Shown piece after piece: positions 1 through 64,000 of a DNA stretch of 64,000 bases. The stretch is from Anaerococcus sp. mt242 (lineage in GTDB: Bacteria; Bacillota; Clostridia; Tissierellales; Peptoniphilaceae). The DNA is taken from assembly GCF_016798225.1 (NCBI RefSeq), contig NZ_JAEUYX010000002.1:1-64000 (forward strand), in the 5' to 3' direction. A model generated the notes under the pieces. That model ran no database searches, was not told the DNA's origin, and saw only the letters and a program-made list of their open reading frames with translations. How positions within the stretch are numbered: position 1 is the stretch's first letter; each line of letters begins with the position of its first letter. The position numbers were made by a program, and so were the translations under genes.

Positions 1-26
1 ATATTCTGTATTAACTCTAAAAATTG

Positions 27-55
27 GGCTGGCCTTTTGGCTGGCCTCTTTTTTT
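27..55 (+). terminator. Rho-independent terminator of a gene upstream of the window
   Basis: Two copies of GGCTGGCC (27-34 and 39-46) separated by TTTT pair with each other along all eight positions if two G-U pairs are allowed. A run of seven T follows (49-55). It must end transcription entering from the left of the window. It also overlaps the possible -35 of the small RNA promoter just downstream. Confidence 0.8.
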
Positions 56-65
56 GTGGTATAAT
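37..65 (+). promoter_or_regulatory. Promoter of the small RNA at 72-170
   Basis: An extended -10 (TGG followed by TATAAT at 60-65) lies 17 bp downstream of a weak -35, TTGGCT (37-42). The -35 sits inside the second arm of the preceding terminator hairpin. Transcription would begin near 72. Confidence 0.55.
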
Positions 66-71
66 ACATAT

Positions 72-170
72 GACTAGTTGGAAAGCGGAAAAGACCTTCC
101 GTGAGTACGGAAGGGTAGATGTGTCTACCAGGGCAAGAATTGGGGTGACCTTTGTGGTTACCTCTTTTTT
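72..170 (+). ncRNA. Unassigned structured small RNA
   Basis: This is a compact transcription unit with an extended -10 promoter, two hairpins and an intrinsic terminator. Hairpin 1 pairs CCTTCCGT (95-102) with ACGGAAGG (107-114) around loop GAGT. Hairpin 2 pairs GTAGA (115-119) with TCTAC (124-128) around loop TGTG. The 9-bp terminator stem (142-150 with 156-164) is followed by six T. I do not recognise it: it lacks the SRP GGAAGCAGC core and I cannot match it to a riboswitch. No ribosome binding site or convincing ORF lies inside. It could be a regulatory RNA of the neighbouring accessory genes. The boundaries are inferred from promoter and terminator only. Confidence 0.5.
142..170 (+). terminator. 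Terminator of the small RNA
   Basis: A nine-pair stem (142-150 with 156-164, two or three G-U pairs) has loop TTTGT and is followed by TTTTTT. The 150 bases between it and the next promoter hold nothing I can identify. Confidence 0.75.
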
Positions 171-322
171 GTATTTTGATATAAATATTAGGCATATAAA
201 GACAAGCCTGGCTTTTTTAAATCGCTTATATCTCAAAATATGAATGATTGGGTTGTTTTCAATGCTTGTAGAACATATTAATAAAAAAATCAATAATTTT
301 TATAAAAACTTTTAAAAAAGAC

Positions 323-350
323 TTGACATATAACGTGGGCGTGATATAAT
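323..350 (+). promoter_or_regulatory. Promoter with embedded 20-bp operator-like element, upstream of the 389 gene
   Basis: A consensus -35 TTGACA (323-328) and -10 TATAAT (345-350) are separated by 16 bp. The spacer and start of the -10 hold TATAACGTGGGCGTGATATA (329-348). A 17-of-20 match, in reverse orientation, fills the same place in the promoter at 850-878. A protein bound there would block both -35 and -10 recognition, so I read it as a shared repressor site. Confidence 0.75.
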
Positions 351-388
351 ATAAGTAACATAAGAGATAAACAAAAGGAGATACAACA

Positions 389-832
389 ATGGCAAACTTA
401 AAAAACATTATGACAAGAGCATGGGAAATCGCAAAAGAAGCAGTAGCAAATTTTGGCGGCAAAGCAGTTGAGTATATAGCAGAAGCTATGAAGATGGCAT
501 GGGCAGAAGTTAAAGAAGTAAGATATACAGTAGAAGATCTTATAGCTATGGGTGCTAAAAGATGGCAAAAAGCTGGTTATGACAGACTTTACTTAAATAA
601 CGCTGGTCTTAAACTTGCAGGTCTAGAAATTAGCAGATATAACACAGGCAATGTTTCAAGTGCTAAACTTAACGGCGAAAAAGTTTCAAACACAAAAGGT
701 AGCAACATGGCAAGCATAGTAGAAAGAGCTTACATCGACTTAACAACTGGTAAACTTCACTGTACACAAGCAAAAGATGATGATGTGCAAGAAGCAGTAA
801 TTGCTTTAGAAAATAATTTAAAATTAGCATAA
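389..832 (+). CDS. Hypothetical protein, accessory type (147 aa)
   Basis: I cannot assign a function. The protein has a lysine- and alanine-rich helical N-terminus (about residues 1-50, with WEIAKEA and MAWAEVKE), then a segment around residues 55-75 with MGAKRWQKAGYDRLYLN. The C-terminal half is mixed, with AYIDLTTGKLHC, and looks like a small globular domain. There is no signal peptide or membrane segment. The ATG follows a strong AAGGAG with 7-nt spacing, and the upstream promoter is near-consensus, so high expression is likely when it is not repressed. Its paired promoter element with the next gene suggests co-control. The style and position beside ssrA suggest a phage- or ICE-derived gene. 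Confidence 0.7.
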   Translation: MANLKNIMTRAWEIAKEAVANFGGKAVEYIAEAMKMAWAEVKEVRYTVEDLIAMGAKRWQKAGYDRLYLNNAGLKLAGLEISRYNTGNVSSAKLNGEKVSNTKGSNMASIVERAYIDLTTGKLHCTQAKDDDVQEAVIALENNLKLA

Positions 833-849
833 AAAATTAAAAAAAGTAC

Positions 850-878
850 TTGACTTTATATAACGCCCGCGGTATAAT
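850..878 (+). promoter_or_regulatory. Promoter with the inverted copy of the operator-like element, upstream of the 915 gene
   Basis: The -35 TTGACT (850-855) and -10 TATAAT (873-878) have a 17-bp spacer. TATATAACGCCCGCGGTATA (857-876) is, when reverse complemented, identical at 17 of 20 positions to the element at 329-348. The G+C-rich core is unusual in this AT-rich DNA. Confidence 0.75.
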
Positions 879-914
879 GTTAGTGTAAGATAAATAATTA
901 AAGGAGATAGAAAA

Positions 915-1172
915 ATGAAACAATTAGAAGTATTAAGAAACAAAGAAGACAACCAAATCACAGTAGCATACAACGGTATAAACCTAGATAACTATGACTA
1001 TCTTACAGTAGATGAATTTGTAAAAGAAGTAGAAAGTGTTGATATGTGGAGCGATATCGATGATGAAGTGTATGCAAAAGCATTAGAAGAGTATGACCTA
1101 GACTATAGCAGCTATGATGATCCAGATACTATGTGGAGTGATTTTTTAAAGGCTGCAGAAAATGACAGATAA
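915..1172 (+). CDS. Small acidic hypothetical protein (85 aa)
   Basis: I recognise no family. The protein is very rich in Asp and Glu, especially from residue 25 on, and carries MWSD twice (about residues 44-47 and 74-77). These flank an acidic, tyrosine-rich stretch (LDYSSYDDPD). There is no membrane segment. The start is supported by AAGGAG with ideal spacing and by its own promoter at 850-878. Its last 11 bases overlap the next gene in another frame, so the two are probably translationally coupled. Small, highly acidic proteins of mobile elements are sometimes DNA mimics. That is only an analogy here. Confidence 0.7.
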   Translation: MKQLEVLRNKEDNQITVAYNGINLDNYDYLTVDEFVKEVESVDMWSDIDDEVYAKALEEYDLDYSSYDDPDTMWSDFLKAAENDR

Positions 1173-1371
1173 AAAGGGAAAAGTAAGTGAGGCTCAAAAA
1201 AGAGCCTCTAGAGCTTACGAAGAAAGAAACCCAGAAAAAACTAAAGTAGATAGGTACAGAAGAAATGCAAAAACTTTCTTTAGACACCATGCAACTAAAG
1301 ATGATATAGATGAGTTGATAGATATATACTACAAAGAAAATCCAAATGGGGTTAAAGAAAAAGAGGACTAA
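1162..1371 (+). CDS. Small basic hypothetical protein (69 aa)
   Basis: The protein is strongly basic in its first 45 residues (VSEAQKRASRAYEERNPEKT, then RYRRNAKTFFRHHATKDD) and acidic at the end. Similar short proteins with a SEAQKRA-type start are, from memory, common in Firmicute phages and integrative elements, with no function I know. It overlaps the preceding acidic gene by 11 bases, giving an acidic-basic pair under one promoter. Its stop codon lies inside the terminator at 1361-1388. It may bind nucleic acid, judged from charge alone. Confidence 0.65.
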   Translation: MTDKKGKVSEAQKRASRAYEERNPEKTKVDRYRRNAKTFFRHHATKDDIDELIDIYYKENPNGVKEKED

Positions 1372-1388
1372 TTGTCCTCTTTTTTTTG
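1361..1388. terminator. Bidirectional terminator between the 1162 gene and tmRNA
   Basis: The stem AAGAGGAC (1361-1368) pairs with GTCCTCTT (1374-1381) around TAATT. A T-run follows on the + strand, and an A-rich stretch precedes it, giving T-rich flanks on the minus strand too. It can end the small accessory operon from the left and tmRNA from the right, and it contains the stop codon of the 1162 gene. Confidence 0.8.
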
Positions 1389-1413
1389 TTTATTGTACTA
1401 GTTTTTTTACAAA

Positions 1414-1440
1414 TCCGGTTGGGGACAGGTTGGGGACAAC
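1414..1440. repeat. Tandem direct repeat GGTTGGGGACA next to the ssrA 3' end
   Basis: GGTTGGGGACA occurs twice back to back (about 1415-1425 and 1426-1436). Such short G-rich direct repeats stand out in this AT-rich sequence. They lie between the accessory genes and the tmRNA 3' end, where arm-type integrase sites would be expected if an element is integrated there. No integrase gene is visible in the window. Confidence 0.5.
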
Positions 1441-1482
1441 ATATAATTAAATGTTGATATTACAATCTGTCCAGTATTTATA

Positions 1483-1838
1483 TGGTGGAGATGATGGGAG
1501 TCGAACCCATGTCCGTGGAAGTCTCCTTATTAACCTCTACAAGTTTAGTAAGTTTAAAAATTTTGCATAAAAACCAGTAAACTTACAAATAATTTTTATG
1601 CTAGCTTCATTATACTGAATATACCTCAAAGCTTTGGTATATTAGTTGTCGCTAAAATTATGAAACAAATTGTAAGTTCGCGACAAACCTACAATTCATT
1701 GCTACCAGATTCTTAGGCAGCTAGTGCGAAGTTAGCTTCGCTATTGTTGTTTGCGTTTATATTTAAACTGTGGATTTACGTTCCACATTCGACTTGCTAT
1801 TAATAATTCTTCGACCACGTCGAAACCATGGCATCCCC
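1483..1838 (-). ncRNA. ssrA: tmRNA (SsrA), one-piece
   Basis: tmRNA rescues stalled ribosomes and tags the incomplete protein for degradation. Read on the minus strand, the 5' end GGGGATG (1832-1838) pairs with CATCTCC before the 3' ACCA end (CCA at 1483-1485). The T-arm GTTCGACTCCC is present, and the 5' side has the usual TTTCGACGTGG-type segment. The tag reading frame (1713-1754) encodes ANNNSEANFALAA followed by TAA, with the typical ALAA end recognised by ClpXP. The length of about 356 nt is normal. The promoter lies at 1850-1878. Confidence 0.97.
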
Positions 1839-1849
1839 ATGTAACTTAT

Positions 1850-1878
1850 AATGTACCTTACAATGAGGATTTTGTCAA
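1850..1878 (-). promoter_or_regulatory. tmRNA promoter
   Basis: On the minus strand, TTGACA (1873-1878) and TACATT (1850-1855) are separated by 17 bp. They lie about a dozen bases upstream of the mature tmRNA 5' end, leaving a short leader for RNase P to remove. Confidence 0.6.
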
Positions 1879-1959
1879 AACACCTCAGTTTTTGTAAAAT
1901 ATATTTTAAGAAAAGGTTTTTTTAGCATTTTAAATTTATTTTAGGGTATTAATATACTA

Positions 1960-1991
1960 TATAATAGATAGTCTTTTGCGAAGGAGGACAT
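1960..1991 (+). promoter_or_regulatory. -10 element and ribosome binding site of the glycogen operon
   Basis: TATAAT at 1960-1965 lies in a very AT-rich stretch with no convincing -35, which leaves room for an activator. AAGGAGG (1981-1987) precedes the glgC ATG by 4-5 nt. Confidence 0.5.
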
Positions 1992-3125
1992 ATGAGAAAT
2001 TCAAATAAAACAGCTGCAATGCTTTTGGCTGGAGGACAAGGTTCTAGACTTAAAGCATTGACAAAGGATATGGCAAAACCAGTTGTTCCATTTGGCGGAA
2101 AATACAGGATCATAGATTTTGCTTTAAGTAATTCAACTAACTCAGAAATAAAAGATATAGGTGTATTAACTCAATATAAACCACAGCTTTTAAATCGTCA
2201 CTTAGGTATTGGTGCTGCTTGGGACTATGACAGAAACTACGGAGGTCTTCGAATTCTTTCTCCATATTATACAGAAGAGGGAGGAAAATGGTTTGAAGGA
2301 ACTGCAAGTGCTATCTATGAAAATATAAATTACCTTGATTTAGTAGATCCTGAATATGTTTTAATTTTATCAGGTGACCATATTTATAAAATGGACTACA
2401 GAGAACTTTTGGATATTCATAAGCAAAAAGGTGCTGATGCTACGATTGCTGTCATGGAAGTAGATTGGGATGAAGCTAGCAGATTTGGAATTATGAATAC
2501 TGATGAAAATGGCAGAATTACAGAATTTGAAGAAAAACCAGAAAATCCAAAATCAAATCTAGCGTCTATGGGTATTTATGTTTTCAACTGGAAAGTTTTG
2601 AGGAAAACTTTAATTGAAGATAATGAAAATCCTGATTCATCAAATGACTTTGGTAAAGATATTATCCCAAAAATGTTAGCAGATGGTGAACCTCTTTATG
2701 TTTATAAATTTGATGGCTATTGGAAAGATGTTGGTACTGTAAGAAGTTACTGGCAAGCAAACTTAGATCTTATAAATCCAAATAATGAACTAGGCATATA
2801 TAATGAGGATTGGAAGATTTATACTACAAGCTTAAACTTACCTCCTCATAGAATTGGACCTAATGGAAAGCTCAATGATGCTTTAGTAAATGAAGCTTGT
2901 GTAATAGATGGTATTGTAGATAATTCTGTATTATTCTCAAATGTTACTGTAGAAGAGGGCGCTGAAGTTTATAATTCAGTTTTATTAAATGGTTCCAAAG
3001 TAAAAGCTGGATGCAAGATTTACAATTGTGTGGTAGCTGAAGATATAGAAATTACAGAAAATATAGGTGATAAAGATACCGATAAAGTCTATTTAGTGAG
3101 TTCTGAAGGTATCGGGGAGGAATAA
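1992..3125 (+). CDS. glgC: Glucose-1-phosphate adenylyltransferase, catalytic subunit
   Basis: Makes ADP-glucose from ATP and glucose-1-phosphate, the committed step of glycogen synthesis. The N-terminal nucleotidyltransferase signature GGQGSRL is at residues 14-20, followed by [30 protein letters not shown] is the sugar-nucleotide active-site region, and FEEKP lies near residue 180. The C-terminal third has the hexapeptide-like pattern of a left-handed beta helix. The length of 377 aa is usual. It is first in a six-gene operon, one base from glgD, its expected partner subunit. Confidence 0.96.
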
Positions 3126-3126
3126 A

Positions 3127-4251
3127 ATGGATAATATTTTAGCATTAGTATATAGCTCAGAATTCAATCCAGCTGATTATGGTGAATTGTGCAAGGTAAG
3201 ACCTGATTATATGTTGCCATATGCAGGTAGATATAGAATTATAGACTTTACCCTTTCAAATTTAACAAACTATGACATATCCAATGTAATATTATATGCA
3301 GGAAATAAGATGAGATCAACACTTGATCATATAGGTGATGGTAGAAGCTGGGAACTTAATAGAAGACGCGGTGGACTTACTATAAATCCTCCAAATTATG
3401 ATAAAAAAAATCCATCAGAAATAGAAACTTATTTTGATACACTTAGAGCCTTTGAAGAAAGTAATGCAGAATATATTTTTGTAACAAACCCAATGTATAT
3501 AAATAAAGTAGATATAGGAGATGCAAAAGAGCAACTAAAAAATCAAGGCAATGACGTACTAATATTTACAAAGAAAACAGAGGATAAGGATGGTTTTTTC
3601 CTCAATCGTAGAATAATTAATTCAAACGAAGAAGGTAAACCAGCAAATGCTGGATTCAATCTAGGTACAAGTGATGAGTTTGATTTATTCGCTGGGTCTA
3701 TTCTTATAAAACGTGAGTTATTCATTAAAGTTTTAAGATATGCCGAAGAAAAAAATTATATTTCAAACTTGCTAAATGCGATTTTTGAATATCCAGAGGA
3801 TTTAGATATAGATTTTTATAGGATTAATAATCAATTAGAAATCATAATGGACACTTACTCATTCTTCGATGCAAATATAAAACTATTAGATAGAGAATAT
3901 TTTGATAACCTCTTCTATAAAGATGGGCTGGTTTACACAAAATCTAAAGATGAGCCTTCAACTTCCTACACAAAAGAAAGCAAAGTTAAAAACTCCTTAA
4001 TAGCCAATGGTGCTATCATAGAAGGAGAAGTAGAAAATTCTGTTATTTTTAGAGGTGTCAAGGTTAAAAAGGGAGCAGTAATCAAAAATTCAATCATCTT
4101 TCAAGACAGCGTAGTCGGAGATGAAGCTATATTAAACTTTGTAATTACAGAAAAAGGAACTCAAGTTGGTAAAAATGTAAAATTATTTGGTAACAGATCT
4201 CATCCATTTGTATCAAGCAAAAATGAAGTGTTAGAAGATTGGAGCTACTAA
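3127..4251 (+). CDS. glgD: GlgD, regulatory paralogue of glucose-1-phosphate adenylyltransferase
   Basis: GlgD is a non-catalytic GlgC homologue that, in Firmicutes, forms a more active heteromer with GlgC. The GRYRIIDFTLSNLTN segment (about residues 33-47) aligns with GlgC, but the GGxGxRL nucleotide loop is replaced by YSSEFNPADYGEL, as known for this family. The C-terminus keeps the beta-helix pattern (VENSVIFRGVKVKKGAVIKN). It is one base after glgC, and its TAA stop shares its last base with the glgA ATG, so coupled translation is likely. Confidence 0.95.
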   Translation: MDNILALVYSSEFNPADYGELCKVRPDYMLPYAGRYRIIDFTLSNLTNYDISNVILYAGNKMRSTLDHIGDGRSWELNRRRGGLTINPPNYDKKNPSEIETYFDTLRAFEESNAEYIFVTNPMYINKVDIGDAKEQLKNQGNDVLIFTKKTEDKDGFFLNRRIINSNEEGKPANAGFNLGTSDEFDLFAGSILIKRELFIKVLRYAEEKNYISNLLNAIFEYPEDLDIDFYRINNQLEIIMDTYSFFDANIKLLDREYFDNLFYKDGLVYTKSKDEPSTSYTKESKVKNSLIANGAIIEGEVENSVIFRGVKVKKGAVIKNSIIFQDSVVGDEAILNFVITEKGTQVGKNVKLFGNRSHPFVSSKNEVLEDWSY

Positions 4252-5681
4252 TGAATGTACTATTTCTGACCGCAGAAGCTGTACCATTTGTAAAAACAGG
4301 AGGACTTGCAGATGTGGCGGGTTCTCTTCCTAAACAACTTGTAAATCTAGGAGCAGATGTTAGAGTTGTTTTGCCACTGTATAGCACAATAGATGAGTCA
4401 TACAGATCAAAAATGGAAAAAATAACAGAGTTTTACGTAGATCTGGATTGGAAACACCAATATGCTGGAGTTTATGGATTAGATTTTGATGGCGTAAAAT
4501 ATTATTTTATCGATAATATGGAGTACTTTGATCGTGACCACCCTTACGGATTTGATGATGATGCAGAAAGATTTATATTCTACTCAAAAGCTTGCACACT
4601 TTTAGGAAAAGAAATCAATTTTAAGCCAGATATCATTCATTCTAATGACTGGCATACAGCAATGGTAAATGTTTTTGTAAATGATTATAGGCGTGGAGAT
4701 AGTTACTATGATGATATAAGAACATTATTTACCATACATAATTTAAAATACCAAGGCGTATTTGATTCTGATAACCTAAGGCTGGCAGGTCTTGATGGAG
4801 CATATTTTAATGAAAATGATTTAAAATTTTATGATGCCATAAACTTTATGAAAGGTGGTATCATTCATGCTACTGCCGTAAACACAGTTTCAGAAAATTA
4901 TGCTAGAGAAATTCATTATCCATTTTATGGAGAAGGCTTAGATGGTATTATTCGCCAATATGACTATAAGCTATCAGGAATAGTAAATGGTATTGATTAT
5001 GACGAATGGAATCCGGAAGCAGATAAATTGATTGACCAAAACTTTGGTAAAAATAGTATTGAAAAAAAAGTTTTAAACAAAATTGCTCTTCAAGAATCTT
5101 ATGGATTACCAAAAAGAGAAGATGTACCAATGATAGGTCTTGTGTCAAGGCTTAATGAAATGAAAGGTATGGATTTAGTAAGATATATTTTGGATGAATT
5201 ATTGCAAGAGGATATCCAATTTGTTTTACTTGGAACAGGTGATTATACTTATGAAGAAATGTTTAAATATTTTGCCTGGAAATACCCTGATAAAATGACT
5301 AGCAGAATCTATTTTGGTGGAGCAGAAGCCCACAAAATTTATGCCGCAAGTGACTTTTATCTAATGCCATCTATTTCAGAGCCTTGTGGTATCAGCCAAT
5401 TAATTGCTATGCGCTATGGAACACTACCAATTGTTAGAGAAGCTGGCGGACTTAAAGATACAGTTATCCCTTATAATGAATACACAGGTGAAGGAACTGG
5501 ATATTCATTTTCAAATATAAATGCTCATGAACTTTTATTTACAATAAAAAATGCAATAAATATCTACAATAATCAAAAAGAAAATCACAACAGATTAGTA
5601 AAAAATGCAATGAGCCAGGACATAGATTGGAAGATGTCAGCCCGTAAATACTTAGATTTATATGAGGACATAAAAGCGTAG
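4251..5681 (+). CDS. glgA: Glycogen synthase (ADP-glucose type, GT5)
   Basis: Transfers glucose from ADP-glucose to the growing alpha-1,4-glucan. The KTGGLADV motif at residues 15-22 binds ADP-glucose, and the GT-B fold C-terminal motif SEPCGISQLIAMRYG (about residue 376 on) carries the conserved glutamate. The length of 476 aa is standard. An in-frame TTG exists four codons earlier, but I chose the ATG at 4251: it matches the family N-terminus MNVLFLTAEAVPF, overlaps the glgD stop, and has GGAG about 6 nt upstream. Confidence 0.95.
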   Translation: MNVLFLTAEAVPFVKTGGLADVAGSLPKQLVNLGADVRVVLPLYSTIDESYRSKMEKITEFYVDLDWKHQYAGVYGLDFDGVKYYFIDNMEYFDRDHPYGFDDDAERFIFYSKACTLLGKEINFKPDIIHSNDWHTAMVNVFVNDYRRGDSYYDDIRTLFTIHNLKYQGVFDSDNLRLAGLDGAYFNENDLKFYDAINFMKGGIIHATAVNTVSENYAREIHYPFYGEGLDGIIRQYDYKLSGIVNGIDYDEWNPEADKLIDQNFGKNSIEKKVLNKIALQESYGLPKREDVPMIGLVSRLNEMKGMDLVRYILDELLQEDIQFVLLGTGDYTYEEMFKYFAWKYPDKMTSRIYFGGAEAHKIYAASDFYLMPSISEPCGISQLIAMRYGTLPIVREAGGLKDTVIPYNEYTGEGTGYSFSNINAHELLFTIKNAINIYNNQKENHNRLVKNAMSQDIDWKMSARKYLDLYEDIKA

Positions 5682-5682
5682 G

Positions 5683-7941
5683 ATGATTACAAATAAAGAG
5701 ATAATTATAGAAAGAATACAAAATTATTTGTATTCTTTTTATGCTAAAAACATACAAACCGCTAGAGATAATGAAATCTATGATTGTCTTTGTAGATATC
5801 TCATGGAAATAATTGGCAAAAGATGGGTTGACACAAAGAAAGTTAAAGAAGGTTATGAAGTATATATTCTAAGCTTTGAATATTTACCTGGAAGATTCCT
5901 AGAAAATGTGATTTATAAACTAGATTTGGAATCTGAAATAAAATTTGCTCTTGATGAAATGGGTTTTTCTTATGATGATATTATAAGCTACGACCCTGAG
6001 CCAGATCTTGGAATTGGTGATATGGGCATGGGATCTTCTTATCTTATAAATGAGCTTTCAAATAAGAAAATTAAAGCTACAGCCTACGCTCTGCGTTATG
6101 AGTCAGGAAATTTTAAACAAGTAATTAAAGATGGAATGCAGAAAGCAGAATCATCCTCTTGGATAAGAAATGGTTATAATTGGGAGCATAGAAAATCTTT
6201 TACAAATGTTATAGAAATTTATGGAAAAAAACATAAAACTATAACCTATGATATGCCAGTTATGTCTGATGATGCCAGTTTTATAAATACTCTAAGATTG
6301 TTTAAATCTGAAGCAACCCAAAATATTAACTTAAACAAGTTTTCAAAAGGTGATATTATTGATGCTTATGATGATTATATTAACAACAGTTCTATAACTG
6401 AATTTTTATATGTGGATGATTCTTCTTATGAAGGCAAGATTTTAAGATTAAAGCAAGAATATTTTTTCTCAGCATCAGCTATGAGAGATTTTGTTCGTAG
6501 ATATGTTTTATATTATGAAGATATTAAAAATATTAATAAGCAAACAAACGTAATTATAAATGATATTCATCCCACACTTGCCCTTATTGAATTTATAAGA
6601 ATATTAACAAGTGAATATAATTTTTCAACTAAAACTGCAATTAAATACACAAGGGAGATTTTTTACCATTTGGTTTTCTCGATTACAGATGACTCACTTG
6701 AACGATATCCTGTTGATGAGATAAGAAATATGAATCCAGAAATTTTATCGACTATAACTGCGATTCAAAATGAACTCATCACCGAAGAAAATTTTAATCC
6801 ATTTATTATAAATGGGTTTGTAATATTTAGAAATATAAATATAGCTTTAAGTAATGATTATATATTCTTATCAAAATCACTTTGTGATAGTAGAAAAAAT
6901 AGCAGGTCTTATTCATATATAAATCTTGGTACAGATAGGCTTATGTATGCTAAAAGTGCAAACAGGAAACTAACTAATTACTTAGAGGAATATAAAATTG
7001 ACATATCTAATACTGAAGATTTTAAAAAATTTAATTTACTTTTATCTAGTAATAAGTTTTTAGATGGACTAGAGGAAATAAAGCTTGAAAATAAAAAAAG
7101 ACTAATAAGAGTACTTGATAGGAAAGAAAAAAACATCAATCCATACTCTATTTTTGATATGCAATTATCCATAATGCATGAGAGTAAAAGACAAATATTA
7201 AATTCTCTTGCAATCGCTTATGAGTTTTATTATCTAAGAGATAACAGAAATGCCTATGCCATTCCAAAAACCTATATTTTTTCTGGAAAAGCTAACGAAG
7301 GTTACTTTATGGCAAAAGAAACTATCAAATTTATTCTGGCTTTAAAAAAACTAATTGAATCTGATAAAATCATTAGAGAAAAATTAAAGATTATTTATGT
7401 AGAAAACCTCTCAGTTACTGATCTTAGATATCTTTATCCTGCATGTGATAACTATTCCAACTTGACCTATCCATTATATGATAATCAAAACTTTGATATT
7501 TTAAATTCAATTCTTAATATGTCAAATATTCTTACCACAAAGGGTGGGATTGTGAAAAATTTAGATATGGAAAACGAGTTTTATTTATTTAAAGAAAATT
7601 ATAATGCTTACGAACAAAGACGAAAAGAAAATTCTTATAATGCAAATAATATTATTAATCAAAATCAAGTAGTAAAATATACTATAGAAAATTTATTAAA
7701 AGAGTCCCACGAAAATTTACCTTATGACTTTAAAAAAATATATGACGAGATAATGTTATACAATGATTCTTTTGAAATATTATTAGACTTAGAAAATTTG
7801 GTTAATCTTAGAGGTCATATCTCAAAAGATTATTTGGATAAAGAAAATTGGGCTAAAAAGCAAGTTGAAAATATTTTGTGGGCCAATGAGTTTAATTTAG
7901 ATCACGTAAAAAAGGATATTAATTTTGGTAAAAGATTATAA
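5683..7941 (+). CDS. Glycogen phosphorylase homologue lacking PLP-site motifs (probable pseudoenzyme)
   Basis: It is full length for GlgP (752 aa) and sits in the GlgP place of the operon, and parts of the family pattern are clear. These are LRYESGNFKQ, INDIHPTLALIEFIR (about residue 291; usual LNDTHPALAI), DMQLSIMHESKRQILN (about 492; usual VQVKRIHEYKRQ) and IFSGKANEGYFMAKE (about 532; usual FGGKAAPGY). Where the EASGTSNMKF segment with the PLP lysine should be (about 590-615), the sequence reads PLYDNQNFDILNSILNMSN. The GNGGLGRLAAC loop is reduced to GIGDMGMGSSYL, and TNGITPRRW to NLGTDRLMY. I infer loss of phosphorolysis and perhaps a glycogen-binding or regulatory role. It overlaps the next gene by 17 bases. 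Confidence 0.85.
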   Translation: MITNKEIIIERIQNYLYSFYAKNIQTARDNEIYDCLCRYLMEIIGKRWVDTKKVKEGYEVYILSFEYLPGRFLENVIYKLDLESEIKFALDEMGFSYDDIISYDPEPDLGIGDMGMGSSYLINELSNKKIKATAYALRYESGNFKQVIKDGMQKAESSSWIRNGYNWEHRKSFTNVIEIYGKKHKTITYDMPVMSDDASFINTLRLFKSEATQNINLNKFSKGDIIDAYDDYINNSSITEFLYVDDSSYEGKILRLKQEYFFSASAMRDFVRRYVLYYEDIKNINKQTNVIINDIHPTLALIEFIRILTSEYNFSTKTAIKYTREIFYHLVFSITDDSLERYPVDEIRNMNPEILSTITAIQNELITEENFNPFIINGFVIFRNINIALSNDYIFLSKSLCDSRKNSRSYSYINLGTDRLMYAKSANRKLTNYLEEYKIDISNTEDFKKFNLLLSSNKFLDGLEEIKLENKKRLIRVLDRKEKNINPYSIFDMQLSIMHESKRQILNSLAIAYEFYYLRDNRNAYAIPKTYIFSGKANEGYFMAKETIKFILALKKLIESDKIIREKLKIIYVENLSVTDLRYLYPACDNYSNLTYPLYDNQNFDILNSILNMSNILTTKGGIVKNLDMENEFYLFKENYNAYEQRRKENSYNANNIINQNQVVKYTIENLLKESHENLPYDFKKIYDEIMLYNDSFEILLDLENLVNLRGHISKDYLDKENWAKKQVENILWANEFNLDHVKKDINFGKRL

Positions 7942-9805
7942 GAAACTGACCTATGAAGATATAAAAGATTATGAGTTGGGAGCTATTTACTCAAAAGAAA
8001 AAACTATATTCAGAGTCTTTGCTCCGGAAAAAAATGTAAAACTTTCTCTAACTATGGATTATAGAAATCCTCGCAAAGATATTTATTTTATGACTAAAAA
8101 TGAATTCGGTGTTTGGGAGACGGAGATAAGTGGAGATTTGGATGGATATTATTACTCCTATATAGTAGATGACAAATATGAGGTAACTGATCCTTACTCA
8201 TTTACAAGTTCTATAAACTCAATGTATTCAGTAGTTTGCGATATGGGAAAAACTAATCCAAAAGGATTTAAGAAAAGTATAGTGCCACATATACTTGAAG
8301 AAGAGGCGATAATCTATGAAATGTCAGTAAAAAATTACACAGCTGATAAGAGCAGTGGAGTTGTGGATAGAGGAAAATTTTTAGGACTTAGTGAAAAAGA
8401 TTCGAAATATCATGGATTTAAAACTGGATTATCACACTTAAAAGAACTAGGTGTAACTCATGTGCAACTTTTACCAATATATGACTTTATAAGTGTGGAT
8501 GAATCTAATGAAAGATTTTTTGATGACGATAATTATAATTGGGGATACGACCCTGAGCTTTACTTTGCACCTGAAGGATCATATGCAACTGACCCACAAA
8601 ATTCAAAATCAAGGGTCTATGAGCTCAAAAAAATGATTCAAGCAATACATGAAGTAAATATTGCTGTAATCATGGATGTAGTTTACAATCATACTTTTAA
8701 ATCATACGATTCTAATTTAAATACCCTAGGTCCAAATTACTACTATAGGATGAATAAGGATGGTACATTTTCAAACGGATCAGGTGTTGGTAATGAGCTA
8801 GCCAGCGAGCGACCTTTTGTTAGAAAACTAATCATCGACTCTTTAAAGCATTGGGTTATGGAATACAAAATAGATGGTTTTCGCTTTGACTTGATGGCCT
8901 TAATTGATATCGATACGATAAGAATTGCGTTAAAAGAACTTAGAAAAATAAATCCAAATTTAATTATCTATGGAGAACCCTGGATGGCTCTTGGTACAAG
9001 CTTGCCCGTTGAAAAACATACAATAAAAGGATCTCAAAAATCCAATGGTTTTGGAGTATTTAATGATATTTATAGGGATGCTATAAAGGGGGATACGGAT
9101 TCATTTGGCATAGGATATATTCAAGGAAATCACTACTTAAAGCCTGTAATAGAAGAAGGGATTGCTGGATCGGTTCATTTTGATAAAAACAGGTGGGGAT
9201 TTACAGACTTTGCATCAGAGACTATAAATTATTTTAATTGCCATGATAATCTAATACTATATGATAAGCTACAAATCTCCCTAAGTGATCTTACAAATAT
9301 AGATGATTATGTAAAACTAGCTATTGGATTAGTTATGCTATCATTTGGTAAACCATTCTTATATGAAGGAAATGAATTTAATCATAGCAAAAACAATGAT
9401 AGAAATTCTTATAACTCTCCCTTATTTATAAATGCTATAAATTGGGATGATAAGAAAGAAAATATAAACATATTCAATTATACTAAAGATTTGATTGCCC
9501 TTAGAAAAAATATAAAAGTATTTAATAAAATAGACCCTGAAGATATCAGAAATTCTTTAAGCTTTATGGAGCATGTTGAAAATTCATTAATTATTTACAA
9601 AGTGAAATCAAGCAAAGGATATGTATTAGTAGCTATAAATGCTGATAGAGAAGAAAAATATATTAATAGTAAAAAGTTAAGATCCTTTATTGGTTTTGAT
9701 AATTTTACAATGGAAAAAATTTTTGATAAAGAGGGTAAAAATAATAATATAGTAGATGATATGAGTCTTGATATGTTATCAATTAATGTATATAAAATAT
9801 ATTAG
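7925..9805 (+). CDS. pulA: Type I pullulanase (GH13 debranching enzyme)
   Basis: Hydrolyses alpha-1,6 branch points in glycogen or related glucans. There is an N-terminal CBM48-like sandwich (about residues 25-110), then a GH13 barrel. The type I pullulanase signature YNWGYDP lies near 204-210, the nucleophile Asp near 321 (DGFRFDLM), the acid Glu near 350 (GEPW) and the third carboxylate near 441 (NCHDN). There is no signal peptide, so it acts in the cytoplasm. The start is a TTG preceded by AAGGA at about 7-nt spacing inside the end of the previous gene. The length of 626 aa is normal for cytoplasmic forms. Confidence 0.9.
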   Translation: MVKDYKKLTYEDIKDYELGAIYSKEKTIFRVFAPEKNVKLSLTMDYRNPRKDIYFMTKNEFGVWETEISGDLDGYYYSYIVDDKYEVTDPYSFTSSINSMYSVVCDMGKTNPKGFKKSIVPHILEEEAIIYEMSVKNYTADKSSGVVDRGKFLGLSEKDSKYHGFKTGLSHLKELGVTHVQLLPIYDFISVDESNERFFDDDNYNWGYDPELYFAPEGSYATDPQNSKSRVYELKKMIQAIHEVNIAVIMDVVYNHTFKSYDSNLNTLGPNYYYRMNKDGTFSNGSGVGNELASERPFVRKLIIDSLKHWVMEYKIDGFRFDLMALIDIDTIRIALKELRKINPNLIIYGEPWMALGTSLPVEKHTIKGSQKSNGFGVFNDIYRDAIKGDTDSFGIGYIQGNHYLKPVIEEGIAGSVHFDKNRWGFTDFASETINYFNCHDNLILYDKLQISLSDLTNIDDYVKLAIGLVMLSFGKPFLYEGNEFNHSKNNDRNSYNSPLFINAINWDDKKENINIFNYTKDLIALRKNIKVFNKIDPEDIRNSLSFMEHVENSLIIYKVKSSKGYVLVAINADREEKYINSKKLRSFIGFDNFTMEKIFDKEGKNNNIVDDMSLDMLSINVYKIY

Positions 9806-9814
9806 GAGAAGAAA

Positions 9815-11509
9815 ATGGATTATATAAAAAATTATGAAACATGGTTAAATAATGAAAAGTTTGATGATTTAACTCGTAAAGAATTAGAAGATATTAGAGA
9901 AAATGATGAAGAAATAAAAGATAGATTTTATAGCTCATTAGAATTTGGTACAGCAGGATTACGTGGAAAGCTGGGTGCTGGTACAAATCGTATGAATGAG
10001 TATATGGTAGCCCAGGCTACTCAAGGTTTTGCAGATACTATCTCTGAAATGGGAGAAGATGCAAAAAAAGCAGGTGTTGCTATTTCATATGATGTACGCC
10101 ATAAATCAGAAGAATTTGCAAAAATAACTGCAGAAGTATTTGCAGCTAATGGAATCAAAGTTTATATCCATAAAGAAATAGAACCTACACCTGTTTTATC
10201 TTACACAGTTAGACACTTAAAAACATCAGCTGGTGTAATGATTACAGCTAGCCACAATCCTATGGAATATAACGGATACAAGGCTTATAATTCAGAAGGT
10301 AGTCAGATCTTAGATGAAACTGCAAATAAAATTCTAGGTCACATTGCAGAACACCCAGATTTTTTTGAAATTCCACGCTTAGATTTTGAAAAAGGCCTTG
10401 AAGATGGAATTATCGAATGGGTGCCAGAAAGCGTAGTAGAAGATTATGTTAAAGAAGTTCTGGATTGTACTATAAATGAAGACATTGATAAAGAAATAAA
10501 AATTGTCTATACTCCACTTAATGGTACTGGAAATAAATTAGTAAGAAGAATTCTTGATCAAAGAGGATTTAAAAATATAAATGTAGTAACAGAACAAGAG
10601 AACCCGGATCCAGACTTTACAACAGTGGGTTATCCAAATCCAGAAATGCCAGCAGCCTTCGAATATTCAGAAAAATTAGGAAAAGAAGTTGGGGCAGACT
10701 TACTACTTGCAACTGACCCTGATGCTGATAGATGTGCTGTAGAAATTAATGATGGTAAGGGAGAGTATGTATTCCTTACAGGAAATAAAATAGGAGCACT
10801 TCTTACTAATTATATTTTAGAAGCCCTAAATAAAAATGGAGAACTACCAGAAAATGGAGCTGTAGTTAAGTCAATTGTGACAGGAGATTTAATTGCACCG
10901 ATTGCTAACAAATATGGCGTTAAAAAATATGATGTTTTAACAGGCTTTAAAAACATCTATGCTGTAGCTAATGAATTGGAAAAAACTGGAGATGGTAAAT
11001 TTGTATTTGGCTTTGAGGAATCAATTGGATACAACTACAAAGACTTTGTAAGGGATAAAGATGCTGTAAATTCAGCAATGATGATTGCAGAAATGGCAGC
11101 TTACTATAAAAAACAAGGCAAATCTTTATTAGATGTACTAGATGATATGTACAAAGAACATGGTTATTATTCAAACGATGTAATATCAATTACCCTTCAA
11201 GGATTAGATGGTAAAGCTCGTATAGGTAGAATCATGGAAGAGTTTAGAAATAATCCTTTAGAATCACTTGCAGATTTTAAAACTGTAAATATCGTTGATT
11301 ACAAACTTGATGATACAGGACTACCAAAATCAAATGTACTAAAATATTACTTTGAAGATGATTCTTGGGTAGCTATCAGACCATCAGGTACAGAACCAAA
11401 AATTAAATTATATATCAACGCTGTATCTAAGGAAAATGAAAAAGCAGCTGATAATAAAAAAGAAGCATTGATTAGTGGGATGCAAGAAATAATTGACAGT
11501 GTAGAATAA
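9815..11509 (+). CDS. pgcA: Alpha-phosphoglucomutase/phosphomannomutase
   Basis: Interconverts glucose-6-phosphate and glucose-1-phosphate, supplying GlgC. The phosphoserine loop TASHNP (Ser near 146), the metal-binding loop DPDADR (about 300-305) and the C-terminal phosphate-binding RPSGTEPK (about 521-528) are all intact. The length of 564 aa fits the PgcA/PgmB subgroup of Gram-positives. It is last in the glycogen operon, with AGGAG before the ATG and a terminator just after the stop. Confidence 0.94.
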   Translation: MDYIKNYETWLNNEKFDDLTRKELEDIRENDEEIKDRFYSSLEFGTAGLRGKLGAGTNRMNEYMVAQATQGFADTISEMGEDAKKAGVAISYDVRHKSEEFAKITAEVFAANGIKVYIHKEIEPTPVLSYTVRHLKTSAGVMITASHNPMEYNGYKAYNSEGSQILDETANKILGHIAEHPDFFEIPRLDFEKGLEDGIIEWVPESVVEDYVKEVLDCTINEDIDKEIKIVYTPLNGTGNKLVRRILDQRGFKNINVVTEQENPDPDFTTVGYPNPEMPAAFEYSEKLGKEVGADLLLATDPDADRCAVEINDGKGEYVFLTGNKIGALLTNYILEALNKNGELPENGAVVKSIVTGDLIAPIANKYGVKKYDVLTGFKNIYAVANELEKTGDGKFVFGFEESIGYNYKDFVRDKDAVNSAMMIAEMAAYYKKQGKSLLDVLDDMYKEHGYYSNDVISITLQGLDGKARIGRIMEEFRNNPLESLADFKTVNIVDYKLDDTGLPKSNVLKYYFEDDSWVAIRPSGTEPKIKLYINAVSKENEKAADNKKEALISGMQEIIDSVE

Positions 11510-11518
11510 ATTTAAAAG

Positions 11519-11543
11519 CTAGGGCTTATGTCCTAGTTTTTTT
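11519..11543 (+). terminator. Terminator of the glycogen operon
   Basis: CTAGG (11519-11523) pairs with CCTAG (11532-11536), extendable by AG/CT. Seven T follow. Confidence 0.75.
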
Positions 11544-11616
11544 GTGTAAACTTTTATAAAGTTCAAAAATAAATCATATGTGGTAAAATATATACAAATC
11601 GTAAAGGATGGTTTAT

Positions 11617-12120
11617 ATGGAAAAATTTTTGAAAGCTGTTGATGATGTTTTTTCAGTTCAGGTTATAGGAAATTTAACCCTATACCAATTATTTTCAACA
11701 ATATTAAAATATGTTTTTGTCATAGTGGTTTTTTATTTTATATATTCTATCATTAGAATAATTTACTATGATGTAAGGACAACACTTAAAAAAGAACAAG
11801 AATCTGATACTTATTTAAAATTACTTAATAGAAACGATGGATTTAGGTTTATAGTCCAAGAATATTATTTTATCGGGGAGGAAAATACGATAGGGCGTGA
11901 TGATAGAAATTCAATTTGTATCAAGGATAAATATTTGTCCAAGTTTCATGCACGCATAATCCAAGATGAGGATATTTATTTCCTAGAAGATTTAAACTCA
12001 GCAAACGGAACTTTTCTAAATGATGAAAAAATTGAAGATGCAATTGAACTTAAGTCAAATGACATAATACATATAGGTCAATTGCAATTCTTATTTATCC
12101 AAGGTGAAGAAAATGATTAA
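11617..12120 (+). CDS. FHA-domain membrane protein
   Basis: The protein is probably an envelope-associated phosphothreonine reader. One membrane segment (about residues 22-45, YVFVIVVFYFIYSIIRIIYY) is followed by a cytoplasmic FHA domain (about 80-165). That domain carries IGRDDRNS, the core SKFHARI and LNSANGTFLND. I place the start at the second ATG (11617) because GTAAAGGATGG gives it a 9-10 nt spacing. The ATG at 11608 lies directly on the ribosome binding site. It overlaps the SEDS gene, and FHA-SEDS-PBP order is known from actinobacterial cell-wall clusters, where Ser/Thr kinases feed the FHA domain. No kinase gene is in this window. Confidence 0.85.
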   Translation: MEKFLKAVDDVFSVQVIGNLTLYQLFSTILKYVFVIVVFYFIYSIIRIIYYDVRTTLKKEQESDTYLKLLNRNDGFRFIVQEYYFIGEENTIGRDDRNSICIKDKYLSKFHARIIQDEDIYFLEDLNSANGTFLNDEKIEDAIELKSNDIIHIGQLQFLFIQGEEND

Positions 12121-13372
12121 TACAATAGATGTAGAACAAAAAGAGAAAAAATACATTAGAAAATCAATATTTCTACTGTTTATTTTTTCGTTTTTGGCCT
12201 TATCCTTAGCTTTGATTTTTAATATATCAAATGTAAGTACAACTGATTTTTACACTTACATAGCTATTTTGGTAGTTATAGTTTTATCGACTATATTAAC
12301 TCCAAAAATAACCAAGGCTGATAATATATTGCTATTGATAGTTAATATGCTTTTTGCAATAGGTGTAGCTATTATTTATAGACTTAATCCTTCATATGGT
12401 AAAAGACAATTGCAATTTTATTTGCTTGGAATAGTCCTATTTTTCTTAACTTTCTTTATTTTAAAGACATTTAAGTTTTGGAGTAAGATAAGTTTATTTT
12501 ATGTAATAATATCGGTGGGTCTATTTATGGCGACTCTCGTTTTTGGTTCATATATAGGAGGGGCTAAAAACTGGATTATATTAGGTCCTATAACAATCCA
12601 ACCATCAGAGTTTATAAAAATCCCACTTGCATTTTTTGTAGCAAGTTTCTACTCTAGGTACAATGAAGTTTCTATGAAACCTTTTGGTAGATACTATATG
12701 AATTTTGTTATATATGTTTTTATAGGATTTTTATTTTTACAAAAAGATTTAGGTACTGCTTTAATATTTTTTGGACTTATGATATTAAGTCAATTTGTAT
12801 ATGAAAAGGACAGGATTCTTATAACCATAAATATTCTTGCAATGATACTTGGATCAATCTTAGCTTATTTTATGTTTGGTCACGTAAGAGTAAGGGTGGC
12901 TACATGGCTAGATCCATGGTCGGATATAAATGTTACCGGATATCAAATAACCCAAGCTCTTTTTGCTACAGCAAGTGGAGGCCTATTTGGAAGAGGTATA
13001 GGATTAGGACATCCTGATTATGTACCAGTTGCAGAATCTGATTTTATTTTTTCAGCGATTTCTGAAGAAATGGGTATTTTCATGGGGCTAGCTGTAATAC
13101 TTTTATTTATGATACTTGTATATAGGGCCTTTAAAATTTCTTTAATTCAACAAGATAAGTTTCTTAGTATCCTAGCATTTAGTATAGCAGTCCTATTTGC
13201 CTTCCAAACATTTATAATACTTGGAGGAGTGTTAAAGATTATCCCCTTAACTGGTGTAACCCTACCATTTATTTCTCAAGGGGGGTCATCCATGCTATCA
13301 GGATTTATCCTACTTGGGTGTCTGCAATATTGTGCAAGCGATATAAAATATGGAGATGAGATAGATGAGTGA
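12113..13372 (+). CDS. FtsW/RodA/SpoVE family (SEDS) peptidoglycan glycosyltransferase
   Basis: Polymerises lipid II outside the membrane together with a class B PBP. There are about ten hydrophobic segments. SEDS motifs are GAKNWI...QPSEF (about residues 150-165), WLDPW with the conserved Asp (about 265), GGLFGRGIGLG, SDFIFS and the C-terminal FISQGGSSM. The length of 419 aa is normal. A GTG at 12104 is in frame, but AAGGTGA at 12101-12107 is the ribosome binding site for the ATG at 12113. The partner PBP overlaps the 3' end by 8 bases, so this pair is probably dedicated. Confidence 0.93.
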   Translation: MINTIDVEQKEKKYIRKSIFLLFIFSFLALSLALIFNISNVSTTDFYTYIAILVVIVLSTILTPKITKADNILLLIVNMLFAIGVAIIYRLNPSYGKRQLQFYLLGIVLFFLTFFILKTFKFWSKISLFYVIISVGLFMATLVFGSYIGGAKNWIILGPITIQPSEFIKIPLAFFVASFYSRYNEVSMKPFGRYYMNFVIYVFIGFLFLQKDLGTALIFFGLMILSQFVYEKDRILITINILAMILGSILAYFMFGHVRVRVATWLDPWSDINVTGYQITQALFATASGGLFGRGIGLGHPDYVPVAESDFIFSAISEEMGIFMGLAVILLFMILVYRAFKISLIQQDKFLSILAFSIAVLFAFQTFIILGGVLKIIPLTGVTLPFISQGGSSMLSGFILLGCLQYCASDIKYGDEIDE

Positions 13373-14894
13373 AAACAAAAATCATAAGGCTAACAAAAAA
13401 CGAAGTGGTAAAGAAAGTTTTTTGGATAAGATAAAAAAGAAAGAAGAAGATCAAAGGTTAAAAAATAGTAAAGAGCTGAAAGTATTATCAAAATCAACTT
13501 TAAATAAGAGATTGCTTTTTGTTATGATATTCTTTGTAATCCTTTTTATGGGTCTCGCCCTATATTTAGTATACTTTGAACTTTTCAAGGCTAAATCTAT
13601 AGCTAGTAATGAAAATAATCGCAGAAATTGGATAAATGAAGATACTATTGCCCGTGGTAAGATCTATGATAAGAATGATAATGTACTAGCTTATAGTGAA
13701 TACGATCAAGACGGTAATCAGTATCGTCATTACAATTATGGCAAAGCAGCCGCTACTGTAACTGGATATAATTCTAAAACGTACGGTAAAACGGGTGTAG
13801 AAAAAACTTATAATAAATGGTTGCTTAATCTTAGAGATGAAAATATGAGTAACTTTAGAAAAATGGTGGTTACAAATGATGTAGGTAATGATTTACATCT
13901 TACAATAGATCAGAATATTCAAAATCTTACTTACAATTATATGAGCAACTATGTTGGAGCTGCAGTTGTTATGAACCCAAAAACTGGTGAAATACTTGCC
14001 ATGGTTTCAAATCCAACATTTGACCCTAATAATATAGATGCAAATTGGGATAATTTAATTGCGAATAATAGTGGTCCACTTGTAAATAGAACTACAACTG
14101 GACTATACAGGCCAGGATCTACTTTTAAAATAGTGACAGCAAATTCAATATTAGAAAGTAATGTCGATCAGAATTATGAAGATACTGGTACTGAATTAAT
14201 TCAAAACTTTGAAATTAAGAACTTTGATGGTCTTTCATTTGGAGATCTTGATCTTAGAAAAGCATTCATGTATTCATCAAATACCTACTTTGCTTCTAAA
14301 ACTAAAGAAATGGGCAAAGAAGGCTTAGAAAAAATGACTGATAAGTATATGTTTAATAAAACTTATCCCTTTGACCTAGAAAAATATGACTCAATAATCC
14401 CGTATAAAGAATTGAATCAAGTAGATCTAGCAATGACAGGTTTTGGTTATGGTAAAAGCCAGGTAACTCCTCTTCATATGGCAATGGTAAGTTCAACAAT
14501 CGCAAATGATGGAGTTATGATGCAACCTAGACTTGTAAAAACCATTACTGATAAAGATGGTAAAGAAATTTATAAAGCAAAAGATGAAAAATTATCGATT
14601 GTAACTAGTAAAAGAAGAGCAAATAATATAAGAGATATGATGGTTGATGTTGTAAATGAAGGAACAGGAAAAGCTGCTTACATTGATGGCATCCAAGTAG
14701 CAGGAAAAACTGGTACCACCGATAAATCAAATGGATTTATCGATGCTTGGTTTGTAGGTTTTGCACCAGCATATGATCCTAAAATAGCAGTAGCAATTGT
14801 AGTTGAAGATGCAGATGATACTGGTGGTGTTACAGTAGCACCAATTGCACGAAATCTAATGAGAGATATCTTTAATCAAGTACGACTCGATTAA
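13365..14894 (+). CDS. Class B penicillin-binding protein (transpeptidase)
   Basis: Crosslinks peptidoglycan strands made by the SEDS partner. A lysine-rich cytoplasmic tail of about 45 residues is followed by one transmembrane anchor (about 48-72), a dimerisation region and the transpeptidase domain. Active-site motifs are GSTFK (about residues 251-255), SSN (about 304) and KTGT (about 447). There are no C-terminal PASTA repeats, unlike many division PBPs. The length of 509 aa resembles mycobacterial PbpA more than PBP2x. The gene ends exactly where the convergent nadK ends. Confidence 0.93.
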   Translation: MSENKNHKANKKRSGKESFLDKIKKKEEDQRLKNSKELKVLSKSTLNKRLLFVMIFFVILFMGLALYLVYFELFKAKSIASNENNRRNWINEDTIARGKIYDKNDNVLAYSEYDQDGNQYRHYNYGKAAATVTGYNSKTYGKTGVEKTYNKWLLNLRDENMSNFRKMVVTNDVGNDLHLTIDQNIQNLTYNYMSNYVGAAVVMNPKTGEILAMVSNPTFDPNNIDANWDNLIANNSGPLVNRTTTGLYRPGSTFKIVTANSILESNVDQNYEDTGTELIQNFEIKNFDGLSFGDLDLRKAFMYSSNTYFASKTKEMGKEGLEKMTDKYMFNKTYPFDLEKYDSIIPYKELNQVDLAMTGFGYGKSQVTPLHMAMVSSTIANDGVMMQPRLVKTITDKDGKEIYKAKDEKLSIVTSKRRANNIRDMMVDVVNEGTGKAAYIDGIQVAGKTGTTDKSNGFIDAWFVGFAPAYDPKIAVAIVVEDADDTGGVTVAPIARNLMRDIFNQVRLD

Positions 14895-15680
14895 TTATAA
14901 AAGCTTATTTTTGATATTGGACCAGTAATGGTTTTTATCAAGGATAAGTTTTTTTATTGTTTTATTAGATACTTTTATAGTGATCTTATAGTCTTTGCTA
15001 GCATATTCCTTACCGTCAAATATAAAAACAGTGTGGTAATTGTCTCTTTTTGAAACCAAGATTTCTATAGTTGCATCTTCAGGCAAAACAATAGGGCTTA
15101 TTATTGCATTATTTAAGTTAGAAAATATAGGAGCGATAGGGGTTAGCGAATATCCCTTTAAAGATTGGTGGAGTATTGAGCCACCGCAAGAAAGATTATA
15201 AGCTGTTGATCCGTGAGGTGTTGCAACTATTAATCCATCACCCGAAAAATTTTCTATAAAATTACCATCTATGAAAACTTTGAGTCTTACAATCTGATTT
15301 TTGTTACTTTTTACTACAACTTCATTTAATGAATCAAATCTTTTTTTATTTACTGTTGATTGAAGTATTGTTAGTTCCTGAGTTTGATATTGTCCGTTTT
15401 TAAAAGCAAGTATAAAATCTTCGATTTCATTTGCCTCAACCTCTTGATAAAAACCAAGATGGCCGGTATTTATTCCTATAAATGGAATTGTTGTAAAATT
15501 TGTATCATGAACAGCCTTTAAAAATGTACCATCTCCACCAATTACAAGATTTAAAACTGCATTATGATCATAAGTATTACTTACTGCAAAACCATGTTTT
15601 TCAAGTGCATCTTTTGTCTTAAAATACACACTTTTACTAAATTTTGATTTGTTTTTAAAAATATTGATAACATTAGTCAT
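14895..15680 (-). CDS. nadK: NAD kinase
   Basis: Phosphorylates NAD to NADP. The diagnostic GGDGT lies at residues 48-52, followed by FIGINTGHLGF, the LNEVVV motif and GDGLIVATPHGSTAYNLSCGG of the C-terminal domain. The length of 261 aa is normal. It runs against its neighbours, with AGGTAAAG upstream of its ATG, so it has its own promoter in the 15681-15800 region. Its last base touches the last base of the PBP stop, leaving no room for an intergenic terminator. Confidence 0.95.
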   Translation of the reverse strand: MTNVINIFKNKSKFSKSVYFKTKDALEKHGFAVSNTYDHNAVLNLVIGGDGTFLKAVHDTNFTTIPFIGINTGHLGFYQEVEANEIEDFILAFKNGQYQTQELTILQSTVNKKRFDSLNEVVVKSNKNQIVRLKVFIDGNFIENFSGDGLIVATPHGSTAYNLSCGGSILHQSLKGYSLTPIAPIFSNLNNAIISPIVLPEDATIEILVSKRDNYHTVFIFDGKEYASKDYKITIKVSNKTIKKLILDKNHYWSNIKNKLL

Positions 15681-15833
15681 TTATCTTTACCTCTTAAAAT
15701 AATTATAACATAGATAGGTAAATCATAAACAAAATTAGATATTATAAAGAGATTTAGTAATAAAGAGAAAACTTTTTTAAGCCATATACTCCAATATATA
15801 TCCTAGTATTAAAATTTTATGAAAAAGTTTGTG

Positions 15834-15862
15834 TTGCAAATCTTTTTTTCGTATATTATAAT
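15834..15862 (+). promoter_or_regulatory. Promoter of the 6S-like RNA
   Basis: The -35 TTGCAA (15834-15839) and -10 TATAAT (15857-15862) are 17 bp apart, which places the start near 15869 at the base of the RNA stem. Confidence 0.75.
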
Positions 15863-15868
15863 TTATTT

Positions 15869-16036
15869 ATCCTAAGGCTACCCGGTCCGAATTTAAACCT
15901 ACAACTTTTATAAGGGATTGCGTAGTCCTAGCTTGGATGACATGCCTCCTTTGAGTGGACTTCAGAAATGCTAGGCAGCTTGCCCACCTTCACACAAACG
16001 AAGGTATTAAAGTAAGGACCACCTTAGGATTTTTTA
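15869..16036 (+). ncRNA. ssrS: Probable 6S RNA
   Basis: 6S RNA mimics an open promoter and binds the housekeeping RNA polymerase. This unit of about 165 nt has a strong promoter, a closing stem of ATCCTAAGG (15869-15877) with CCTTAGGAT (16022-16030), and a T-run that makes the stem end a terminator. An inner long helix is supported by CCTAGC with GCTAGG. On the 3' side a small hairpin, ACCTTC...GAAGGT, sits where 6S RNAs have their central-bubble hairpin. No ORF is present. The call rests on architecture and size. I could not compare it with a covariance model, so another abundant small RNA is possible. Confidence 0.7.
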
Positions 16037-16106
16037 TATTAAAAATGTTATTTAGAAATTATTGTGGGTATATAATAACTAGTACAATTTTAAAGGAGTG
16101 ATATAT

Positions 16107-16736
16107 ATGTCAATAGCAGATTATATTGAAGACAGAGCAAGAGCTAAACAAAGAGAAATCAAATATGAAATTTGGAAAGCTAAAAACCATGATAGTAGAA
16201 TGAGAACTCAAGGAGCTTTACTTGGAGCTCTAGTTGGAGTATCAGCTGGTATCCTACTAGCACCAAAATCTGGTAAAGAAACTAGAGAAGATATTGGGGA
16301 AGCATTTGATGAAACAGTAAGAACTGTAAAAGAAACTTCTTCAGATTTCGTAGATAATGCAAAAGATACTTATGAAGATATCAAATACAGAGCCTACACA
16401 GATTTAGAACCTGTAAGAGAAGGCTTTGACTATGGCAAAGAAATAGCTAGACAAACAGGAGATCAGCTAGCTACAACAGCTGAAAATGTAAAAGACAACT
16501 TAGAAGAAGGTGCTTCTGAAGTATCAAAAATAGTTTCAAGCACAGCTAGTGATGTTGCTGATGATGTTAAAGCTGGAGCAAAAGATGTTAAAGAAGTAGC
16601 TGATGATAAAGGTGAAGACATTTCTTATGAAGCTAACAAAGGCAAAGAAGAAGTTAAAGAAAATGCAGAAAAAGCTAAAGATAATGCTAAAAAAGTAAAA
16701 AAAGATATTGAAAACAAAAAAAATAAAAATAACTAG
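16107..16736 (+). CDS. YtxH-domain protein (209 aa)
   Basis: YtxH-type proteins are small, stress-linked and membrane-associated in Firmicutes. The YtxH signature GALLGALVGVSAGILLAPKS (about residues 32-51) is a short hydrophobic segment followed by KETREDI. The remaining 150 residues are a highly charged, Lys/Glu-rich helical tail with repeating VKD/AKD units, resembling LEA-like or apolipophorin-like amphipathic helices. The ATG at 16107 has AAGGAG 8-9 nt upstream; the GTG at 16098 lies within that site. A TATAAT at 16071-16076 may be its promoter. It is followed by another single-span protein, probably its partner. Confidence 0.85.
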   Translation: MSIADYIEDRARAKQREIKYEIWKAKNHDSRMRTQGALLGALVGVSAGILLAPKSGKETREDIGEAFDETVRTVKETSSDFVDNAKDTYEDIKYRAYTDLEPVREGFDYGKEIARQTGDQLATTAENVKDNLEEGASEVSKIVSSTASDVADDVKAGAKDVKEVADDKGEDISYEANKGKEEVKENAEKAKDNAKKVKKDIENKKNKNN

Positions 16737-16746
16737 GGAGTTTTAA

Positions 16747-17190
16747 ATGCTAACAATTAACTTTAACCTTCTTGGTAATATTATTTTAACTATTGTTGGA
16801 ATTGTTGCACTTGTGTACTTAATCTTGACACTAAAAAGTGCAAATGAATTAGTTAAAAAAATCCACGGAGTTCTAGATAAAAACGAAGATAACATTGATC
16901 AAGTAATTGATAAACTTCCTGGGGTTGTTGATCAAGCCAATATGTTAGTTAACAACGTAAATACAGTTGTTCAAGATCCTAACTTAAGAATGGCAATTGC
17001 AAAAGCAAATGATACAATGACAAACGTAAATAGTATCACAGACGATATTAGAGACACAGTAAACTATGTTGGTGAAACAGCTATAGATAGTATTGATACC
17101 GTTGGTGCAGGTATTGCATCAGTAGGAGACTACTCAAGCTTAGTTGTGGACGTTGTAGATATAGTTAAAAACGTAATATCAGGTAGATAA
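16747..17190 (+). CDS. Small membrane-anchored coiled protein, DUF948-like (147 aa)
   Basis: One N-terminal membrane span (about residues 8-28, NIILTIVGIVALVYLILTL) precedes a long helical cytoplasmic region with NNVNTVV and NVNSITDDIRDTVN patterns. This layout matches DUF948-type proteins, which often stand next to YtxH genes. The function is unknown. It lies 10 bases after the YtxH gene with GGGAG before the ATG, and is followed by a terminator, so the two form an operon. Confidence 0.75.
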   Translation: MLTINFNLLGNIILTIVGIVALVYLILTLKSANELVKKIHGVLDKNEDNIDQVIDKLPGVVDQANMLVNNVNTVVQDPNLRMAIAKANDTMTNVNSITDDIRDTVNYVGETAIDSIDTVGAGIASVGDYSSLVVDVVDIVKNVISGR

Positions 17191-17199
17191 TTATAAAAC

Positions 17200-17227
17200 A
17201 AGGTCATCGATAGATGGCCTTTTTTTT
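17200..17227 (+). terminator. Terminator after the YtxH/DUF948-like operon
   Basis: AAGGTCATC and GATGGCCTT pair around GATA with one G-U. Eight T follow. Confidence 0.85.
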
Positions 17228-17241
17228 GAAAAGAGGTAAAT

Positions 17242-18243
17242 ATGGGGCAACCAACAATAAAAGATGTAGCCAAACTTGCCGGAGTTTCAATATCTACAGT
17301 TTCAAGAGTTATGAATAACTCTAAACCCGTTAGTCCAGAAGCTAGGCAAAAAGTTTTAGATGCTATAACAAAACTAGATTTTAAACCAAATGAACTTGCA
17401 AGATCCCTTGTAATGAGACGATCAAATTTAGTAGGGGTTATAGTTGAGGATATAGGTATAGAATATATGGCTCAACTAATAAGAGGTGTAGAAGAGATCG
17501 GAAGAGTATATAAATACGATATATTGTTACAAAGCTCTTATGGTAGTGAAGAAGCATTAAATAATTCTATAGATTTCTTAGCCACAAAGCAAGTTGAAGG
17601 ACTGATAATAATTACAGAAAATCTTACTGATGAAACATTAATCAAGCTTAGGGAAACACGAATACCATTTATATTGCTTGATAAATATCATGCCTATAAA
17701 AATTTAAATACTGTAAAGATTGATTATCTAAAAGAGCAGTATAAACTTACAAAGTACCTATATGATTTAGGACATGAAAGTGTGCTTTACATTGGTAATG
17801 AAGAAGACAACGTACTTAATAATGCAAAACTTCAAGGATATAATGAAGCAGTAAATGATTTAAAAAAAGAAAGTTTTGTATTAAAAATTGATGGCTTATC
17901 AAGTAATGATGGGTATAACATAGGTAAAGAGGCTATCAATCTTTGCAATGAAAATAATATCACTGCAGTTTCTCTTATGAATGATGAAGTGGCAATAGGT
18001 TTTATAGATTACTGTGCTGATCATGGAATAAAAGTACCAGATAAACTATCAGTTACTGGTTTTGGAGATGCATCAATCGCAAGTATATATAGGCCAAATC
18101 TAACCACTGTATCAATTCCATATTATGATATAGGGGCTATAGCAATAAGGGCCCTAATAAAAAGGATTAAAAAAGAAGATGAGATTTTACTAGAAGATTG
18201 GGTAATAGAATGTAATATTGTAGCTCGAGAATCCAGTAAGTGA
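17242..18243 (+). CDS. LacI-family regulator, possibly CcpA
   Basis: The N-terminal helix-turn-helix (TIKDVAKLAGVSISTVSRVM, residues 5-24) and hinge (about 50-60) are followed by a periplasmic-binding-like effector domain. The length of 333 aa and segments such as YKYDILLQSS, VTGFGDAS and PYYDIGAIAIRAL resemble CcpA. The genes directly downstream are ptsH and ptsI, and HPr-Ser-P is the CcpA corepressor. The upstream terminator separates it from the previous operon. It could instead be a sugar-specific LacI regulator; residues contacting HPr need alignment. A palindromic LacI-type element lies in the ptsH promoter. Confidence 0.85.
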   Translation: MGQPTIKDVAKLAGVSISTVSRVMNNSKPVSPEARQKVLDAITKLDFKPNELARSLVMRRSNLVGVIVEDIGIEYMAQLIRGVEEIGRVYKYDILLQSSYGSEEALNNSIDFLATKQVEGLIIITENLTDETLIKLRETRIPFILLDKYHAYKNLNTVKIDYLKEQYKLTKYLYDLGHESVLYIGNEEDNVLNNAKLQGYNEAVNDLKKESFVLKIDGLSSNDGYNIGKEAINLCNENNITAVSLMNDEVAIGFIDYCADHGIKVPDKLSVTGFGDASIASIYRPNLTTVSIPYYDIGAIAIRALIKRIKKEDEILLEDWVIECNIVARESSK

Positions 18244-18246
18244 TAG

Positions 18247-18274
18247 TTGAAAAACGTTTATAAAACATTATAAT
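18247..18274 (+). promoter_or_regulatory. ptsH promoter with possible LacI/CcpA operator
   Basis: The -35 TTGAAA (18247-18252) and -10 TATAAT (18269-18274) are 16 bp apart. In the spacer, AAAAACGTTTAT (18250-18261) is an imperfect palindrome centred on CG, as LacI-family sites are. It departs from the standard cre (one extra base after TG and no final CA), so binding is a suggestion. Confidence 0.55.
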
Positions 18275-18302
18275 ATATTTATAGATACATGAGGAGGAAA
18301 TT

Positions 18303-18563
18303 ATGGCTGAAAGAAACGTTGTTATAAAAAATGAAACAGGATTACACGCAAGACCTGCTGCATCACTTGTACAATTTGTAAAAAATTATCCAGGTGAAGT
18401 AAAAATCATTAAAGAAGGTAAGGAAGCAAATGCTAAATCAATCTTTAATGTTATGAGTCTTGGAATTGCTAAAGGAACTGATATCACTTTAGTAGTTGAA
18501 GGTGAAGACGAAGATAAATTTGCAGATGAATTAGTTGATTTTATTGAAAACTTATCAGAATAA
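18303..18563 (+). CDS. ptsH: Phosphocarrier protein HPr
   Basis: Carries phosphate from EI to sugar-specific EII components. The histidine motif GLHARPA (His about 15) and the regulatory serine segment KSIFNVMSLGIAKG (Ser about 46) are both intact, so it should be a target of HPr kinase and able to act as CcpA corepressor. The length of 86 aa is standard. GAGGAGG precedes the ATG. A terminator follows, so some transcripts stop before ptsI, giving more HPr than EI. Confidence 0.97.
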   Translation: MAERNVVIKNETGLHARPAASLVQFVKNYPGEVKIIKEGKEANAKSIFNVMSLGIAKGTDITLVVEGEDEDKFADELVDFIENLSE

Positions 18564-18576
18564 TATTTAGCATTTT

Positions 18577-18603
18577 AGGATACTGATTAGTATCCTTTTT
18601 TTT
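18577..18603 (+). terminator. Terminator or attenuator between ptsH and ptsI
   Basis: AGGATACT pairs perfectly with AGTATCCT around GATT, followed by seven or more T. No clear promoter is visible for ptsI downstream, so partial read-through is the likely source of ptsI transcript. Confidence 0.85.
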
Positions 18604-18627
18604 ATAGATAATTAGGAAAGGATAAAC

Positions 18628-20331
18628 ATGAATACTAAATACGAGGGGATTAAGGCAAGTACTGGTATAGCCATAGGTACTATTTATTTATTTAATAGAG
18701 AAGAGGTTGTAATTGACGATTCTAAAATAGATGATGCGATGATTGAAGATGAAAAAAATCGCATAAAGACTGCAATCAACGACTATATCAGCGAATTAGA
18801 TAATAATGAAGGTGCAAGCGAAGCTCAAGTAAATATTGCTAATGCGCATAAAGAGCTCCTACAAGACCCTTATTTCTCAGATACTATAAATGCAAAAATA
18901 GAAAATGAACTTAAGAATTCTGAGATGGCTTTAAATGAAACGGTTAATGAAATGGTAGAAATCATGAGCCAAATTGATGACGAGTACTTAAAAGAACGTG
19001 CAAGCGACTACAAAGATATCGGATATCAATTAATGTATAAATTAAAGGGTATTAAACCAAAAGATTTATCTCTATTGGAAAAAGGTTCGATTGTAATATC
19101 AAAAGAACTTACACCATCTGATACATCAAATATGAATAAGGAAAATGTTGTGGGATTTGCAACTGACCTTGGTGGAAAGACAAGCCATACCTCAATTATT
19201 GCTCAAACTTTAGATATTCCAGCTTTAGTTGGTATGCAAGATATATCTACAAAAGTAGAGGGCGGAGAAAATGCGATTATTGATGGAGATCAAGGACTTA
19301 TAATCCTAAATCCATCAGATGATGTAATTGCAGAATACCAAACAAAAATCAAAGAGCAAAAAGAAAAACAAGAAAGACTAAAAGAGATAAAAGACAAAGA
19401 AGCAGTTACTAGTGATGGTAAAAAAGTAGAAGTATCTGCGAATATTGGAAATATTGAAGATTTAAAAGTAGCAATTGAAAATGGTTGTGATGGTGTAGGC
19501 TTATTCAGAACTGAATTCTTATATATGGAAAATGATCATTTCCCAACAGAAGAAGAACAATATGAAGTTTATAAAGAAGCTACACAAATGCTAGGCGAAA
19601 AACCACTTATAATTAGAACCTTAGATATAGGTGGGGATAAGGGATTAGATTACTTTACATTCCCAGTTGAAGAAAATCCATTTTTAGGTTATAGAGCAAT
19701 TAGACTTTGTTTAGATAGAGAAGATATATTTAGAACCCAACTTAAGGCTCTAGTTAGGGCATCAGCCTTTGGTAATCTTAAGATTATGATTCCAATGATT
19801 ATTAATATCTCTGAATTTAAAAGAACTTTAGAGATTATCGAAGATATTAAAAAAGAATTAGATCAAAATGGTGTAGATTATAACAAAGATATTGAAGTGG
19901 GTATTATGATTGAAACTCCAGCATCCGTATTCATGGCTGATCAGTTTATCAAATATGTAGATTTCTTCTCTATAGGTACAAATGACCTTTCTCAATACAC
20001 TCTTGCAGTAGATAGGGGAAATGAAAATATATCTGACCTATATTCTAACTACAACCCAGCAGTTTTAAGAGCTATAAAGCATGTAATTGATGCTTCTCAT
20101 AAATCAGGAAAATGGACAGGTATGTGTGGCCAATTTGCATCAGATACGGAAGCTACAAAACTACTTTTAGGTTTAGGTTTAGACGAGTATTCTGCATCAC
20201 CTTCAAAAATTGCTGAAATTAAAGATACAGTTATCAAGTCTAGCTTAAAAAATGAAGAAGAATTCTCAAATTCATTATTAGATTTAGAAACTCCAGAAGA
20301 AGTTGAAGAAAAGGTAAAAGAACACAATTAG
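18628..20331 (+). CDS. ptsI: Phosphoenolpyruvate-protein phosphotransferase (EI)
   Basis: Takes phosphate from PEP and passes it to HPr. The phosphohistidine motif GGKTSHTSIIA places the active His at residue 187. The PEP-binding barrel has GVGLFRTEFLYM, the ETPA segment and the C-terminal GMCGQFASD region with its catalytic Cys. The length of 567 aa is normal. RBS AGGAAAGG lies 9 nt before the ATG. It is followed four bases later by a kinase-fold gene that is not a usual PTS partner. Confidence 0.96.
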   Translation: MNTKYEGIKASTGIAIGTIYLFNREEVVIDDSKIDDAMIEDEKNRIKTAINDYISELDNNEGASEAQVNIANAHKELLQDPYFSDTINAKIENELKNSEMALNETVNEMVEIMSQIDDEYLKERASDYKDIGYQLMYKLKGIKPKDLSLLEKGSIVISKELTPSDTSNMNKENVVGFATDLGGKTSHTSIIAQTLDIPALVGMQDISTKVEGGENAIIDGDQGLIILNPSDDVIAEYQTKIKEQKEKQERLKEIKDKEAVTSDGKKVEVSANIGNIEDLKVAIENGCDGVGLFRTEFLYMENDHFPTEEEQYEVYKEATQMLGEKPLIIRTLDIGGDKGLDYFTFPVEENPFLGYRAIRLCLDREDIFRTQLKALVRASAFGNLKIMIPMIINISEFKRTLEIIEDIKKELDQNGVDYNKDIEVGIMIETPASVFMADQFIKYVDFFSIGTNDLSQYTLAVDRGNENISDLYSNYNPAVLRAIKHVIDASHKSGKWTGMCGQFASDTEATKLLLGLGLDEYSASPSKIAEIKDTVIKSSLKNEEEFSNSLLDLETPEEVEEKVKEHN

Positions 20332-20335
20332 AAAA

Positions 20336-21211
20336 ATGCTAGGTATTATTGAAGATCAAATAAAAAAATTGAATTATTTTAAGAATAATGATTTGATCAT
20401 AAAAGATATCATTAATCTAAATGAAGAAATGTATAAAATCATCACACAATCTGGCGATTTTATTCTTCATATTTTTCACAAAAATAGCTATGATAAGCTA
20501 ATGCAATTGTCAATTAAAAACCAGTCCACAATAAAAACAGGAACATTTGACAAAAATCATTATTACGAGATTAGCGAATATAGGGATTTAACAAGCTTAA
20601 ATGATTATTTAATAAATAATAGTAAAAAAAATAATTATGAAATGGGAATGAAATTTGGAAGAATTCTTAAACAAATCCATTCAATTACTCCTGAAGAAAA
20701 AATTAATTGGTTTGATTTTTTTAATACCAAAGCAAACTATCTTTTTTATATGCATGGAGTAAATGAAGATATTGGGGATGATGACTATATACTTATAGAT
20801 TATATAAACCATAATAAACATTTAACTAAAAATATATGTCCATCATATATTTTTAATAGTCTTGATTTGTCAAATATCTACTTAGATGAAAAAGGAAATC
20901 TAATTATGTCTGGAATTAACTTTACTAAAGTTGGGGATGGCGTATATGATTTTGTAAATCTGAATGATATAGGATTAAAAAATAGTGAATTTACTAGGGG
21001 ATGTTCTGATGGATACTTTGAAAATCGTAAAGCTCCTATAAAATTCTTTAGGTTATTAGCCCTTTATGAAGCATACAATATTTTATACAATATTGTTGCT
21101 CATAGAGAGGGAAAACCAAGTATATATAGCTTAGATGATTTAAAAGAGTTATTAACAATGTATGACAACTTTAATACTGATATTCCAAATTGGATTAAAG
21201 AAGGTAATTAG
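20336..21211 (+). CDS. APH-fold phosphotransferase homologue lacking catalytic residues
   Basis: The 291-aa protein resembles the aminoglycoside/choline kinase fold. ISEYRDLTSLNDYL looks like the hinge, and FGRILKQIHS (about residues 107-116) is the family helix. The catalytic-loop equivalent is FNSLDLSN (173-180), where HGDLHLGN is expected, so both His and catalytic Asp are replaced. The metal-site IDF is INF (194-196), and the usual GDPAYDL is GDGVYDF. I infer a non-catalytic kinase-like protein. It is four bases after ptsI with only a weak ribosome binding site. There is no reason to call it antibiotic resistance. Confidence 0.65.
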   Translation: MLGIIEDQIKKLNYFKNNDLIIKDIINLNEEMYKIITQSGDFILHIFHKNSYDKLMQLSIKNQSTIKTGTFDKNHYYEISEYRDLTSLNDYLINNSKKNNYEMGMKFGRILKQIHSITPEEKINWFDFFNTKANYLFYMHGVNEDIGDDDYILIDYINHNKHLTKNICPSYIFNSLDLSNIYLDEKGNLIMSGINFTKVGDGVYDFVNLNDIGLKNSEFTRGCSDGYFENRKAPIKFFRLLALYEAYNILYNIVAHREGKPSIYSLDDLKELLTMYDNFNTDIPNWIKEGN

Positions 21212-21222
21212 CCTTCTTTTTT
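21199..21222 (+). terminator. Terminator after the kinase-like gene
   Basis: AAGAAGG pairs with CCTTCTT around TAATTAG and is followed by T. The stem includes the last codons and the stop of the preceding gene. Confidence 0.75.
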
Positions 21223-21224
21223 AC

Positions 21225-21252
21225 TTGCCATAATTGTATAAAAACTTATAAT
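21225..21252 (+). promoter_or_regulatory. Promoter of the yitT-cvfB operon
   Basis: TTGCCA (21225-21230) and TATAAT (21247-21252) are 16 bp apart, about 40 nt upstream of the first ATG. Confidence 0.6.
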
Positions 21253-21290
21253 ATGATAGACTTTTAGTATAAATTTGCGGAGGGCCCTAT

Positions 21291-22127
21291 ATGAAAAAGA
21301 ATGTATATATTGTTACTGGATCAGTATTAATTGCTATAGGCTTATACTTTTTTTTGCTACAACATAATATATCAGCGGGCGGTGTTTCCGGAATGTCTCT
21401 GGTAATATCAAAATTACTGAATCTACCTATAGGCCCTATAAACTTAGTATTAAATATAGGTATACTGTTCTTAGGATCCGTATTTATAAGTAAGGATTTT
21501 GCAAAAAGATCGATATTATCTGCAGCGACAGTTTCTCTGATGATTATTTTTTTAGAAAGTTACTTTCCTGATGTAAACTTGACTAATGATTTGATACTTA
21601 ATGTAATATTTGGCCCGCTAATTATTGCATTTGGACTTGGATTAATATTTTATAATGGTGGCTCATCTGGAGGAACAGATGTTATTGCTACAATTATAAA
21701 TAAATATTCAAACATCCCTATCCATATAGGTTTATTTTTTACAGATTTAACGGTAATAATCCTAGCAATGTTTATCTTAGGTTTTGAACCGTCTTTGTAT
21801 TCTGTTTTAGCTATAATTGTTCAGGCAATTTGTCTTGATTATGTCAGTCAAGGTTTGGGTAGAAAAATTGCAGTATTTGTTATAAGTGATAAGCATGAAG
21901 AAATAAATGACTTAATGATAAACAAATATCATAGAGGTGTTACGCTTCTGCATGCTCAAGGTGGATACACAGGTAGGGAGAAAAAGTTGGTTCTAACAAT
22001 CTCAAATGTACGCAGGTTTCCAGTTATAAAAGAAGAAATATTAAAATTGGATGACAAAGCATTTATATTCTCATACACAATTTCAGAAGTTTATGGATCT
22101 GGATTTACTAAGAACCAGCTAGGTTAG
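21291..22127 (+). CDS. YitT-family membrane protein (DUF161/DUF2179)
   Basis: There are five or six membrane spans in the first 190 residues, with the family motifs NISAGGVSGMSLVIS and GGSSGGTDVIATIINKY. A C-terminal soluble DUF2179 domain (about 195-270, RGVTLLHAQGGYTG) follows. The function is poorly known; transport has been suggested for the family. The length of 278 aa is typical. A GGAGGG site precedes the ATG. The next reading frame opens right at its stop. Confidence 0.88.
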   Translation: MKKNVYIVTGSVLIAIGLYFFLLQHNISAGGVSGMSLVISKLLNLPIGPINLVLNIGILFLGSVFISKDFAKRSILSAATVSLMIIFLESYFPDVNLTNDLILNVIFGPLIIAFGLGLIFYNGGSSGGTDVIATIINKYSNIPIHIGLFFTDLTVIILAMFILGFEPSLYSVLAIIVQAICLDYVSQGLGRKIAVFVISDKHEEINDLMINKYHRGVTLLHAQGGYTGREKKLVLTISNVRRFPVIKEEILKLDDKAFIFSYTISEVYGSGFTKNQLG

Positions 22128-22139
22128 GAGATAATTATT
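22126..22139 (+). promoter_or_regulatory. Ribosome binding site and AUU start of the cvfB homologue
   Basis: AGGAG (22126-22130) overlaps the yitT TAG stop and is followed after 6 nt by ATT at 22137. The frame downstream is open and conserved in style, while no ATG, GTG or TTG occurs in it until 22377. ATA (22131) and ATT (22134) are the only alternatives near the site. Confidence 0.7.
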
Positions 22140-22946
22140 AAAGAGTATAGAATTAAAAGATTTAATAAAAATAAAGCATACCTTGCTACTAAGTTTGGTG
22201 ATGCAATTATAGATAAAAAAGAAGTTAAGGATAAAAATCAAGGAGATAGTGTTAAAGTTTATTTATACCAAGATTTAAATAATATTCTAAAAGCTACAAC
22301 AGATTTTCCATATGAATTTGAAAAAGTTTATGATCTAAAAGCTATTAAAGTTGATAAAAAGGGTGTTTACTTTGAAATGCCTAATAAAAATCATATTTTT
22401 ATGCCTTTCTCCGAAAGAACGTATAGAATAATAGTAGATATGATATATCCTGTGGCATTTAAGGTAGATAAAAATGGAGAAGTATTCTTAACATCTAAAA
22501 TAAGAGACTTGCTTACAACTGACCATAGTTTTGAAGAAAATGATGAGGTCACTGGTAGGATTTATTCTATAAACAAATCTATAGGAGCTTTTATTGCTAT
22601 AGATGATAAATACGATTCACTTTTAAGAATCGAAGAATTAAGGGGAGTGTTTGTAGAGGGAGAGCTGGTTAATGCTAGAGTAAAAGAAATAAAATCTGAT
22701 GGCAAAATCGAGCTTTCACTAAGACAAAGAGCTCATCTAGAGATAGATAATGATAGTGATATAATCTTAGATTATCTTTATGATAACGATGGTGTTGCTT
22801 ACTTGTCAGATAAATCAAGTCCAGAAAAGATTAATCAAACTTTTGGAATGAGTAAGTCAAGTTTCAAAAGAGCAATAGGTAGATTATACAAGAACAACGA
22901 TATCAAAATTTTTGATAACAAGATAGAATTATTAAAGAGGATATAA
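22137..22946 (+). CDS. cvfB: CvfB/YitL-like S1 RNA-binding protein, non-canonical AUU start
   Basis: CvfB proteins contain S1 domains, bind RNA and affect virulence and growth genes in staphylococci. Starting at ATT 22137 gives 269 aa. The first 80 residues (YRIKRFNKNKAYLATKFGDA, then GDSVKVYLYQD and FEKVYDLKAIKVDKKGVYF) form the expected first S1-like domain. The ATG at 22377 would remove all of it. The second half has GRIYSINKSIGAFIAIDDKY, EGELVNARVKEIKSDGKIELS and a winged-helix-like end (FGMSKSSFKRAIGRLY). An alternative is ATT 22134 or a sequencing error that removed an ATG. The end overlaps the next ATG by one base. Confidence 0.85.
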   Translation: MKEYRIKRFNKNKAYLATKFGDAIIDKKEVKDKNQGDSVKVYLYQDLNNILKATTDFPYEFEKVYDLKAIKVDKKGVYFEMPNKNHIFMPFSERTYRIIVDMIYPVAFKVDKNGEVFLTSKIRDLLTTDHSFEENDEVTGRIYSINKSIGAFIAIDDKYDSLLRIEELRGVFVEGELVNARVKEIKSDGKIELSLRQRAHLEIDNDSDIILDYLYDNDGVAYLSDKSSPEKINQTFGMSKSSFKRAIGRLYKNNDIKIFDNKIELLKRI

Positions 22947-23686
22947 TGACTGAAAACAAATTATTAGCAGAAGTAAATGGTAAAAAAATATATTTAAGCG
23001 ATGTTTATGAGCTTATGCAAGGAATGCCAGATAAAGAAAGATTTAACAATGATCAAGGTATTAATGTCCTTGCAGATGAGTTAATAAATCAAGAACTAAT
23101 TTTAGAAGATGCCAAAGAAAAAAAATATGACCAAGATAAAGAATTTATTGATGAATTAAACATTGTAAAAGATAATATGCTAAAAAACTATGCAATGCAT
23201 AAGGTTTTTGAATCTGTATCAATTACAAATGATGAATTAGAAAAATATTATGAAGATAATAAAGAAACATTATTTTCTCCAACAACATATACAGCTAGTC
23301 ATATATTAGTAGATAGTGAAGATGAGGCAAATAAAATTTATGATGAACTTAATGAAGGCTTAGATTTTGCTAAAGCTGCAGAAAAGTATTCTAAAGATCC
23401 ATCTGCGATGAATGGTGGTAGCTTAGGTTCCTTCCCAAAAGGAGTTATGGTAAGAGAATTTCAAGATGGCCTTGATTCAATAAATGTAGGAGAAATTTCA
23501 AAACCTATAAAAACACAATTTGGCTATCATCTAATAAAATTAGATGATAAAAAGGAAACTGAAAGCTCCTATGAAAGAGTAAAAGATCAAGTGAGATCTA
23601 CATATGAAATGTTAAAAAGACAAGAAAAATATATGGATTTAGCAAACGATCTTTCAAAAAATGCTGAGGTTAAAAAGTACTACTAG
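22946..23686 (+). CDS. Cytosolic parvulin-type peptidyl-prolyl isomerase
   Basis: Isomerises proline peptide bonds or acts as a chaperone. An N-terminal SurA/trigger-like helical part (about 1-110) precedes a parvulin domain (about 112-215) with TASHILVDSEDEANKIYDEL, the GGSLGSFPKG motif and FGYHLIKLDDK. Unlike PrsA, it has no signal peptide or lipobox: it starts MTENKLLAEVNGKKI. The length of 246 aa matches clostridial cytosolic forms. The start overlaps the CvfB stop (TAATG), indicating coupled translation with an RNA-binding protein gene. Confidence 0.88.
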   Translation: MTENKLLAEVNGKKIYLSDVYELMQGMPDKERFNNDQGINVLADELINQELILEDAKEKKYDQDKEFIDELNIVKDNMLKNYAMHKVFESVSITNDELEKYYEDNKETLFSPTTYTASHILVDSEDEANKIYDELNEGLDFAKAAEKYSKDPSAMNGGSLGSFPKGVMVREFQDGLDSINVGEISKPIKTQFGYHLIKLDDKKETESSYERVKDQVRSTYEMLKRQEKYMDLANDLSKNAEVKKYY

Positions 23687-23694
23687 GAAAATTT

Positions 23695-25065
23695 ATGGAT
23701 TATGTCAATTTAACCGATAATCTAAAATTTAATATTCAAAAAACTATGGCCTATGATGATGTAGAGACTGCTGCTGATATGGTAAATAAATTTATCCTAG
23801 AAAAAGCAAAAATTCATCATCTAGAAGTCATAGAGATAAGTGATTCTTATTATATAAAAAAAGGTGAATCACCAAAAGCAGTCATCCATCTTAATGCGGA
23901 TTCTAAATTCTTAAATAGAAATCTAGATTATGAAGATATAGATGGAGCTAGAATTTTAGCAGGCAAAAATATTTATTTATATAATGCAGTACTTGTGATA
24001 TCTAATTTACTTGATCTATCAGATAATGATTTTGATGTTTTGATTACTAACAACAATATTCAAATCGATATTATAAATTATAGCGATCTTAAGGAAGTTC
24101 TAAGAAGTGATAAGGTTATTAATCTTAACTTACGCCAAGCTAGATGTATTGCTGATGAGTTTAGTGCATTAAATTTACTTAATATAAAATTACCTGTTAA
24201 TAGATATGATAATATTAATGATATTAAAACTTTTAGGCTATCTCTTACTAATCTAATCGGAGGCCATACAGGCGAAGATTTGGATAAGGTGAGACTTAAT
24301 TCCATAAAATCAATAATGGGATTAATTAGGAAAATAAAATCAAAAGTAGATCTTGATATAGTAAGATTGCAGGGTGGGGATAGGTATGATTATATACCAA
24401 ATTTCTCAAGAATTGATTTTGCAATAAATTCTGAATATGAAAATGAATTGGTAAATACATTTGATTTATATAAAAATAAATACATAGAAAAGAATCTAAA
24501 GTATGAACCAGAATTGGATATTAATTTAGAAGAGATAGACGGGGAAAATTATTATCCTATTTCGGATAAATCTTTTAGCCGTTTGTCATCTTTTGTAGAG
24601 CTTATGCCATCAGGTGCATACTCTGTGAATTCTAATAATAATCAATTAATTAGTTCGATTAATCTATCAACTGCAAGGACTTTTGAAGATTATATTAATT
24701 TTATAGTTGTTTGTAGATCTCTTTCTGATGAGAGCATGAATGAAATGCTAGAAAAAATGAAAACAGCTACAAATATAAGTGAAAGTAATATGAATATTGG
24801 ATTAAGCCTACCAAGATGGAAAAATCCAGATGGTATGTTAACTGACAGCTTTATAAAAGCATACAAAGATTTGACTAACGAAGATCTTCCAGTTGTAAAA
24901 ACCCAATACTCATTAGATTCAAGTATGATTTTTTCTAAGTTAGATGTTAAGATTGTTTCATTAGGGGTAGAATATAAACAAAGAGAAGATGATATTTATT
25001 TTACAGATTTGTCAGAAATCATGACTGTTACAAATCTTATAGATAACGTATTATCGCACATTTAA
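23695..25065 (+). CDS. M20 PepD-like dipeptidase homologue without metal ligands (probable pseudoenzyme)
   Basis: The 456-aa protein follows Xaa-His dipeptidase PepD over its length. FRLSLTNLIGGHTGEDL (180-196) aligns with the FKLTLKGLKGGHSGGEI lid domain. LQGGDRYDYIP aligns with FNGGTLRNAIP, and VELMPSGAYSVNS with the family NATPNGVIRNS segment. Every metal ligand appears lost. GHIDMV is LNADSK (66-71; His to Asn67), the GADNG Asp is Lys91, the TEE pair is in TNNN (118-121), the INTD Asp is Asn145, and the final PHSPDE is QREDD. It cannot work as a metallopeptidase if this alignment holds. The role is unknown; peptide or histidine-dipeptide sensing is conceivable. Confidence 0.75.
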   Translation: MDYVNLTDNLKFNIQKTMAYDDVETAADMVNKFILEKAKIHHLEVIEISDSYYIKKGESPKAVIHLNADSKFLNRNLDYEDIDGARILAGKNIYLYNAVLVISNLLDLSDNDFDVLITNNNIQIDIINYSDLKEVLRSDKVINLNLRQARCIADEFSALNLLNIKLPVNRYDNINDIKTFRLSLTNLIGGHTGEDLDKVRLNSIKSIMGLIRKIKSKVDLDIVRLQGGDRYDYIPNFSRIDFAINSEYENELVNTFDLYKNKYIEKNLKYEPELDINLEEIDGENYYPISDKSFSRLSSFVELMPSGAYSVNSNNNQLISSINLSTARTFEDYINFIVVCRSLSDESMNEMLEKMKTATNISESNMNIGLSLPRWKNPDGMLTDSFIKAYKDLTNEDLPVVKTQYSLDSSMIFSKLDVKIVSLGVEYKQREDDIYFTDLSEIMTVTNLIDNVLSHI

Positions 25066-25079
25066 ATTAAGGAGCCAAT

Positions 25080-25499
25080 ATGACAGAAAAGATTGAACTT
25101 CATGGACATGAATTAGAATTTCTAAAAAATAACGGAAAAGCTGTTATAGAAATCGACCTAGGAGATAGAACCGATGAGTGCTATCTGATAGATATATTTA
25201 CAGTTGATGAGACTGACTATGTTGCTCTAATCTCTAGCGAAACAAATGAAATCTATATTTTCTATTATGAAGATTCATTTGAAAATGATGAAATAGATTT
25301 AAAAGTAGTAGAAGATGAGGAAGAACTAGAAGAAGTCTTTCATTTATTTACACACTATTGGGATGATGATGCTTTAGATAATCTTGTTGAAGATTATAAT
25401 TCTGACATTGAAAACTTTGATGGATTTGAAGAAGATGATTTTGAATATGAAGTTGAAGAAGATGATGTAATCGAGGATTCTGATTCATTAGATGAATAA
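25080..25499 (+). CDS. DUF1292 family acidic protein (139 aa)
   Basis: DUF1292 proteins are small acidic Firmicute proteins without known function, usually encoded near yrrK/yrzL-type genes. The core ECYLIDIFTVDETDYVAL...EIYIFYYEDS (about residues 33-75) fits the domain, and the tail is almost entirely Asp/Glu. An AGGAG ribosome binding site precedes the ATG. The gene overlaps the next ATG by 8 bases, so it is read in one operon with the radical SAM gene. Confidence 0.75.
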   Translation: MTEKIELHGHELEFLKNNGKAVIEIDLGDRTDECYLIDIFTVDETDYVALISSETNEIYIFYYEDSFENDEIDLKVVEDEEELEEVFHLFTHYWDDDALDNLVEDYNSDIENFDGFEEDDFEYEVEEDDVIEDSDSLDE

Positions 25500-26442
25500 T
25501 CCATACTATTCTATTAGTGAATATTATAAAGATACCTATGGTGAAAAAGTATATAAGTTGCCTATCAAACTTTCATTAACTTGTCCAAATAGGGATGGAG
25601 CAGCTTGTTATGGTGGTTGCATATTTTGTGGTGAAAGTGGTGGAAGTTTTGAAAATCTCCCATCATATATGACTGTAGATGAGCAACTAGAAGAAAATAA
25701 GGAATACATCGGAAATAGGTACAAAGCAAATAAGTTTATTGCATATTTTCAAAATTTCACTAATACCTATATGTCTTTAGAAGAGTTTAAACAAGTAATT
25801 AAGGCTTGTGATAAGGATTACATTGTTGCAGTTTCTATTTCTACTAGATCTGATTCTGTTACAGAAGATAAATTGATTTTTTTAGACAAGTGGTCAAAGG
25901 AAACTGGAAAAGACATTATATTTGAACTTGGCTTACAAACTGCTAATTATAAAACTTTGGAGATATTAAATAGGGGTGAAGACTTAGCTGATTTTATATT
26001 CGCTTGTAATTTATTAAATAAATACAATTTTAGAATATGTACACACGTAATATTATCTCTACCGTGGGATGATTCTAAAGATGTGAGACAAACAGCACGA
26101 ATTCTAAATGCTCTTAATATAAGTGAGGTTAAAATTCATTCCTTATTTGTAACTAAAAATACAAAACTTTATAATATGTTTATTAATAATGAATTTGAAA
26201 TGCCAAGTAAAGATCAATATGAAGAAAATGTAATCGATTTTTTAAGATTACTTAAACCTAACATTGCTATTCAAAGACTTGTAGGTAGAGCTCCAGAAGA
26301 AGACACAGCCTTTTGTAACTGGGATACTTCTTGGTGGCTTATAAGAGATGAAATAATTGAAAAGATGAATAATAAAGGATATATCCAAGGAGATAAATCC
26401 GAAAGAATAATTTTTGACAAAATTAAGGGGGACAAATCATGA
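25492..26442 (+). CDS. Radical SAM protein, YhcC/TIGR01212-like
   Basis: The iron-sulfur cluster motif CPNRDG...GGCIFC has cysteines at 31, 43 and 46 (with an extra Cys39), the spacing of the YhcC subgroup. Further segments HVILSLPWDDSKD and ALNISEVKIHSLFV match the barrel strands of the family. The length of 316 aa is typical. The substrate is unknown to me; the family resembles Elp3-like and coproporphyrinogen-type radical SAM enzymes. It overlaps both neighbours by a few bases. Confidence 0.88.
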   Translation: MNNPYYSISEYYKDTYGEKVYKLPIKLSLTCPNRDGAACYGGCIFCGESGGSFENLPSYMTVDEQLEENKEYIGNRYKANKFIAYFQNFTNTYMSLEEFKQVIKACDKDYIVAVSISTRSDSVTEDKLIFLDKWSKETGKDIIFELGLQTANYKTLEILNRGEDLADFIFACNLLNKYNFRICTHVILSLPWDDSKDVRQTARILNALNISEVKIHSLFVTKNTKLYNMFINNEFEMPSKDQYEENVIDFLRLLKPNIAIQRLVGRAPEEDTAFCNWDTSWWLIRDEIIEKMNNKGYIQGDKSERIIFDKIKGDKS

Positions 26443-26858
26443 TTTATTATGTACTAGGACAATCAGGAACAGGAAAAACTCAATACTTAGTTGAAGAAGC
26501 TAATAAGGAAAAAGAAAAAGATCTTAATAACATCGTATTTATTAATACAGATGATGATAAGACAAGAATATTAGATCATAAAGTTAGAGTTATTAATGCG
26601 AAATCATATGGTGTATGCTGTCCATGCTCACTAAAAGCATTCATAGCTGGAATTCTTGCTCGTGATTATGATATCGGAAAAGTATATGTGGATGGTATTT
26701 ATGATATCCTAGATTTAGATAGTGAAGATTTAGAAAAACTTACAAACGATTTAAATGAACTATCTGAGTATGCAAAAGCTGATATCTATCTAGGTTTAGA
26801 CTGGTCAAAAGATGATATCCCTGAATCAACTAAAGCTAATATTATTGAAGTCAAATAA
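26439..26858 (+). CDS. Small P-loop protein of unknown function (139 aa)
   Basis: A clear Walker A, GQSGTGKT (residues 7-14), is followed by a short alpha/beta domain with VFINTDDD and a possible Walker B-like VYVDGIYDI. The protein is too short for a helicase or kinase I can name. A CCPCS motif (about 60-64) offers a possible metal or redox site. It overlaps the radical SAM gene by four bases (ATGA) and is followed by a terminator. It may be an ATP-dependent partner of the radical SAM protein, from position only. Confidence 0.65.
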   Translation: MIYYVLGQSGTGKTQYLVEEANKEKEKDLNNIVFINTDDDKTRILDHKVRVINAKSYGVCCPCSLKAFIAGILARDYDIGKVYVDGIYDILDLDSEDLEKLTNDLNELSEYAKADIYLGLDWSKDDIPESTKANIIEVK

Positions 26859-26873
26859 TAATTTAATACTTGG

Positions 26874-26896
26874 CCGTCTCTTTGAGACGGTTTTTT
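26874..26896 (+). terminator. Terminator ending the yitT-to-P-loop operon
   Basis: CCGTCTC pairs with GAGACGG around TTT, followed by TTTTTT. Confidence 0.88.
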
Positions 26897-26900
26897 AATT

Positions 26901-27446
26901 ATGATGAATGAAAAGGAAAAACTAAAACTATTTGAAACTTTCAGAAAGGAATCAATAGATTTATTGGAAGAATCAAAAGTAAATAAAGAAACTTTCTTAA
27001 CTAATAATCTTACTTTTTTAGATAAACTAAACCTAAAACCATTTACAACAATAAATACTGTAAATGAGGCTTTATACAATTATCATTATTATAATCTATC
27101 AGCCAAAAAATCAAACTTAGAGGCTCAAAAAGTAATCCACAATGCTAAAAAAAAGAAAATTTATGTAAAATGTATTAATCAAAGAGAAAATTTTTACCAT
27201 TTAAAAGATATGGCAACTCTAAGATTACTTGAGATATTAGAATATAAGAACATTGATAGTTATTACATAATATTAAAGTCAAATAGGTTAAAGGGTGAGA
27301 TTTTTGAAATTCATATAAAAAATATGGATAAAGCAATTTTACACTCTAAAAGTAAACTTATATTAGAAAACTTAAAAACTCATGGAGTTTTTATAGAAGA
27401 AGAAAGACAATCACTAATTGATTCTTATGTAAATAAAACTTATTAA
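26901..27446 (+). CDS. Hypothetical protein (181 aa), possibly cytosolic
   Basis: I do not recognise the family with certainty. It is lysine-rich and mostly helical, with no membrane segment or signal, and carries the phrases FLDKLNLKPFTTINTVNEAL and NFYHLKDMATLRLLEILEY. Two adjacent ATG codons (26901 and 26904) are possible starts, and there is no strong ribosome binding site right after the terminator T-run. It lies one base before an RluA enzyme gene, so the two are probably cotranscribed. Confidence 0.65.
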   Translation: MMNEKEKLKLFETFRKESIDLLEESKVNKETFLTNNLTFLDKLNLKPFTTINTVNEALYNYHYYNLSAKKSNLEAQKVIHNAKKKKIYVKCINQRENFYHLKDMATLRLLEILEYKNIDSYYIILKSNRLKGEIFEIHIKNMDKAILHSKSKLILENLKTHGVFIEEERQSLIDSYVNKTY

Positions 27447-27447
27447 T

Positions 27448-28404
27448 ATGATAGAAATTACTATTTCAAAAAATGATGCTAATCAAAGATTTGATAGATT
27501 CTTAAGAAAATACTTTGAAAATGCCCCTTTATCGGTAATACAAAAGAATATAAGAAAAAAGAATTTTAAGATAAATGACAGCAGAGCAAAGGCTGATACT
27601 TTTGTATACGAAAATGATAGAATTAAAATGTATATTTCTGATGAAAATTATGAAAAATGGATTACTAAAACAGATTTTAAGCCAACTGATTTTAATTTGG
27701 ATGTAGTTTTTGAAGATCAAAATATTATTTTAATGGATAAGGATAGTGGAATCTTAACTCATTCAACGAATAAAAATGATTATGGAAATAATTTAGTTGA
27801 TTTTATGCTATCCTATCTTCATAAAACTCATCAAGTAGATAAGAGTAATAAGACTTTTAATCCAGCAGTAGTAAACAGGCTAGATAGAAATACTGCAGGT
27901 TTAGTAATTGGAGCAAAAAATGCAGAATCTTTAAGATCTTTAAATAAAGCCATAAGAGAAAATAAAATTGAAAAATACTATCTAACAATTGTTAAAGGTG
28001 AAATAACTAAAGATTTTACTGTTCATACAAATATTACCAAAAATGAAAACAAAAACAAGATTAAAAATTCTAGAGATGGGTCAAATATAATTACTCATTT
28101 TAAGCCAATAGAGAGCAATGGTAAATACACTCTATTAGAATGCCAACTAATTACGGGAAAAACCCATCAAATAAGATTTTCATTAGCTCATAACAATACG
28201 CCTATTGTTGGTGACAGAAAATATGGAGATAAGAATACAAATAAGATTTTAAATGAAAGATTTAATATTAATAATCAAATTCTTTTAGCTTATAAAGTAG
28301 TTTTTGGTAAAATTAAAAATTTAGAATATTTAAATAATAAATCTTTTGAGTCTCATAAGACAAGTGATATACTAAATCTAAAAGAAAAAATATTTAGTTT
28401 ATAG
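27448..28404 (+). CDS. RluA-family 23S rRNA pseudouridine synthase
   Basis: Converts specific uridines in large-subunit rRNA (or tRNA) to pseudouridine. The N-terminal S4 domain (about residues 10-50, QRFDRFLRKYF...IQKNIRKKNFKIND) is followed by the catalytic domain. Its VNRLDRNTAGLVIGAKN (about 147-163) has the catalytic Asp, with Asn where the usual HRLD has His. LITGKTHQIR and GDRKYG are conserved. The length of 318 aa fits the RluC/RluD subgroup; which position it modifies cannot be read from sequence. Confidence 0.88.
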   Translation: MIEITISKNDANQRFDRFLRKYFENAPLSVIQKNIRKKNFKINDSRAKADTFVYENDRIKMYISDENYEKWITKTDFKPTDFNLDVVFEDQNIILMDKDSGILTHSTNKNDYGNNLVDFMLSYLHKTHQVDKSNKTFNPAVVNRLDRNTAGLVIGAKNAESLRSLNKAIRENKIEKYYLTIVKGEITKDFTVHTNITKNENKNKIKNSRDGSNIITHFKPIESNGKYTLLECQLITGKTHQIRFSLAHNNTPIVGDRKYGDKNTNKILNERFNINNQILLAYKVVFGKIKNLEYLNNKSFESHKTSDILNLKEKIFSL

Positions 28405-28413
28405 GTGGAAATA

Positions 28414-29316
28414 ATGGAAAAAGTAATAGGAATAGATCTGGGTGGAACTAAGATTAATGCATGTTTGATAAATGAAGCTGGAGAAATTCTGCAAAGAAGT
28501 ACTGTCGTTACAGAAGCTAGTAAGGGTAAAGAAGCAGTTTTATCTAATATTAAAAAAGCAGTTGAAAAATTAGACTATGAAGATGCTTTATCTATAGGAA
28601 TTGGTACACCGGGTTTCATTGATTCTGAAAATGGAATAGTAACTTTTGCAGGTAATATAGAAGGATGGACAGGTTTAAACTTAAAGAAAGCAGTAGAAGA
28701 ATTTGTAGATATGCCTGTTTTTGTTGAAAATGATGCTAATATCGCTCTACTTGCAGAAAAATGGATTGGTTCTGCAAAAGATTATAAAGACATCGTAATG
28801 ATAACACTAGGTACTGGTGTAGGTGGAGCTGTCTATAATGAAAAAGCTGGTCTTTTATCTGGATCTCATTTTCAAGGTGCAGAGCTTGGTCATATAATTT
28901 TGCATCCTGATGGGGACTATTGTACATGTGGTCAACATGGTTGTGTCGAGGCTTATTGTGCGGGTACTGCAATAAGTAAGAATTATGAGAAAATAACTGG
29001 TAAAGTTTTATCAGGCGAGGAAATTTTAAATAAAATATCGGTTGATTTAGCAGCTAAAAAAGTACTCCAAGGTTATCAAAGCAATCTAGCTTATTTTTTA
29101 TCAAGCTTGAGAAATATTTTTGATCCAGAAGTTATTGTTATAGGTGGGGGTGTTATACATTCCAAGGAAATATGGTGGGATGGTATGTTAGCAAAGTTTG
29201 AAGAAGTTTGCAATAACACAAAAAATATAAATGTAGTTCCTGCTAATTTTTTAAATGATGCTGGTGTTATAGGCGCAGGAAAAATTGCTTTTGAAAGGAT
29301 GAAAAATGGAAAATAA
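28414..29316 (+). CDS. glk: Glucokinase (ROK family)
   Basis: Phosphorylates glucose to glucose-6-phosphate. The ATP-binding motif GIDLGGTKINACL lies at the N-terminus, sugar-binding VENDANIALLAE near residue 105, and the ROK zinc site CTCGQHGCVEAYC near 170. A GTG at 28405 is in frame, but AGGTGG just upstream fits the ATG at 28414 with good spacing and restores the usual N-terminus MEKVIGIDLGGT. It overlaps the response regulator gene by 11 bases. Together with pgcA and the glg operon it links free glucose to glycogen. Confidence 0.92.
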   Translation: MEKVIGIDLGGTKINACLINEAGEILQRSTVVTEASKGKEAVLSNIKKAVEKLDYEDALSIGIGTPGFIDSENGIVTFAGNIEGWTGLNLKKAVEEFVDMPVFVENDANIALLAEKWIGSAKDYKDIVMITLGTGVGGAVYNEKAGLLSGSHFQGAELGHIILHPDGDYCTCGQHGCVEAYCAGTAISKNYEKITGKVLSGEEILNKISVDLAAKKVLQGYQSNLAYFLSSLRNIFDPEVIVIGGGVIHSKEIWWDGMLAKFEEVCNNTKNINVVPANFLNDAGVIGAGKIAFERMKNGK

Positions 29317-30004
29317 TAAGGTTTTAATCCTAGATGATGAAGATTCGATAAGACAATTTATGAAAATAAACCTAGAATATCAAGGTTATCAGACAGTTGA
29401 AGCTGCAAATGGCGAAGAAGCTATAAAAATTTTTGAAGAAGAAAATCCAGCCGTAGCAATTTTAGATGTAATGTTACCAGGGATAAGTGGATATGAAGTT
29501 TGTCAAGCTATTAGAGAAAAATCACCTAGGACTGGAATTATAATGGTATCTGCAAAATCCCAGGATATCGATAAGATATTGGGTCTTGAAAGAGGTGCTG
29601 ATGATTATATAATAAAACCATTTAACCCACAAGAATTAATTTTAAGGGTTAGATCATTGATGAGAAGAGTAAATCTAAGCACGGGTGAAACAGACAATAA
29701 AAATACAAATACCCTTTCTGATGGGCCATTTACTCTAGACCTGTATTCGAAATCATTTTATAAAGACCAGACAGAGATAGATGTGACACCTACTGAGTTT
29801 GCAATACTTAAAAACTTTATTCAAAATAAAGGGAAAGCTATGACTCGAGATGAGATAATGGAGCAAACTTGGGGCGAAAATTATAGTAATGATACAAAAA
29901 TTGTGGATGTTAATATAAGAAGGATTAGATCTAAGATTGAACAAGATCCAGCAAAACCTCAATTTATTGAGACAGTGTGGGGTACTGGTTATAGATGGAA
30001 GTAG
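29306..30004 (+). CDS. OmpR/PhoB-type response regulator
   Basis: The receiver domain has the acidic pair at residues 11-12 (ILDDEDS), the phosphoacceptor Asp near 54 (AILDVMLPG) and Lys near 103 (IIKPF). The winged-helix DNA-binding domain (about 130-230) includes TPTEFAILKNF and VDVNIRRIRSKIE. The length of 232 aa is normal. It overlaps the histidine kinase gene by 10 bases, an almost certain cognate pair. The regulated genes are not evident. Confidence 0.95.
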   Translation: MENNKVLILDDEDSIRQFMKINLEYQGYQTVEAANGEEAIKIFEEENPAVAILDVMLPGISGYEVCQAIREKSPRTGIIMVSAKSQDIDKILGLERGADDYIIKPFNPQELILRVRSLMRRVNLSTGETDNKNTNTLSDGPFTLDLYSKSFYKDQTEIDVTPTEFAILKNFIQNKGKAMTRDEIMEQTWGENYSNDTKIVDVNIRRIRSKIEQDPAKPQFIETVWGTGYRWK

Positions 30005-31443
30005 AAACAAGAAATAACAGCATATTAAAATCTAATAATTCTTACAGACAGACTATTATTCGCATAATTATGCTTTTTGTAATCACTGTGATAATAGGTT
30101 TTGAAATTTTTGCTTACAATAGTATTAGAAATTATTATGAATCAGCCTTAATTGGATCAATGCTAAATCAAGCGAGAATAAACCAGCTCCAATTTAATAA
30201 TTATATGAATAGATATGATTTATCCGATATTATTATTGGAGATAAAAATGCTTTTTATAGGAATAATGAAAGTCAAGTGCAAATACTAGATAATTCTGGT
30301 CTTGTTCTTTTTGACTCACAAGCAAGTGATCTAGTTGGTAGTGAACTATTAAGTCAAGATGTAAATAATGCGAAGGAAGGTAAGCAAGGAACATTAAAAA
30401 GTATTGACATTCAAACAAACGAAGAAGTTATGTCACTATCATATCCTCTAAACTCCAATGAAACACAATCAGGTATTTTAAGACTGACTTCATCCATGTC
30501 TAAAGTAAATCAGAGAATTAAAAATGATATGATTTTTTACATAATATTTGGTATCTCAGTAATTATAATTACTTTCTTTGTAGCACTTTTAGCTTCCAAA
30601 CGTGTTATTGCTCCTATTTTAGATTTAATAGGAGTTTCCGAGAAACTCGCTGCAGGTGACTTTAAACAAAAAGCAAAAGTTGAGGGCAATGATGAGTTAT
30701 CGGAGTTAGCCTCTACTTTAAACTTTATGAGTGATAGTATTGTGAAAAGGGAAGATATGAAAAATGAATTTATCTCCTCGGTCTCACATGAACTTAGAAC
30801 ACCTTTAACTTCTATAAAAGGTTGGGCAATAACTTTACAGTCAAAAGATATTCAGCAAGATCATGATATGCTTAATCAAGGACTTTCAATTATAGAAAGT
30901 GAAGGCGATAGACTATCTATGATGGTGGAAGATTTATTGGACTTTTCTAGACTGCAATCAAGTAATTTTAAATACAATAAAGATAGGCTAGATATTGTTG
31001 AGCTTGTAAGTCAAGTTCACACTCAACTTACACCTAGAGCACAGAATGAAAATATAGAATTTACTTTGACAAGTATTTATAAATCTATTACAGTGTTTGC
31101 TGATAAAAATCGTATGAAAGAGGTATTTATAAATATAATTGATAATGCACTTAAGTTTACAAATGAAGGCGGAAAAATAGATATATTAATTGACCAAAAG
31201 GATGATAATGTTTCTGTTTCAATAAAAGATAATGGTGAAGGGATAAAAGAAGATGAGATAGCTTTTGTATCTAGCAAATTTTATAAAGGAAGTTCATCAA
31301 AATCTCAAACAGGTTTAGGTCTTTCTATTTGTGAAGAGATAATTAAAGCTCATGATGGTAAGCTTACCATAAAAAGTAAGTATGGCAAAGGTACATCAGT
31401 GATAGTAGAAATTCCGAGGTTAGAAAATGACAAAGAAATTTAA
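29995..31443 (+). CDS. Membrane sensor histidine kinase
   Basis: Two membrane spans (about residues 20-41 and 180-202) flank an extracellular sensor region of about 140 residues. A HAMP linker, the HisKA motif SVSHELRTPLTS (phosphoacceptor His about 264) and an ATPase domain with N, G1 and G2 boxes (IIDNALKFTNEGG, IKDNGEGI, GLGLSI) follow. The length of 482 aa is standard. The gene overlaps both the response regulator and a lipoprotein gene, suggesting a three-part signalling unit in which the lipoprotein may sense or modulate. Confidence 0.94.
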   Translation: MEVETRNNSILKSNNSYRQTIIRIIMLFVITVIIGFEIFAYNSIRNYYESALIGSMLNQARINQLQFNNYMNRYDLSDIIIGDKNAFYRNNESQVQILDNSGLVLFDSQASDLVGSELLSQDVNNAKEGKQGTLKSIDIQTNEEVMSLSYPLNSNETQSGILRLTSSMSKVNQRIKNDMIFYIIFGISVIIITFFVALLASKRVIAPILDLIGVSEKLAAGDFKQKAKVEGNDELSELASTLNFMSDSIVKREDMKNEFISSVSHELRTPLTSIKGWAITLQSKDIQQDHDMLNQGLSIIESEGDRLSMMVEDLLDFSRLQSSNFKYNKDRLDIVELVSQVHTQLTPRAQNENIEFTLTSIYKSITVFADKNRMKEVFINIIDNALKFTNEGGKIDILIDQKDDNVSVSIKDNGEGIKEDEIAFVSSKFYKGSSSKSQTGLGLSICEEIIKAHDGKLTIKSKYGKGTSVIVEIPRLENDKEI

Positions 31444-32908
31444 ATTTTTACTAGGACTAATTTTTGCAATCATTCTCACATCTTGCACTAATTCAAATCC
31501 CGAAGAATTAAGTGATTTAATACAATCACCAGAAATAGCGAATCCGGTATTAGAAGGTACTTGGCAAGTGAGTAAAATTGAGGGCATAAAAACCAAAGAC
31601 CCAATATCTGATATAAAGATAGGAGATAAGCTTTATATAAATAAAAATTTAGTAGCAATTAATGATGAGTATGCTTTTCCACCTACTTTTACTTCGAAAT
31701 ATGTAAATTTATATGATTATTTAGCAAATAGAGGATATGATTTTGAAAAAATAGGTAAGGATGAGTCGGCAACGGTAGTTAATGCTTCGCAGGGCCAATT
31801 TTTTGCTCGAGATTTTATTCAAAGAAGTGAAGATGAAATATTCTTTATTTCTAATGATAACATAATATATTTATCCAGACTTTCAAAAACTGTTGAAGCT
31901 GATGTAGTTGATAAATATACCAATCTTGCTACTAAGGAACGTATAGAATCAAAAAGTAAACAAAATGCCAGTGAGGATACGAGTTTGCTTTTAGGTGTGA
32001 GAGAGCGAACTGATTTATCTGATGGTAAGCAAGATTACGATTATTACACATATTATGTAAATATAAATCCTGAAGGGGAAGTAAAGTACAAAAAAGCTTA
32101 TGATATTTTCTTGCGTGGACAAAATGAATACTGGAAGGTTAGATCACAAAAAAGTAGTGTGACAGAACTATTCGATAAGATTGAAGCATTTCCAGTTAGA
32201 TTAGAAAATGAAATGGATAAACAAGATAATATTAATCGATATAGTTTTAAAGACTTTGACATGGATATAAGACTTAATTATGCAGATATGAATTATATAT
32301 CTTTTTCATATACAACACCCTTATTTGATAATACTATAACACAATATGGAGTGTTAGGAACAAATGAGCTAGAAGATAACAAATTGATAACTATTGAAGA
32401 ATTTACTGGTGAAGAAGATGCATTCGAACAATTTGAAAATATGGTAATTAATGAAGCTACTAGTAAAGACTCAAAAATTGATCCAAATGATTTGATAATA
32501 GAAAATACGAATTTTGGCTTGGTTAGGGATAATGGGGCTTGGTCAATACAAACTTCTATATACACAAAAGAAAGCCAGAAAACCGCTTCAAGCCAGATAC
32601 CAGTAAGAAACTATATTGAAGAAAATGTATCATCAGATTTATTTGTAAGCCGTGATCAGGTTAGAAATATTAATCCACAAGAAAAAGATTATAAGTTAAT
32701 ACCCAATTCAAATTATCTTATAATACAAACTGCAGATGAAATATTGTTTCATAAGATAAATGATGGAAAGATAGATAAAAATCCATTTTTCTCAATCCCA
32801 ACACCAAATCCAACGACATTTATTTCATTTGATCAACAAATAGGAACTAATACTAAAAGCTTAGAACAAGCTTATGAAAACTCAAATACAGTTATAGGTG
32901 GCAATTAA
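31427..32908 (+). CDS. Lipoprotein of unknown function linked to the two-component system
   Basis: The signal peptide MTKKFKFLLGLIFAIILTSC ends in a lipobox (LTSC, Cys 20), so it is anchored on the outer face of the membrane after Lsp processing. The mature 470 residues are beta-rich and acidic, with GTWQVSKIEGIKTKD near the start. I recognise no enzyme motif. It overlaps the kinase gene by 17 bases, so it is expressed with it. Similar orphan lipoproteins next to kinases, such as YycH/YycI, modulate the sensor; I see no sequence similarity, only the layout. Confidence 0.8.
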   Translation: MTKKFKFLLGLIFAIILTSCTNSNPEELSDLIQSPEIANPVLEGTWQVSKIEGIKTKDPISDIKIGDKLYINKNLVAINDEYAFPPTFTSKYVNLYDYLANRGYDFEKIGKDESATVVNASQGQFFARDFIQRSEDEIFFISNDNIIYLSRLSKTVEADVVDKYTNLATKERIESKSKQNASEDTSLLLGVRERTDLSDGKQDYDYYTYYVNINPEGEVKYKKAYDIFLRGQNEYWKVRSQKSSVTELFDKIEAFPVRLENEMDKQDNINRYSFKDFDMDIRLNYADMNYISFSYTTPLFDNTITQYGVLGTNELEDNKLITIEEFTGEEDAFEQFENMVINEATSKDSKIDPNDLIIENTNFGLVRDNGAWSIQTSIYTKESQKTASSQIPVRNYIEENVSSDLFVSRDQVRNINPQEKDYKLIPNSNYLIIQTADEILFHKINDGKIDKNPFFSIPTPNPTTFISFDQQIGTNTKSLEQAYENSNTVIGGN

Positions 32909-32957
32909 TTTATTGAAAGTGTTTTTGTAAAATGATATCATATCTCTAGGAGAAAAT

Positions 32958-33536
32958 ATGGAAATAGTATTTGCAAGCGGGAATAAAGATAAAATTAATC
33001 AAGTAAAACTCATCCTAAATAATGTAGATTTGAAGACACCAATAGATTTTGAAATAGAAAACTATGAAGTCGAGGAGGATGGGATGACTTTAAAAGAGAA
33101 TGCATATAAAAAAGCAAAAGCACTTTTTGATCTGGTAAATAAACCAACTATAGCAGATGATACTGGCTTATATGTAAATGCACTTGATGGCAGACCTGGA
33201 GTTCACTCTCACAGATATGCTGGAGAAAATCCAACTTATAAAGAAAATAGAAACAAGCTTTTAAATGAACTTAAAGGAAAAGATGATCGTAGTGCTTATT
33301 TTGAAACTTGTCTATGTTTTATAGATCAAAATGGTAGTGACCATTATTTTTATGGAAAACTTCCTGGAACTATAACTTCTTATGAGACTGGTGATTATGA
33401 TTTTGGATATGATCAAATATTTATGCCAGAAAATTTTGATATAACTTTAGGCGAGATGACTAAAGAAAAAATAAATATGATTTCCCATAGATCAAAAGCA
33501 TTTTCTGAATTTAAAAAATACTTAAGAAAGAAATAA
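32958..33536 (+). CDS. rdgB: XTP/dITP diphosphatase (HAM1/RdgB)
   Basis: Removes non-canonical purine triphosphates. The N-terminal FASGNKDKINQVK, the catalytic ADDTGLYVNAL (about residues 68-78), GRPGVHSHRYAGE and the C-terminal SHRSKAF are all present. The length of 192 aa is normal. A possible promoter (TTGAAA at 32913 and TATCAT near 32937) and AGGAGA precede it, starting a new operon after the lipoprotein gene. Confidence 0.94.
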   Translation: MEIVFASGNKDKINQVKLILNNVDLKTPIDFEIENYEVEEDGMTLKENAYKKAKALFDLVNKPTIADDTGLYVNALDGRPGVHSHRYAGENPTYKENRNKLLNELKGKDDRSAYFETCLCFIDQNGSDHYFYGKLPGTITSYETGDYDFGYDQIFMPENFDITLGEMTKEKINMISHRSKAFSEFKKYLRKK

Positions 33537-33537
33537 T

Positions 33538-34023
33538 ATGAAAATATTAGTTACAAGTGATACCCATGGAATTTATTCTGCTATTAGCGATTACATCCTA
33601 ATTCATAAAGATATAGATCTACTGGTACATGCAGGTGATGGGGTTGAGGATGTTAAAAACATTGCTTATGAAACAGATATAAATTATGAAGTTGTTACAG
33701 GCAACAATGATTATTCTTCAAATGAATCTTTTGAAAAAATTATAGAAGTAGAAAATATAAAAATTTTTTTAACTCATGGAAATCAATATGGTGTTTATTA
33801 TGGAGAAGATCAAGTATTAGATAAAGCAAAAGAGCTAAATTGTAATATTGCAATCCATGGTCATACACATAAATGTTTAAATATTACAAAAGATGACATA
33901 ACTATATTAAATCCAGGATCAGTTAGCATGCCAAGAGATAATAATCCGGGATTTTTCATCCTAGATATTGATGCTGGTGTGTTTGAAATTACAAGAGTAA
34001 GTACTAACAAGGAGATAAAATGA
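33538..34023 (+). CDS. YfcE/MJ0936-type metallophosphoesterase
   Basis: A small calcineurin-like phosphodiesterase with the complete metal-site set: SDTHG (residues 7-11), HAGDG (about 31-35), GNNDY (about 59-63), THGNQ and HGHTHK. The length of 161 aa fits the family; the physiological substrate is unknown. It is one base from rdgB and overlaps the next gene by four, and this rdgB-phosphoesterase pair is common in Firmicutes. Confidence 0.9.
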   Translation: MKILVTSDTHGIYSAISDYILIHKDIDLLVHAGDGVEDVKNIAYETDINYEVVTGNNDYSSNESFEKIIEVENIKIFLTHGNQYGVYYGEDQVLDKAKELNCNIAIHGHTHKCLNITKDDITILNPGSVSMPRDNNPGFFILDIDAGVFEITRVSTNKEIK

Positions 34024-34574
34024 CAGGATTAATTAATCTTATCGCTCAGTATTCATCAAAACTAAATATTTTACCAATAGTTGTAGTGATGAATATTATT
34101 ATTACAATCCTTATCCACTTTCTGACAAAAAGAAAATTTCCAAAATTTTTGCCGTCAATAATTTTGGGTATAGGATCATTAGGTCTATTAATCTACTCAT
34201 TAAAGATTTTTACATCACCGAGAGGTTTGGATTTATCTTGGATAGCAGTTTTTTTTGGAACAAGCGCATTAGTAGGTTTGTTTACATGTTTTATAATCGA
34301 CTTAATTTATTCTATTAGACAAACTAGTACAAGTATGGAAAAGTCAGATGTTTATGTTGCTCAAAAACCAAGAAAGATTAGATTAAAAAAAGCTAATAAA
34401 AATGCTGATACTAAAAGAGTAGCTAAAAAAAGTAGTAAAAAATCAACTAGTAATGATACTAAAAGTAAATTTCACACTAGTAAAATAAAGCCTAATCCAG
34501 ATGGAAAAGTAAAAGCAAATAGGAAAAACAAAGTTAAAGAAAAAGATATGATCGTATTTGAATCAGAGGATTAG
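34020..34574 (+). CDS. Membrane protein with basic cytoplasmic tail (184 aa)
   Basis: Three hydrophobic segments (about residues 15-37, 42-63 and 72-98) are followed by a 75-residue tail very rich in lysine (RKIRLKKANKNADTKR, KKSSKKSTSNDTK). No known motif is evident. The tail could interact with nucleic acid or acidic lipids, from composition only. The ATG overlaps the phosphoesterase stop (ATGA). Confidence 0.7.
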   Translation: MTGLINLIAQYSSKLNILPIVVVMNIIITILIHFLTKRKFPKFLPSIILGIGSLGLLIYSLKIFTSPRGLDLSWIAVFFGTSALVGLFTCFIIDLIYSIRQTSTSMEKSDVYVAQKPRKIRLKKANKNADTKRVAKKSSKKSTSNDTKSKFHTSKIKPNPDGKVKANRKNKVKEKDMIVFESED

Positions 34575-34588
34575 CTCAAGGAGTATTT

Positions 34589-35326
34589 ATGAATAAGGCA
34601 GCATTTTTTGATATAGATGGAACACTTTTTAGAAATAGTTTACTTATCGAACACTTTTTGCTTTTAACAGCTGATGGTATTATAGATGAGAAATCATGGA
34701 CAGAAGAAATTGGACCGCTTTTTGATAAATATCAAAATAGACTTGGTGCATACGAAGATTATCTAGACAAAGCTTCATTAGTGTACCAGCAAACTTTGGC
34801 TGGAATAGATAAAGAAATTATTAATAAATACTCTGATATAGTTATAGAAAAAAATAAAAATAAAGTATATAGGATAACAAAAAGAGCAGTTAAATTCCAT
34901 AAAGAAAATGGATATAAAATATTTTTTATATCTGGCTCTCCAATGTTTCTAGTAGAGCACTTTGGAGAAATATATGGAGCTGATGAAAGCATATCTACTC
35001 AATACGAATTTGATGAAAACAATACTTTTACAGGAAAAGTAACCCCAATGTGGGATAACAGAAGTAAATTAGGGGCTGTAATGGAGCTTTCAAAGAAGTA
35101 TAATTTAGATTTAGATGCTTCTTATGCTTATGGAGATACAAATGGAGACTTGACCATGTTTCAAATGGTAGGTAATCCACATGCTATAAATCCATCATTT
35201 GAACTCATCAATAAACTTTATACAGATAGTGAACTGCGCGAGAAAACTGTTATAGATATAGAAAGAAAAGATGTGAATTATAGCTTTAAACTAAGTGATA
35301 TGCAAGCAAGTTTTAAAAAGTTTTAA
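34589..35326 (+). CDS. HAD-superfamily phosphatase, subfamily IB (SerB-like)
   Basis: HAD motifs: FDIDGTLF (residues 7-14, nucleophile Asp8), FISGSP (motif II, about 113-118), the conserved Lys near 154, and YAYGDTNGDLTMF (motif IV, about 178-190). The helical cap and 245-aa length match IB phosphatases related to phosphoserine phosphatase. The substrate may be phosphoserine or another phosphomonoester; no ser genes are nearby. A 183-base gap follows. Confidence 0.87.
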   Translation: MNKAAFFDIDGTLFRNSLLIEHFLLLTADGIIDEKSWTEEIGPLFDKYQNRLGAYEDYLDKASLVYQQTLAGIDKEIINKYSDIVIEKNKNKVYRITKRAVKFHKENGYKIFFISGSPMFLVEHFGEIYGADESISTQYEFDENNTFTGKVTPMWDNRSKLGAVMELSKKYNLDLDASYAYGDTNGDLTMFQMVGNPHAINPSFELINKLYTDSELREKTVIDIERKDVNYSFKLSDMQASFKKF

Positions 35327-35366
35327 AAATTTTGATGAATAAAATTTTATTTTAAAAATCTTATAG

Positions 35367-35437
35367 GCTAAATTGTAAGTCTAATATACATTAATAAAAT
35401 TTTACTGTATATTTTTACTAATAATTTAGCTTTTTTT
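35367..35437 (+). terminator. Possible terminator with a large loop
   Basis: GCTAAATT (35367-35374) pairs with AATTTAGC (35423-35430), followed by seven T. The loop of about 48 nt is long and AT-rich, so folding efficiency is doubtful. The rest of this 183-base gap shows only AT-rich DNA and a probable -10 near 35485. Confidence 0.4.
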
Positions 35438-35509
35438 ATTCTCTGAATAAATATATCTAAATAATTTTATTATCAAATATGTTAGAATAGTTACACGAGG
35501 TATTAAGGA

Positions 35510-36223
35510 ATGAAGGCAGAAGTAAATGAACAATATCCTATAATTGAAAAACTTGAATACAATTTTTTAATAAATGAAGATATATACTCATTTAACACAC
35601 TTATGTCTTTATTATATGATAAAAACTTTGTAAAATTTTCCAAAAACGATTACTATGTAAAAGATTATGTTATGAAAAATCTTAAAAAATATTTTTGGAA
35701 TCTAAGCGATATTGACCAAATCATTTCAACTTTAGAAAATTTAATCAGCGATGATCTTAATCGTTATGAGTTTTGGATCTGTGTCAAAGCTCAGTATAGG
35801 GCTTTTAAAGATAAAAAAATGATTGATGATTTAGAATGTGATTTGATAAATGATTTGGGAGTAAGTTTTTTGATGGATAATGTATATCCAACGCTAAATA
35901 AAACAGATCCAAAAATTTTAGATCTGGGAGATAAATATAAAGTAAATATTTATAATGATAAAAATTTGGTATCAAAGTTAAAAGAAAATATGGGTATTTA
36001 TTGCGATTTGAAAGTAAAATCTAAGATATACTCTCTTGATCATACTACCCACAAACAACTAAGATTTGATACCAGCAGTATTTATACTGAAGATATAACT
36101 TTAAACCAAACGAAGAAAATTTATGAAAAATCCCAGTCTTATTTATACAAATCAATTGTAGATATTTATGCGGAATATTATTATAGAGGACTGTTAAGAG
36201 AAGTATTAGAAAGATATCAATAG
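35510..36223 (+). CDS. Hypothetical protein (237 aa)
   Basis: I do not recognise it. It is a soluble, mostly helical protein rich in Lys, Asp, Tyr and Asn, with no signal peptide, membrane span or catalytic motif I can name. There are recurring aromatic positions (KKYFWNLSD, YEFWICVKAQYRAF, YAEYYYRGLL). AAGGA lies at useful spacing before the ATG. It stands alone between a possible terminator and a clear one, just before ruvC. Confidence 0.65.
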   Translation: MKAEVNEQYPIIEKLEYNFLINEDIYSFNTLMSLLYDKNFVKFSKNDYYVKDYVMKNLKKYFWNLSDIDQIISTLENLISDDLNRYEFWICVKAQYRAFKDKKMIDDLECDLINDLGVSFLMDNVYPTLNKTDPKILDLGDKYKVNIYNDKNLVSKLKENMGIYCDLKVKSKIYSLDHTTHKQLRFDTSSIYTEDITLNQTKKIYEKSQSYLYKSIVDIYAEYYYRGLLREVLERYQ

Positions 36224-36246
36224 AGCTTATTTAAGCTCTTTTTATT
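36222..36246 (+). terminator. Terminator before ruvC
   Basis: AGAGCTTA pairs with TAAGCTCT with a short TT loop, followed by a T-rich tract. The ruvC ATG comes only about ten bases later, with no evident ribosome binding site in between. Confidence 0.7.
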
Positions 36247-36255
36247 TTAAAAATT

Positions 36256-36750
36256 ATGAGAATATTAGGAATAGATCCAGGAATAGCAATTATGGGATAT
36301 GGTGTTGTTGATTTTGACGGAAGTAAGGTTAAAGTAATAGAAAATGGTGTCATTACAACATCTAGTAAGACTAAGACACCAGAACGATTACAGATTTTGT
36401 ATGATAATTTGGATGAAATTATAAAAGAATTTAAGCCAGATGAATACGCAATAGAGGAATTATTTTTTAATCAAAATGTAAAAACAGCAATTACAGTTGG
36501 TCATGCTAGAGGCATACAAGTTTTATGTGCTCAACAAAATAAACTACCTATTTACGAATACACACCACTTCAAATCAAGCAAGCTATAACTGGTTATGGT
36601 AGGGCTAGCAAAAGTCAAATGCAAAAAACTGTAACTACACTTTTGAATTTAAAGGAAATACCAAAGCCTGATGATGCAGCAGATGCACTTTCTGTTGCAC
36701 TTTGTCATGCTTTAAGTCAAAGATTTAAAGAAAACTTTAGGATGAATTAA
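36256..36750 (+). CDS. ruvC: Holliday junction endonuclease RuvC
   Basis: Cuts Holliday junctions with RuvAB. The acidic residues of the RNase H-like fold are visible: GIDPG (Asp7), AIEELFF (Glu about 67) and PDDAADALSVAL near 138-148. The length of 164 aa is standard. It shares one base with ruvA (TAATG). The ATG lacks a clear Shine-Dalgarno, which suggests weak initiation. Confidence 0.94.
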   Translation: MRILGIDPGIAIMGYGVVDFDGSKVKVIENGVITTSSKTKTPERLQILYDNLDEIIKEFKPDEYAIEELFFNQNVKTAITVGHARGIQVLCAQQNKLPIYEYTPLQIKQAITGYGRASKSQMQKTVTTLLNLKEIPKPDDAADALSVALCHALSQRFKENFRMN

Positions 36751-37337
36751 TGATTTCATATATTATTGGAGATGTGAGGGCTATAAACGAAGAGGATTTT
36801 GTAATTGAGAATAATAATATAGGTTATCTAATCAAAACTTCCTTATCCACCCTTACATTAATAGAATTAAATAACGAATATAAAATTTATACTTCGCTAC
36901 AAGTTAGAGAAGATGATATGAGCCTATATGGATTTTATTCCAAAGAAGAATTAGAGATGTTTTTACTACTTACATCTGTTTCTTCCATAGGTCCCAAAAA
37001 TGCCATTGGTATTTTATCATCAATCGGGGTTGAAGATATAAAACTTGCCATTGCAAACAATGATATTGATGCCTTAACAAAAGCAAAAGGAGTTGGTAAA
37101 AAAACTGCAAGTAGAATTATTTTAGAACTTATGGATAAGGTTAAACTTATGCCACTAGCTAAAAAATCTGATAAATCTGTTCAACTTCCAGCAAATGAAG
37201 ATCTAGATGTAGCTAAAGAAGCTCTATTAAATCTAGGATATGCGCAAAATGATATTTCTAATGTATTATTAGAATTAAAAGATATGAATCTATCGCTTGA
37301 AGAATTGATAAAAGAAAGCTTAAAAAGACTTATTTAG
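36750..37337 (+). CDS. ruvA: Holliday junction branch-migration subunit RuvA
   Basis: Tetrameric junction-binding protein. An N-terminal OB fold (about residues 1-62, with LQVREDDMSLYGF) is followed by two helix-hairpin-helix motifs (SSIGPKNAIGILS and KAKGVGKKTASRIILEL). A flexible linker and a C-terminal RuvB-binding domain (about 150-195) complete it. The length of 195 aa is usual. Confidence 0.95.
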   Translation: MISYIIGDVRAINEEDFVIENNNIGYLIKTSLSTLTLIELNNEYKIYTSLQVREDDMSLYGFYSKEELEMFLLLTSVSSIGPKNAIGILSSIGVEDIKLAIANNDIDALTKAKGVGKKTASRIILELMDKVKLMPLAKKSDKSVQLPANEDLDVAKEALLNLGYAQNDISNVLLELKDMNLSLEELIKESLKRLI

Positions 37338-37346
37338 GGGCAATTT

Positions 37347-38354
37347 ATGTATGATGAAAATGAAAGAATAGTTGGATCAAATGAATTAAAAGAAGATTTA
37401 ACTAATGAAAATTCAATAAGACCTAAGTGGCTAAATGACTACATAGGTCAAGATAAGGTTAAAGAAAAATTAGATATTTTTATAAAATCATCCTTATCAA
37501 GAAAAGAACCCTTAGATCATGTTTTGCTCCAAGGTCCACCAGGACTAGGTAAAACTACACTTTCATCAATTATAGCAAATGAACTTGGTGTAAATTTAAG
37601 AGTAACAAGTGGTCCTGCTATAGAGCGTCCATCAGATTTAGCTAGCATACTTACAAATTTGCAACATGGAGATGTTTTATTTATAGATGAAATCCATAGG
37701 ATAAATCGTTCAGTTGAGGAGATTTTATACTCTGCTATGGAAGATTTTGTTTTGGATATCATAGTCGGAAAAGGACCAAATGCCCAGTCCATACGAATTG
37801 ATTTGGAAAAGTTTACTTTAGTTGGTGCAACTACTAGAGCAGGTCAATTATCAGCTCCACTTCGCGATCGATTTGGAGTTTTGCTTTCTTTAAGTTTATA
37901 TAATGCAGATGACTTAACAACTATAATTAAGCGTTCAGCCAGCATACTTGATATTGAAATAGATGATGAGGGTGCTTATGAAATTGCAAAAAGATCTAGG
38001 GGTACACCAAGGATTGCAAATAGATTACTAAAAAGAGTTCGTGATTATGCCATTGTTAGGAAAGAAAGTAAAATAGACTGGCAAACTAGCAAAGAAGGAT
38101 TAAATTTACTAGAAATTGATGATAAGGGTCTTGATACTATGGATAAGAAAATTGTTATGACCATGTATCAAAACTTTGATGGAGGCCCTGTTGGAATAGA
38201 TACCATAGCAGCATCAACAGGGATTGAAAATGTTACTATAGAAGATGTTTATGAACCGTATTTGTTGCAAATAGGTTTTTTATCAAGAACACCAAGAGGA
38301 CGTGTTCTTACCAAAAATGCCTATGACCACTATGGATTAATATATGAGGATTAG
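37347..38354 (+). CDS. ruvB: Holliday junction helicase RuvB
   Basis: The AAA+ motor of branch migration. Walker [10 protein letters not shown] (about residues 65-73), Walker B FIDEIHRI (about 113-120), sensor 1 VGATTRAG and arginine-finger region LRDRFG are intact, and a winged-helix domain ends the protein. The length of 335 aa is normal. AGGGGC lies before the ATG. queA starts on the next base after its stop. Confidence 0.97.
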
Positions 38355-39377
38355 ATGAAAACAGACAATTTTGATTACTACTTACCAGAAGAATTAATAG
38401 CTCAACACCCAGCTGAAAAAAGAGACCATGCAAGACTTTTAGTACTTGATAAAAAAACTGGAGAAAAAGAAGACAAATATTTTTATGATATTATAGATTA
38501 TCTTAATCCTGGGGATGTTTTGGTAATGAATGATACCAGAGTTATACCAGCTAGACTTTTCGGTCATAGAGAAGATAAAGAAGAATCAATAGAAGTATTT
38601 TTACTTCATAATATCGAAGGAAAAACTTGGGAATGCTTGGTTCGTCCTGGTAAAAAAATGAAAATAGGTACAAAAATTATTTTTTCTGAAGAATTATCAG
38701 CTGAAGTTAAAGACATAAAAGAAGATGGGAATAGGGTAATTGAGTTTTTCTATGAAGGAATTTTTAATGAAATACTAGATAGACTAGGAAATATGCCTTT
38801 ACCCCCTTATATCAAAGAAGAGCTAGATGAGCCAGAAGAATACCAAACCGTATACTCAAAAAATCCTGGATCTGTTGCTGCTCCAACTGCAGGATTACAT
38901 TTTACTAAAGAGCTACTTAATCAAATAGAGCAAAAAGGAATAAAATTAGCATACCTAACTTTAAATGTAGGACTAGGTACTTTTAGACCAGTAAGTGTTG
39001 AGGATGTAAATGACCATAAGATGCATAGTGAGTTTTATACTATTAGCCAAGAAACAGCTGATATTATAAATCAAGCCCATGCAAATGGAAAAAGAGTAAT
39101 TGCTACTGGTACAACTACTATCAGAACTTTAGAAACAGTTTTTAAAAATAAGGGTGAATTGACAGCTGATTCTGGCTGGACTGATATATTTATTTATCCG
39201 GGATTTGAATATAAGGTCGTAGACGCACTTATAACTAATTTCCATTTGCCAAAGTCAACTTTAGTTATGCTTGTTGCAGCACTTACATCAAAAGATATGA
39301 TTCTAGATACTTATAGATATGCTGTAGAAGAAAAATATAGGTTTTTTAGTTTTGGCGATGCTATGTTTATTCATTAA
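38355..39377 (+). CDS. queA: S-adenosylmethionine:tRNA ribosyltransferase-isomerase
   Basis: Makes epoxyqueuosine in tRNA by transferring ribose from SAM. Conserved segments include [50 protein letters not shown] and [18 protein letters not shown]. The length of 340 aa is normal. It is in the order ruvB-queA-tgt with tgt, the preceding enzyme of the same tRNA modification. Confidence 0.96.
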
Positions 39378-40505
<1,128 letters not shown>

Positions 40506-40766
40506 ATGAAACTTGAATATATCATACTAATTATCCTATTATTTGGATTTTATGAGACATCTATAAAAGATGATATTAAGCGAAAGAAAAATAGAGAATA
40601 TGTGAATGAAAATTTAGATATTGGTTCAAAAATTACTACTTTTTCAGGGGTTATTGGTGAAGTAACAGAAATTGAAGGAGAAGTGGTGACAATTTTATCA
40701 GGATCATTTGATAGTATTAGTAAAATTAAAATAAAAAAATCTGAAATTGAAAATATCATTTCATAA
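40506..40766 (+). CDS. yajC: YajC-family protein
   Basis: A YajC-like Sec accessory subunit. One short N-terminal membrane segment (residues 4-17) is followed by the YajC core IGSKITTFSGVIGEVTEIEG (about 41-60) and an ISKIKIKKSEIENI tail. The length of 86 aa is typical. Its start touches the tgt stop. In related genomes secD/secF often follow; here a terminator and recJ follow instead. Confidence 0.8.
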   Translation: MKLEYIILIILLFGFYETSIKDDIKRKKNREYVNENLDIGSKITTFSGVIGEVTEIEGEVVTILSGSFDSISKIKIKKSEIENIIS

Positions 40767-40790
40767 GAGGCAGTAACTGCCTCTTTTATT
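40765..40790 (+). terminator. Terminator of the ruv-queA-tgt-yajC operon
   Basis: AAGAGGCAGT pairs with ACTGCCTCTT with almost no loop, so the top pairs must open. A T-rich tract follows. The recJ -10 (TGGTATAAT ending at 40817) comes just after. Confidence 0.85.
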
Positions 40791-40841
40791 TTATAAAAAG
40801 TTAAAAAATGGTATAATTTTTCTATTAGGGATGGTGAATCT

Positions 40842-42572
40842 ATGAGCAATTGGTTTATATATAACAAAAAAGAAAATTATATAAATAACTTAAAACATAA
40901 TAATATTTCAAAACTAGAAGCATTGATTTTAGCAAATCGAGATATTGTTGAAGATCAAAGCGTAGAAATGTTTTTAAATCCTAGTCTTGATAAATTACAT
41001 GACCCATTTTTGCTAAAAGATATGGACAAAGCAGTGGGTTTGATAATTGAAACTATGAAATCAGGTGGGGAGATAAGAGTTTTTGGTGACTATGACCAAG
41101 ATGGCATAGCATCAGTTATGACCTTACTTGATGGTTTACTTTTCTATTATGATAATATTAGCTATGATATCCCACAAAGAGTAAAAGAAGGATACGGAAT
41201 TTCATCTGGAATGGTTGAGAAGGCGGTTGATGATAAAGTTAGCTTAATTATAACATGTGATAACGGCATCACTGGTTTTGATCAAGTAAAAGAGTTGAAA
41301 AAAGCTGATCTAAATGTGATTATTACTGATCACCATGAGATAGAAACTTCAAATGATGGCGAATGGGCTAGTCAATTATTGCCAGAGGCAGATGCTGTGA
41401 TTAATCCTAAAAGAATAGATCAAGACTATCCATTCAAGGATTTATGTGGAGCTGCAGTTTGTTTTAAATTGATGGCAGCCTTATTCCAAAAATTAGATGG
41501 AGATTATGAATATCTATATGGACTTTTAGAATATGTAGCTATGGGTACTGTTTGTGATATAGTATCTCTTACTGATGAAAACAGAATTTTTGTTATAGAA
41601 GGACTTAAAAGATTAAACTACACAGAAAAGCTTGGTATAAAAGCAGTTCTTGAAGAAAGTTCTTGGATGAAAGAAATCGATGTTTATACTCTGGGTTTTA
41701 TTTTAGGACCTACAATGAATGCTACAGGTAGACTTTCATCAGCAAAGATGGCTATAGAACTTCTGATGGAAGAGGATATAGATAGGATTTATGAGCTTGC
41801 TAAGGAATTAGTTGAATTAAATAACGAACGTAAAAATCTTACTCAAGATGGGCTTGATAAATGTCTAGAAATCATAGAAGAGAATAAATATTTTGAAGAT
41901 GATGTAATAGTAGTTTATGAACCATCTATAAATGAGTCCATATGCGGAATTGTAGCAGGGCGTATAAAAGAAAAATACTACAGGCCTACAATTATACTGA
42001 CGGATTCAAATACAGAAAGTATTGCTAAGGGATCTGGACGCTCTATTGAATCTTATAATATTTACCAAGAAGTTTTAAAATATAAAGAAAATCTTGAATC
42101 ATTTGGTGGACATCCTATGGCTTGTGGACTTTCTATAAAGCTAGACATTATTGATGATTTAAGGAAATTTTTAAATGACAATTCATCTCTTACAGATTCA
42201 CAAAAACAAAAAATTATAAACATAGATAAGGCAATTGATATCTCAAAGTTGTCTTTAGAATTTGCAGAAAGTCTAGAAAAACTTTCGCCATTTGGAAAAG
42301 ATTTTGAAAAACCAATTTTTGCTGATAAGAATGTAGATATATCACAAATTACAATGATTGGAAAAGATAAAAAAACTTTAAAAATGTCACTTTTTAAAAA
42401 TGGTGTTTATGTAAATGCCATCAAATTTAATGCAGTAGATGATTATAACTATTTACGCGATAAATTTAATGGTCAAATAGAAGGAAAAAAAATTGATGTA
42501 GTCTATTACCCAGATATAAATGAGTTTAGAGGCAATAGAAATCTTCAGTTAAAACTTATTGATATTAGATGA
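40842..42572 (+). CDS. recJ: Single-strand DNA exonuclease RecJ (short form)
   Basis: A 5'-3' ssDNA exonuclease of repair. DHH-family motifs are FGDYDQDGIAS (about residues 80-90), ITCDNGITG, ITDHHE (about 161-166) and, in the DHHA1 domain, GSGRSIESYN and FGGHPMACGLS. The length of 576 aa fits RecJ without the extra C-terminal domain of some Bacillus forms. It has an extended -10 promoter (TATAAT 40812-40817). Confidence 0.94.
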   Translation: MSNWFIYNKKENYINNLKHNNISKLEALILANRDIVEDQSVEMFLNPSLDKLHDPFLLKDMDKAVGLIIETMKSGGEIRVFGDYDQDGIASVMTLLDGLLFYYDNISYDIPQRVKEGYGISSGMVEKAVDDKVSLIITCDNGITGFDQVKELKKADLNVIITDHHEIETSNDGEWASQLLPEADAVINPKRIDQDYPFKDLCGAAVCFKLMAALFQKLDGDYEYLYGLLEYVAMGTVCDIVSLTDENRIFVIEGLKRLNYTEKLGIKAVLEESSWMKEIDVYTLGFILGPTMNATGRLSSAKMAIELLMEEDIDRIYELAKELVELNNERKNLTQDGLDKCLEIIEENKYFEDDVIVVYEPSINESICGIVAGRIKEKYYRPTIILTDSNTESIAKGSGRSIESYNIYQEVLKYKENLESFGGHPMACGLSIKLDIIDDLRKFLNDNSSLTDSQKQKIINIDKAIDISKLSLEFAESLEKLSPFGKDFEKPIFADKNVDISQITMIGKDKKTLKMSLFKNGVYVNAIKFNAVDDYNYLRDKFNGQIEGKKIDVVYYPDINEFRGNRNLQLKLIDIR

Positions 42573-42579
42573 GGTAAAC

Positions 42580-44769
42580 ATGACAACAGATTTTGAATTA
42601 GAATTTGAAAAACTCAAGGAAATCATCCTTGAAAATAATCCAAACGCAGACTTGGATTTAATAAAAAAAGCATACTACTTTGGTGAGATCAACCATAGGG
42701 GCCAAAAAAGGAACTCTGGTGAAGATTATTTCATCCATCCAATAGCTGTTGCAAAGACTCTTTCAAATATGAAACTTGATGATCAAACTATTTGTGCAGG
42801 TCTTATGCACGATGTTTTAGAGGATACATCAATTACTTATGATCAGATGGAAGAAGAATTTGGTCATGAAATAACTTTTTTAGTTGATGGAGTAACAAAG
42901 CTTAAAAATTTAAATTATAGTTCTAGAGAAGAAAAACAAGCAGAAAATATCAGAAAAATGGTCATGGCTATGTCCAATGATGTTAGGGTTGTTTTAATAA
43001 AGCTTGCAGATAGACTTCATAATATGCGCACTTTGGAATATAAGACTCGCGAAAAGCAAATACAAACTGCAACAGAAACTATAGAAATTTATGTTCCCTT
43101 AGCACATAGACTTGGAATATACTCTGTAAAATGGGAACTTGAGGATTTATGTTTTAGATACCAAGATCCTGAAAGATATTATGAATTAGCCGAAATGGTT
43201 TCTCAAAAGCGACGTGAAAGAGAAGCCTACATAAATGAAATAATTGAGACATTAACTTCAGAGCTTGAAGGTAGTAATATTGATTTTGAAATAAGCGGTC
43301 GTCCTAAATCATTATATTCAATTTATAAGAAAATGACTAGAAATGATATAGTTTTTGAAGAGATTTATGATTTAACTGCTGTAAGAGTCTTGGTAGATAC
43401 CATAGCAGAATGCTATGAAGTCTTAGGAAAAGTTCATTCTTTATGGAGACCAATTCCTAATAGGATAAAAGATTATATTGGTCAACCCAAACCAAATGGT
43501 TATCGATCTTTACACACCACAGTTTTTGGGGAAGATTCAAGACCATTCGAAGTACAAATCCGTACTCGCCAAATGCACAAAGAATGTGAATATGGTGTAG
43601 CAGCCCATTGGAGATATAAAGAAAATAATACCAAGGGATCTGATTTTGATGATGCTATGGAATTTTTGCGCCGCATAATGGAATGGCAAAATGAAAGTGG
43701 GGCAGACTCAGATAGCAAAGAGTTTATGGAAACTTTGAAAACAGATTTTTTCTCAAGGGAAATTTATGTTTATTCTCCAGCTGGGGAAATATATTCTCTT
43801 CCATTAGGCTCTTGTGCAATAGATTTTGCTTATAAGGTTCATACGGAAGTTGGAAATAAATGCATAGGCGCAAAAGTAAATGGATCTATCGTACCTATTA
43901 CTCAAAAACTTAAAACTGGTGATGTTATTGAAATTCTTACTAGCAAAAATTCAGCAGGACCAAGTAAGGATTGGCTAAATATTGTAAAAAGTAACCAAGC
44001 CAAAACTAAAATAAAACAGTTCTTTAAGAAAAATGGTAAAGAAGAAAATATCGAAATCGGAAAAACTCAAATAATCCGTGATATAAAAAAACACAGAGAA
44101 GGATATAAATCTCTGCTAAAAGATGAATGGGTAGATGAAATTGCAAATGAATTAGGATTTCCTACTCAAGATGAAATGTATGCAGCCGTTGGTTATGGTA
44201 GAATTACTAGTGAACAGATAATTCAAAAGCTTATAAAAAGGGAAAATGAGCTAGAAGAAAAACAAAAATCAATTAGTAAACCAGTTGAAATTCAAAAAGA
44301 AAATAAAAAGCCAATATCATCTAAAGGTGAAGTTCGCGTGAGTGATTTTGATGATGATATTGAGGTAAAATTTGCAAAATGCTGTACTCCAGTTCCTGGA
44401 GATCCTATAATAGGATTTATTACAAAAGGAAATGGAATTTCAGTTCATACAAAAACTTGCCCAAATATCATTAATAGTCACGCACCAGAAAGGCTAATAG
44501 ATGTTTATTGGCAAAATACTGCGACTGATAAGTTCCCAGTAAAGATTCAAATAGTAGTTGCAAATTCTCCATCAGTTATTTATGACATTACAAAAATGAT
44601 TTCAACTGTAAATGTTAATATATCTGGTATGAATGCAAGGCTTAATGAAAGTGAAGAAGGAATAATTGATTTAACTGTTGAAGTTAATAGCTTAGACCAG
44701 TTAGATGATGTAAAGGCGAAATTAAAATCGTTAGATACAGTTTATAGTGTATATAGGGTTAATAATTAA
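42580..44769 (+). CDS. rel: Bifunctional (p)ppGpp synthetase/hydrolase
   Basis: Controls the stringent response. The hydrolase HD domain retains HDVLED (about residues 77-82), so it should degrade (p)ppGpp. The synthetase domain has RPKSLYSIYKKM and YIGQPKPNGYRSLHT (about 298-312). TGS and zinc-finger-like (CCTPVPGD) regions follow, and an ACT domain ends the protein. The length of 729 aa is normal. I use the ATG at 42580, with GAGG five bases upstream. A TTG at 42559 is in frame but inside recJ. Confidence 0.95.
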   Translation: MTTDFELEFEKLKEIILENNPNADLDLIKKAYYFGEINHRGQKRNSGEDYFIHPIAVAKTLSNMKLDDQTICAGLMHDVLEDTSITYDQMEEEFGHEITFLVDGVTKLKNLNYSSREEKQAENIRKMVMAMSNDVRVVLIKLADRLHNMRTLEYKTREKQIQTATETIEIYVPLAHRLGIYSVKWELEDLCFRYQDPERYYELAEMVSQKRREREAYINEIIETLTSELEGSNIDFEISGRPKSLYSIYKKMTRNDIVFEEIYDLTAVRVLVDTIAECYEVLGKVHSLWRPIPNRIKDYIGQPKPNGYRSLHTTVFGEDSRPFEVQIRTRQMHKECEYGVAAHWRYKENNTKGSDFDDAMEFLRRIMEWQNESGADSDSKEFMETLKTDFFSREIYVYSPAGEIYSLPLGSCAIDFAYKVHTEVGNKCIGAKVNGSIVPITQKLKTGDVIEILTSKNSAGPSKDWLNIVKSNQAKTKIKQFFKKNGKEENIEIGKTQIIRDIKKHREGYKSLLKDEWVDEIANELGFPTQDEMYAAVGYGRITSEQIIQKLIKRENELEEKQKSISKPVEIQKENKKPISSKGEVRVSDFDDDIEVKFAKCCTPVPGDPIIGFITKGNGISVHTKTCPNIINSHAPERLIDVYWQNTATDKFPVKIQIVVANSPSVIYDITKMISTVNVNISGMNARLNESEEGIIDLTVEVNSLDQLDDVKAKLKSLDTVYSVYRVNN

Positions 44770-45218
44770 TGAGAGCAGTAATACAACAAGTAAAAAATGC
44801 AAATGTAGTAGTAGAAAGTCAAGAAATATCAAAGATAGAAAAAGGATTTTTAGTACTTCTAGGTATAAAAGATACCGATACAATGGATGATCTTGCCTAT
44901 GTTAAGAAAAAAATCGAAAAACTTAGAATCTTTGAAGATGAAGAAGGTAAAATGAATTTGTCCTTAAAAGATGTAGGAGGAAAGATACTTTTAGTATCCC
45001 AATTTACACTTTTTGGAGATGTAAGAAAAGGTAATAGACCTTCATTTATAGAAGCAGCAAGACCTGAAAAAGCTAATGAATTTTATGAAATAATGAAAGA
45101 TGAGCTTATAAAAGATGGTTTTGATGTAAAAACTGGAAAGTTTCAAACCCATATGCAAGTGGGGTTAGTAAATGATGGTCCAACGACTATTTTGATCGAC
45201 AGCGAAAGGATTTTGTAG
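44769..45218 (+). CDS. dtd: D-aminoacyl-tRNA deacylase
   Basis: Removes D-amino acids from tRNA. Family motifs are FTLFGDVRKGNRPSF (about residues 77-91) and VNDGPTTILID near the C-terminus (about 136-146). The length of 149 aa is standard. It shares one base with rel (TAATG) and stands in the common rel-dtd order. Confidence 0.95.
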   Translation: MRAVIQQVKNANVVVESQEISKIEKGFLVLLGIKDTDTMDDLAYVKKKIEKLRIFEDEEGKMNLSLKDVGGKILLVSQFTLFGDVRKGNRPSFIEAARPEKANEFYEIMKDELIKDGFDVKTGKFQTHMQVGLVNDGPTTILIDSERIL

Positions 45219-45821
45219 GTGGAGATTAAAAGATTTACCCTAGGACCTGTAATGACAAATCTTTATGTAGTCAGTGAAAAAGGTCGTGGTTTTATTGTAG
45301 ATGCAGTAGAAAAAAGTAATTTGGTAACTGATTATATAAATGATAATAACATACAAATTGACTTTATTTTGCAAACACATACTCATTTTGATCATGTTTT
45401 AGGACTTGAATATTATAAGAAATTATATGATGTAAAAGTTTTTGCTTCTAGTGAATCAAAAGGTATTGCAAACGATAAAAACTATAATCTTGCCTATAAC
45501 TATGATAATCTGTATGTACCAATTGATGAGTATTTAGAAGATGATGAAATAATTACTGATTTTGAAATAAAGGCTGTAAAAACACCTGGTCATAGTTTAG
45601 ATTCTATAAGTTACTTAATAGGAGATATAATATTTTCAGGAGATACTTTATTTAATATGAGTATAGGAAGAACGGATTTTCCTGGTGGAGATTTTGAAAC
45701 TTTAATGAACTCAATAAATGAAAAATATAGGGTATTAAAACCTAGTACGATAGTTTATCCAGGACACGGTGAGAAAACAAGTTTAGATTATGAATTTAAT
45801 AATAATCCATTTTTAATATAA
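45219..45821 (+). CDS. Metallo-beta-lactamase-fold hydrolase (glyoxalase II-like)
   Basis: Zinc hydrolase fold with THTHFDH (about residues 48-54), KTPGHSLDSISY (about 119-130), IFSGDTLF and the final VYPGHG. The length of 200 aa fits the YqgX/YcbL group often placed after dtd. The start is GTG at 45219, preceded by AAAGG at about 9-nt distance and immediately following the dtd stop. The substrate is unknown. Confidence 0.88.
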   Translation: MEIKRFTLGPVMTNLYVVSEKGRGFIVDAVEKSNLVTDYINDNNIQIDFILQTHTHFDHVLGLEYYKKLYDVKVFASSESKGIANDKNYNLAYNYDNLYVPIDEYLEDDEIITDFEIKAVKTPGHSLDSISYLIGDIIFSGDTLFNMSIGRTDFPGGDFETLMNSINEKYRVLKPSTIVYPGHGEKTSLDYEFNNNPFLI

Positions 45822-45830
45822 GGAGAGTAT

Positions 45831-47603
45831 ATGGAATTTAAAAGAAGCCATATGTGTGGCGAATTAAGAAGTGAAAATATAGGTGAAGAAGTAGTCCTAA
45901 TGGGCTGGGTAGCAAAAAAAAGAAACTTAGGTTCTTTGGTTTTCTTTGATTTAAGAGATAAAACAGGTATTACTCAAATCGTAGTGCGTGAAGAAGATAA
46001 AGAAAATCATGACCTTGCTAGCCATCTAGGTCAAGAATATGTTGTTGAAATAAAAGGTTCAGTTAGGGAGAGAGAATCTAAAAATCCTGATATGGCAACT
46101 GGAGATATTGAGATTGTTGCTGAAAAAATTAATATTCTTGATAAGGCTAACACACCACCAATATACATAAAAGATGATGATGATGTAGCTGAAAATCTTA
46201 AATTAAAATATAGATATCTTGATATGAGAAAGGCTTCTGTACAAAAAAATCTAAAACTTAGATCAGATATTGTACGTACTATTCGTGAGTACATGTATAA
46301 CAATGACTTTACAGAAGTAGAAACACCATTTTTAACAAAACCTACTCCTGAAGGAGCAAGAGATTATCTTGTGCCATCAAGAATAAACCAAGGTGAATTT
46401 TATGCTCTACCTCAATCACCACAACTTTTAAAACAAATCCTAATGATAGGTTCCTTAGATAGGTACTTCCAAGTTGTAAAATGTTTTAGAGATGAGGACT
46501 TAAGAGCTAACCGTCAACCAGAATTTACTCAATTAGATATGGAATTATCTTTCGCTAACCAAGATGATGTAATAGCAGTAAATGAAGGACTTATAAAAGA
46601 ATTATTTGATAAATATACAGACTATGATTTAACCTTACCAATTCCAAGAATGGATTATAGTGAAGCTATGGAATCATATGGTTCTGATAAACCAGACTTA
46701 AGATTTGGTTATAAAATTAAAAATATTTCTGAAATTTGGAAAGATAGTGAATTTAAAGTATTTGCAAACAATACTTCTGAAGGTAAATCAGTAAGAGCAA
46801 TTAACTTTAAAAATCTAGCAGATAAATATTCTAGAAAACAATTAGATAAATTAACAGACTTTGTTAAACACTACGGCCTAGGTGGGCTTTCTTATATCAA
46901 ATATGGGGAAGAAGTAAACTCCTCAATTAGCAAATTCTTAACAGATGATATTTTAAATAATATGATTGAAAAATTAGAAATTGAGAATAACGACTTAATT
47001 TTAATTGCAGCCGATAAAGATAAAAAAGTTCTTGAAGGACTTGGAGCATTAAGAAATAAAGTTGCAAAAGATAATGATCTATATGAAAAAGAATATGCAT
47101 TGACTTGGGTTGTAAATTTCCCAATGTTTGAATATAACGAAGAAGAAGACAGATACGTTTCTCAACACCATCCATTTACCATGCCAAATGAAGATGACAT
47201 TCACTTATTAAAGACTCATCCAGAACAAGTAAGGACTCAAGCTTACGATATTGTTATTAATGGTGATGAAATGGGAGGTGGATCTGTAAGGATCAATAAT
47301 TCAGAATTACAAAAAGATATTTTTGAAGCTTTAAATCTGACTGAAGAAGATATTAAAAATAAATTTGGATTCTTTATTGAAGCTCTTTCATATGGTACAC
47401 CACCACATGCTGGACTTGCTTATGGTCTTGATAGATTATTAATGTTATTTGCAAAAACTGATAACATTAAAGATGTAATAGCCTTCCCAAAAACTCAATC
47501 AGCAACTTGTCCACTTACTGAAGCACCAACTATCGTTGATACAAAGGCTTTGGATGAGCTAGGAATCAACTTAAGGAGTGATATTAATGACAACAATGAT
47601 TAA
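45831..47603 (+). CDS. aspS: Aspartyl-tRNA synthetase
   Basis: A class II synthetase of the bacterial type. The N-terminal anticodon-binding OB fold (about residues 1-105), motif 2 FRDEDLRANRQPEFTQ (about 220-235), a GAD insertion domain and motif 3 GLAYGLDRLLMLF (about 527-539) are all visible. The length of 590 aa is normal. Its end overlaps the next gene's ribosome binding site and start by 17 bases. In relatives hisS usually precedes it; hisS is absent here. Confidence 0.97.
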   Translation: MEFKRSHMCGELRSENIGEEVVLMGWVAKKRNLGSLVFFDLRDKTGITQIVVREEDKENHDLASHLGQEYVVEIKGSVRERESKNPDMATGDIEIVAEKINILDKANTPPIYIKDDDDVAENLKLKYRYLDMRKASVQKNLKLRSDIVRTIREYMYNNDFTEVETPFLTKPTPEGARDYLVPSRINQGEFYALPQSPQLLKQILMIGSLDRYFQVVKCFRDEDLRANRQPEFTQLDMELSFANQDDVIAVNEGLIKELFDKYTDYDLTLPIPRMDYSEAMESYGSDKPDLRFGYKIKNISEIWKDSEFKVFANNTSEGKSVRAINFKNLADKYSRKQLDKLTDFVKHYGLGGLSYIKYGEEVNSSISKFLTDDILNNMIEKLEIENNDLILIAADKDKKVLEGLGALRNKVAKDNDLYEKEYALTWVVNFPMFEYNEEEDRYVSQHHPFTMPNEDDIHLLKTHPEQVRTQAYDIVINGDEMGGGSVRINNSELQKDIFEALNLTEEDIKNKFGFFIEALSYGTPPHAGLAYGLDRLLMLFAKTDNIKDVIAFPKTQSATCPLTEAPTIVDTKALDELGINLRSDINDNND

Positions 47604-48003
47604 AGAAGGAACTGTTCTAGAAAATAAAAATGGACATTTAACTGTTAGCGTAGCTAGAAATGAGGCCTGTGGAGCCTGTGCAGCCAAGGGTTCTTGCGGC
47701 CAAAAGGAAGATACCCTCATAGAATTATTCTCTTCTGATGACATAAAAGTAGGAGATAAAGTTATACTTGAAACACGTTCATCTGATATTACAAAATACT
47801 CTATGTATGTATATGTACTTCCAGTTGTGATGATAGTTATAGGTGCTATATTACCAAATTTATTTCTAAAGAATACTGGATATGACATAAATCTGCTTAC
47901 TCTTTTATCAATAATAATATTTTTTGCTATATCATTTATTATTATAAAAGGAATAGATAAAAACCTTGCGAATAATAGTGTAATGAAAGTTAGGAGAATC
48001 TAA
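47587..48003 (+). CDS. RseC/MucC-family membrane protein
   Basis: The N-terminal soluble part has four cysteines ([13 protein letters not shown], about residues 24-36), as in SoxR-reducing/RseC-type proteins. Two membrane spans follow (about 75-96 and 103-122). In anaerobes RseC homologues often accompany electron-transfer complexes, though no rnf genes are nearby. I use the ATG at 47587, 8 nt after AAGGAG, instead of the GTG at 47578. The start lies inside aspS and the end shares a base with glyA. Confidence 0.82.
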
Positions 48004-49238
48004 TGGATTATTCTTTAATAAAAGAATTTGACAAAGATCTTTACGAAGCCTTAGATAAGGAAGTAAAAAGACAAGAGGATAATATCGAATTAATAGCTTC
48101 TGAGAATTATGTTAAACCTTACATCTTAGAAGCTGCAGGAAGTATTTTGACAAATAAATATGCTGAAGGTTATCCAGAAAAAAGATATTATGGTGGATGC
48201 GAAAATATAGATGTTATTGAGCAAATTGCTATTGAACGAGCAAAGGAATTATTCCACTGTGATCATGCAAATGTACAACAACATTCGGGGTCTAATGCAA
48301 ACTTTGCTGCATATTCAGCTCTTTTAAAGCCTGGGGATAAAGTCTTAGCGATGAATCTTACAGAAGGTGGGCACTTAACTCATGGTTCAAAAGTAAATTT
48401 TTCTGGAAAACTTTATGATTTTTATCCATATGGTGTAGATATAGAAACTGGTAGGATTGATTATGATGATGTACTAGCAAAAGCACGTGAAATTCAACCC
48501 AAATTAATAGTTTGTGGTGCAAGTGCATATCCTCGTGAAATTGATTTTAAAAAGTTTAGAGAAATTGCTGATGAAGTCGGAGCAATTTTAATGGCGGATG
48601 TTGCGCATATTGCAGGACTAATTGTAGCGGGTGAACACCCAGACCCATTCCCATATTGTGATGTAGTCACATCTACAACACATAAGACTTTAAGAGGTCC
48701 TAGGTCAGGTATAATTCTTTGTAAAGAAGAATATGCCAAAGCTATAGACAAGGCAGTTTTCCCTGGTTCACAAGGTGGCCCACTAGAACATATAATTTTA
48801 GCAAAAGCATTAGGATTTAAGCAAAACTTAGATTCATCATGGAAAGACTATGCTAAAAATATAAAAGCAAATGCAAAAGCTATGGAAGAAGCATTAAGGG
48901 ATCATGGCTTTAAAATGATTTCTGATGGTACAGATAATCATTTAATATTAATAGATCTTACTAATAAAAATATAACTGGTTCCGAAGCTCAAGATCTGCT
49001 TGATCAAGTAAATATAACAACAAATAAGAACACTATTCCTAATGAACAATTATCTCCAAATGTAACAAGTGGCCTAAGAATTGGTACTGCTGCTATAACA
49101 TCTAGAGGTATGGGTGTTGATGAATCAAAAAAAATCATAGAGCTTATTTCAAGAACTATTGATAGAAATGAAGATATCGAGCAAATTAAAAGGGAAGTTT
49201 TAGAGCTAACAAGCAAATTTCCTGTATATGGTAATTAA
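48003..49238 (+). CDS. glyA: Serine hydroxymethyltransferase
   Basis: Interconverts serine and glycine with tetrahydrofolate. The PLP lysine motif [15 protein letters not shown] lies near residues 220-234. [12 protein letters not shown], the [11 protein letters not shown] substrate segment and [14 protein letters not shown] are conserved. The length of 411 aa is standard. It shares one base with the preceding gene and lies two bases before der. Confidence 0.97.
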
Positions 49239-49240
49239 TT

Positions 49241-50560
49241 ATGGCAATGCCAATAGTAACTTTAGTCGGTAGGACTAATGTAGGAAAATCAACATTATTT
49301 AATAGACTTGTAGGAAAGAAAAAATCTATAACTGAAGATATAAGTGGCGTGACTCGAGATAGAATAGTCGATAAGGTAGAATGGCAGGGAGATGAATTTC
49401 TTCTTGTAGATACGGGTGGACTTGATATTTCAAATAAAGAAATGATGAATCAAGAAATAAAATCACAAGTAGAAAAAGCCTTACTAGAAACCAATTTAAT
49501 TCTTTTTGTAGTAGATGGTAAAGAGGGTTTAAGCCCTTATGATGCTGAAATAGCAGATGTAATCCGTAGATATCATAAAAAAGTAATAATTGTTGCAAAC
49601 AAAATTGATAGTCACAAAACCCCAGACCACATATACGATTTTTACTCTATGGGTTTTGATGATCTTGCAATAATCTCAGCAGAACAGAGCAAGGGACTTG
49701 GAGATTTGCTCGATAAAGTGGTCGAAAACATAGATTTTGAAGCTTTTGATCAAATTGAAGATGAAACAAGAATTGCAATAATAGGTAAACCTAATGCTGG
49801 AAAGTCATCATTAGTAAATCTACTTTTAGAAGATGAAAGAATGATTGTAACTGATGTAGCTGGGACTACTCGTGATGCTGTAGATTCATACTGGACTTAT
49901 AATGATAAAAATTATGTGCTTATAGATACTGCCGGTCTTCGTAGAAAATCTAAAGTAAAAGAAAATATAGAATATTATGCCAACCAACGTACATTTGATG
50001 CAGTAGATAGTGCAGAAATAGTTCTATTTTTAATAGATGCAACAGTAGGAGTTACTGAGCAAGATACAAAAATTGCCGGATATGCTCATAATCAAAGAAA
50101 AGCTATAATCATAGCTGTTAATAAGTGGGATATAGTCGAAAAAGAAACAAATACTATGAAAGATATGGAAGCAGATATAAGAAATAAATTAGGTTTTGCT
50201 TTATACGCACCAATAGTATTTATATCAGTGCTTAAAAATCAAAGAATTGATACTCTTTTAGATATGATAGAAGTTGTAGATAATAATTATCATACTAGAA
50301 TATCTACAGGTGTCTTAAATAATATTTTGCAAGATGCAATTATGTTAAACCAACCACCCCAAGATAAGGGTAAGAGACTTAAAATATACTATATGTCTCA
50401 AGTTGGAATGGCACCTCCTAAATTTATGCTATCTATAAATGACAGAGAAATAATGCACTTTTCATATATGAGATATTTAGAAAATCAAATTAGAAAGAAT
50501 TATAATCTTATAGGGGTTCCTTTTAGTTTTGTATTAAAAGAAAGAGGATCAGATAAATGA
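49241..50560 (+). CDS. der: Ribosome assembly GTPase Der
   Basis: A double GTPase for 50S maturation. The first G domain has GRTNVGKST (about residues 9-17) and DTGGLD; the second has GKPNAGKSS (about 182-190) and DTAGLRRKSKV. A C-terminal KH-like domain completes it. The first P-loop reads GRTN where GRPN is usual. The length of 439 aa is normal. It overlaps plsY by four bases. Confidence 0.96.
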   Translation: MAMPIVTLVGRTNVGKSTLFNRLVGKKKSITEDISGVTRDRIVDKVEWQGDEFLLVDTGGLDISNKEMMNQEIKSQVEKALLETNLILFVVDGKEGLSPYDAEIADVIRRYHKKVIIVANKIDSHKTPDHIYDFYSMGFDDLAIISAEQSKGLGDLLDKVVENIDFEAFDQIEDETRIAIIGKPNAGKSSLVNLLLEDERMIVTDVAGTTRDAVDSYWTYNDKNYVLIDTAGLRRKSKVKENIEYYANQRTFDAVDSAEIVLFLIDATVGVTEQDTKIAGYAHNQRKAIIIAVNKWDIVEKETNTMKDMEADIRNKLGFALYAPIVFISVLKNQRIDTLLDMIEVVDNNYHTRISTGVLNNILQDAIMLNQPPQDKGKRLKIYYMSQVGMAPPKFMLSINDREIMHFSYMRYLENQIRKNYNLIGVPFSFVLKERGSDK

Positions 50561-51132
50561 TTTTTATCATTGCCTTAATTTCTTATATTATAGGTTCAAT
50601 ACCTAGTGCATATTTGATTGGTAAATATTTTTTTAATACGGATATCAGAGCCCTTGGCTCTGGTAATGTTGGTAGTACCAATGCTTTAAGAAATTTTGGA
50701 AGAAAGGCTGGAATTGCAACACTAATTTGTGATGCTTTTAAAGGATTTATAGCACTTTTTATAGCAGATAAAATAGGTGTAGAACATTCACTAGCTATTA
50801 GCTTAGTATTTGTTGTGCTTGGACATATGTATAGTGTTTTTCTTCACTTTAAAAGTGGTAAAGGTGTAGCAACCTCCTTTGGTGCCTTTATTTATTTAGA
50901 TATTAAATTTGTTCTAATTTTAGTTGGAATTTTTATTTTAGTTGTGTTAGTAAGTAGAATGGTATCATTAGGATCTATTTTAGGAGCCTTAAGTGCAATA
51001 ATTATAGGATATTTCTATTTTGGATTAACAGATATATTTTTTGCTATCCTTATAATTGCAACACTTATTATCTATAAACATAGATCTAACATTCAAAGAA
51101 TAATAAATAACAAGGAGTCTAAAATATTTTAA
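50557..51132 (+). CDS. plsY: Acyl-phosphate:glycerol-3-phosphate acyltransferase
   Basis: An integral membrane enzyme starting phospholipid synthesis. The motifs GSIPSAYLIGK, GSGNVGSTNALRNFG and the glycine-rich SGKGVATSFG are intact, with five membrane spans. The length of 191 aa is typical. The gene is in the common der-plsY-gpsA order, so glycerol-3-phosphate production and its acylation are coexpressed. Confidence 0.95.
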   Translation: MIFIIALISYIIGSIPSAYLIGKYFFNTDIRALGSGNVGSTNALRNFGRKAGIATLICDAFKGFIALFIADKIGVEHSLAISLVFVVLGHMYSVFLHFKSGKGVATSFGAFIYLDIKFVLILVGIFILVVLVSRMVSLGSILGALSAIIIGYFYFGLTDIFFAILIIATLIIYKHRSNIQRIINNKESKIF

Positions 51133-51134
51133 CT

Positions 51135-52121
51135 ATGGAAATCTCAATTTTAGGTTCAGGATCATGGTCAACAGCTATAGCATATCTCTTATCAGAGAAT
51201 CACGATGTTTTGTTGTATGCCAGAAATCCTGAAGATGCAAAATATATAAATGATAATCATAAAAATAGAAAATATTTAAAAGACTTTGATTTGCCTACTA
51301 ATATCAAAGCTACCAGCAATATTAAGGACTTATTTAAAAATAGGTTTATAATTAATGGAATTCCTACTCAAAGCATTCGATCAGTTATTAAACAATTTAA
51401 GCCATATTTTGATGAAGATAATATATTTGTAAATCTGTCAAAAGGTTTAGAGTTAGAAACTCACAACAGAATTTCACAAATTGTTAAGCAAGAACTAGGT
51501 GAGGATACCCATTATGTTATCTTAAGCGGACCTTCTCATGCTGAAGAAGTTATAAGAAAAATGCCTACTGCAGTAGTAAGTGCCTGTGAAGATATAAATC
51601 TTGCAAAAGAAATTCAACTTATCTTTACAAACGATTGGTTTAGAGTATATAGTTCAACAGATGTAATTGGTGTAGAGCTAGGTGGAGCTATAAAAAATAC
51701 TTTAGCCTTTGGGATAGGAATGCTAGATGGTCTTGGATATGGGGATAATACAAAAGCGGCTGTTATAACTCGAGGCATAAATGAAATGAATAGATTATTA
51801 ATTGAGTTTGATGCTAATCCAAATACATTAAATGGATTAGCTGGAGTAGGCGATTTAATAGTTACATCTACGAGTCTAAATTCTAGAAATTATAGGACAG
51901 GATTATTGATTGGACAAGGCTTAAGTATGCAAGATGCTATTAGTGAAATAAATATGGTTGTAGAGGGGATTCCAACTACAAGAGCTTTGAATCAACTAGC
52001 TAAAAATCACAAATTAGATTTACCTATAACTTCTGAAATCTATAAGATTTTATATGAAAATAAAAACCCAAATGATTCTGTTGCTTCACTTATGGGTAGA
52101 AGTTTAAAAAGTGAATTTTAA
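51135..52121 (+). CDS. gpsA: NAD(P)-dependent glycerol-3-phosphate dehydrogenase
   Basis: Supplies glycerol-3-phosphate for phospholipids. The N-terminal nucleotide loop GSGSWSTAIA (residues 7-16), the active-site Lys region GVELGGAIKNTLAFGIG, and GLAGVGDLIVTSTSLNSRNYR are family hallmarks. The length of 328 aa is normal. The only strong Shine-Dalgarno (AAGGAG) is about 17 nt upstream, inside plsY, so initiation may depend on coupling. Confidence 0.95.
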   Translation: MEISILGSGSWSTAIAYLLSENHDVLLYARNPEDAKYINDNHKNRKYLKDFDLPTNIKATSNIKDLFKNRFIINGIPTQSIRSVIKQFKPYFDEDNIFVNLSKGLELETHNRISQIVKQELGEDTHYVILSGPSHAEEVIRKMPTAVVSACEDINLAKEIQLIFTNDWFRVYSSTDVIGVELGGAIKNTLAFGIGMLDGLGYGDNTKAAVITRGINEMNRLLIEFDANPNTLNGLAGVGDLIVTSTSLNSRNYRTGLLIGQGLSMQDAISEINMVVEGIPTTRALNQLAKNHKLDLPITSEIYKILYENKNPNDSVASLMGRSLKSEF

Positions 52122-52155
52122 TATTAATTAATTTTTATTTTTTTTATTTTTAAGT

Positions 52156-52192
52156 TATAATAGAATCAAATACAAATAGTAAAGGGAATATT
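52156..52192 (+). promoter_or_regulatory. -10 element and ribosome binding site of sepF
   Basis: TATAAT at 52156-52161 follows a nearly pure T tract; a -35 is not clear. AAAGGGAA lies 7 nt before the sepF ATG. Confidence 0.5.
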
Positions 52193-52804
52193 ATGTTTGA
52201 CAAATTTAAAGACTTCATTGGTATAGACGACAACTATGATGATTACGATGACGAACAACTTTATTATGATAATAATGAAGAAGATAGTAAAACTACTACA
52301 AGGACTGCTTATACAAATTTATTAGAAGATGAAACTACAGAAAAAAATGGATCTGTTACTTATGAAAGTGGCTATAACAACTCAAGCTCATCATTTGGAT
52401 ATGATTCTAAAGATTATAATAATGATTCATTTTCTACAAGCACCTCATCAAATAATTACCAAAGATCATCAAAAAGAGGAGATAATATAGTTAGCATGAC
52501 AGAAAATAATTTTACAAATAAATCATCTATGAGAATATCAATTCAAGAACCTCTTGATTATGAAACAGATGCACCAAGTGTAATAAATGATATACTTGAT
52601 AAAAAAGTTGTTGTTTTAAACCTTGAAATGGTTGATGCTGATATGAGACAAAGAATTTTTGATTTTGTTTCAGGTGCAGTTTACGCTCTAGATGGAACAG
52701 TTGAAAGAGTTACAAAAGGTATTTTTGTAATCAGTCCAAAAGGTGTAGAAGTAGATAGCACTGTAACAGAACAAATTTCAGATGGAAACTATAACCAATT
52801 ATAG
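52193..52804 (+). CDS. sepF: Cell division protein SepF
   Basis: SepF anchors FtsZ to the membrane in Gram-positives. A short N-terminal amphipathic helix (MFDKFKDFIGI) is followed by an acidic Asp/Tyr-rich linker, a Ser/Asn-rich disordered region (about 45-105), and the SepF/DUF552 core (about 115-195, with VINDILDKKVVVLNLE and ALDGTVERV). The 203-aa length is slightly above average because of the linker. It is followed by ylmH, the classical dcw-distal order. Confidence 0.93.
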   Translation: MFDKFKDFIGIDDNYDDYDDEQLYYDNNEEDSKTTTRTAYTNLLEDETTEKNGSVTYESGYNNSSSSFGYDSKDYNNDSFSTSTSSNNYQRSSKRGDNIVSMTENNFTNKSSMRISIQEPLDYETDAPSVINDILDKKVVVLNLEMVDADMRQRIFDFVSGAVYALDGTVERVTKGIFVISPKGVEVDSTVTEQISDGNYNQL

Positions 52805-52825
52805 GGTGAAATCTAATTATTTCAT

Positions 52826-53593
52826 ATGAGTTTGGAATACAACTTAGATTTTATAAATGATAAAAGTAAAAAATCATCCATTAAAAAAGCTATATCCATA
52901 TTAGAAAGATCATATTATAAAAATATTGAAGAATATAGCTTTTTTTTGGACCCTTTTGAACAAGAAGTTATAGAATCTATTGCAAATAAAAACAAAATAG
53001 ATATAAAATTTGTAGGCGGTAATGATTTGGCAGAGCGCAAAATATTTATCGCCAATTTCTTTTATGAACCAATTGATGAGTCAAATTATATTAATGTTTT
53101 AAAATTTAACCATGATGGTCTAAGCCACCCTGATGTACTAGGTTCATTAATGAGCTTTAACTTAGAGAGAGAATCTATAGGTGATATAGTCATTGATGAA
53201 AATGCTTGTGAATTTGCTATATTAAAAGATGAAGCTAATTTTGTAAAATACAATTTGACTAAGATAAAAAATCAAAGCATAAATGTAGAAGTCAAGAACA
53301 ATAACGAATTAGAAATAAAACTTGATGATTACATTAACTACAATGGTTTCGTATCATCATTAAGACTGGATAATATAATATCTGAGTTTACGAATACTTC
53401 AAGATCAAAGGCGAAAGATTTAATAAAAGCAAAACTTGTAAAAGTTAACTACGAAATCATAGATGATCCTAGTAAGTTAATCAAAGAAAATTCTATGATA
53501 TCTGTAAGAAGAGAAGGCAGATTCATATTTGATGAGATAACTGGTTCTAGTAAAAAAGGAAACTCGCATATTACATATAGGAAATTAAAATGA
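52826..53593 (+). CDS. ylmH: S4-domain RNA-binding protein YlmH
   Basis: YlmH is a ribosome-associated S4 protein with roles in rescue and division. The N-terminal two-thirds has the family pattern FFLDPFEQEVIESIA and SHPDVLGSLMSFNLERESIGDI. The S4 domain occupies about 180-245 (LRLDNIISEFTNTSRSKAKDL, then VKVNYEIIDD). The length of 255 aa is standard. The only purine-rich site, GGGTGAAA, is distant from the ATG. It overlaps lspA by four bases. Confidence 0.93.
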   Translation: MSLEYNLDFINDKSKKSSIKKAISILERSYYKNIEEYSFFLDPFEQEVIESIANKNKIDIKFVGGNDLAERKIFIANFFYEPIDESNYINVLKFNHDGLSHPDVLGSLMSFNLERESIGDIVIDENACEFAILKDEANFVKYNLTKIKNQSINVEVKNNNELEIKLDDYINYNGFVSSLRLDNIISEFTNTSRSKAKDLIKAKLVKVNYEIIDDPSKLIKENSMISVRREGRFIFDEITGSSKKGNSHITYRKLK

Positions 53594-54039
53594 TAACATA
53601 TATAATTTTTATCGTAATAGGATTAATCCTAGATAGAATAACCAAGACTTATGCAATAAACAATTTAATAGAAAAACCTTATAATGGCACATTACTCAAT
53701 TTTACATATCTTGAAAATAGAGGTGCGGCATTTGGGATACTCCAAGATAGTAGGTTATTTTTTATAATATTAACATTAGCTATAGTGGCTGTTTTAGTAT
53801 ATTATTTTATAAAGAATTATAAGAAAAATCCTATAATTTTAAATATAGCCCTAGCAATGATTATATCAGGAGCTATCGGTAATTTTTATGATAGATTATT
53901 CCAAGGTTATGTTGTAGATTTTATAGAATTTGCTTTCATAAAATTTCCAGTTTTTAATGTGGCAGACATATTTGTTACGATTGGAAGTCTACTGATGATT
54001 ATCTATCTATTATTCTTAGAAGAAAGTGAAAAAATATGA
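53590..54039 (+). CDS. lspA: Prolipoprotein signal peptidase II
   Basis: Cleaves lipoprotein signal peptides before the lipidated Cys. Four membrane spans are visible, with the catalytic Asp pair in GNFYDR (about residues 96-101) and FNVADIF (about 121-127), and the ENRGAAFG motif. The length of 149 aa is normal. The lipoprotein at 31427-32908 is a likely substrate. It overlaps ung by four bases. Confidence 0.95.
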
Positions 54040-54713
54040 GTGTAAATATTGGAAATGATTGGGATATAATTTTGGCAGACCAATGGGATAAAATATATTA
54101 TCAAAATCTTAGAAAAAAACTCATTGAAGAATATAAAAATTACACTATTTATCCTGATATGTATGATATTTTTAATGCTTTAAAATCCGTTTCTTATGAA
54201 GATGTAAAAGTAGTTATATTAGGTCAAGATCCATACCATGGTCCAGGGCAGGCACATGGTTATGCTTTCTCTGTAAAAAAAGGAGTTAAAACACCACCAT
54301 CATTGGTTAATATTTATAAGGAAATGCATGAAGATATAAATACTTATATACCGAATAATGGAAATTTAGAGAAATGGGCTAATCAGGGAGTCTTGTTATT
54401 AAATACATCGCTAACAGTAAGAGCCCATGAAGCAAATTCTCACCAAAAAATCGGATGGGAAATTCTTACTGATAATATAATAAAAAAATTAAATGATAGA
54501 CAAAAGCCAATAGTTTTTATTCTTTGGGGTAGAAATGCTCAATCAAAGGAAAAGTTAATTACTAATACAAATCATTTAATTATAAAGTCTACCCATCCAT
54601 CTCCACTTTCTGCTAATAGGGGGTTTTTTGGTTCTAAGCCATTTTCGAAAACAAATAATTTTTTAAAATTTATAGGACAAGAGCCTATTGATTGGCAAAT
54701 TGAGAATCTATAA
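54036..54713 (+). CDS. ung: Uracil-DNA glycosylase
   Basis: Excises uracil from DNA. The water-activating motif [13 protein letters not shown] (Asp about 64) and the DNA-intercalating [12 protein letters not shown] (about 187-198) are complete. The length of 225 aa is standard. The 3' end, with the stop, overlaps the convergent exonuclease gene by six bases and is part of a terminator stem. Confidence 0.97.
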
Positions 54714-54734
54714 ATGATTCTCAATTATTTTTTT
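54698..54734 (+). terminator. Terminator embedded in the overlapping 3' ends of ung and the exonuclease gene
   Basis: A perfect 11-bp stem, AATTGAGAATC (54698-54708) with GATTCTCAATT (54716-54726), has loop TATAAAT and is followed by ATTTTTTT. It contains both stop codons. The minus-strand flank is only weakly T-rich, so it works mainly for ung. Confidence 0.88.
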
Positions 54735-55613
54735 GCTTAGATTTAAAATATTTTTATAGTTATAAAGGTAATTTTCTTTTATAATTAGTAGATTGGGGTC
54801 AACGGTCATTTGACTTTGGTTTTCTAGATTAAAAGTATTTAAAGCTACATAACCTGTGTTTTTACTATCAAATCTCCCAAATAAAATCTGTATATTAATT
54901 TCTACATCTTTTTCCTTTGTTCTTAACTCATAGTTAACAGAAGAAAAATACGATTCGGATAGAACTTCTGATGATTCTAATTTTATCTGGCAAATATCGT
55001 TATTAATCCAAACTGATTTAAGGCTAAGATTACCTAAATTTAGATTTATAGAAAGTTCCGTATGAAAATAATCACCAATATTTGATAGTCTTTCCGTAGA
55101 TATTAAGTCATTTTCATTATGAATCATAATTGGCTTAGGTCTTTCTCTTTTCTTAATATCTTCAGTCAATTTACTAATCACTTTGTATCTGCTAGGATCA
55201 TTTCTAAAAATCCCAATGTGTTTTTCTATATCCATTAGTTTCATAGATTCAAAAGTAAAGTATTTTCTATGATAAGCTATAATTTTATATATATCTATAG
55301 TATCAGGAAATATTGGATTAAGATTATACTTATCAAGCCTCATATTTAAAAAGGGTATATCGAATTTATCCCCATTATATGTTATGATTTTTTTATCCTT
55401 GGTTACTTTCAAATAAATTTCCAGTAGTCTTATCTCTTCAGAATTATCTTCTGCAAAGTATTGCATAATATAGGATTTATCACCCTCAAAAATTATAAGT
55501 CCTAGTAAAACAAGATTATCATGAATGGCATCTAAGCCTGTAGTTTCAATATCTAATATTATTTCATCAGTATTTAAATTTTCTGGGAAGTATCTTTTTT
55601 TATAAGTTATCAT
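54708..55613 (-). CDS. YprB-like RNase H-fold 3'-5' exonuclease
   Basis: DEDD-type exonuclease motifs: DIETTGL (about residues 21-27), [13 protein letters not shown] (about 77-89), and a C-terminal acidic and tyrosine region near [13 protein letters not shown]. The family is described as ribonuclease H-like YprB. The length of 301 aa is shorter than Bacillus YprB because the tetratricopeptide-like C-terminus is replaced by about 100 residues of beta-rich sequence. It is on the opposite strand and divergent from the cysteine desulfurase gene, with a short shared promoter region. Confidence 0.8.
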
Positions 55614-55711
55614 GGTACTATTATACTTGATTTGCCATCTTTAGTTTATCTAATATAATATTATAATTAGGGAAACCTTATATTAATTATTAGCAAAGTT
55701 AAGAGGTTTAT

Positions 55712-56830
55712 ATGATATATTTAGACAATGCAGCAACTACAAAAATTTATAAAAAAGCACAAGATGCACGTACTTATGCAGAGGATGAAGTTTTCGCAAA
55801 CTCTTCATCACTCCATAGTTTTGGGCTAAAATCTAGCAATCTTTTAAGAGAATCAAGAGAAATTGTAGCTAGTATAATTAGATCAAATCCAGATGAAATT
55901 TATTTCACCAAAGGAGCTACAGAAGCAAATAATATTGCAATATCATCAATGAGTGGAGAAAACAACATTGCAATCACATCATCAATTGAACACTCCTCAG
56001 TATATGATAGTTTTAATAATTATCCTTATAAAGATGTTATTTACTTAAAAAATGATAGATATGGATTTGTGGACCTAGATGATTTAAAAGAAAAATTAAG
56101 TAAAGATGTTAAGCTAGTATCTATAATTTATGCTAACAATGAAATAGGAACTATTCAGGACATTAGAAAAATTAGTGATATTGTAAAATCTTTTGATAAA
56201 AATATCTTAATTCATCTAGATGCTACGCAAGCATTGGGAAAAATTTCTTGTGATGTAGGAGAACTAAAAGTTGATTTAATGAGTTTTTCAGCACACAAAT
56301 TCCACGGACCAAAGGGAGTTGGAGGACTTTATGTTAGAAAAGAAATTTTATCAAAGATAAAAGCAGTCTTACATGGAGGACACCAACAAGTTGTATCAAG
56401 CGGAACTGATAATCATCCTGCAATCTATGCAATGGCAACTGCATTAAAAGAGCAAATAGATGCTGATGAGTTTAACTATGTCAATGTTTTAAATCAATAC
56501 ATGAGAACATTAATCGATAACAATATAAGTGATTATATATTTAATACTCCTAGTGAAAGTTATTCTCCTTATATATTAAGTATTGGATTTGCAAATATAA
56601 AATCAGAAGTACTACTTCATATGCTTGAGGATAATGATATATACGTATCAAGCGGATCAGCTTGTTCAAAGGGAAATAATAATAGGATTTTAGAAGCTTT
56701 AGATGTGGATGATAAATATAGTGATGGAGTTATTAGATTTTCTTTTGCTGGGGAAAATACAAAAGAAGAACTAGAGGAAACTGTCAAAGTTTTAAAAGAA
56801 TCAATTGATGAAATAAGAAGGGTTATGTAA
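55712..56830 (+). CDS. Cysteine desulfurase (NifS/IscS type)
   Basis: Takes sulfur from cysteine as a persulfide. The N-terminal MIYLDNAATTKIY, the PLP lysine in SAHKFHGPKG (Lys about 196) and the sulfur-accepting Cys in SSGSACSKGN (about 317) are intact. The length of 372 aa is standard. It shares one base with thiI, so its sulfur most likely feeds 4-thiouridine synthesis. Confidence 0.94.
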   Translation: MIYLDNAATTKIYKKAQDARTYAEDEVFANSSSLHSFGLKSSNLLRESREIVASIIRSNPDEIYFTKGATEANNIAISSMSGENNIAITSSIEHSSVYDSFNNYPYKDVIYLKNDRYGFVDLDDLKEKLSKDVKLVSIIYANNEIGTIQDIRKISDIVKSFDKNILIHLDATQALGKISCDVGELKVDLMSFSAHKFHGPKGVGGLYVRKEILSKIKAVLHGGHQQVVSSGTDNHPAIYAMATALKEQIDADEFNYVNVLNQYMRTLIDNNISDYIFNTPSESYSPYILSIGFANIKSEVLLHMLEDNDIYVSSGSACSKGNNNRILEALDVDDKYSDGVIRFSFAGENTKEELEETVKVLKESIDEIRRVM

Positions 56831-57990
56831 TGGAATCACTTTTAGCAATTAGCTTTGGAGAACTTTTTTTAAAGGGAGCCAATAGAAAATATTTTTTTGA
56901 TAATGCACGCAAACATATTCTAGCAAATATTAAAAATATAGGCTATGAAGACACCTATGTAGAAAGTGCTAAGCTTTATATCAAAGCTGAAGAAAGTAAG
57001 TTTGACGCTTTGGTAAAAGAAATAGAAAAAGTTTTTGGTATTGCTTATATAGATGAAGTTTATAAAGTAAATAAAAATATTGATGAGATTTTTCAAGCAG
57101 CAAAATATATCATAAATAAAGATTATAAAGATAAAAATTATACTTTTAAAGTTGAAACTACAAGAGTTGATAAATCTTTTGAATATGATTCACCTAAACT
57201 TAATGCACATCTAGGAGATTTGCTTTTAGACGAATTTAAAAATTTATCAGTTGATATTCATAATCCAGATTTTAAAGTATATGTAGATATAAAAAATAAT
57301 GCTTATGTCTATACAAATAGACACAAGGGTCTAGGAGGATTACCTATAGGAAGTAGTGGTGAAGGTTTACTATTACTTTCTGGAGGTATAGATTCACCTG
57401 TGGCAGGATTTATGATGGCAAAACGTGGAATGATGGTTAATGCCGTTCATTTTCACTCTTATCCTTTTACATCTAAACAAGCTCACCAAAAAGCTGAAGA
57501 CTTGGCTAGACTAATGTCGCAATACACTGGTCCTCTTAAAGTTTTTTCAATCAATCTAGCAAATATTTATAAGAAAATAGCAACAAATTGTGATAGACGC
57601 GAAACAACTATTTTATCTAGAAGATTTATGATGAGAATATCAAATAAACTTGCAGATAAATATGGATTTAAGGCATTTATCACTGGAGAATCACTTGGTC
57701 AAGTAGCATCACAAACACTTGAATCTATTTCTGTTATTGAAGATTCAGCGAATTATCCAATCTTACGACCATTAATTGGCCTTGATAAACAGGATATAAT
57801 CAATACTGCTATTGATATTGGAACTTATGATAAGTCTATAGAGCCTTTTGATGATTGTTGTTCAATATTTGCTCCAGATAAGCCAGTTACAAAACCAAAA
57901 CTTAAATATATCGAAAGATCTGAAGAAAATCTTGAGATAGAAAGACTAGTAGATGAGGCATTAGAGACAATAGAGATTATAGAAATTTAA
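56830..57990 (+). CDS. thiI: tRNA 4-thiouridine synthetase ThiI
   Basis: Thiolates uridine-8 of tRNA and may feed thiamine synthesis. An N-terminal ferredoxin-like and THUMP domain (about residues 1-165) is followed by a PP-loop ATPase domain with LLLLSGGIDSPVAGFMMAKRG (SGGxDS near 183-188). There is no C-terminal rhodanese domain, as usual in Gram-positives (386 aa), where the upstream desulfurase supplies sulfur directly. Confidence 0.95.
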   Translation: MESLLAISFGELFLKGANRKYFFDNARKHILANIKNIGYEDTYVESAKLYIKAEESKFDALVKEIEKVFGIAYIDEVYKVNKNIDEIFQAAKYIINKDYKDKNYTFKVETTRVDKSFEYDSPKLNAHLGDLLLDEFKNLSVDIHNPDFKVYVDIKNNAYVYTNRHKGLGGLPIGSSGEGLLLLSGGIDSPVAGFMMAKRGMMVNAVHFHSYPFTSKQAHQKAEDLARLMSQYTGPLKVFSINLANIYKKIATNCDRRETTILSRRFMMRISNKLADKYGFKAFITGESLGQVASQTLESISVIEDSANYPILRPLIGLDKQDIINTAIDIGTYDKSIEPFDDCCSIFAPDKPVTKPKLKYIERSEENLEIERLVDEALETIEIIEI

Positions 57991-57998
57991 ATTTTTAT

Positions 57999-58027
57999 TT
58001 GACAAATAGCTACTAAAATAGTATTAT
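57999..58027 (+). promoter_or_regulatory. Promoter of the rplU-prp-rpmA operon
   Basis: Consensus -35 TTGACA (57999-58004), 17-bp spacer, and -10 TATTAT (58022-58027). The transcript would start near 58034. Confidence 0.8.
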
Positions 58028-58033
58028 TTTATG

Positions 58034-58090
58034 GTAAACCGCTCAGTATGGGTACTGATCACCTAATCTGGCGAGAATTTAAGAATAAGG
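58034..58090 (+). promoter_or_regulatory. Putative L21 leader (autoregulatory 5' UTR)
   Basis: The 60-nt leader holds a perfect hairpin, TCAGTA (58043-58048) with TACTGA (58053-58058) around TGGG. It is flanked by ACCGC upstream and TGGCGAG downstream that can close a longer stem. Firmicute rplU operons are known to carry an L21-binding leader, and position and layout agree. The match to the described consensus was not computed. Confidence 0.6.
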
Positions 58091-58098
58091 AGGAGCCC

Positions 58099-58413
58099 AT
58101 GTACGCAATTATCAAAACAGGTGGCAAACAATACAAAGTATCAGAAGGGGACTTAGTAAGAGTTGAAAAACTACCTTACGAAGTAGGCGAAACTGTTGAA
58201 TTTGATGAAGTACTATTAGTTGCTAACGATAGCGATGTAAAAGTTGGAGCACCAACTGTAGAAAACGCAAAAGTATCTGCAACAATAGAAGATCAAAACA
58301 AAGACAAAAAGATTGTTGTTTTCAAATACAAACCTAAAAAAATGTATAGAAAAAAACAAGGTCACAGACAACCTTATACTTTAGTTAAAATTGATAGCAT
58401 CTCTGCTAATTAA
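58099..58413 (+). CDS. rplU: Ribosomal protein L21
   Basis: A 50S subunit protein of 104 aa. The sequence [14 protein letters not shown] and the C-terminal [17 protein letters not shown] are typical. An upstream in-frame ATG (58048) lies within the leader hairpin and is unlikely. AAGGAGGAG lies at proper distance before 58099. It shares one base with prp. Confidence 0.97.
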
Positions 58414-58724
58414 TGATTAAAGTATATCTAGTTTATAAGGAAGACACATTTAAAGGATTTGAAATTACTGGTCATGCTGATTATGATGAGCATGGCAAGG
58501 ATATAGTATGCGCTGCAGTATCTATGCTTGCATACACAACTGTAAATTCTCTTGATAGTTATGATTATAAAGTAGAATTTAGTGATGATGAAGAAACTAT
58601 GAAACTACTAGTAGAAAATCCATCTCACGATTCAGAAGTAATTTTAAATACTTTTAGTACAGGTATTATGACATTAACACAAAGTTATAGTGACTTTGTA
58701 GAAGCTTATACAACAATTATATAA
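58413..58724 (+). CDS. prp: Ribosomal-processing cysteine protease Prp
   Basis: Cleaves the N-terminal extension of L27. The catalytic pair is visible as [18 protein letters not shown] (His21 and Cys33). The length of 103 aa is usual. It is encoded between rplU and rpmA, as in other Firmicutes, and its substrate is the next gene product, which carries the extension. Confidence 0.95.
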
Positions 58725-58735
58725 GGAGATATGAA

Positions 58736-59029
58736 ATGATATTAAATATTAATTTACAAAGATTTTCAAGTAAAAAAGGGGTATCTTCTTCTAAAAACGG
58801 TAGAGATTCAGAAAGCAAAAGACTAGGAACAAAAAGAGCTGATGGTCAATTTGTAAATGCTGGAACAATCATCGTTAGACAAAGAGGAACAAAAATTCAC
58901 CCAGGTAACAATGTTAAAAAAGGTGGAGATGATACTCTATATGCATCATGCGAAGGAATTGTAAAATTTGAAAGAAAAGGACGTGACAGAAAACAAGTTT
59001 CTGTTTATCCAAAACAAGATATTGCTTAA
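58736..59029 (+). CDS. rpmA: Ribosomal protein L27 with Prp-cleaved N-terminal extension
   Basis: A 50S protein near the peptidyl-transferase centre. The N-terminus [15 protein letters not shown] has the extension ending in the NLQRF|S motif that Prp cuts, so the mature protein should begin at Ser11. The core [18 protein letters not shown] is typical. 97 aa. AAGGAG precedes the ATG, and a strong terminator follows the stop. Confidence 0.96.
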
Positions 59030-59036
59030 AAAATTT

Positions 59037-59064
59037 AAGTCTGCCTTTTCGGCAGACTTTTTTT
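59037..59064 (+). terminator. Terminator of the L21-Prp-L27 operon
   Basis: AGTCTGCC pairs with GGCAGACT around TTTTC, followed by seven T. Confidence 0.92.
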
Positions 59065-59083
59065 CATATGAAAGGAAATTTGT

Positions 59084-60364
59084 ATGATAGATCTTGCAAA
59101 AATAAGTCTAAAAGCTGGAGATGGCGGTAATGGAGCTGTAGCTTGGAGACGTGAAAAATACGAACCGACAGGTGGCCCGGCTGGTGGTGATGGTGGAGAT
59201 GGAGGTAGCATAATAATAAAAGCTACCAGAAATCTATCCACACTTGATGATTTTAAGTACAAAACTAAATATAAGGCTGAAAATGGAGAACCAGGTGGAA
59301 AATCTAAAAAGTTTGGTAAAAAGGGTGAAAATCTGATTTTAAAGGTTCCAGTTGGTACCATCCTAAGAGAAGCTGAGACTAACACCATCATTAAAGATTT
59401 TAAAATAGATAATGAAGAATTTATAATTGCAAAAGGTGGTAAAGGTGGTAGGGGCAATGTTCATTTTAAAAACTCTATCCGTCAAGCACCTAGATTTGCA
59501 GAAAATGGTAAAAAAGGTCAAGAAATTGATCTTATTATGGAACTCAAGGTTCTAGCGGATGTTGGACTAGTAGGTTTACCAAATGTAGGAAAATCCACAT
59601 TAATTTCTGTAATTACATCTGCAAAGCCTAAGATAGCAAATTATCATTTTACAACTATTGACCCAAATCTTGGAGTTGTAAACATCGATAATGAGCGTTC
59701 ATTTATAGTAGCTGATATTCCAGGTTTGATTGAGGGGGCTAATGAAGGCCAAGGTTTAGGTCATGATTTTTTAAAGCACATTGAAAGATGTAGAGTGTTA
59801 GTTCATCTTGTAGATATATCAGGCATAGAAGGACGTGATCCTATTGCTGACTTTAAACTTATAAACGAAGAGTTAAAACTATATAACGATAAACTTTCTG
59901 AAAAGCCTATGATAGTAGCCTTAAATAAATCTGATTTAGATTTTAATGACAATGCTTCTAAATTTATTGAAGAATTTAAAGATGATTACAAAATTTTTAA
60001 AATTTCAGCAGCTACAACAAATGGTATCAAAAATTTATTAGATGCAACATATGATTTATTATTAGAATCCGAAGAAAGCCAATATGATTTAATCGAAAAT
60101 GTAAATGAAAGCTTTCTTGAAGAATTTTACAATAAAGAAATTGAATTTGATCTTCAATTTGCAAAAGATAATGAAATATTTGTTGTATTTGGTAAAAGAA
60201 TTGATAATCTATTGGAGAGGGTAAATCTAGAAGACTACGATTCTAGAATGTACTTTGAAAGCAAGCTTCGTGAGATGGAAGTTTTTGATAAATTAAAAGA
60301 AATGGGAATTGAAGAAGGAGATAGTGTCGCAGTAGGTGACATTGTCTTTGAATACTACGAATAG
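59084..60364 (+). CDS. obg: Obg GTPase
   Basis: A GTPase for 50S assembly and stress control. The glycine-rich Obg domain spans about residues 1-158 (GGPAGGDGGDGGSIII, KGGKGGRGNVHF). The G domain starts with GLPNVGKSTL (about 164-173) and has DIPGLIEGA. The OCT domain occupies the last 75 residues. The length of 426 aa is standard. AAGGAAA lies before the ATG, after the terminator. Confidence 0.97.
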   Translation: MIDLAKISLKAGDGGNGAVAWRREKYEPTGGPAGGDGGDGGSIIIKATRNLSTLDDFKYKTKYKAENGEPGGKSKKFGKKGENLILKVPVGTILREAETNTIIKDFKIDNEEFIIAKGGKGGRGNVHFKNSIRQAPRFAENGKKGQEIDLIMELKVLADVGLVGLPNVGKSTLISVITSAKPKIANYHFTTIDPNLGVVNIDNERSFIVADIPGLIEGANEGQGLGHDFLKHIERCRVLVHLVDISGIEGRDPIADFKLINEELKLYNDKLSEKPMIVALNKSDLDFNDNASKFIEEFKDDYKIFKISAATTNGIKNLLDATYDLLLESEESQYDLIENVNESFLEEFYNKEIEFDLQFAKDNEIFVVFGKRIDNLLERVNLEDYDSRMYFESKLREMEVFDKLKEMGIEEGDSVAVGDIVFEYYE

Positions 60365-60372
60365 GAGAAAAA

Positions 60373-60657
60373 ATGCTTACAGGAAAAGAACGTGCAATGT
60401 TAAAATCTGAAAGTCATGATTACAAACCAGTTATAAATATAGGAAAATTTTCATTAACTGAAGATGTAATCAAAGCAACAGATGAAGCATTACAAGCACG
60501 CGAATTAATAAAAATTAAAATTTTAAACAATAATATGGATGATCCAAATGAAATTTTAAACGAATTGCTAGAAAAATTAAATGCAGAATTTGTAAATCAT
60601 GTGGGTAATATATTTACTATATACAGAAAAAATAAAGATAACAAATTTGGACTTTAA
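60373..60657 (+). CDS. yhbY: YhbY-family CRM-domain RNA-binding protein
   Basis: A single CRS1-YhbY domain associated with pre-50S particles. It opens MLTGKERAMLKSESHDYKPV and has INIGKFSLTEDVIKATDEAL followed by LIKIKIL. The usual GKxG motif appears as IGKFS. The length of 94 aa is typical. It lies in the conserved obg-yhbY-nadD-yqeK-rsfS order. Confidence 0.92.
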   Translation: MLTGKERAMLKSESHDYKPVINIGKFSLTEDVIKATDEALQARELIKIKILNNNMDDPNEILNELLEKLNAEFVNHVGNIFTIYRKNKDNKFGL

Positions 60658-60666
60658 AGGAATAAA

Positions 60667-61263
60667 ATGAAAATAGGACTATACGGCGGAACTTTTGACC
60701 CTATTCATGTTGGCCATCTAATTGTTATGGAAAATACTTTAAATTTTATGGATTTAGATAAAATAATTGTGCTTCCTAGCTCCAATCCACCACATAAGCA
60801 AAATAAAAAAAAGACTGATACCAAGATTAGAATTGAAATGGTAGAAGCTGCTATAAGAGATAATGACAAATTAGTTTTGTCTACTTTTGAAGCAAATGAT
60901 AATAGTGTAATCTATACTCATCAAACTTTGGATTATTTTAAGAATAAATATCCAGAACATGAATTTTACTATATCATGGGTGAAGATTCTTTTATGACTA
61001 TTGATTCATGGAGAAATTACGAAAAAATTTTAAATGACAATCTCGTAGTTTTTGCTAGAACTAGTATAGAAGAGGATAGCGATTTAGTAAAAAAAGTTGA
61101 CCTAATAAAAAAAGATAATTCAAAGATATTTTTATTAGATAACTTAAATATCAATATATCTTCTACATTAATTCGTGAATTGGTAAAAGAAAATAAAAGT
61201 ATCAAATACCTTGTTACTGAGCCTGTTAAAGAAATAATAGAGGAGTATCACTTATATGTTTAA
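60667..61263 (+). CDS. nadD: Nicotinate-nucleotide adenylyltransferase
   Basis: Makes deamido-NAD from nicotinate mononucleotide and ATP. The nucleotidyltransferase motif GGTFDPIHVGHL (residues 7-18) and the C-terminal ISSTLIRE (the SxTxxR motif) are present. The length of 198 aa is standard. It overlaps yqeK by eight bases. nadK elsewhere in the window acts later in the same cofactor pathway. Confidence 0.96.
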   Translation: MKIGLYGGTFDPIHVGHLIVMENTLNFMDLDKIIVLPSSNPPHKQNKKKTDTKIRIEMVEAAIRDNDKLVLSTFEANDNSVIYTHQTLDYFKNKYPEHEFYYIMGEDSFMTIDSWRNYEKILNDNLVVFARTSIEEDSDLVKKVDLIKKDNSKIFLLDNLNINISSTLIRELVKENKSIKYLVTEPVKEIIEEYHLYV

Positions 61264-61810
61264 TCTAGATCTTTGGCAAGAGAAATTAATTAATGATATT
61301 GGAGAAAAAAGATTTAAACATTGTGTAAGAGTAATGGAGACTGCTTTAAAGCTAAACAAAAGTTTAAATGATGAAAAAGTCAAAACAGCAGCTATTTTGC
61401 ATGACTGTGCCAAGTATAACGAAGAAAAATATTTGAAATTGTATGGGGTTAATATAGATTCCTACCAATTACAGTTTAAGGCGGTTTTGCATTCTTTTTT
61501 AGGGGCAGAAGTTGCAAAGAAAGAGTATAATATTAATGATAGTGATGTTTTGGATGCAATAAGATTTCATACTACAGGAAAAGCTGATATGACTGATTTA
61601 GAAAAAATAATATATCTGGCTGATGCTATAGAACCAAAGAGAGATTATCCAGATGTAGATCATTTAAGAAAACTAGTAAAAGATAGCTTAGATGATGCGT
61701 TAATCTTTTCATTAAATCATAATTTAAATTATATTATTAAAAAAAATGATTTAATTCATCCACTCACAATTGAAGCAAGGAATTTCTTAATTAAGGAGAA
61801 AAATGAATAA
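61256..61810 (+). CDS. yqeK: YqeK-type HD-domain hydrolase (likely Ap4A hydrolase)
   Basis: The HD-domain metal ligands are HCVRVMETAL (His about 22), AAILHDCAKY (HD about 51-52) and the downstream LHSFLGAE and FHTTG. The family includes symmetrical Ap4A hydrolases of Gram-positives. The length of 184 aa is normal. It overlaps rsfS by eight bases, consistent with operon translation. Confidence 0.92.
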   Translation: MFNLDLWQEKLINDIGEKRFKHCVRVMETALKLNKSLNDEKVKTAAILHDCAKYNEEKYLKLYGVNIDSYQLQFKAVLHSFLGAEVAKKEYNINDSDVLDAIRFHTTGKADMTDLEKIIYLADAIEPKRDYPDVDHLRKLVKDSLDDALIFSLNHNLNYIIKKNDLIHPLTIEARNFLIKEKNE

Positions 61811-62111
61811 ATTAGATATTATATTAAAAGTTTTAGATGATAGAAAAGCTGAAGATGTAAATGTATTAGAACTAAAGGATTCATCAATTGCTGATACCTT
61901 TGTAATAGCTACTGGTACATCTGTTATTCAAACCAAAGCTTTGGCAGACTATATAGAAGAAAAGCTTGAAGAAAATGGATATTCTCTTCTATCTAAGGAA
62001 GGTCTTAGAGAAGGGGAATGGATTTTAATGGATGCAGATGATATCATAATTCACATTTTCACACAAAGACAGAGAGAATTTTACGGTATAGATGATTTAT
62101 GGGAAGAGTAA
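61803..62111 (+). CDS. rsfS: Ribosome silencing factor RsfS
   Basis: Binds L14 and blocks subunit joining when nutrients are short. The motifs DTFVIATGTSVIQTKALADY (about residues 31-50), EGLREGEWILMDADDIIIHI and the C-terminal FYGIDDLW are family hallmarks. The length of 102 aa is slightly short but complete. Confidence 0.95.
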   Translation: MNKLDIILKVLDDRKAEDVNVLELKDSSIADTFVIATGTSVIQTKALADYIEEKLEENGYSLLSKEGLREGEWILMDADDIIIHIFTQRQREFYGIDDLWEE

Positions 62112-62141
62112 TTTTCTCATAAATCTTTTGGTATCATAATA

Positions 62142-62765
62142 ATGGAAAGTAAAAATAAAGATAAAATTATAGTTGGTTTAATTATTGCCCTAGCTGTAGT
62201 TTTGGGAAATAATTTTATGAAGGAAAAATCTCCTGATTTACTTGATAATAAAGTATCTTTACTAGAAAGTGAAGAGAATTTTAATATTGAAGAAGCTGAT
62301 GAAGATAAAGCCAAACAAACTAATGACATAAAAGTACATATAAGTGGCCAAATAAATAGAGAAGGCGTCTATGAAGTAAATGATGGTGATAGGCTTGAGG
62401 ATTTGATAAAACAAGCTGGTGGTCTAAGTCCAGATGCAGATAGTAAATCTTTAAATTTGGCAATGAAGCTAGAAGATCAGATGAAAATATACATACCTAA
62501 TAAAAATGAAATTGTAGAACAAGATACTACAAATACTGATCAATTAGTTTCAAAACCTGATTCCATTAGTACAGATGGAAAAATAAATATTAATACAGCT
62601 AGTAAAGAAGAGCTAATGAATCTACCTAATATAGGAGATAAGAGAGCTCAAGCTATAATAGATTATAGGGATACCAAAAAATTTGAAACAATTGAAGAGA
62701 TAAAAAATGTTACTGGCATTGGCGAAAAATTTTACCAAGCCATGCAAGATTTAATAACAGTATAG
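62142..62765 (+). CDS. comEA: ComEA-like DNA-binding competence protein
   Basis: An N-terminal membrane anchor (about residues 9-26) is followed by an acidic stalk, an SLBB domain (about 65-125, VHISGQINREGVYEV and LIKQAGGLSPDAD) and a C-terminal helix-hairpin-helix pair (ININTASKEELMNLPNIGDK, NVTGIGEKFYQAM). It binds DNA at the cell surface during uptake. The length of 207 aa is usual. No clear ribosome binding site precedes the ATG. No comEC follows in the window. Confidence 0.92.
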   Translation: MESKNKDKIIVGLIIALAVVLGNNFMKEKSPDLLDNKVSLLESEENFNIEEADEDKAKQTNDIKVHISGQINREGVYEVNDGDRLEDLIKQAGGLSPDADSKSLNLAMKLEDQMKIYIPNKNEIVEQDTTNTDQLVSKPDSISTDGKININTASKEELMNLPNIGDKRAQAIIDYRDTKKFETIEEIKNVTGIGEKFYQAMQDLITV

Positions 62766-62773
62766 GTGGTTAA

Positions 62774-63184
62774 ATGAAATTATCGACTAGAAGTAGGTAT
62801 GGATTAAGGGCAATTTGTTACCTAGCTGAAAACGAAGATAAGGGATACATTCCAGTATCTGAAATTTCAGAAGAACTAAGCCTTTCGGAAAATTATTTAG
62901 AGCAATTAATTAGAATACTTAAAAATGAGAAATTAGTAGAATCTATTAGAGGTCCAAAAGGTGGTTATAGGCTTACAAGAAATCCTGATCAAATAACAGT
63001 TGGAGATGTTATAAGAGTTTTGGAAGGTAACTGGAATGTAACTGGTTGCTATAAAGATGGTCATTGTGATGATAATTGCAATGCTTATTTTGCTTTCTAT
63101 AAAATAGATGAAGCGATAAACGATACAATTGATTCCATTACTTTAGATGTAATTTTAAATAACAGACTTGAGGTAAATAAATGA
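62774..63184 (+). CDS. Rrf2-family transcriptional regulator
   Basis: A winged-helix DNA-binding domain starts [20 protein letters not shown] and has [16 protein letters not shown] and GPKGGYRL. The Cys cluster [11 protein letters not shown] (about residues 97-107) is the place where IscR/CymR-type members bind an iron-sulfur cluster or sense thiol state. 136 aa. It overlaps alaS by four bases. Whether it is IscR- or CymR-like cannot be settled here. Confidence 0.9.
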
Positions 63185-64000
63185 AAAATTTAGGAATGAA
63201 TGATCTAAGAAAATCTTATATAGATTTTTTTGGAAATGAAAAGGGACATACAATATTAAAATCTTTTCCCTTAATCCCACAAGATGATGAATCATTACTT
63301 TTAATTAACGCAGGGATGGCACCATTAAAACAATACTTTACTGGTGAAAAAAAGATAAAAAACAATAGAGCAACATCATCTCAAAGATGTGTAAGAACAG
63401 GTGATATCGAAAGAGTGGGTAAAACTGAGCGTCATGGAACCTATTTTGAAATGCTTGGTAACTTTTCATTTGGGGATTACTTTAAAAGAGAAGCAATTAC
63501 ATGGGCTTATGAATTTTTGACAGGAAAACTAGAAATTGCTCAAGAAGATTTATGGGTAACTGTTTACTATGAAGATGAAGAAGCTTACAATATTTGGAAA
63601 GATGAAGTAGGAATTAATCCTGATAGAATACTAAAACAAGATAAAGATGAAAATTTCTGGGAACTTGAAGTAGGTCCATGTGGTCCATGTTCTGAAATTT
63701 ATGTTGACAGGGGAGCTGATAGGGCTATTGATGAAAATGATAATGCACCTGGAAATGATGATTCAGATAGATTTATGGAAATTTGGAACTTAGTATTTAC
63801 TCAATATAACAAAGATGCTGATGGAAATTATACTCCACTAGCTCATCCAAATATAGATACTGGTATGGGTCTAGAAAGAATCGCAATGATTCTACAAGGC
63901 AAAGATAATATTTTTGAAATAGACGTTAACCAAGATATCATCTCTGAAATTGAAAAAATTTCTGAAGCAAAATACAAAAGTGATAAAAAATCTGATGTTT
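63181..64000 (+). CDS. alaS: Alanyl-tRNA synthetase, 5' part only (cut by window end)
   Basis: The gene runs off the right edge after about 273 codons with no stop. The visible part is the class II catalytic domain: a [15 protein letters not shown] start, [14 protein letters not shown], the motif 2 region [33 protein letters not shown] and [19 protein letters not shown]. Near the window edge is [15 protein letters not shown] (motif 3 region). The ATG overlaps the Rrf2 stop (ATGA). Confidence 0.95.

Follow-up and report, generated by a model that had tools for sequence, protein, structure and literature searches.

The window, by which we mean the whole 64,000-nucleotide stretch analysed here (positions 1 to 64,000 of contig NZ_JAEUYX010000002.1 of Anaerococcus sp. 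mt242), carries directly behind ptsI, the gene for EI, a gene that we refer to as K. Named by sequence, the genes at this locus run in the order DUF948-like, ccpA-like, ptsH, ptsI, K, yitT-like, S1-like and PpiC-like, and HprK is also present in the genome. The following features surround K:

17242–18243, + strand: ccpA-like regulator of the LacI family, upstream; named by sequence and not by family search, with synteny in related loci
18247–18274, + strand: promoter-like site before ptsH (11/12)
18303–18563, + strand: ptsH (HPr), which adjoins ptsI in related loci
18628–20331, + strand: ptsI (EI), its stop 4 nt before K; TIGR01417, 637.7 bits
20336–21211, + strand: K, predicted pseudokinase of APH/choline-kinase fold, 291 aa; ORF and translation from ATG to TAG, AlphaFold2 model, matches to APH, LicA and CcrZ
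21197–21219, + strand: terminator-like hairpin in which the stop codon of K lies

A second promoter-like site lies ahead of yitT at 21225. Promoter-like sites numbered 18 where shuffles gave an expectation of 25.3; as there is no enrichment, those before ptsH and yitT are weak evidence. Terminator-like sites were mildly enriched in the region (4 found versus 1.6 expected), and the hairpin at 21197–21219 had a z of −2.15, with 10 of 200 shuffles folding equally well. Among 40 loci, 22 had a terminator-like hairpin 3′ of K, against 0.8 expected from mononucleotide shuffles. Another such hairpin, at 18577–18596 between ptsH and ptsI, could set the HPr:EI ratio, and with it in place not every transcript need carry both ptsH and K.

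The AlphaFold2 model of K, built on a 30-row genus alignment, had a pLDDT of 87.7 and a pTM of 0.83 and showed the two-lobe APH/choline-kinase fold, 294 of 999 chains matching at Z ≥ 8. The comparison with APH and choline kinases proposed in the first-pass annotation returned APH(2″), CcrZ and LicA among the matches. In Foldseek, LicA (4r78) came first with an E of 6.1e-9, followed by APH(2″) structures, with CcrZ at rank 28. VIA-align placed APH(2″)-IIIa (3tdw) at Z 15.9 (rmsd 4.5, 268 aligned), CcrZ (7s3l) at Z 15.3, APH(9)-Ia at 15.1 and YtaA (2q83) at Z 14.6 (rmsd 4.4, 262 aligned); rows within 1 Z were counted as tied, so that CcrZ is tied with the APHs. By sequence, the K protein of the window taken alone matched no Pfam family and no NCBIfam model at E up to 10, HMMER filters limiting the NCBIfam search, and PDB sequence searches with the single protein and with a profile gave no relevant match. 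Among the 30 genus members, 19 matched PF01636 at E up to 1, the lowest E being 4.7e-6. Of seven pseudokinase relatives searched against NCBIfam under the same limiting filters, four had no match and three had weak, unrelated or APH-type matches only.

We aligned K with its genus and with 24 motif-intact relatives, which were chosen by motif (HGD(Y/F)HxxN plus IDF), so that the invariance of His (24/24) and Asp (24/24) among them is partly by construction. The sites concerned are:

20336–20620, + strand: N-lobe, residues 1–95, with the glycine loop shortened and His45 for the beta3 Arg (alignment)
20678–20680, + strand: His115, fold-stabilising His at the end of helix aE (30/30 in the genus alignment)
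20708–20827, + strand: insert helices 125–141 and 148–164, with Tyr151 and Asp155, which rank with the best-conserved regions of the pseudokinase (model, conservation)
20852–20875, + strand: catalytic-loop site FNSLDLSN, residues 173–180, replacing HGD(Y/F)HxGN (alignment)
20912–20923, + strand: metal-motif site G-I-N-F, residues 193–196, replacing IDF (alignment)
20936–20950, + strand: Asp201 to Asp205, the GDxxxD structural motif, retained (alignment)

The first-pass annotation had read the catalytic loop as FNSLDLSN, with the catalytic Asp gone, and the alignment bears this out: F173-N174-S175 stands at HGD, with residue 173 aligned to the His and residue 175 to the Asp, and Asn180 is present, as it is in 21 of 39 pseudokinase rows. 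Over the 30 aligned rows from the genus, the catalytic column holds 15 Asn, 7 Lys, 3 Gly, 3 Asp, 1 Gln and 1 Ser, that is, a residue other than Asp in 27 of 30. The earlier reading of the metal motif as INF in place of IDF stood in part: the Asp is indeed missing, and the residue aligned with it against the 24 relatives is Gly193, not Asn195. Equating INF with IDF needs a shift of two residues, which appears reasonable because LDF or TDF stands at the shifted site in 5 of the 30 genus rows. The metal-site Asp is absent from the window's K with or without the shift; the five genus rows have it only when the shift is applied. No row among the 30 has both Asps together, and the genome of the 31st member of the genus (L095) has neither the catalytic nor the metal Asp. 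The KGWS glycine loop of K is shortened by two or five residues, depending on the alignment, and contains no Gly, and the beta3 Arg, found in 24/24 relatives, is His45 in K and Lys in 3/30 genus rows. The claim that the surrounding fold signature is kept also held, with His115, Asp201 and Asp205 each conserved in 30/30 genus rows and an APH/CAK fold predicted. We read His115 as the equivalent of His148 of YtaA (PMC2860764). At the level of sequence, K was shown to have lost the residues with which ATP and metal would be bound and the phosphoryl group transferred.

In six other genomes (G011, G023, G055, G057, G058 and G067) the whole N-lobe is missing, and therefore no ordinary ATP site is left there. 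In G011 and G023, just 19–20 nt separate ptsI from an ORF of 202–210 aa that starts near residue 87 of K and has a GGAAG-type site upstream, and the 206–211 aa forms of G055, G057, G058 and G067 (genera g7, g8 and g16) make up one 100/100 clade. It follows from genus membership that the N-lobe was lost at least twice, because the other copies in genus g1 are two-lobed, the frameshifted G028 apart; the K tree leaves open the fork at which the two groups would join. A C-lobe-only form of 202 aa was predicted to fold alone (pLDDT 91.6, pTM 0.89). Foldseek with this model returned APH and Mph enzymes more weakly than with full K, the best E being 1.9e-3, and gave no match below E 0.001.

K was encoded in all 31 genomes of the genus, and so is not there by chance. 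A search with the genus profile matched 58 of 130 genomes of the taxonomic family; 54 of these hold the dead form, and G056, G059, G063 and G091 hold motif-intact kinases only (motifs read by eye). The pseudokinase occurs in 12 of the family's 39 genera. At the level of the order, 90 of 249 genomes matched, 32 of them outside the family. In the 20 of these 32 that were examined, the HxD....N motif was found in 19 ORFs, L108 having an odd ORF of 514 aa without it; no motif-intact kinase linked to ptsI was seen, as the stretches from these 20 genomes, some of which end at contig ends, contained no EI. L097–L116 represent a motif-intact APH-type kinase family (HGDYHVGNMII ... IIDFNRMDYGDPWEEFNR) that is common in the same order. 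In a tree built from 39 dead rows and 24 intact ones, each class fell on one side of a 100/100 branch, recovered in 100% of 200 bootstrap trees; the tree has no outgroup rooting, a long branch (1.36) divides the classes, and the motifs under study had themselves served to sort the rows. The tree omits 13 copies from the genus, G102 and G087 with their frameshifts, and the motif-intact L091, L093, L102, L108 and L109. The simplest reading, which is not proof, would be a single loss of the catalytic motifs. Among the sequences found here, the closest relatives of the dead family were the motif-intact APH family of its own order (the tree contains no BSK row); plasmid records gave five weak matches annotated as phosphotransferase, at 26–28% identity.

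Alignment, structure, tree and N-lobe loss thus agree with the first-pass annotation in making K a pseudoenzyme of kinase fold, and we regard K as almost certainly a dead kinase. The opposing reading, that K still acts as a kinase through a catalytic Asp that has moved (Asp177, Asp150 or Asp155, for instance) or through unusual chemistry, is very improbable. It could draw on the invariance of Tyr151 and Asp155 (39/39), the Asn180 of 21/39 rows, the catalytic-position Asp of three genus rows and the LDF or TDF of five, and odd chemistry does occur in divergent kinase folds; it has against it the joint absence from the window's K of the glycine loop, the beta3 Arg and both Asps, as well as the complete loss of the N-lobe in six genomes. 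Asp177, raised in the first-pass annotation as a relocated catalytic Asp, was rejected, since it is Asp in only 3/30 genus rows.

Two further proteins of the window may be mentioned here. A glycogen-phosphorylase-like protein at 5683–7941 has no visible PLP-lysine motif, which in glycogen phosphorylase is EASGTGNMK, and a second glycogen phosphorylase copy in the genome matched the full model at 987 bits, where 5683–7941 matched in pieces of 191 and 165 bits; the protein at 5683–7941 is probably another pseudoenzyme. A GlgD-like protein at 3127–4251, named by sequence, lies beside GlgC (1992–3125). GlgD-type subunits are usually regarded as non-catalytic, and this protein may be another of the pseudoenzymes that the first-pass annotation had in mind when it called K the second or third in the window.

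A dead kinase might be a decaying remnant. Broken frames in G087, G028 and G102 and the fast divergence of K would fit such a reading; it is countered by the presence of K in 31/31 genus genomes and by Nei-Gojobori dN/dS values of 0.049–0.203 in all 13 pairs examined, although some of the dS values are above 1 and thus rough. In these three genomes (loci L094, L096 and L085; two ORFs in G087) K is split into two frames, by decay or by sequencing error; for G028 our guess is sequencing error, EI being split in another draft, G029. We therefore rejected a decaying pseudogene, which we consider extremely improbable.

Conservation was also distributed differently in dead and intact proteins, as measured in 19 and 13 two-lobe dead rows against 24 intact rows of unequal taxonomic breadth, for which reason the comparison is indicative only. 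The insert helices 125–141 and 148–164 carried 3.08–3.23 bits per column in dead rows versus 2.41 and 2.52 in intact rows, whereas the catalytic loop carried 2.94 and 2.57 versus 3.53 and the DFG region 2.72 and 2.13 versus 3.33; for the helices from residue 200 on, the two classes were about equal. Tyr151 and Asp155, each present in all 39 dead rows, occur in 0/24 and 4/24 intact rows, respectively. These values are indicative of a move of conservation from the active site to the insert helices, as would be expected for a change from catalysis to binding. Because dN/dS is low and the N-lobe has been lost without loss of the gene, we infer that K is kept for binding, and we predict with good confidence that a non-catalytic binding function is under selection.

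The first-pass annotation had tied K to EI by operon position, and this linkage was confirmed in relatives. K comes after ptsI in 31/31 genus genomes. Outside the genus, 17 of 23 pseudokinase genomes are linked, 11 with K directly after ptsI and 6 with K about 1.7–3.3 kb downstream and one or two genes between; the remaining six, all in genus g34, have K about 52–59 kb from ptsI or on another contig. K is accordingly near ptsI in 11 of the 12 genera that bear it, and all 48 linked copies lie downstream of EI on the same strand. In 37 of 40 loci the gap from EI to K falls between −23 and 26 nt (the starts of L022 and L063 are off by one or two codons, which leaves this count unaffected). The neighbour on the far side of K varies: g1 and g32 have yitT there, g14 and g17 a gene resembling sugar-nucleotide reductases, g6 a ModE-like gene (by eye), and g7 and g16 an opposite-strand gene. 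By eye, a ModE-like helix-turn-helix gene also stood 3′ of the pseudokinase across g6, g24 and g30 (L066, L068, L072 and L078); g24 and g30 had, between ptsI and K, two genes on the opposite strand, one of them pyridoxal-enzyme-like. The identification of a 112-aa neighbour in other genera as HinT was wrong: again by eye, g6 and g30 have a ModE-like gene in this place, g24 one of 117 aa, and g34 a MazF-like gene.

The same annotation had considered a role in PTS control possible, and here the evidence, all of it circumstantial, was divided. In its favour, the pseudokinase was found only in genera with EI: 12 of the 22 whose EI exceeds the cut-off have it and none of the 17 others (p 2.4e-4, uncorrected for phylogeny). 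Counted by genome, it is in 54 of 77 EI-bearing versus 0 of 53 EI-less. Because 10 of the 22 EI-bearing genera lack the pseudokinase, K is not a core part of the PTS. A search for a diverged, hidden K behind ptsI, covering non-overlapping ORFs in 20 of the 23 EI-bearing genomes without the pseudokinase (all save G045, G048 and G052), gave no convincing match, the best score shown being 4.8 bits on an HPr ORF. On the other side stand the unlinked K of g34 and the negative outcome of a test for rate covariation of K with EI, in which the neighbouring YitT served as control. Across 25 genus loci (the 30 loci L003–L032 minus L008, L012, L013, L027 and L029), the partial r between EI and K given YitT was −0.22, that between EI and YitT given K being 0.91; the mean distance was 0.74 for K versus 0.26 for EI, K thus diverging faster. 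Since yitT constantly follows K (30/30 genus loci examined), the linkage within the genus may be plain synteny. In g15 and in 3 of 5 g31 genomes, a yitT-like gene comes directly after ptsI and K is absent. We regard a PTS role for K as plausible but unproven, and a PTS protein as its partner as possible, at somewhat below an even chance.

The best explanation overall, which we offer tentatively as coming close to an even chance, is that K would be a non-catalytic binder, descended from an APH/choline-kinase (CAK)-type kinase of small molecules, its partner most likely EI or HPr. Selection would keep such a protein for binding instead of catalysis. Its binding face would probably be the C-lobe insert with helices 125–141 and 148–164, because the residues that are invariant in, and specific to, the family gather there; the conservation is observed, and the role is what we propose for it. 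EI or HPr would be the likeliest partner because K lies directly behind ptsI and ahead of a terminator-like hairpin. K could then hold or tune EI or HPr without chemistry, for example by masking the phosphorylation site of EI or the surface on which HPr docks. A partner outside the PTS, such as another enzyme or a small molecule bound in the former acceptor pocket, is likewise possible, falling somewhat short of an even chance; the position behind ptsI would then reflect only co-expression with carbon status. This alternative gains from g34, where K is unlinked yet shows the same losses and the kept insert residues, from the negative EI covariation, and from the conservation of the insert helices, which in CAK enzymes form the acceptor side. 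It sits less well with the absence of K from all 17 EI-less genera and with a K that stays near ptsI in 11/12 genera while the gene on its far side changes. The most specific form of the preferred reading, in which K binds EI or HPr, is a pseudokinase dedicated to the PTS. In it, a fold of the antibiotic-kinase type would have become a non-enzymatic regulator of EI or HPr, co-made with EI from one operon, its dispensable ATP lobe shed in more than one lineage and its binding C-lobe under selection. In this full form we hold the reading to be rather doubtful.

Among known systems, the fold of K is common to the PF01636 phosphotransferases (APH(2″)-IIIa, APH(2″)-IVa and Mph), from which K differs in having no catalytic motifs. 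It is also like that of LicA choline kinase and of CcrZ of Firmicutes, which are kinases, whereas K has neither the motifs nor the same gene context. In E. coli, the separate small protein TmaR, which we take to be unrelated to K, acts on EI by binding; K is a candidate EI binder only. K's genus is not known to form spores. The bacterial spore kinases (BSK), which comprise YtaA/CotI, CotS, YutH, YsxE and BSKC6, include five predicted pseudokinases without the catalytic Asp, in which the His and Asp of the C-lobe have for the most part been retained, and in BSKC6 the entire N-lobe is lost (PMC2860764). BSKs and K share a CAK/APH fold and an occurrence in Firmicutes, catalytic residues that are lost beside a retained C-lobe His and Asp (His115 and Asp201/205, 30/30, in K), and an N-lobe that is missing in BSKC6 and in six genomes of the K family; BSKs differ in being spore-coat proteins, and K lies behind ptsI. 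The K family is in this respect a further group of CAK/APH-fold pseudokinases beside the spore kinases, the example we found in print (PMC2860764).

Bacterial pseudokinases are described in PMC12599244 as largely unexplored experimentally. In a 2025 review of bacterial Ser/Thr pseudokinases, the term 'PTS' is absent, and where aminoglycoside kinases come up the subject is drug inhibition and not pseudokinases; our search of the open-access literature for a pseudokinase with the PTS, or with ptsI in Anaerococcus, found nothing on K. The K family offers a natural series that runs from motif-intact kinases through dead two-lobe proteins to C-lobe-only proteins, the dead forms being neighbours of EI, with which the PTS begins. 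If K binds EI or HPr, it would add to the anaerobic Gram-positive cocci a layer of PTS control that we did not find in the open-access literature.
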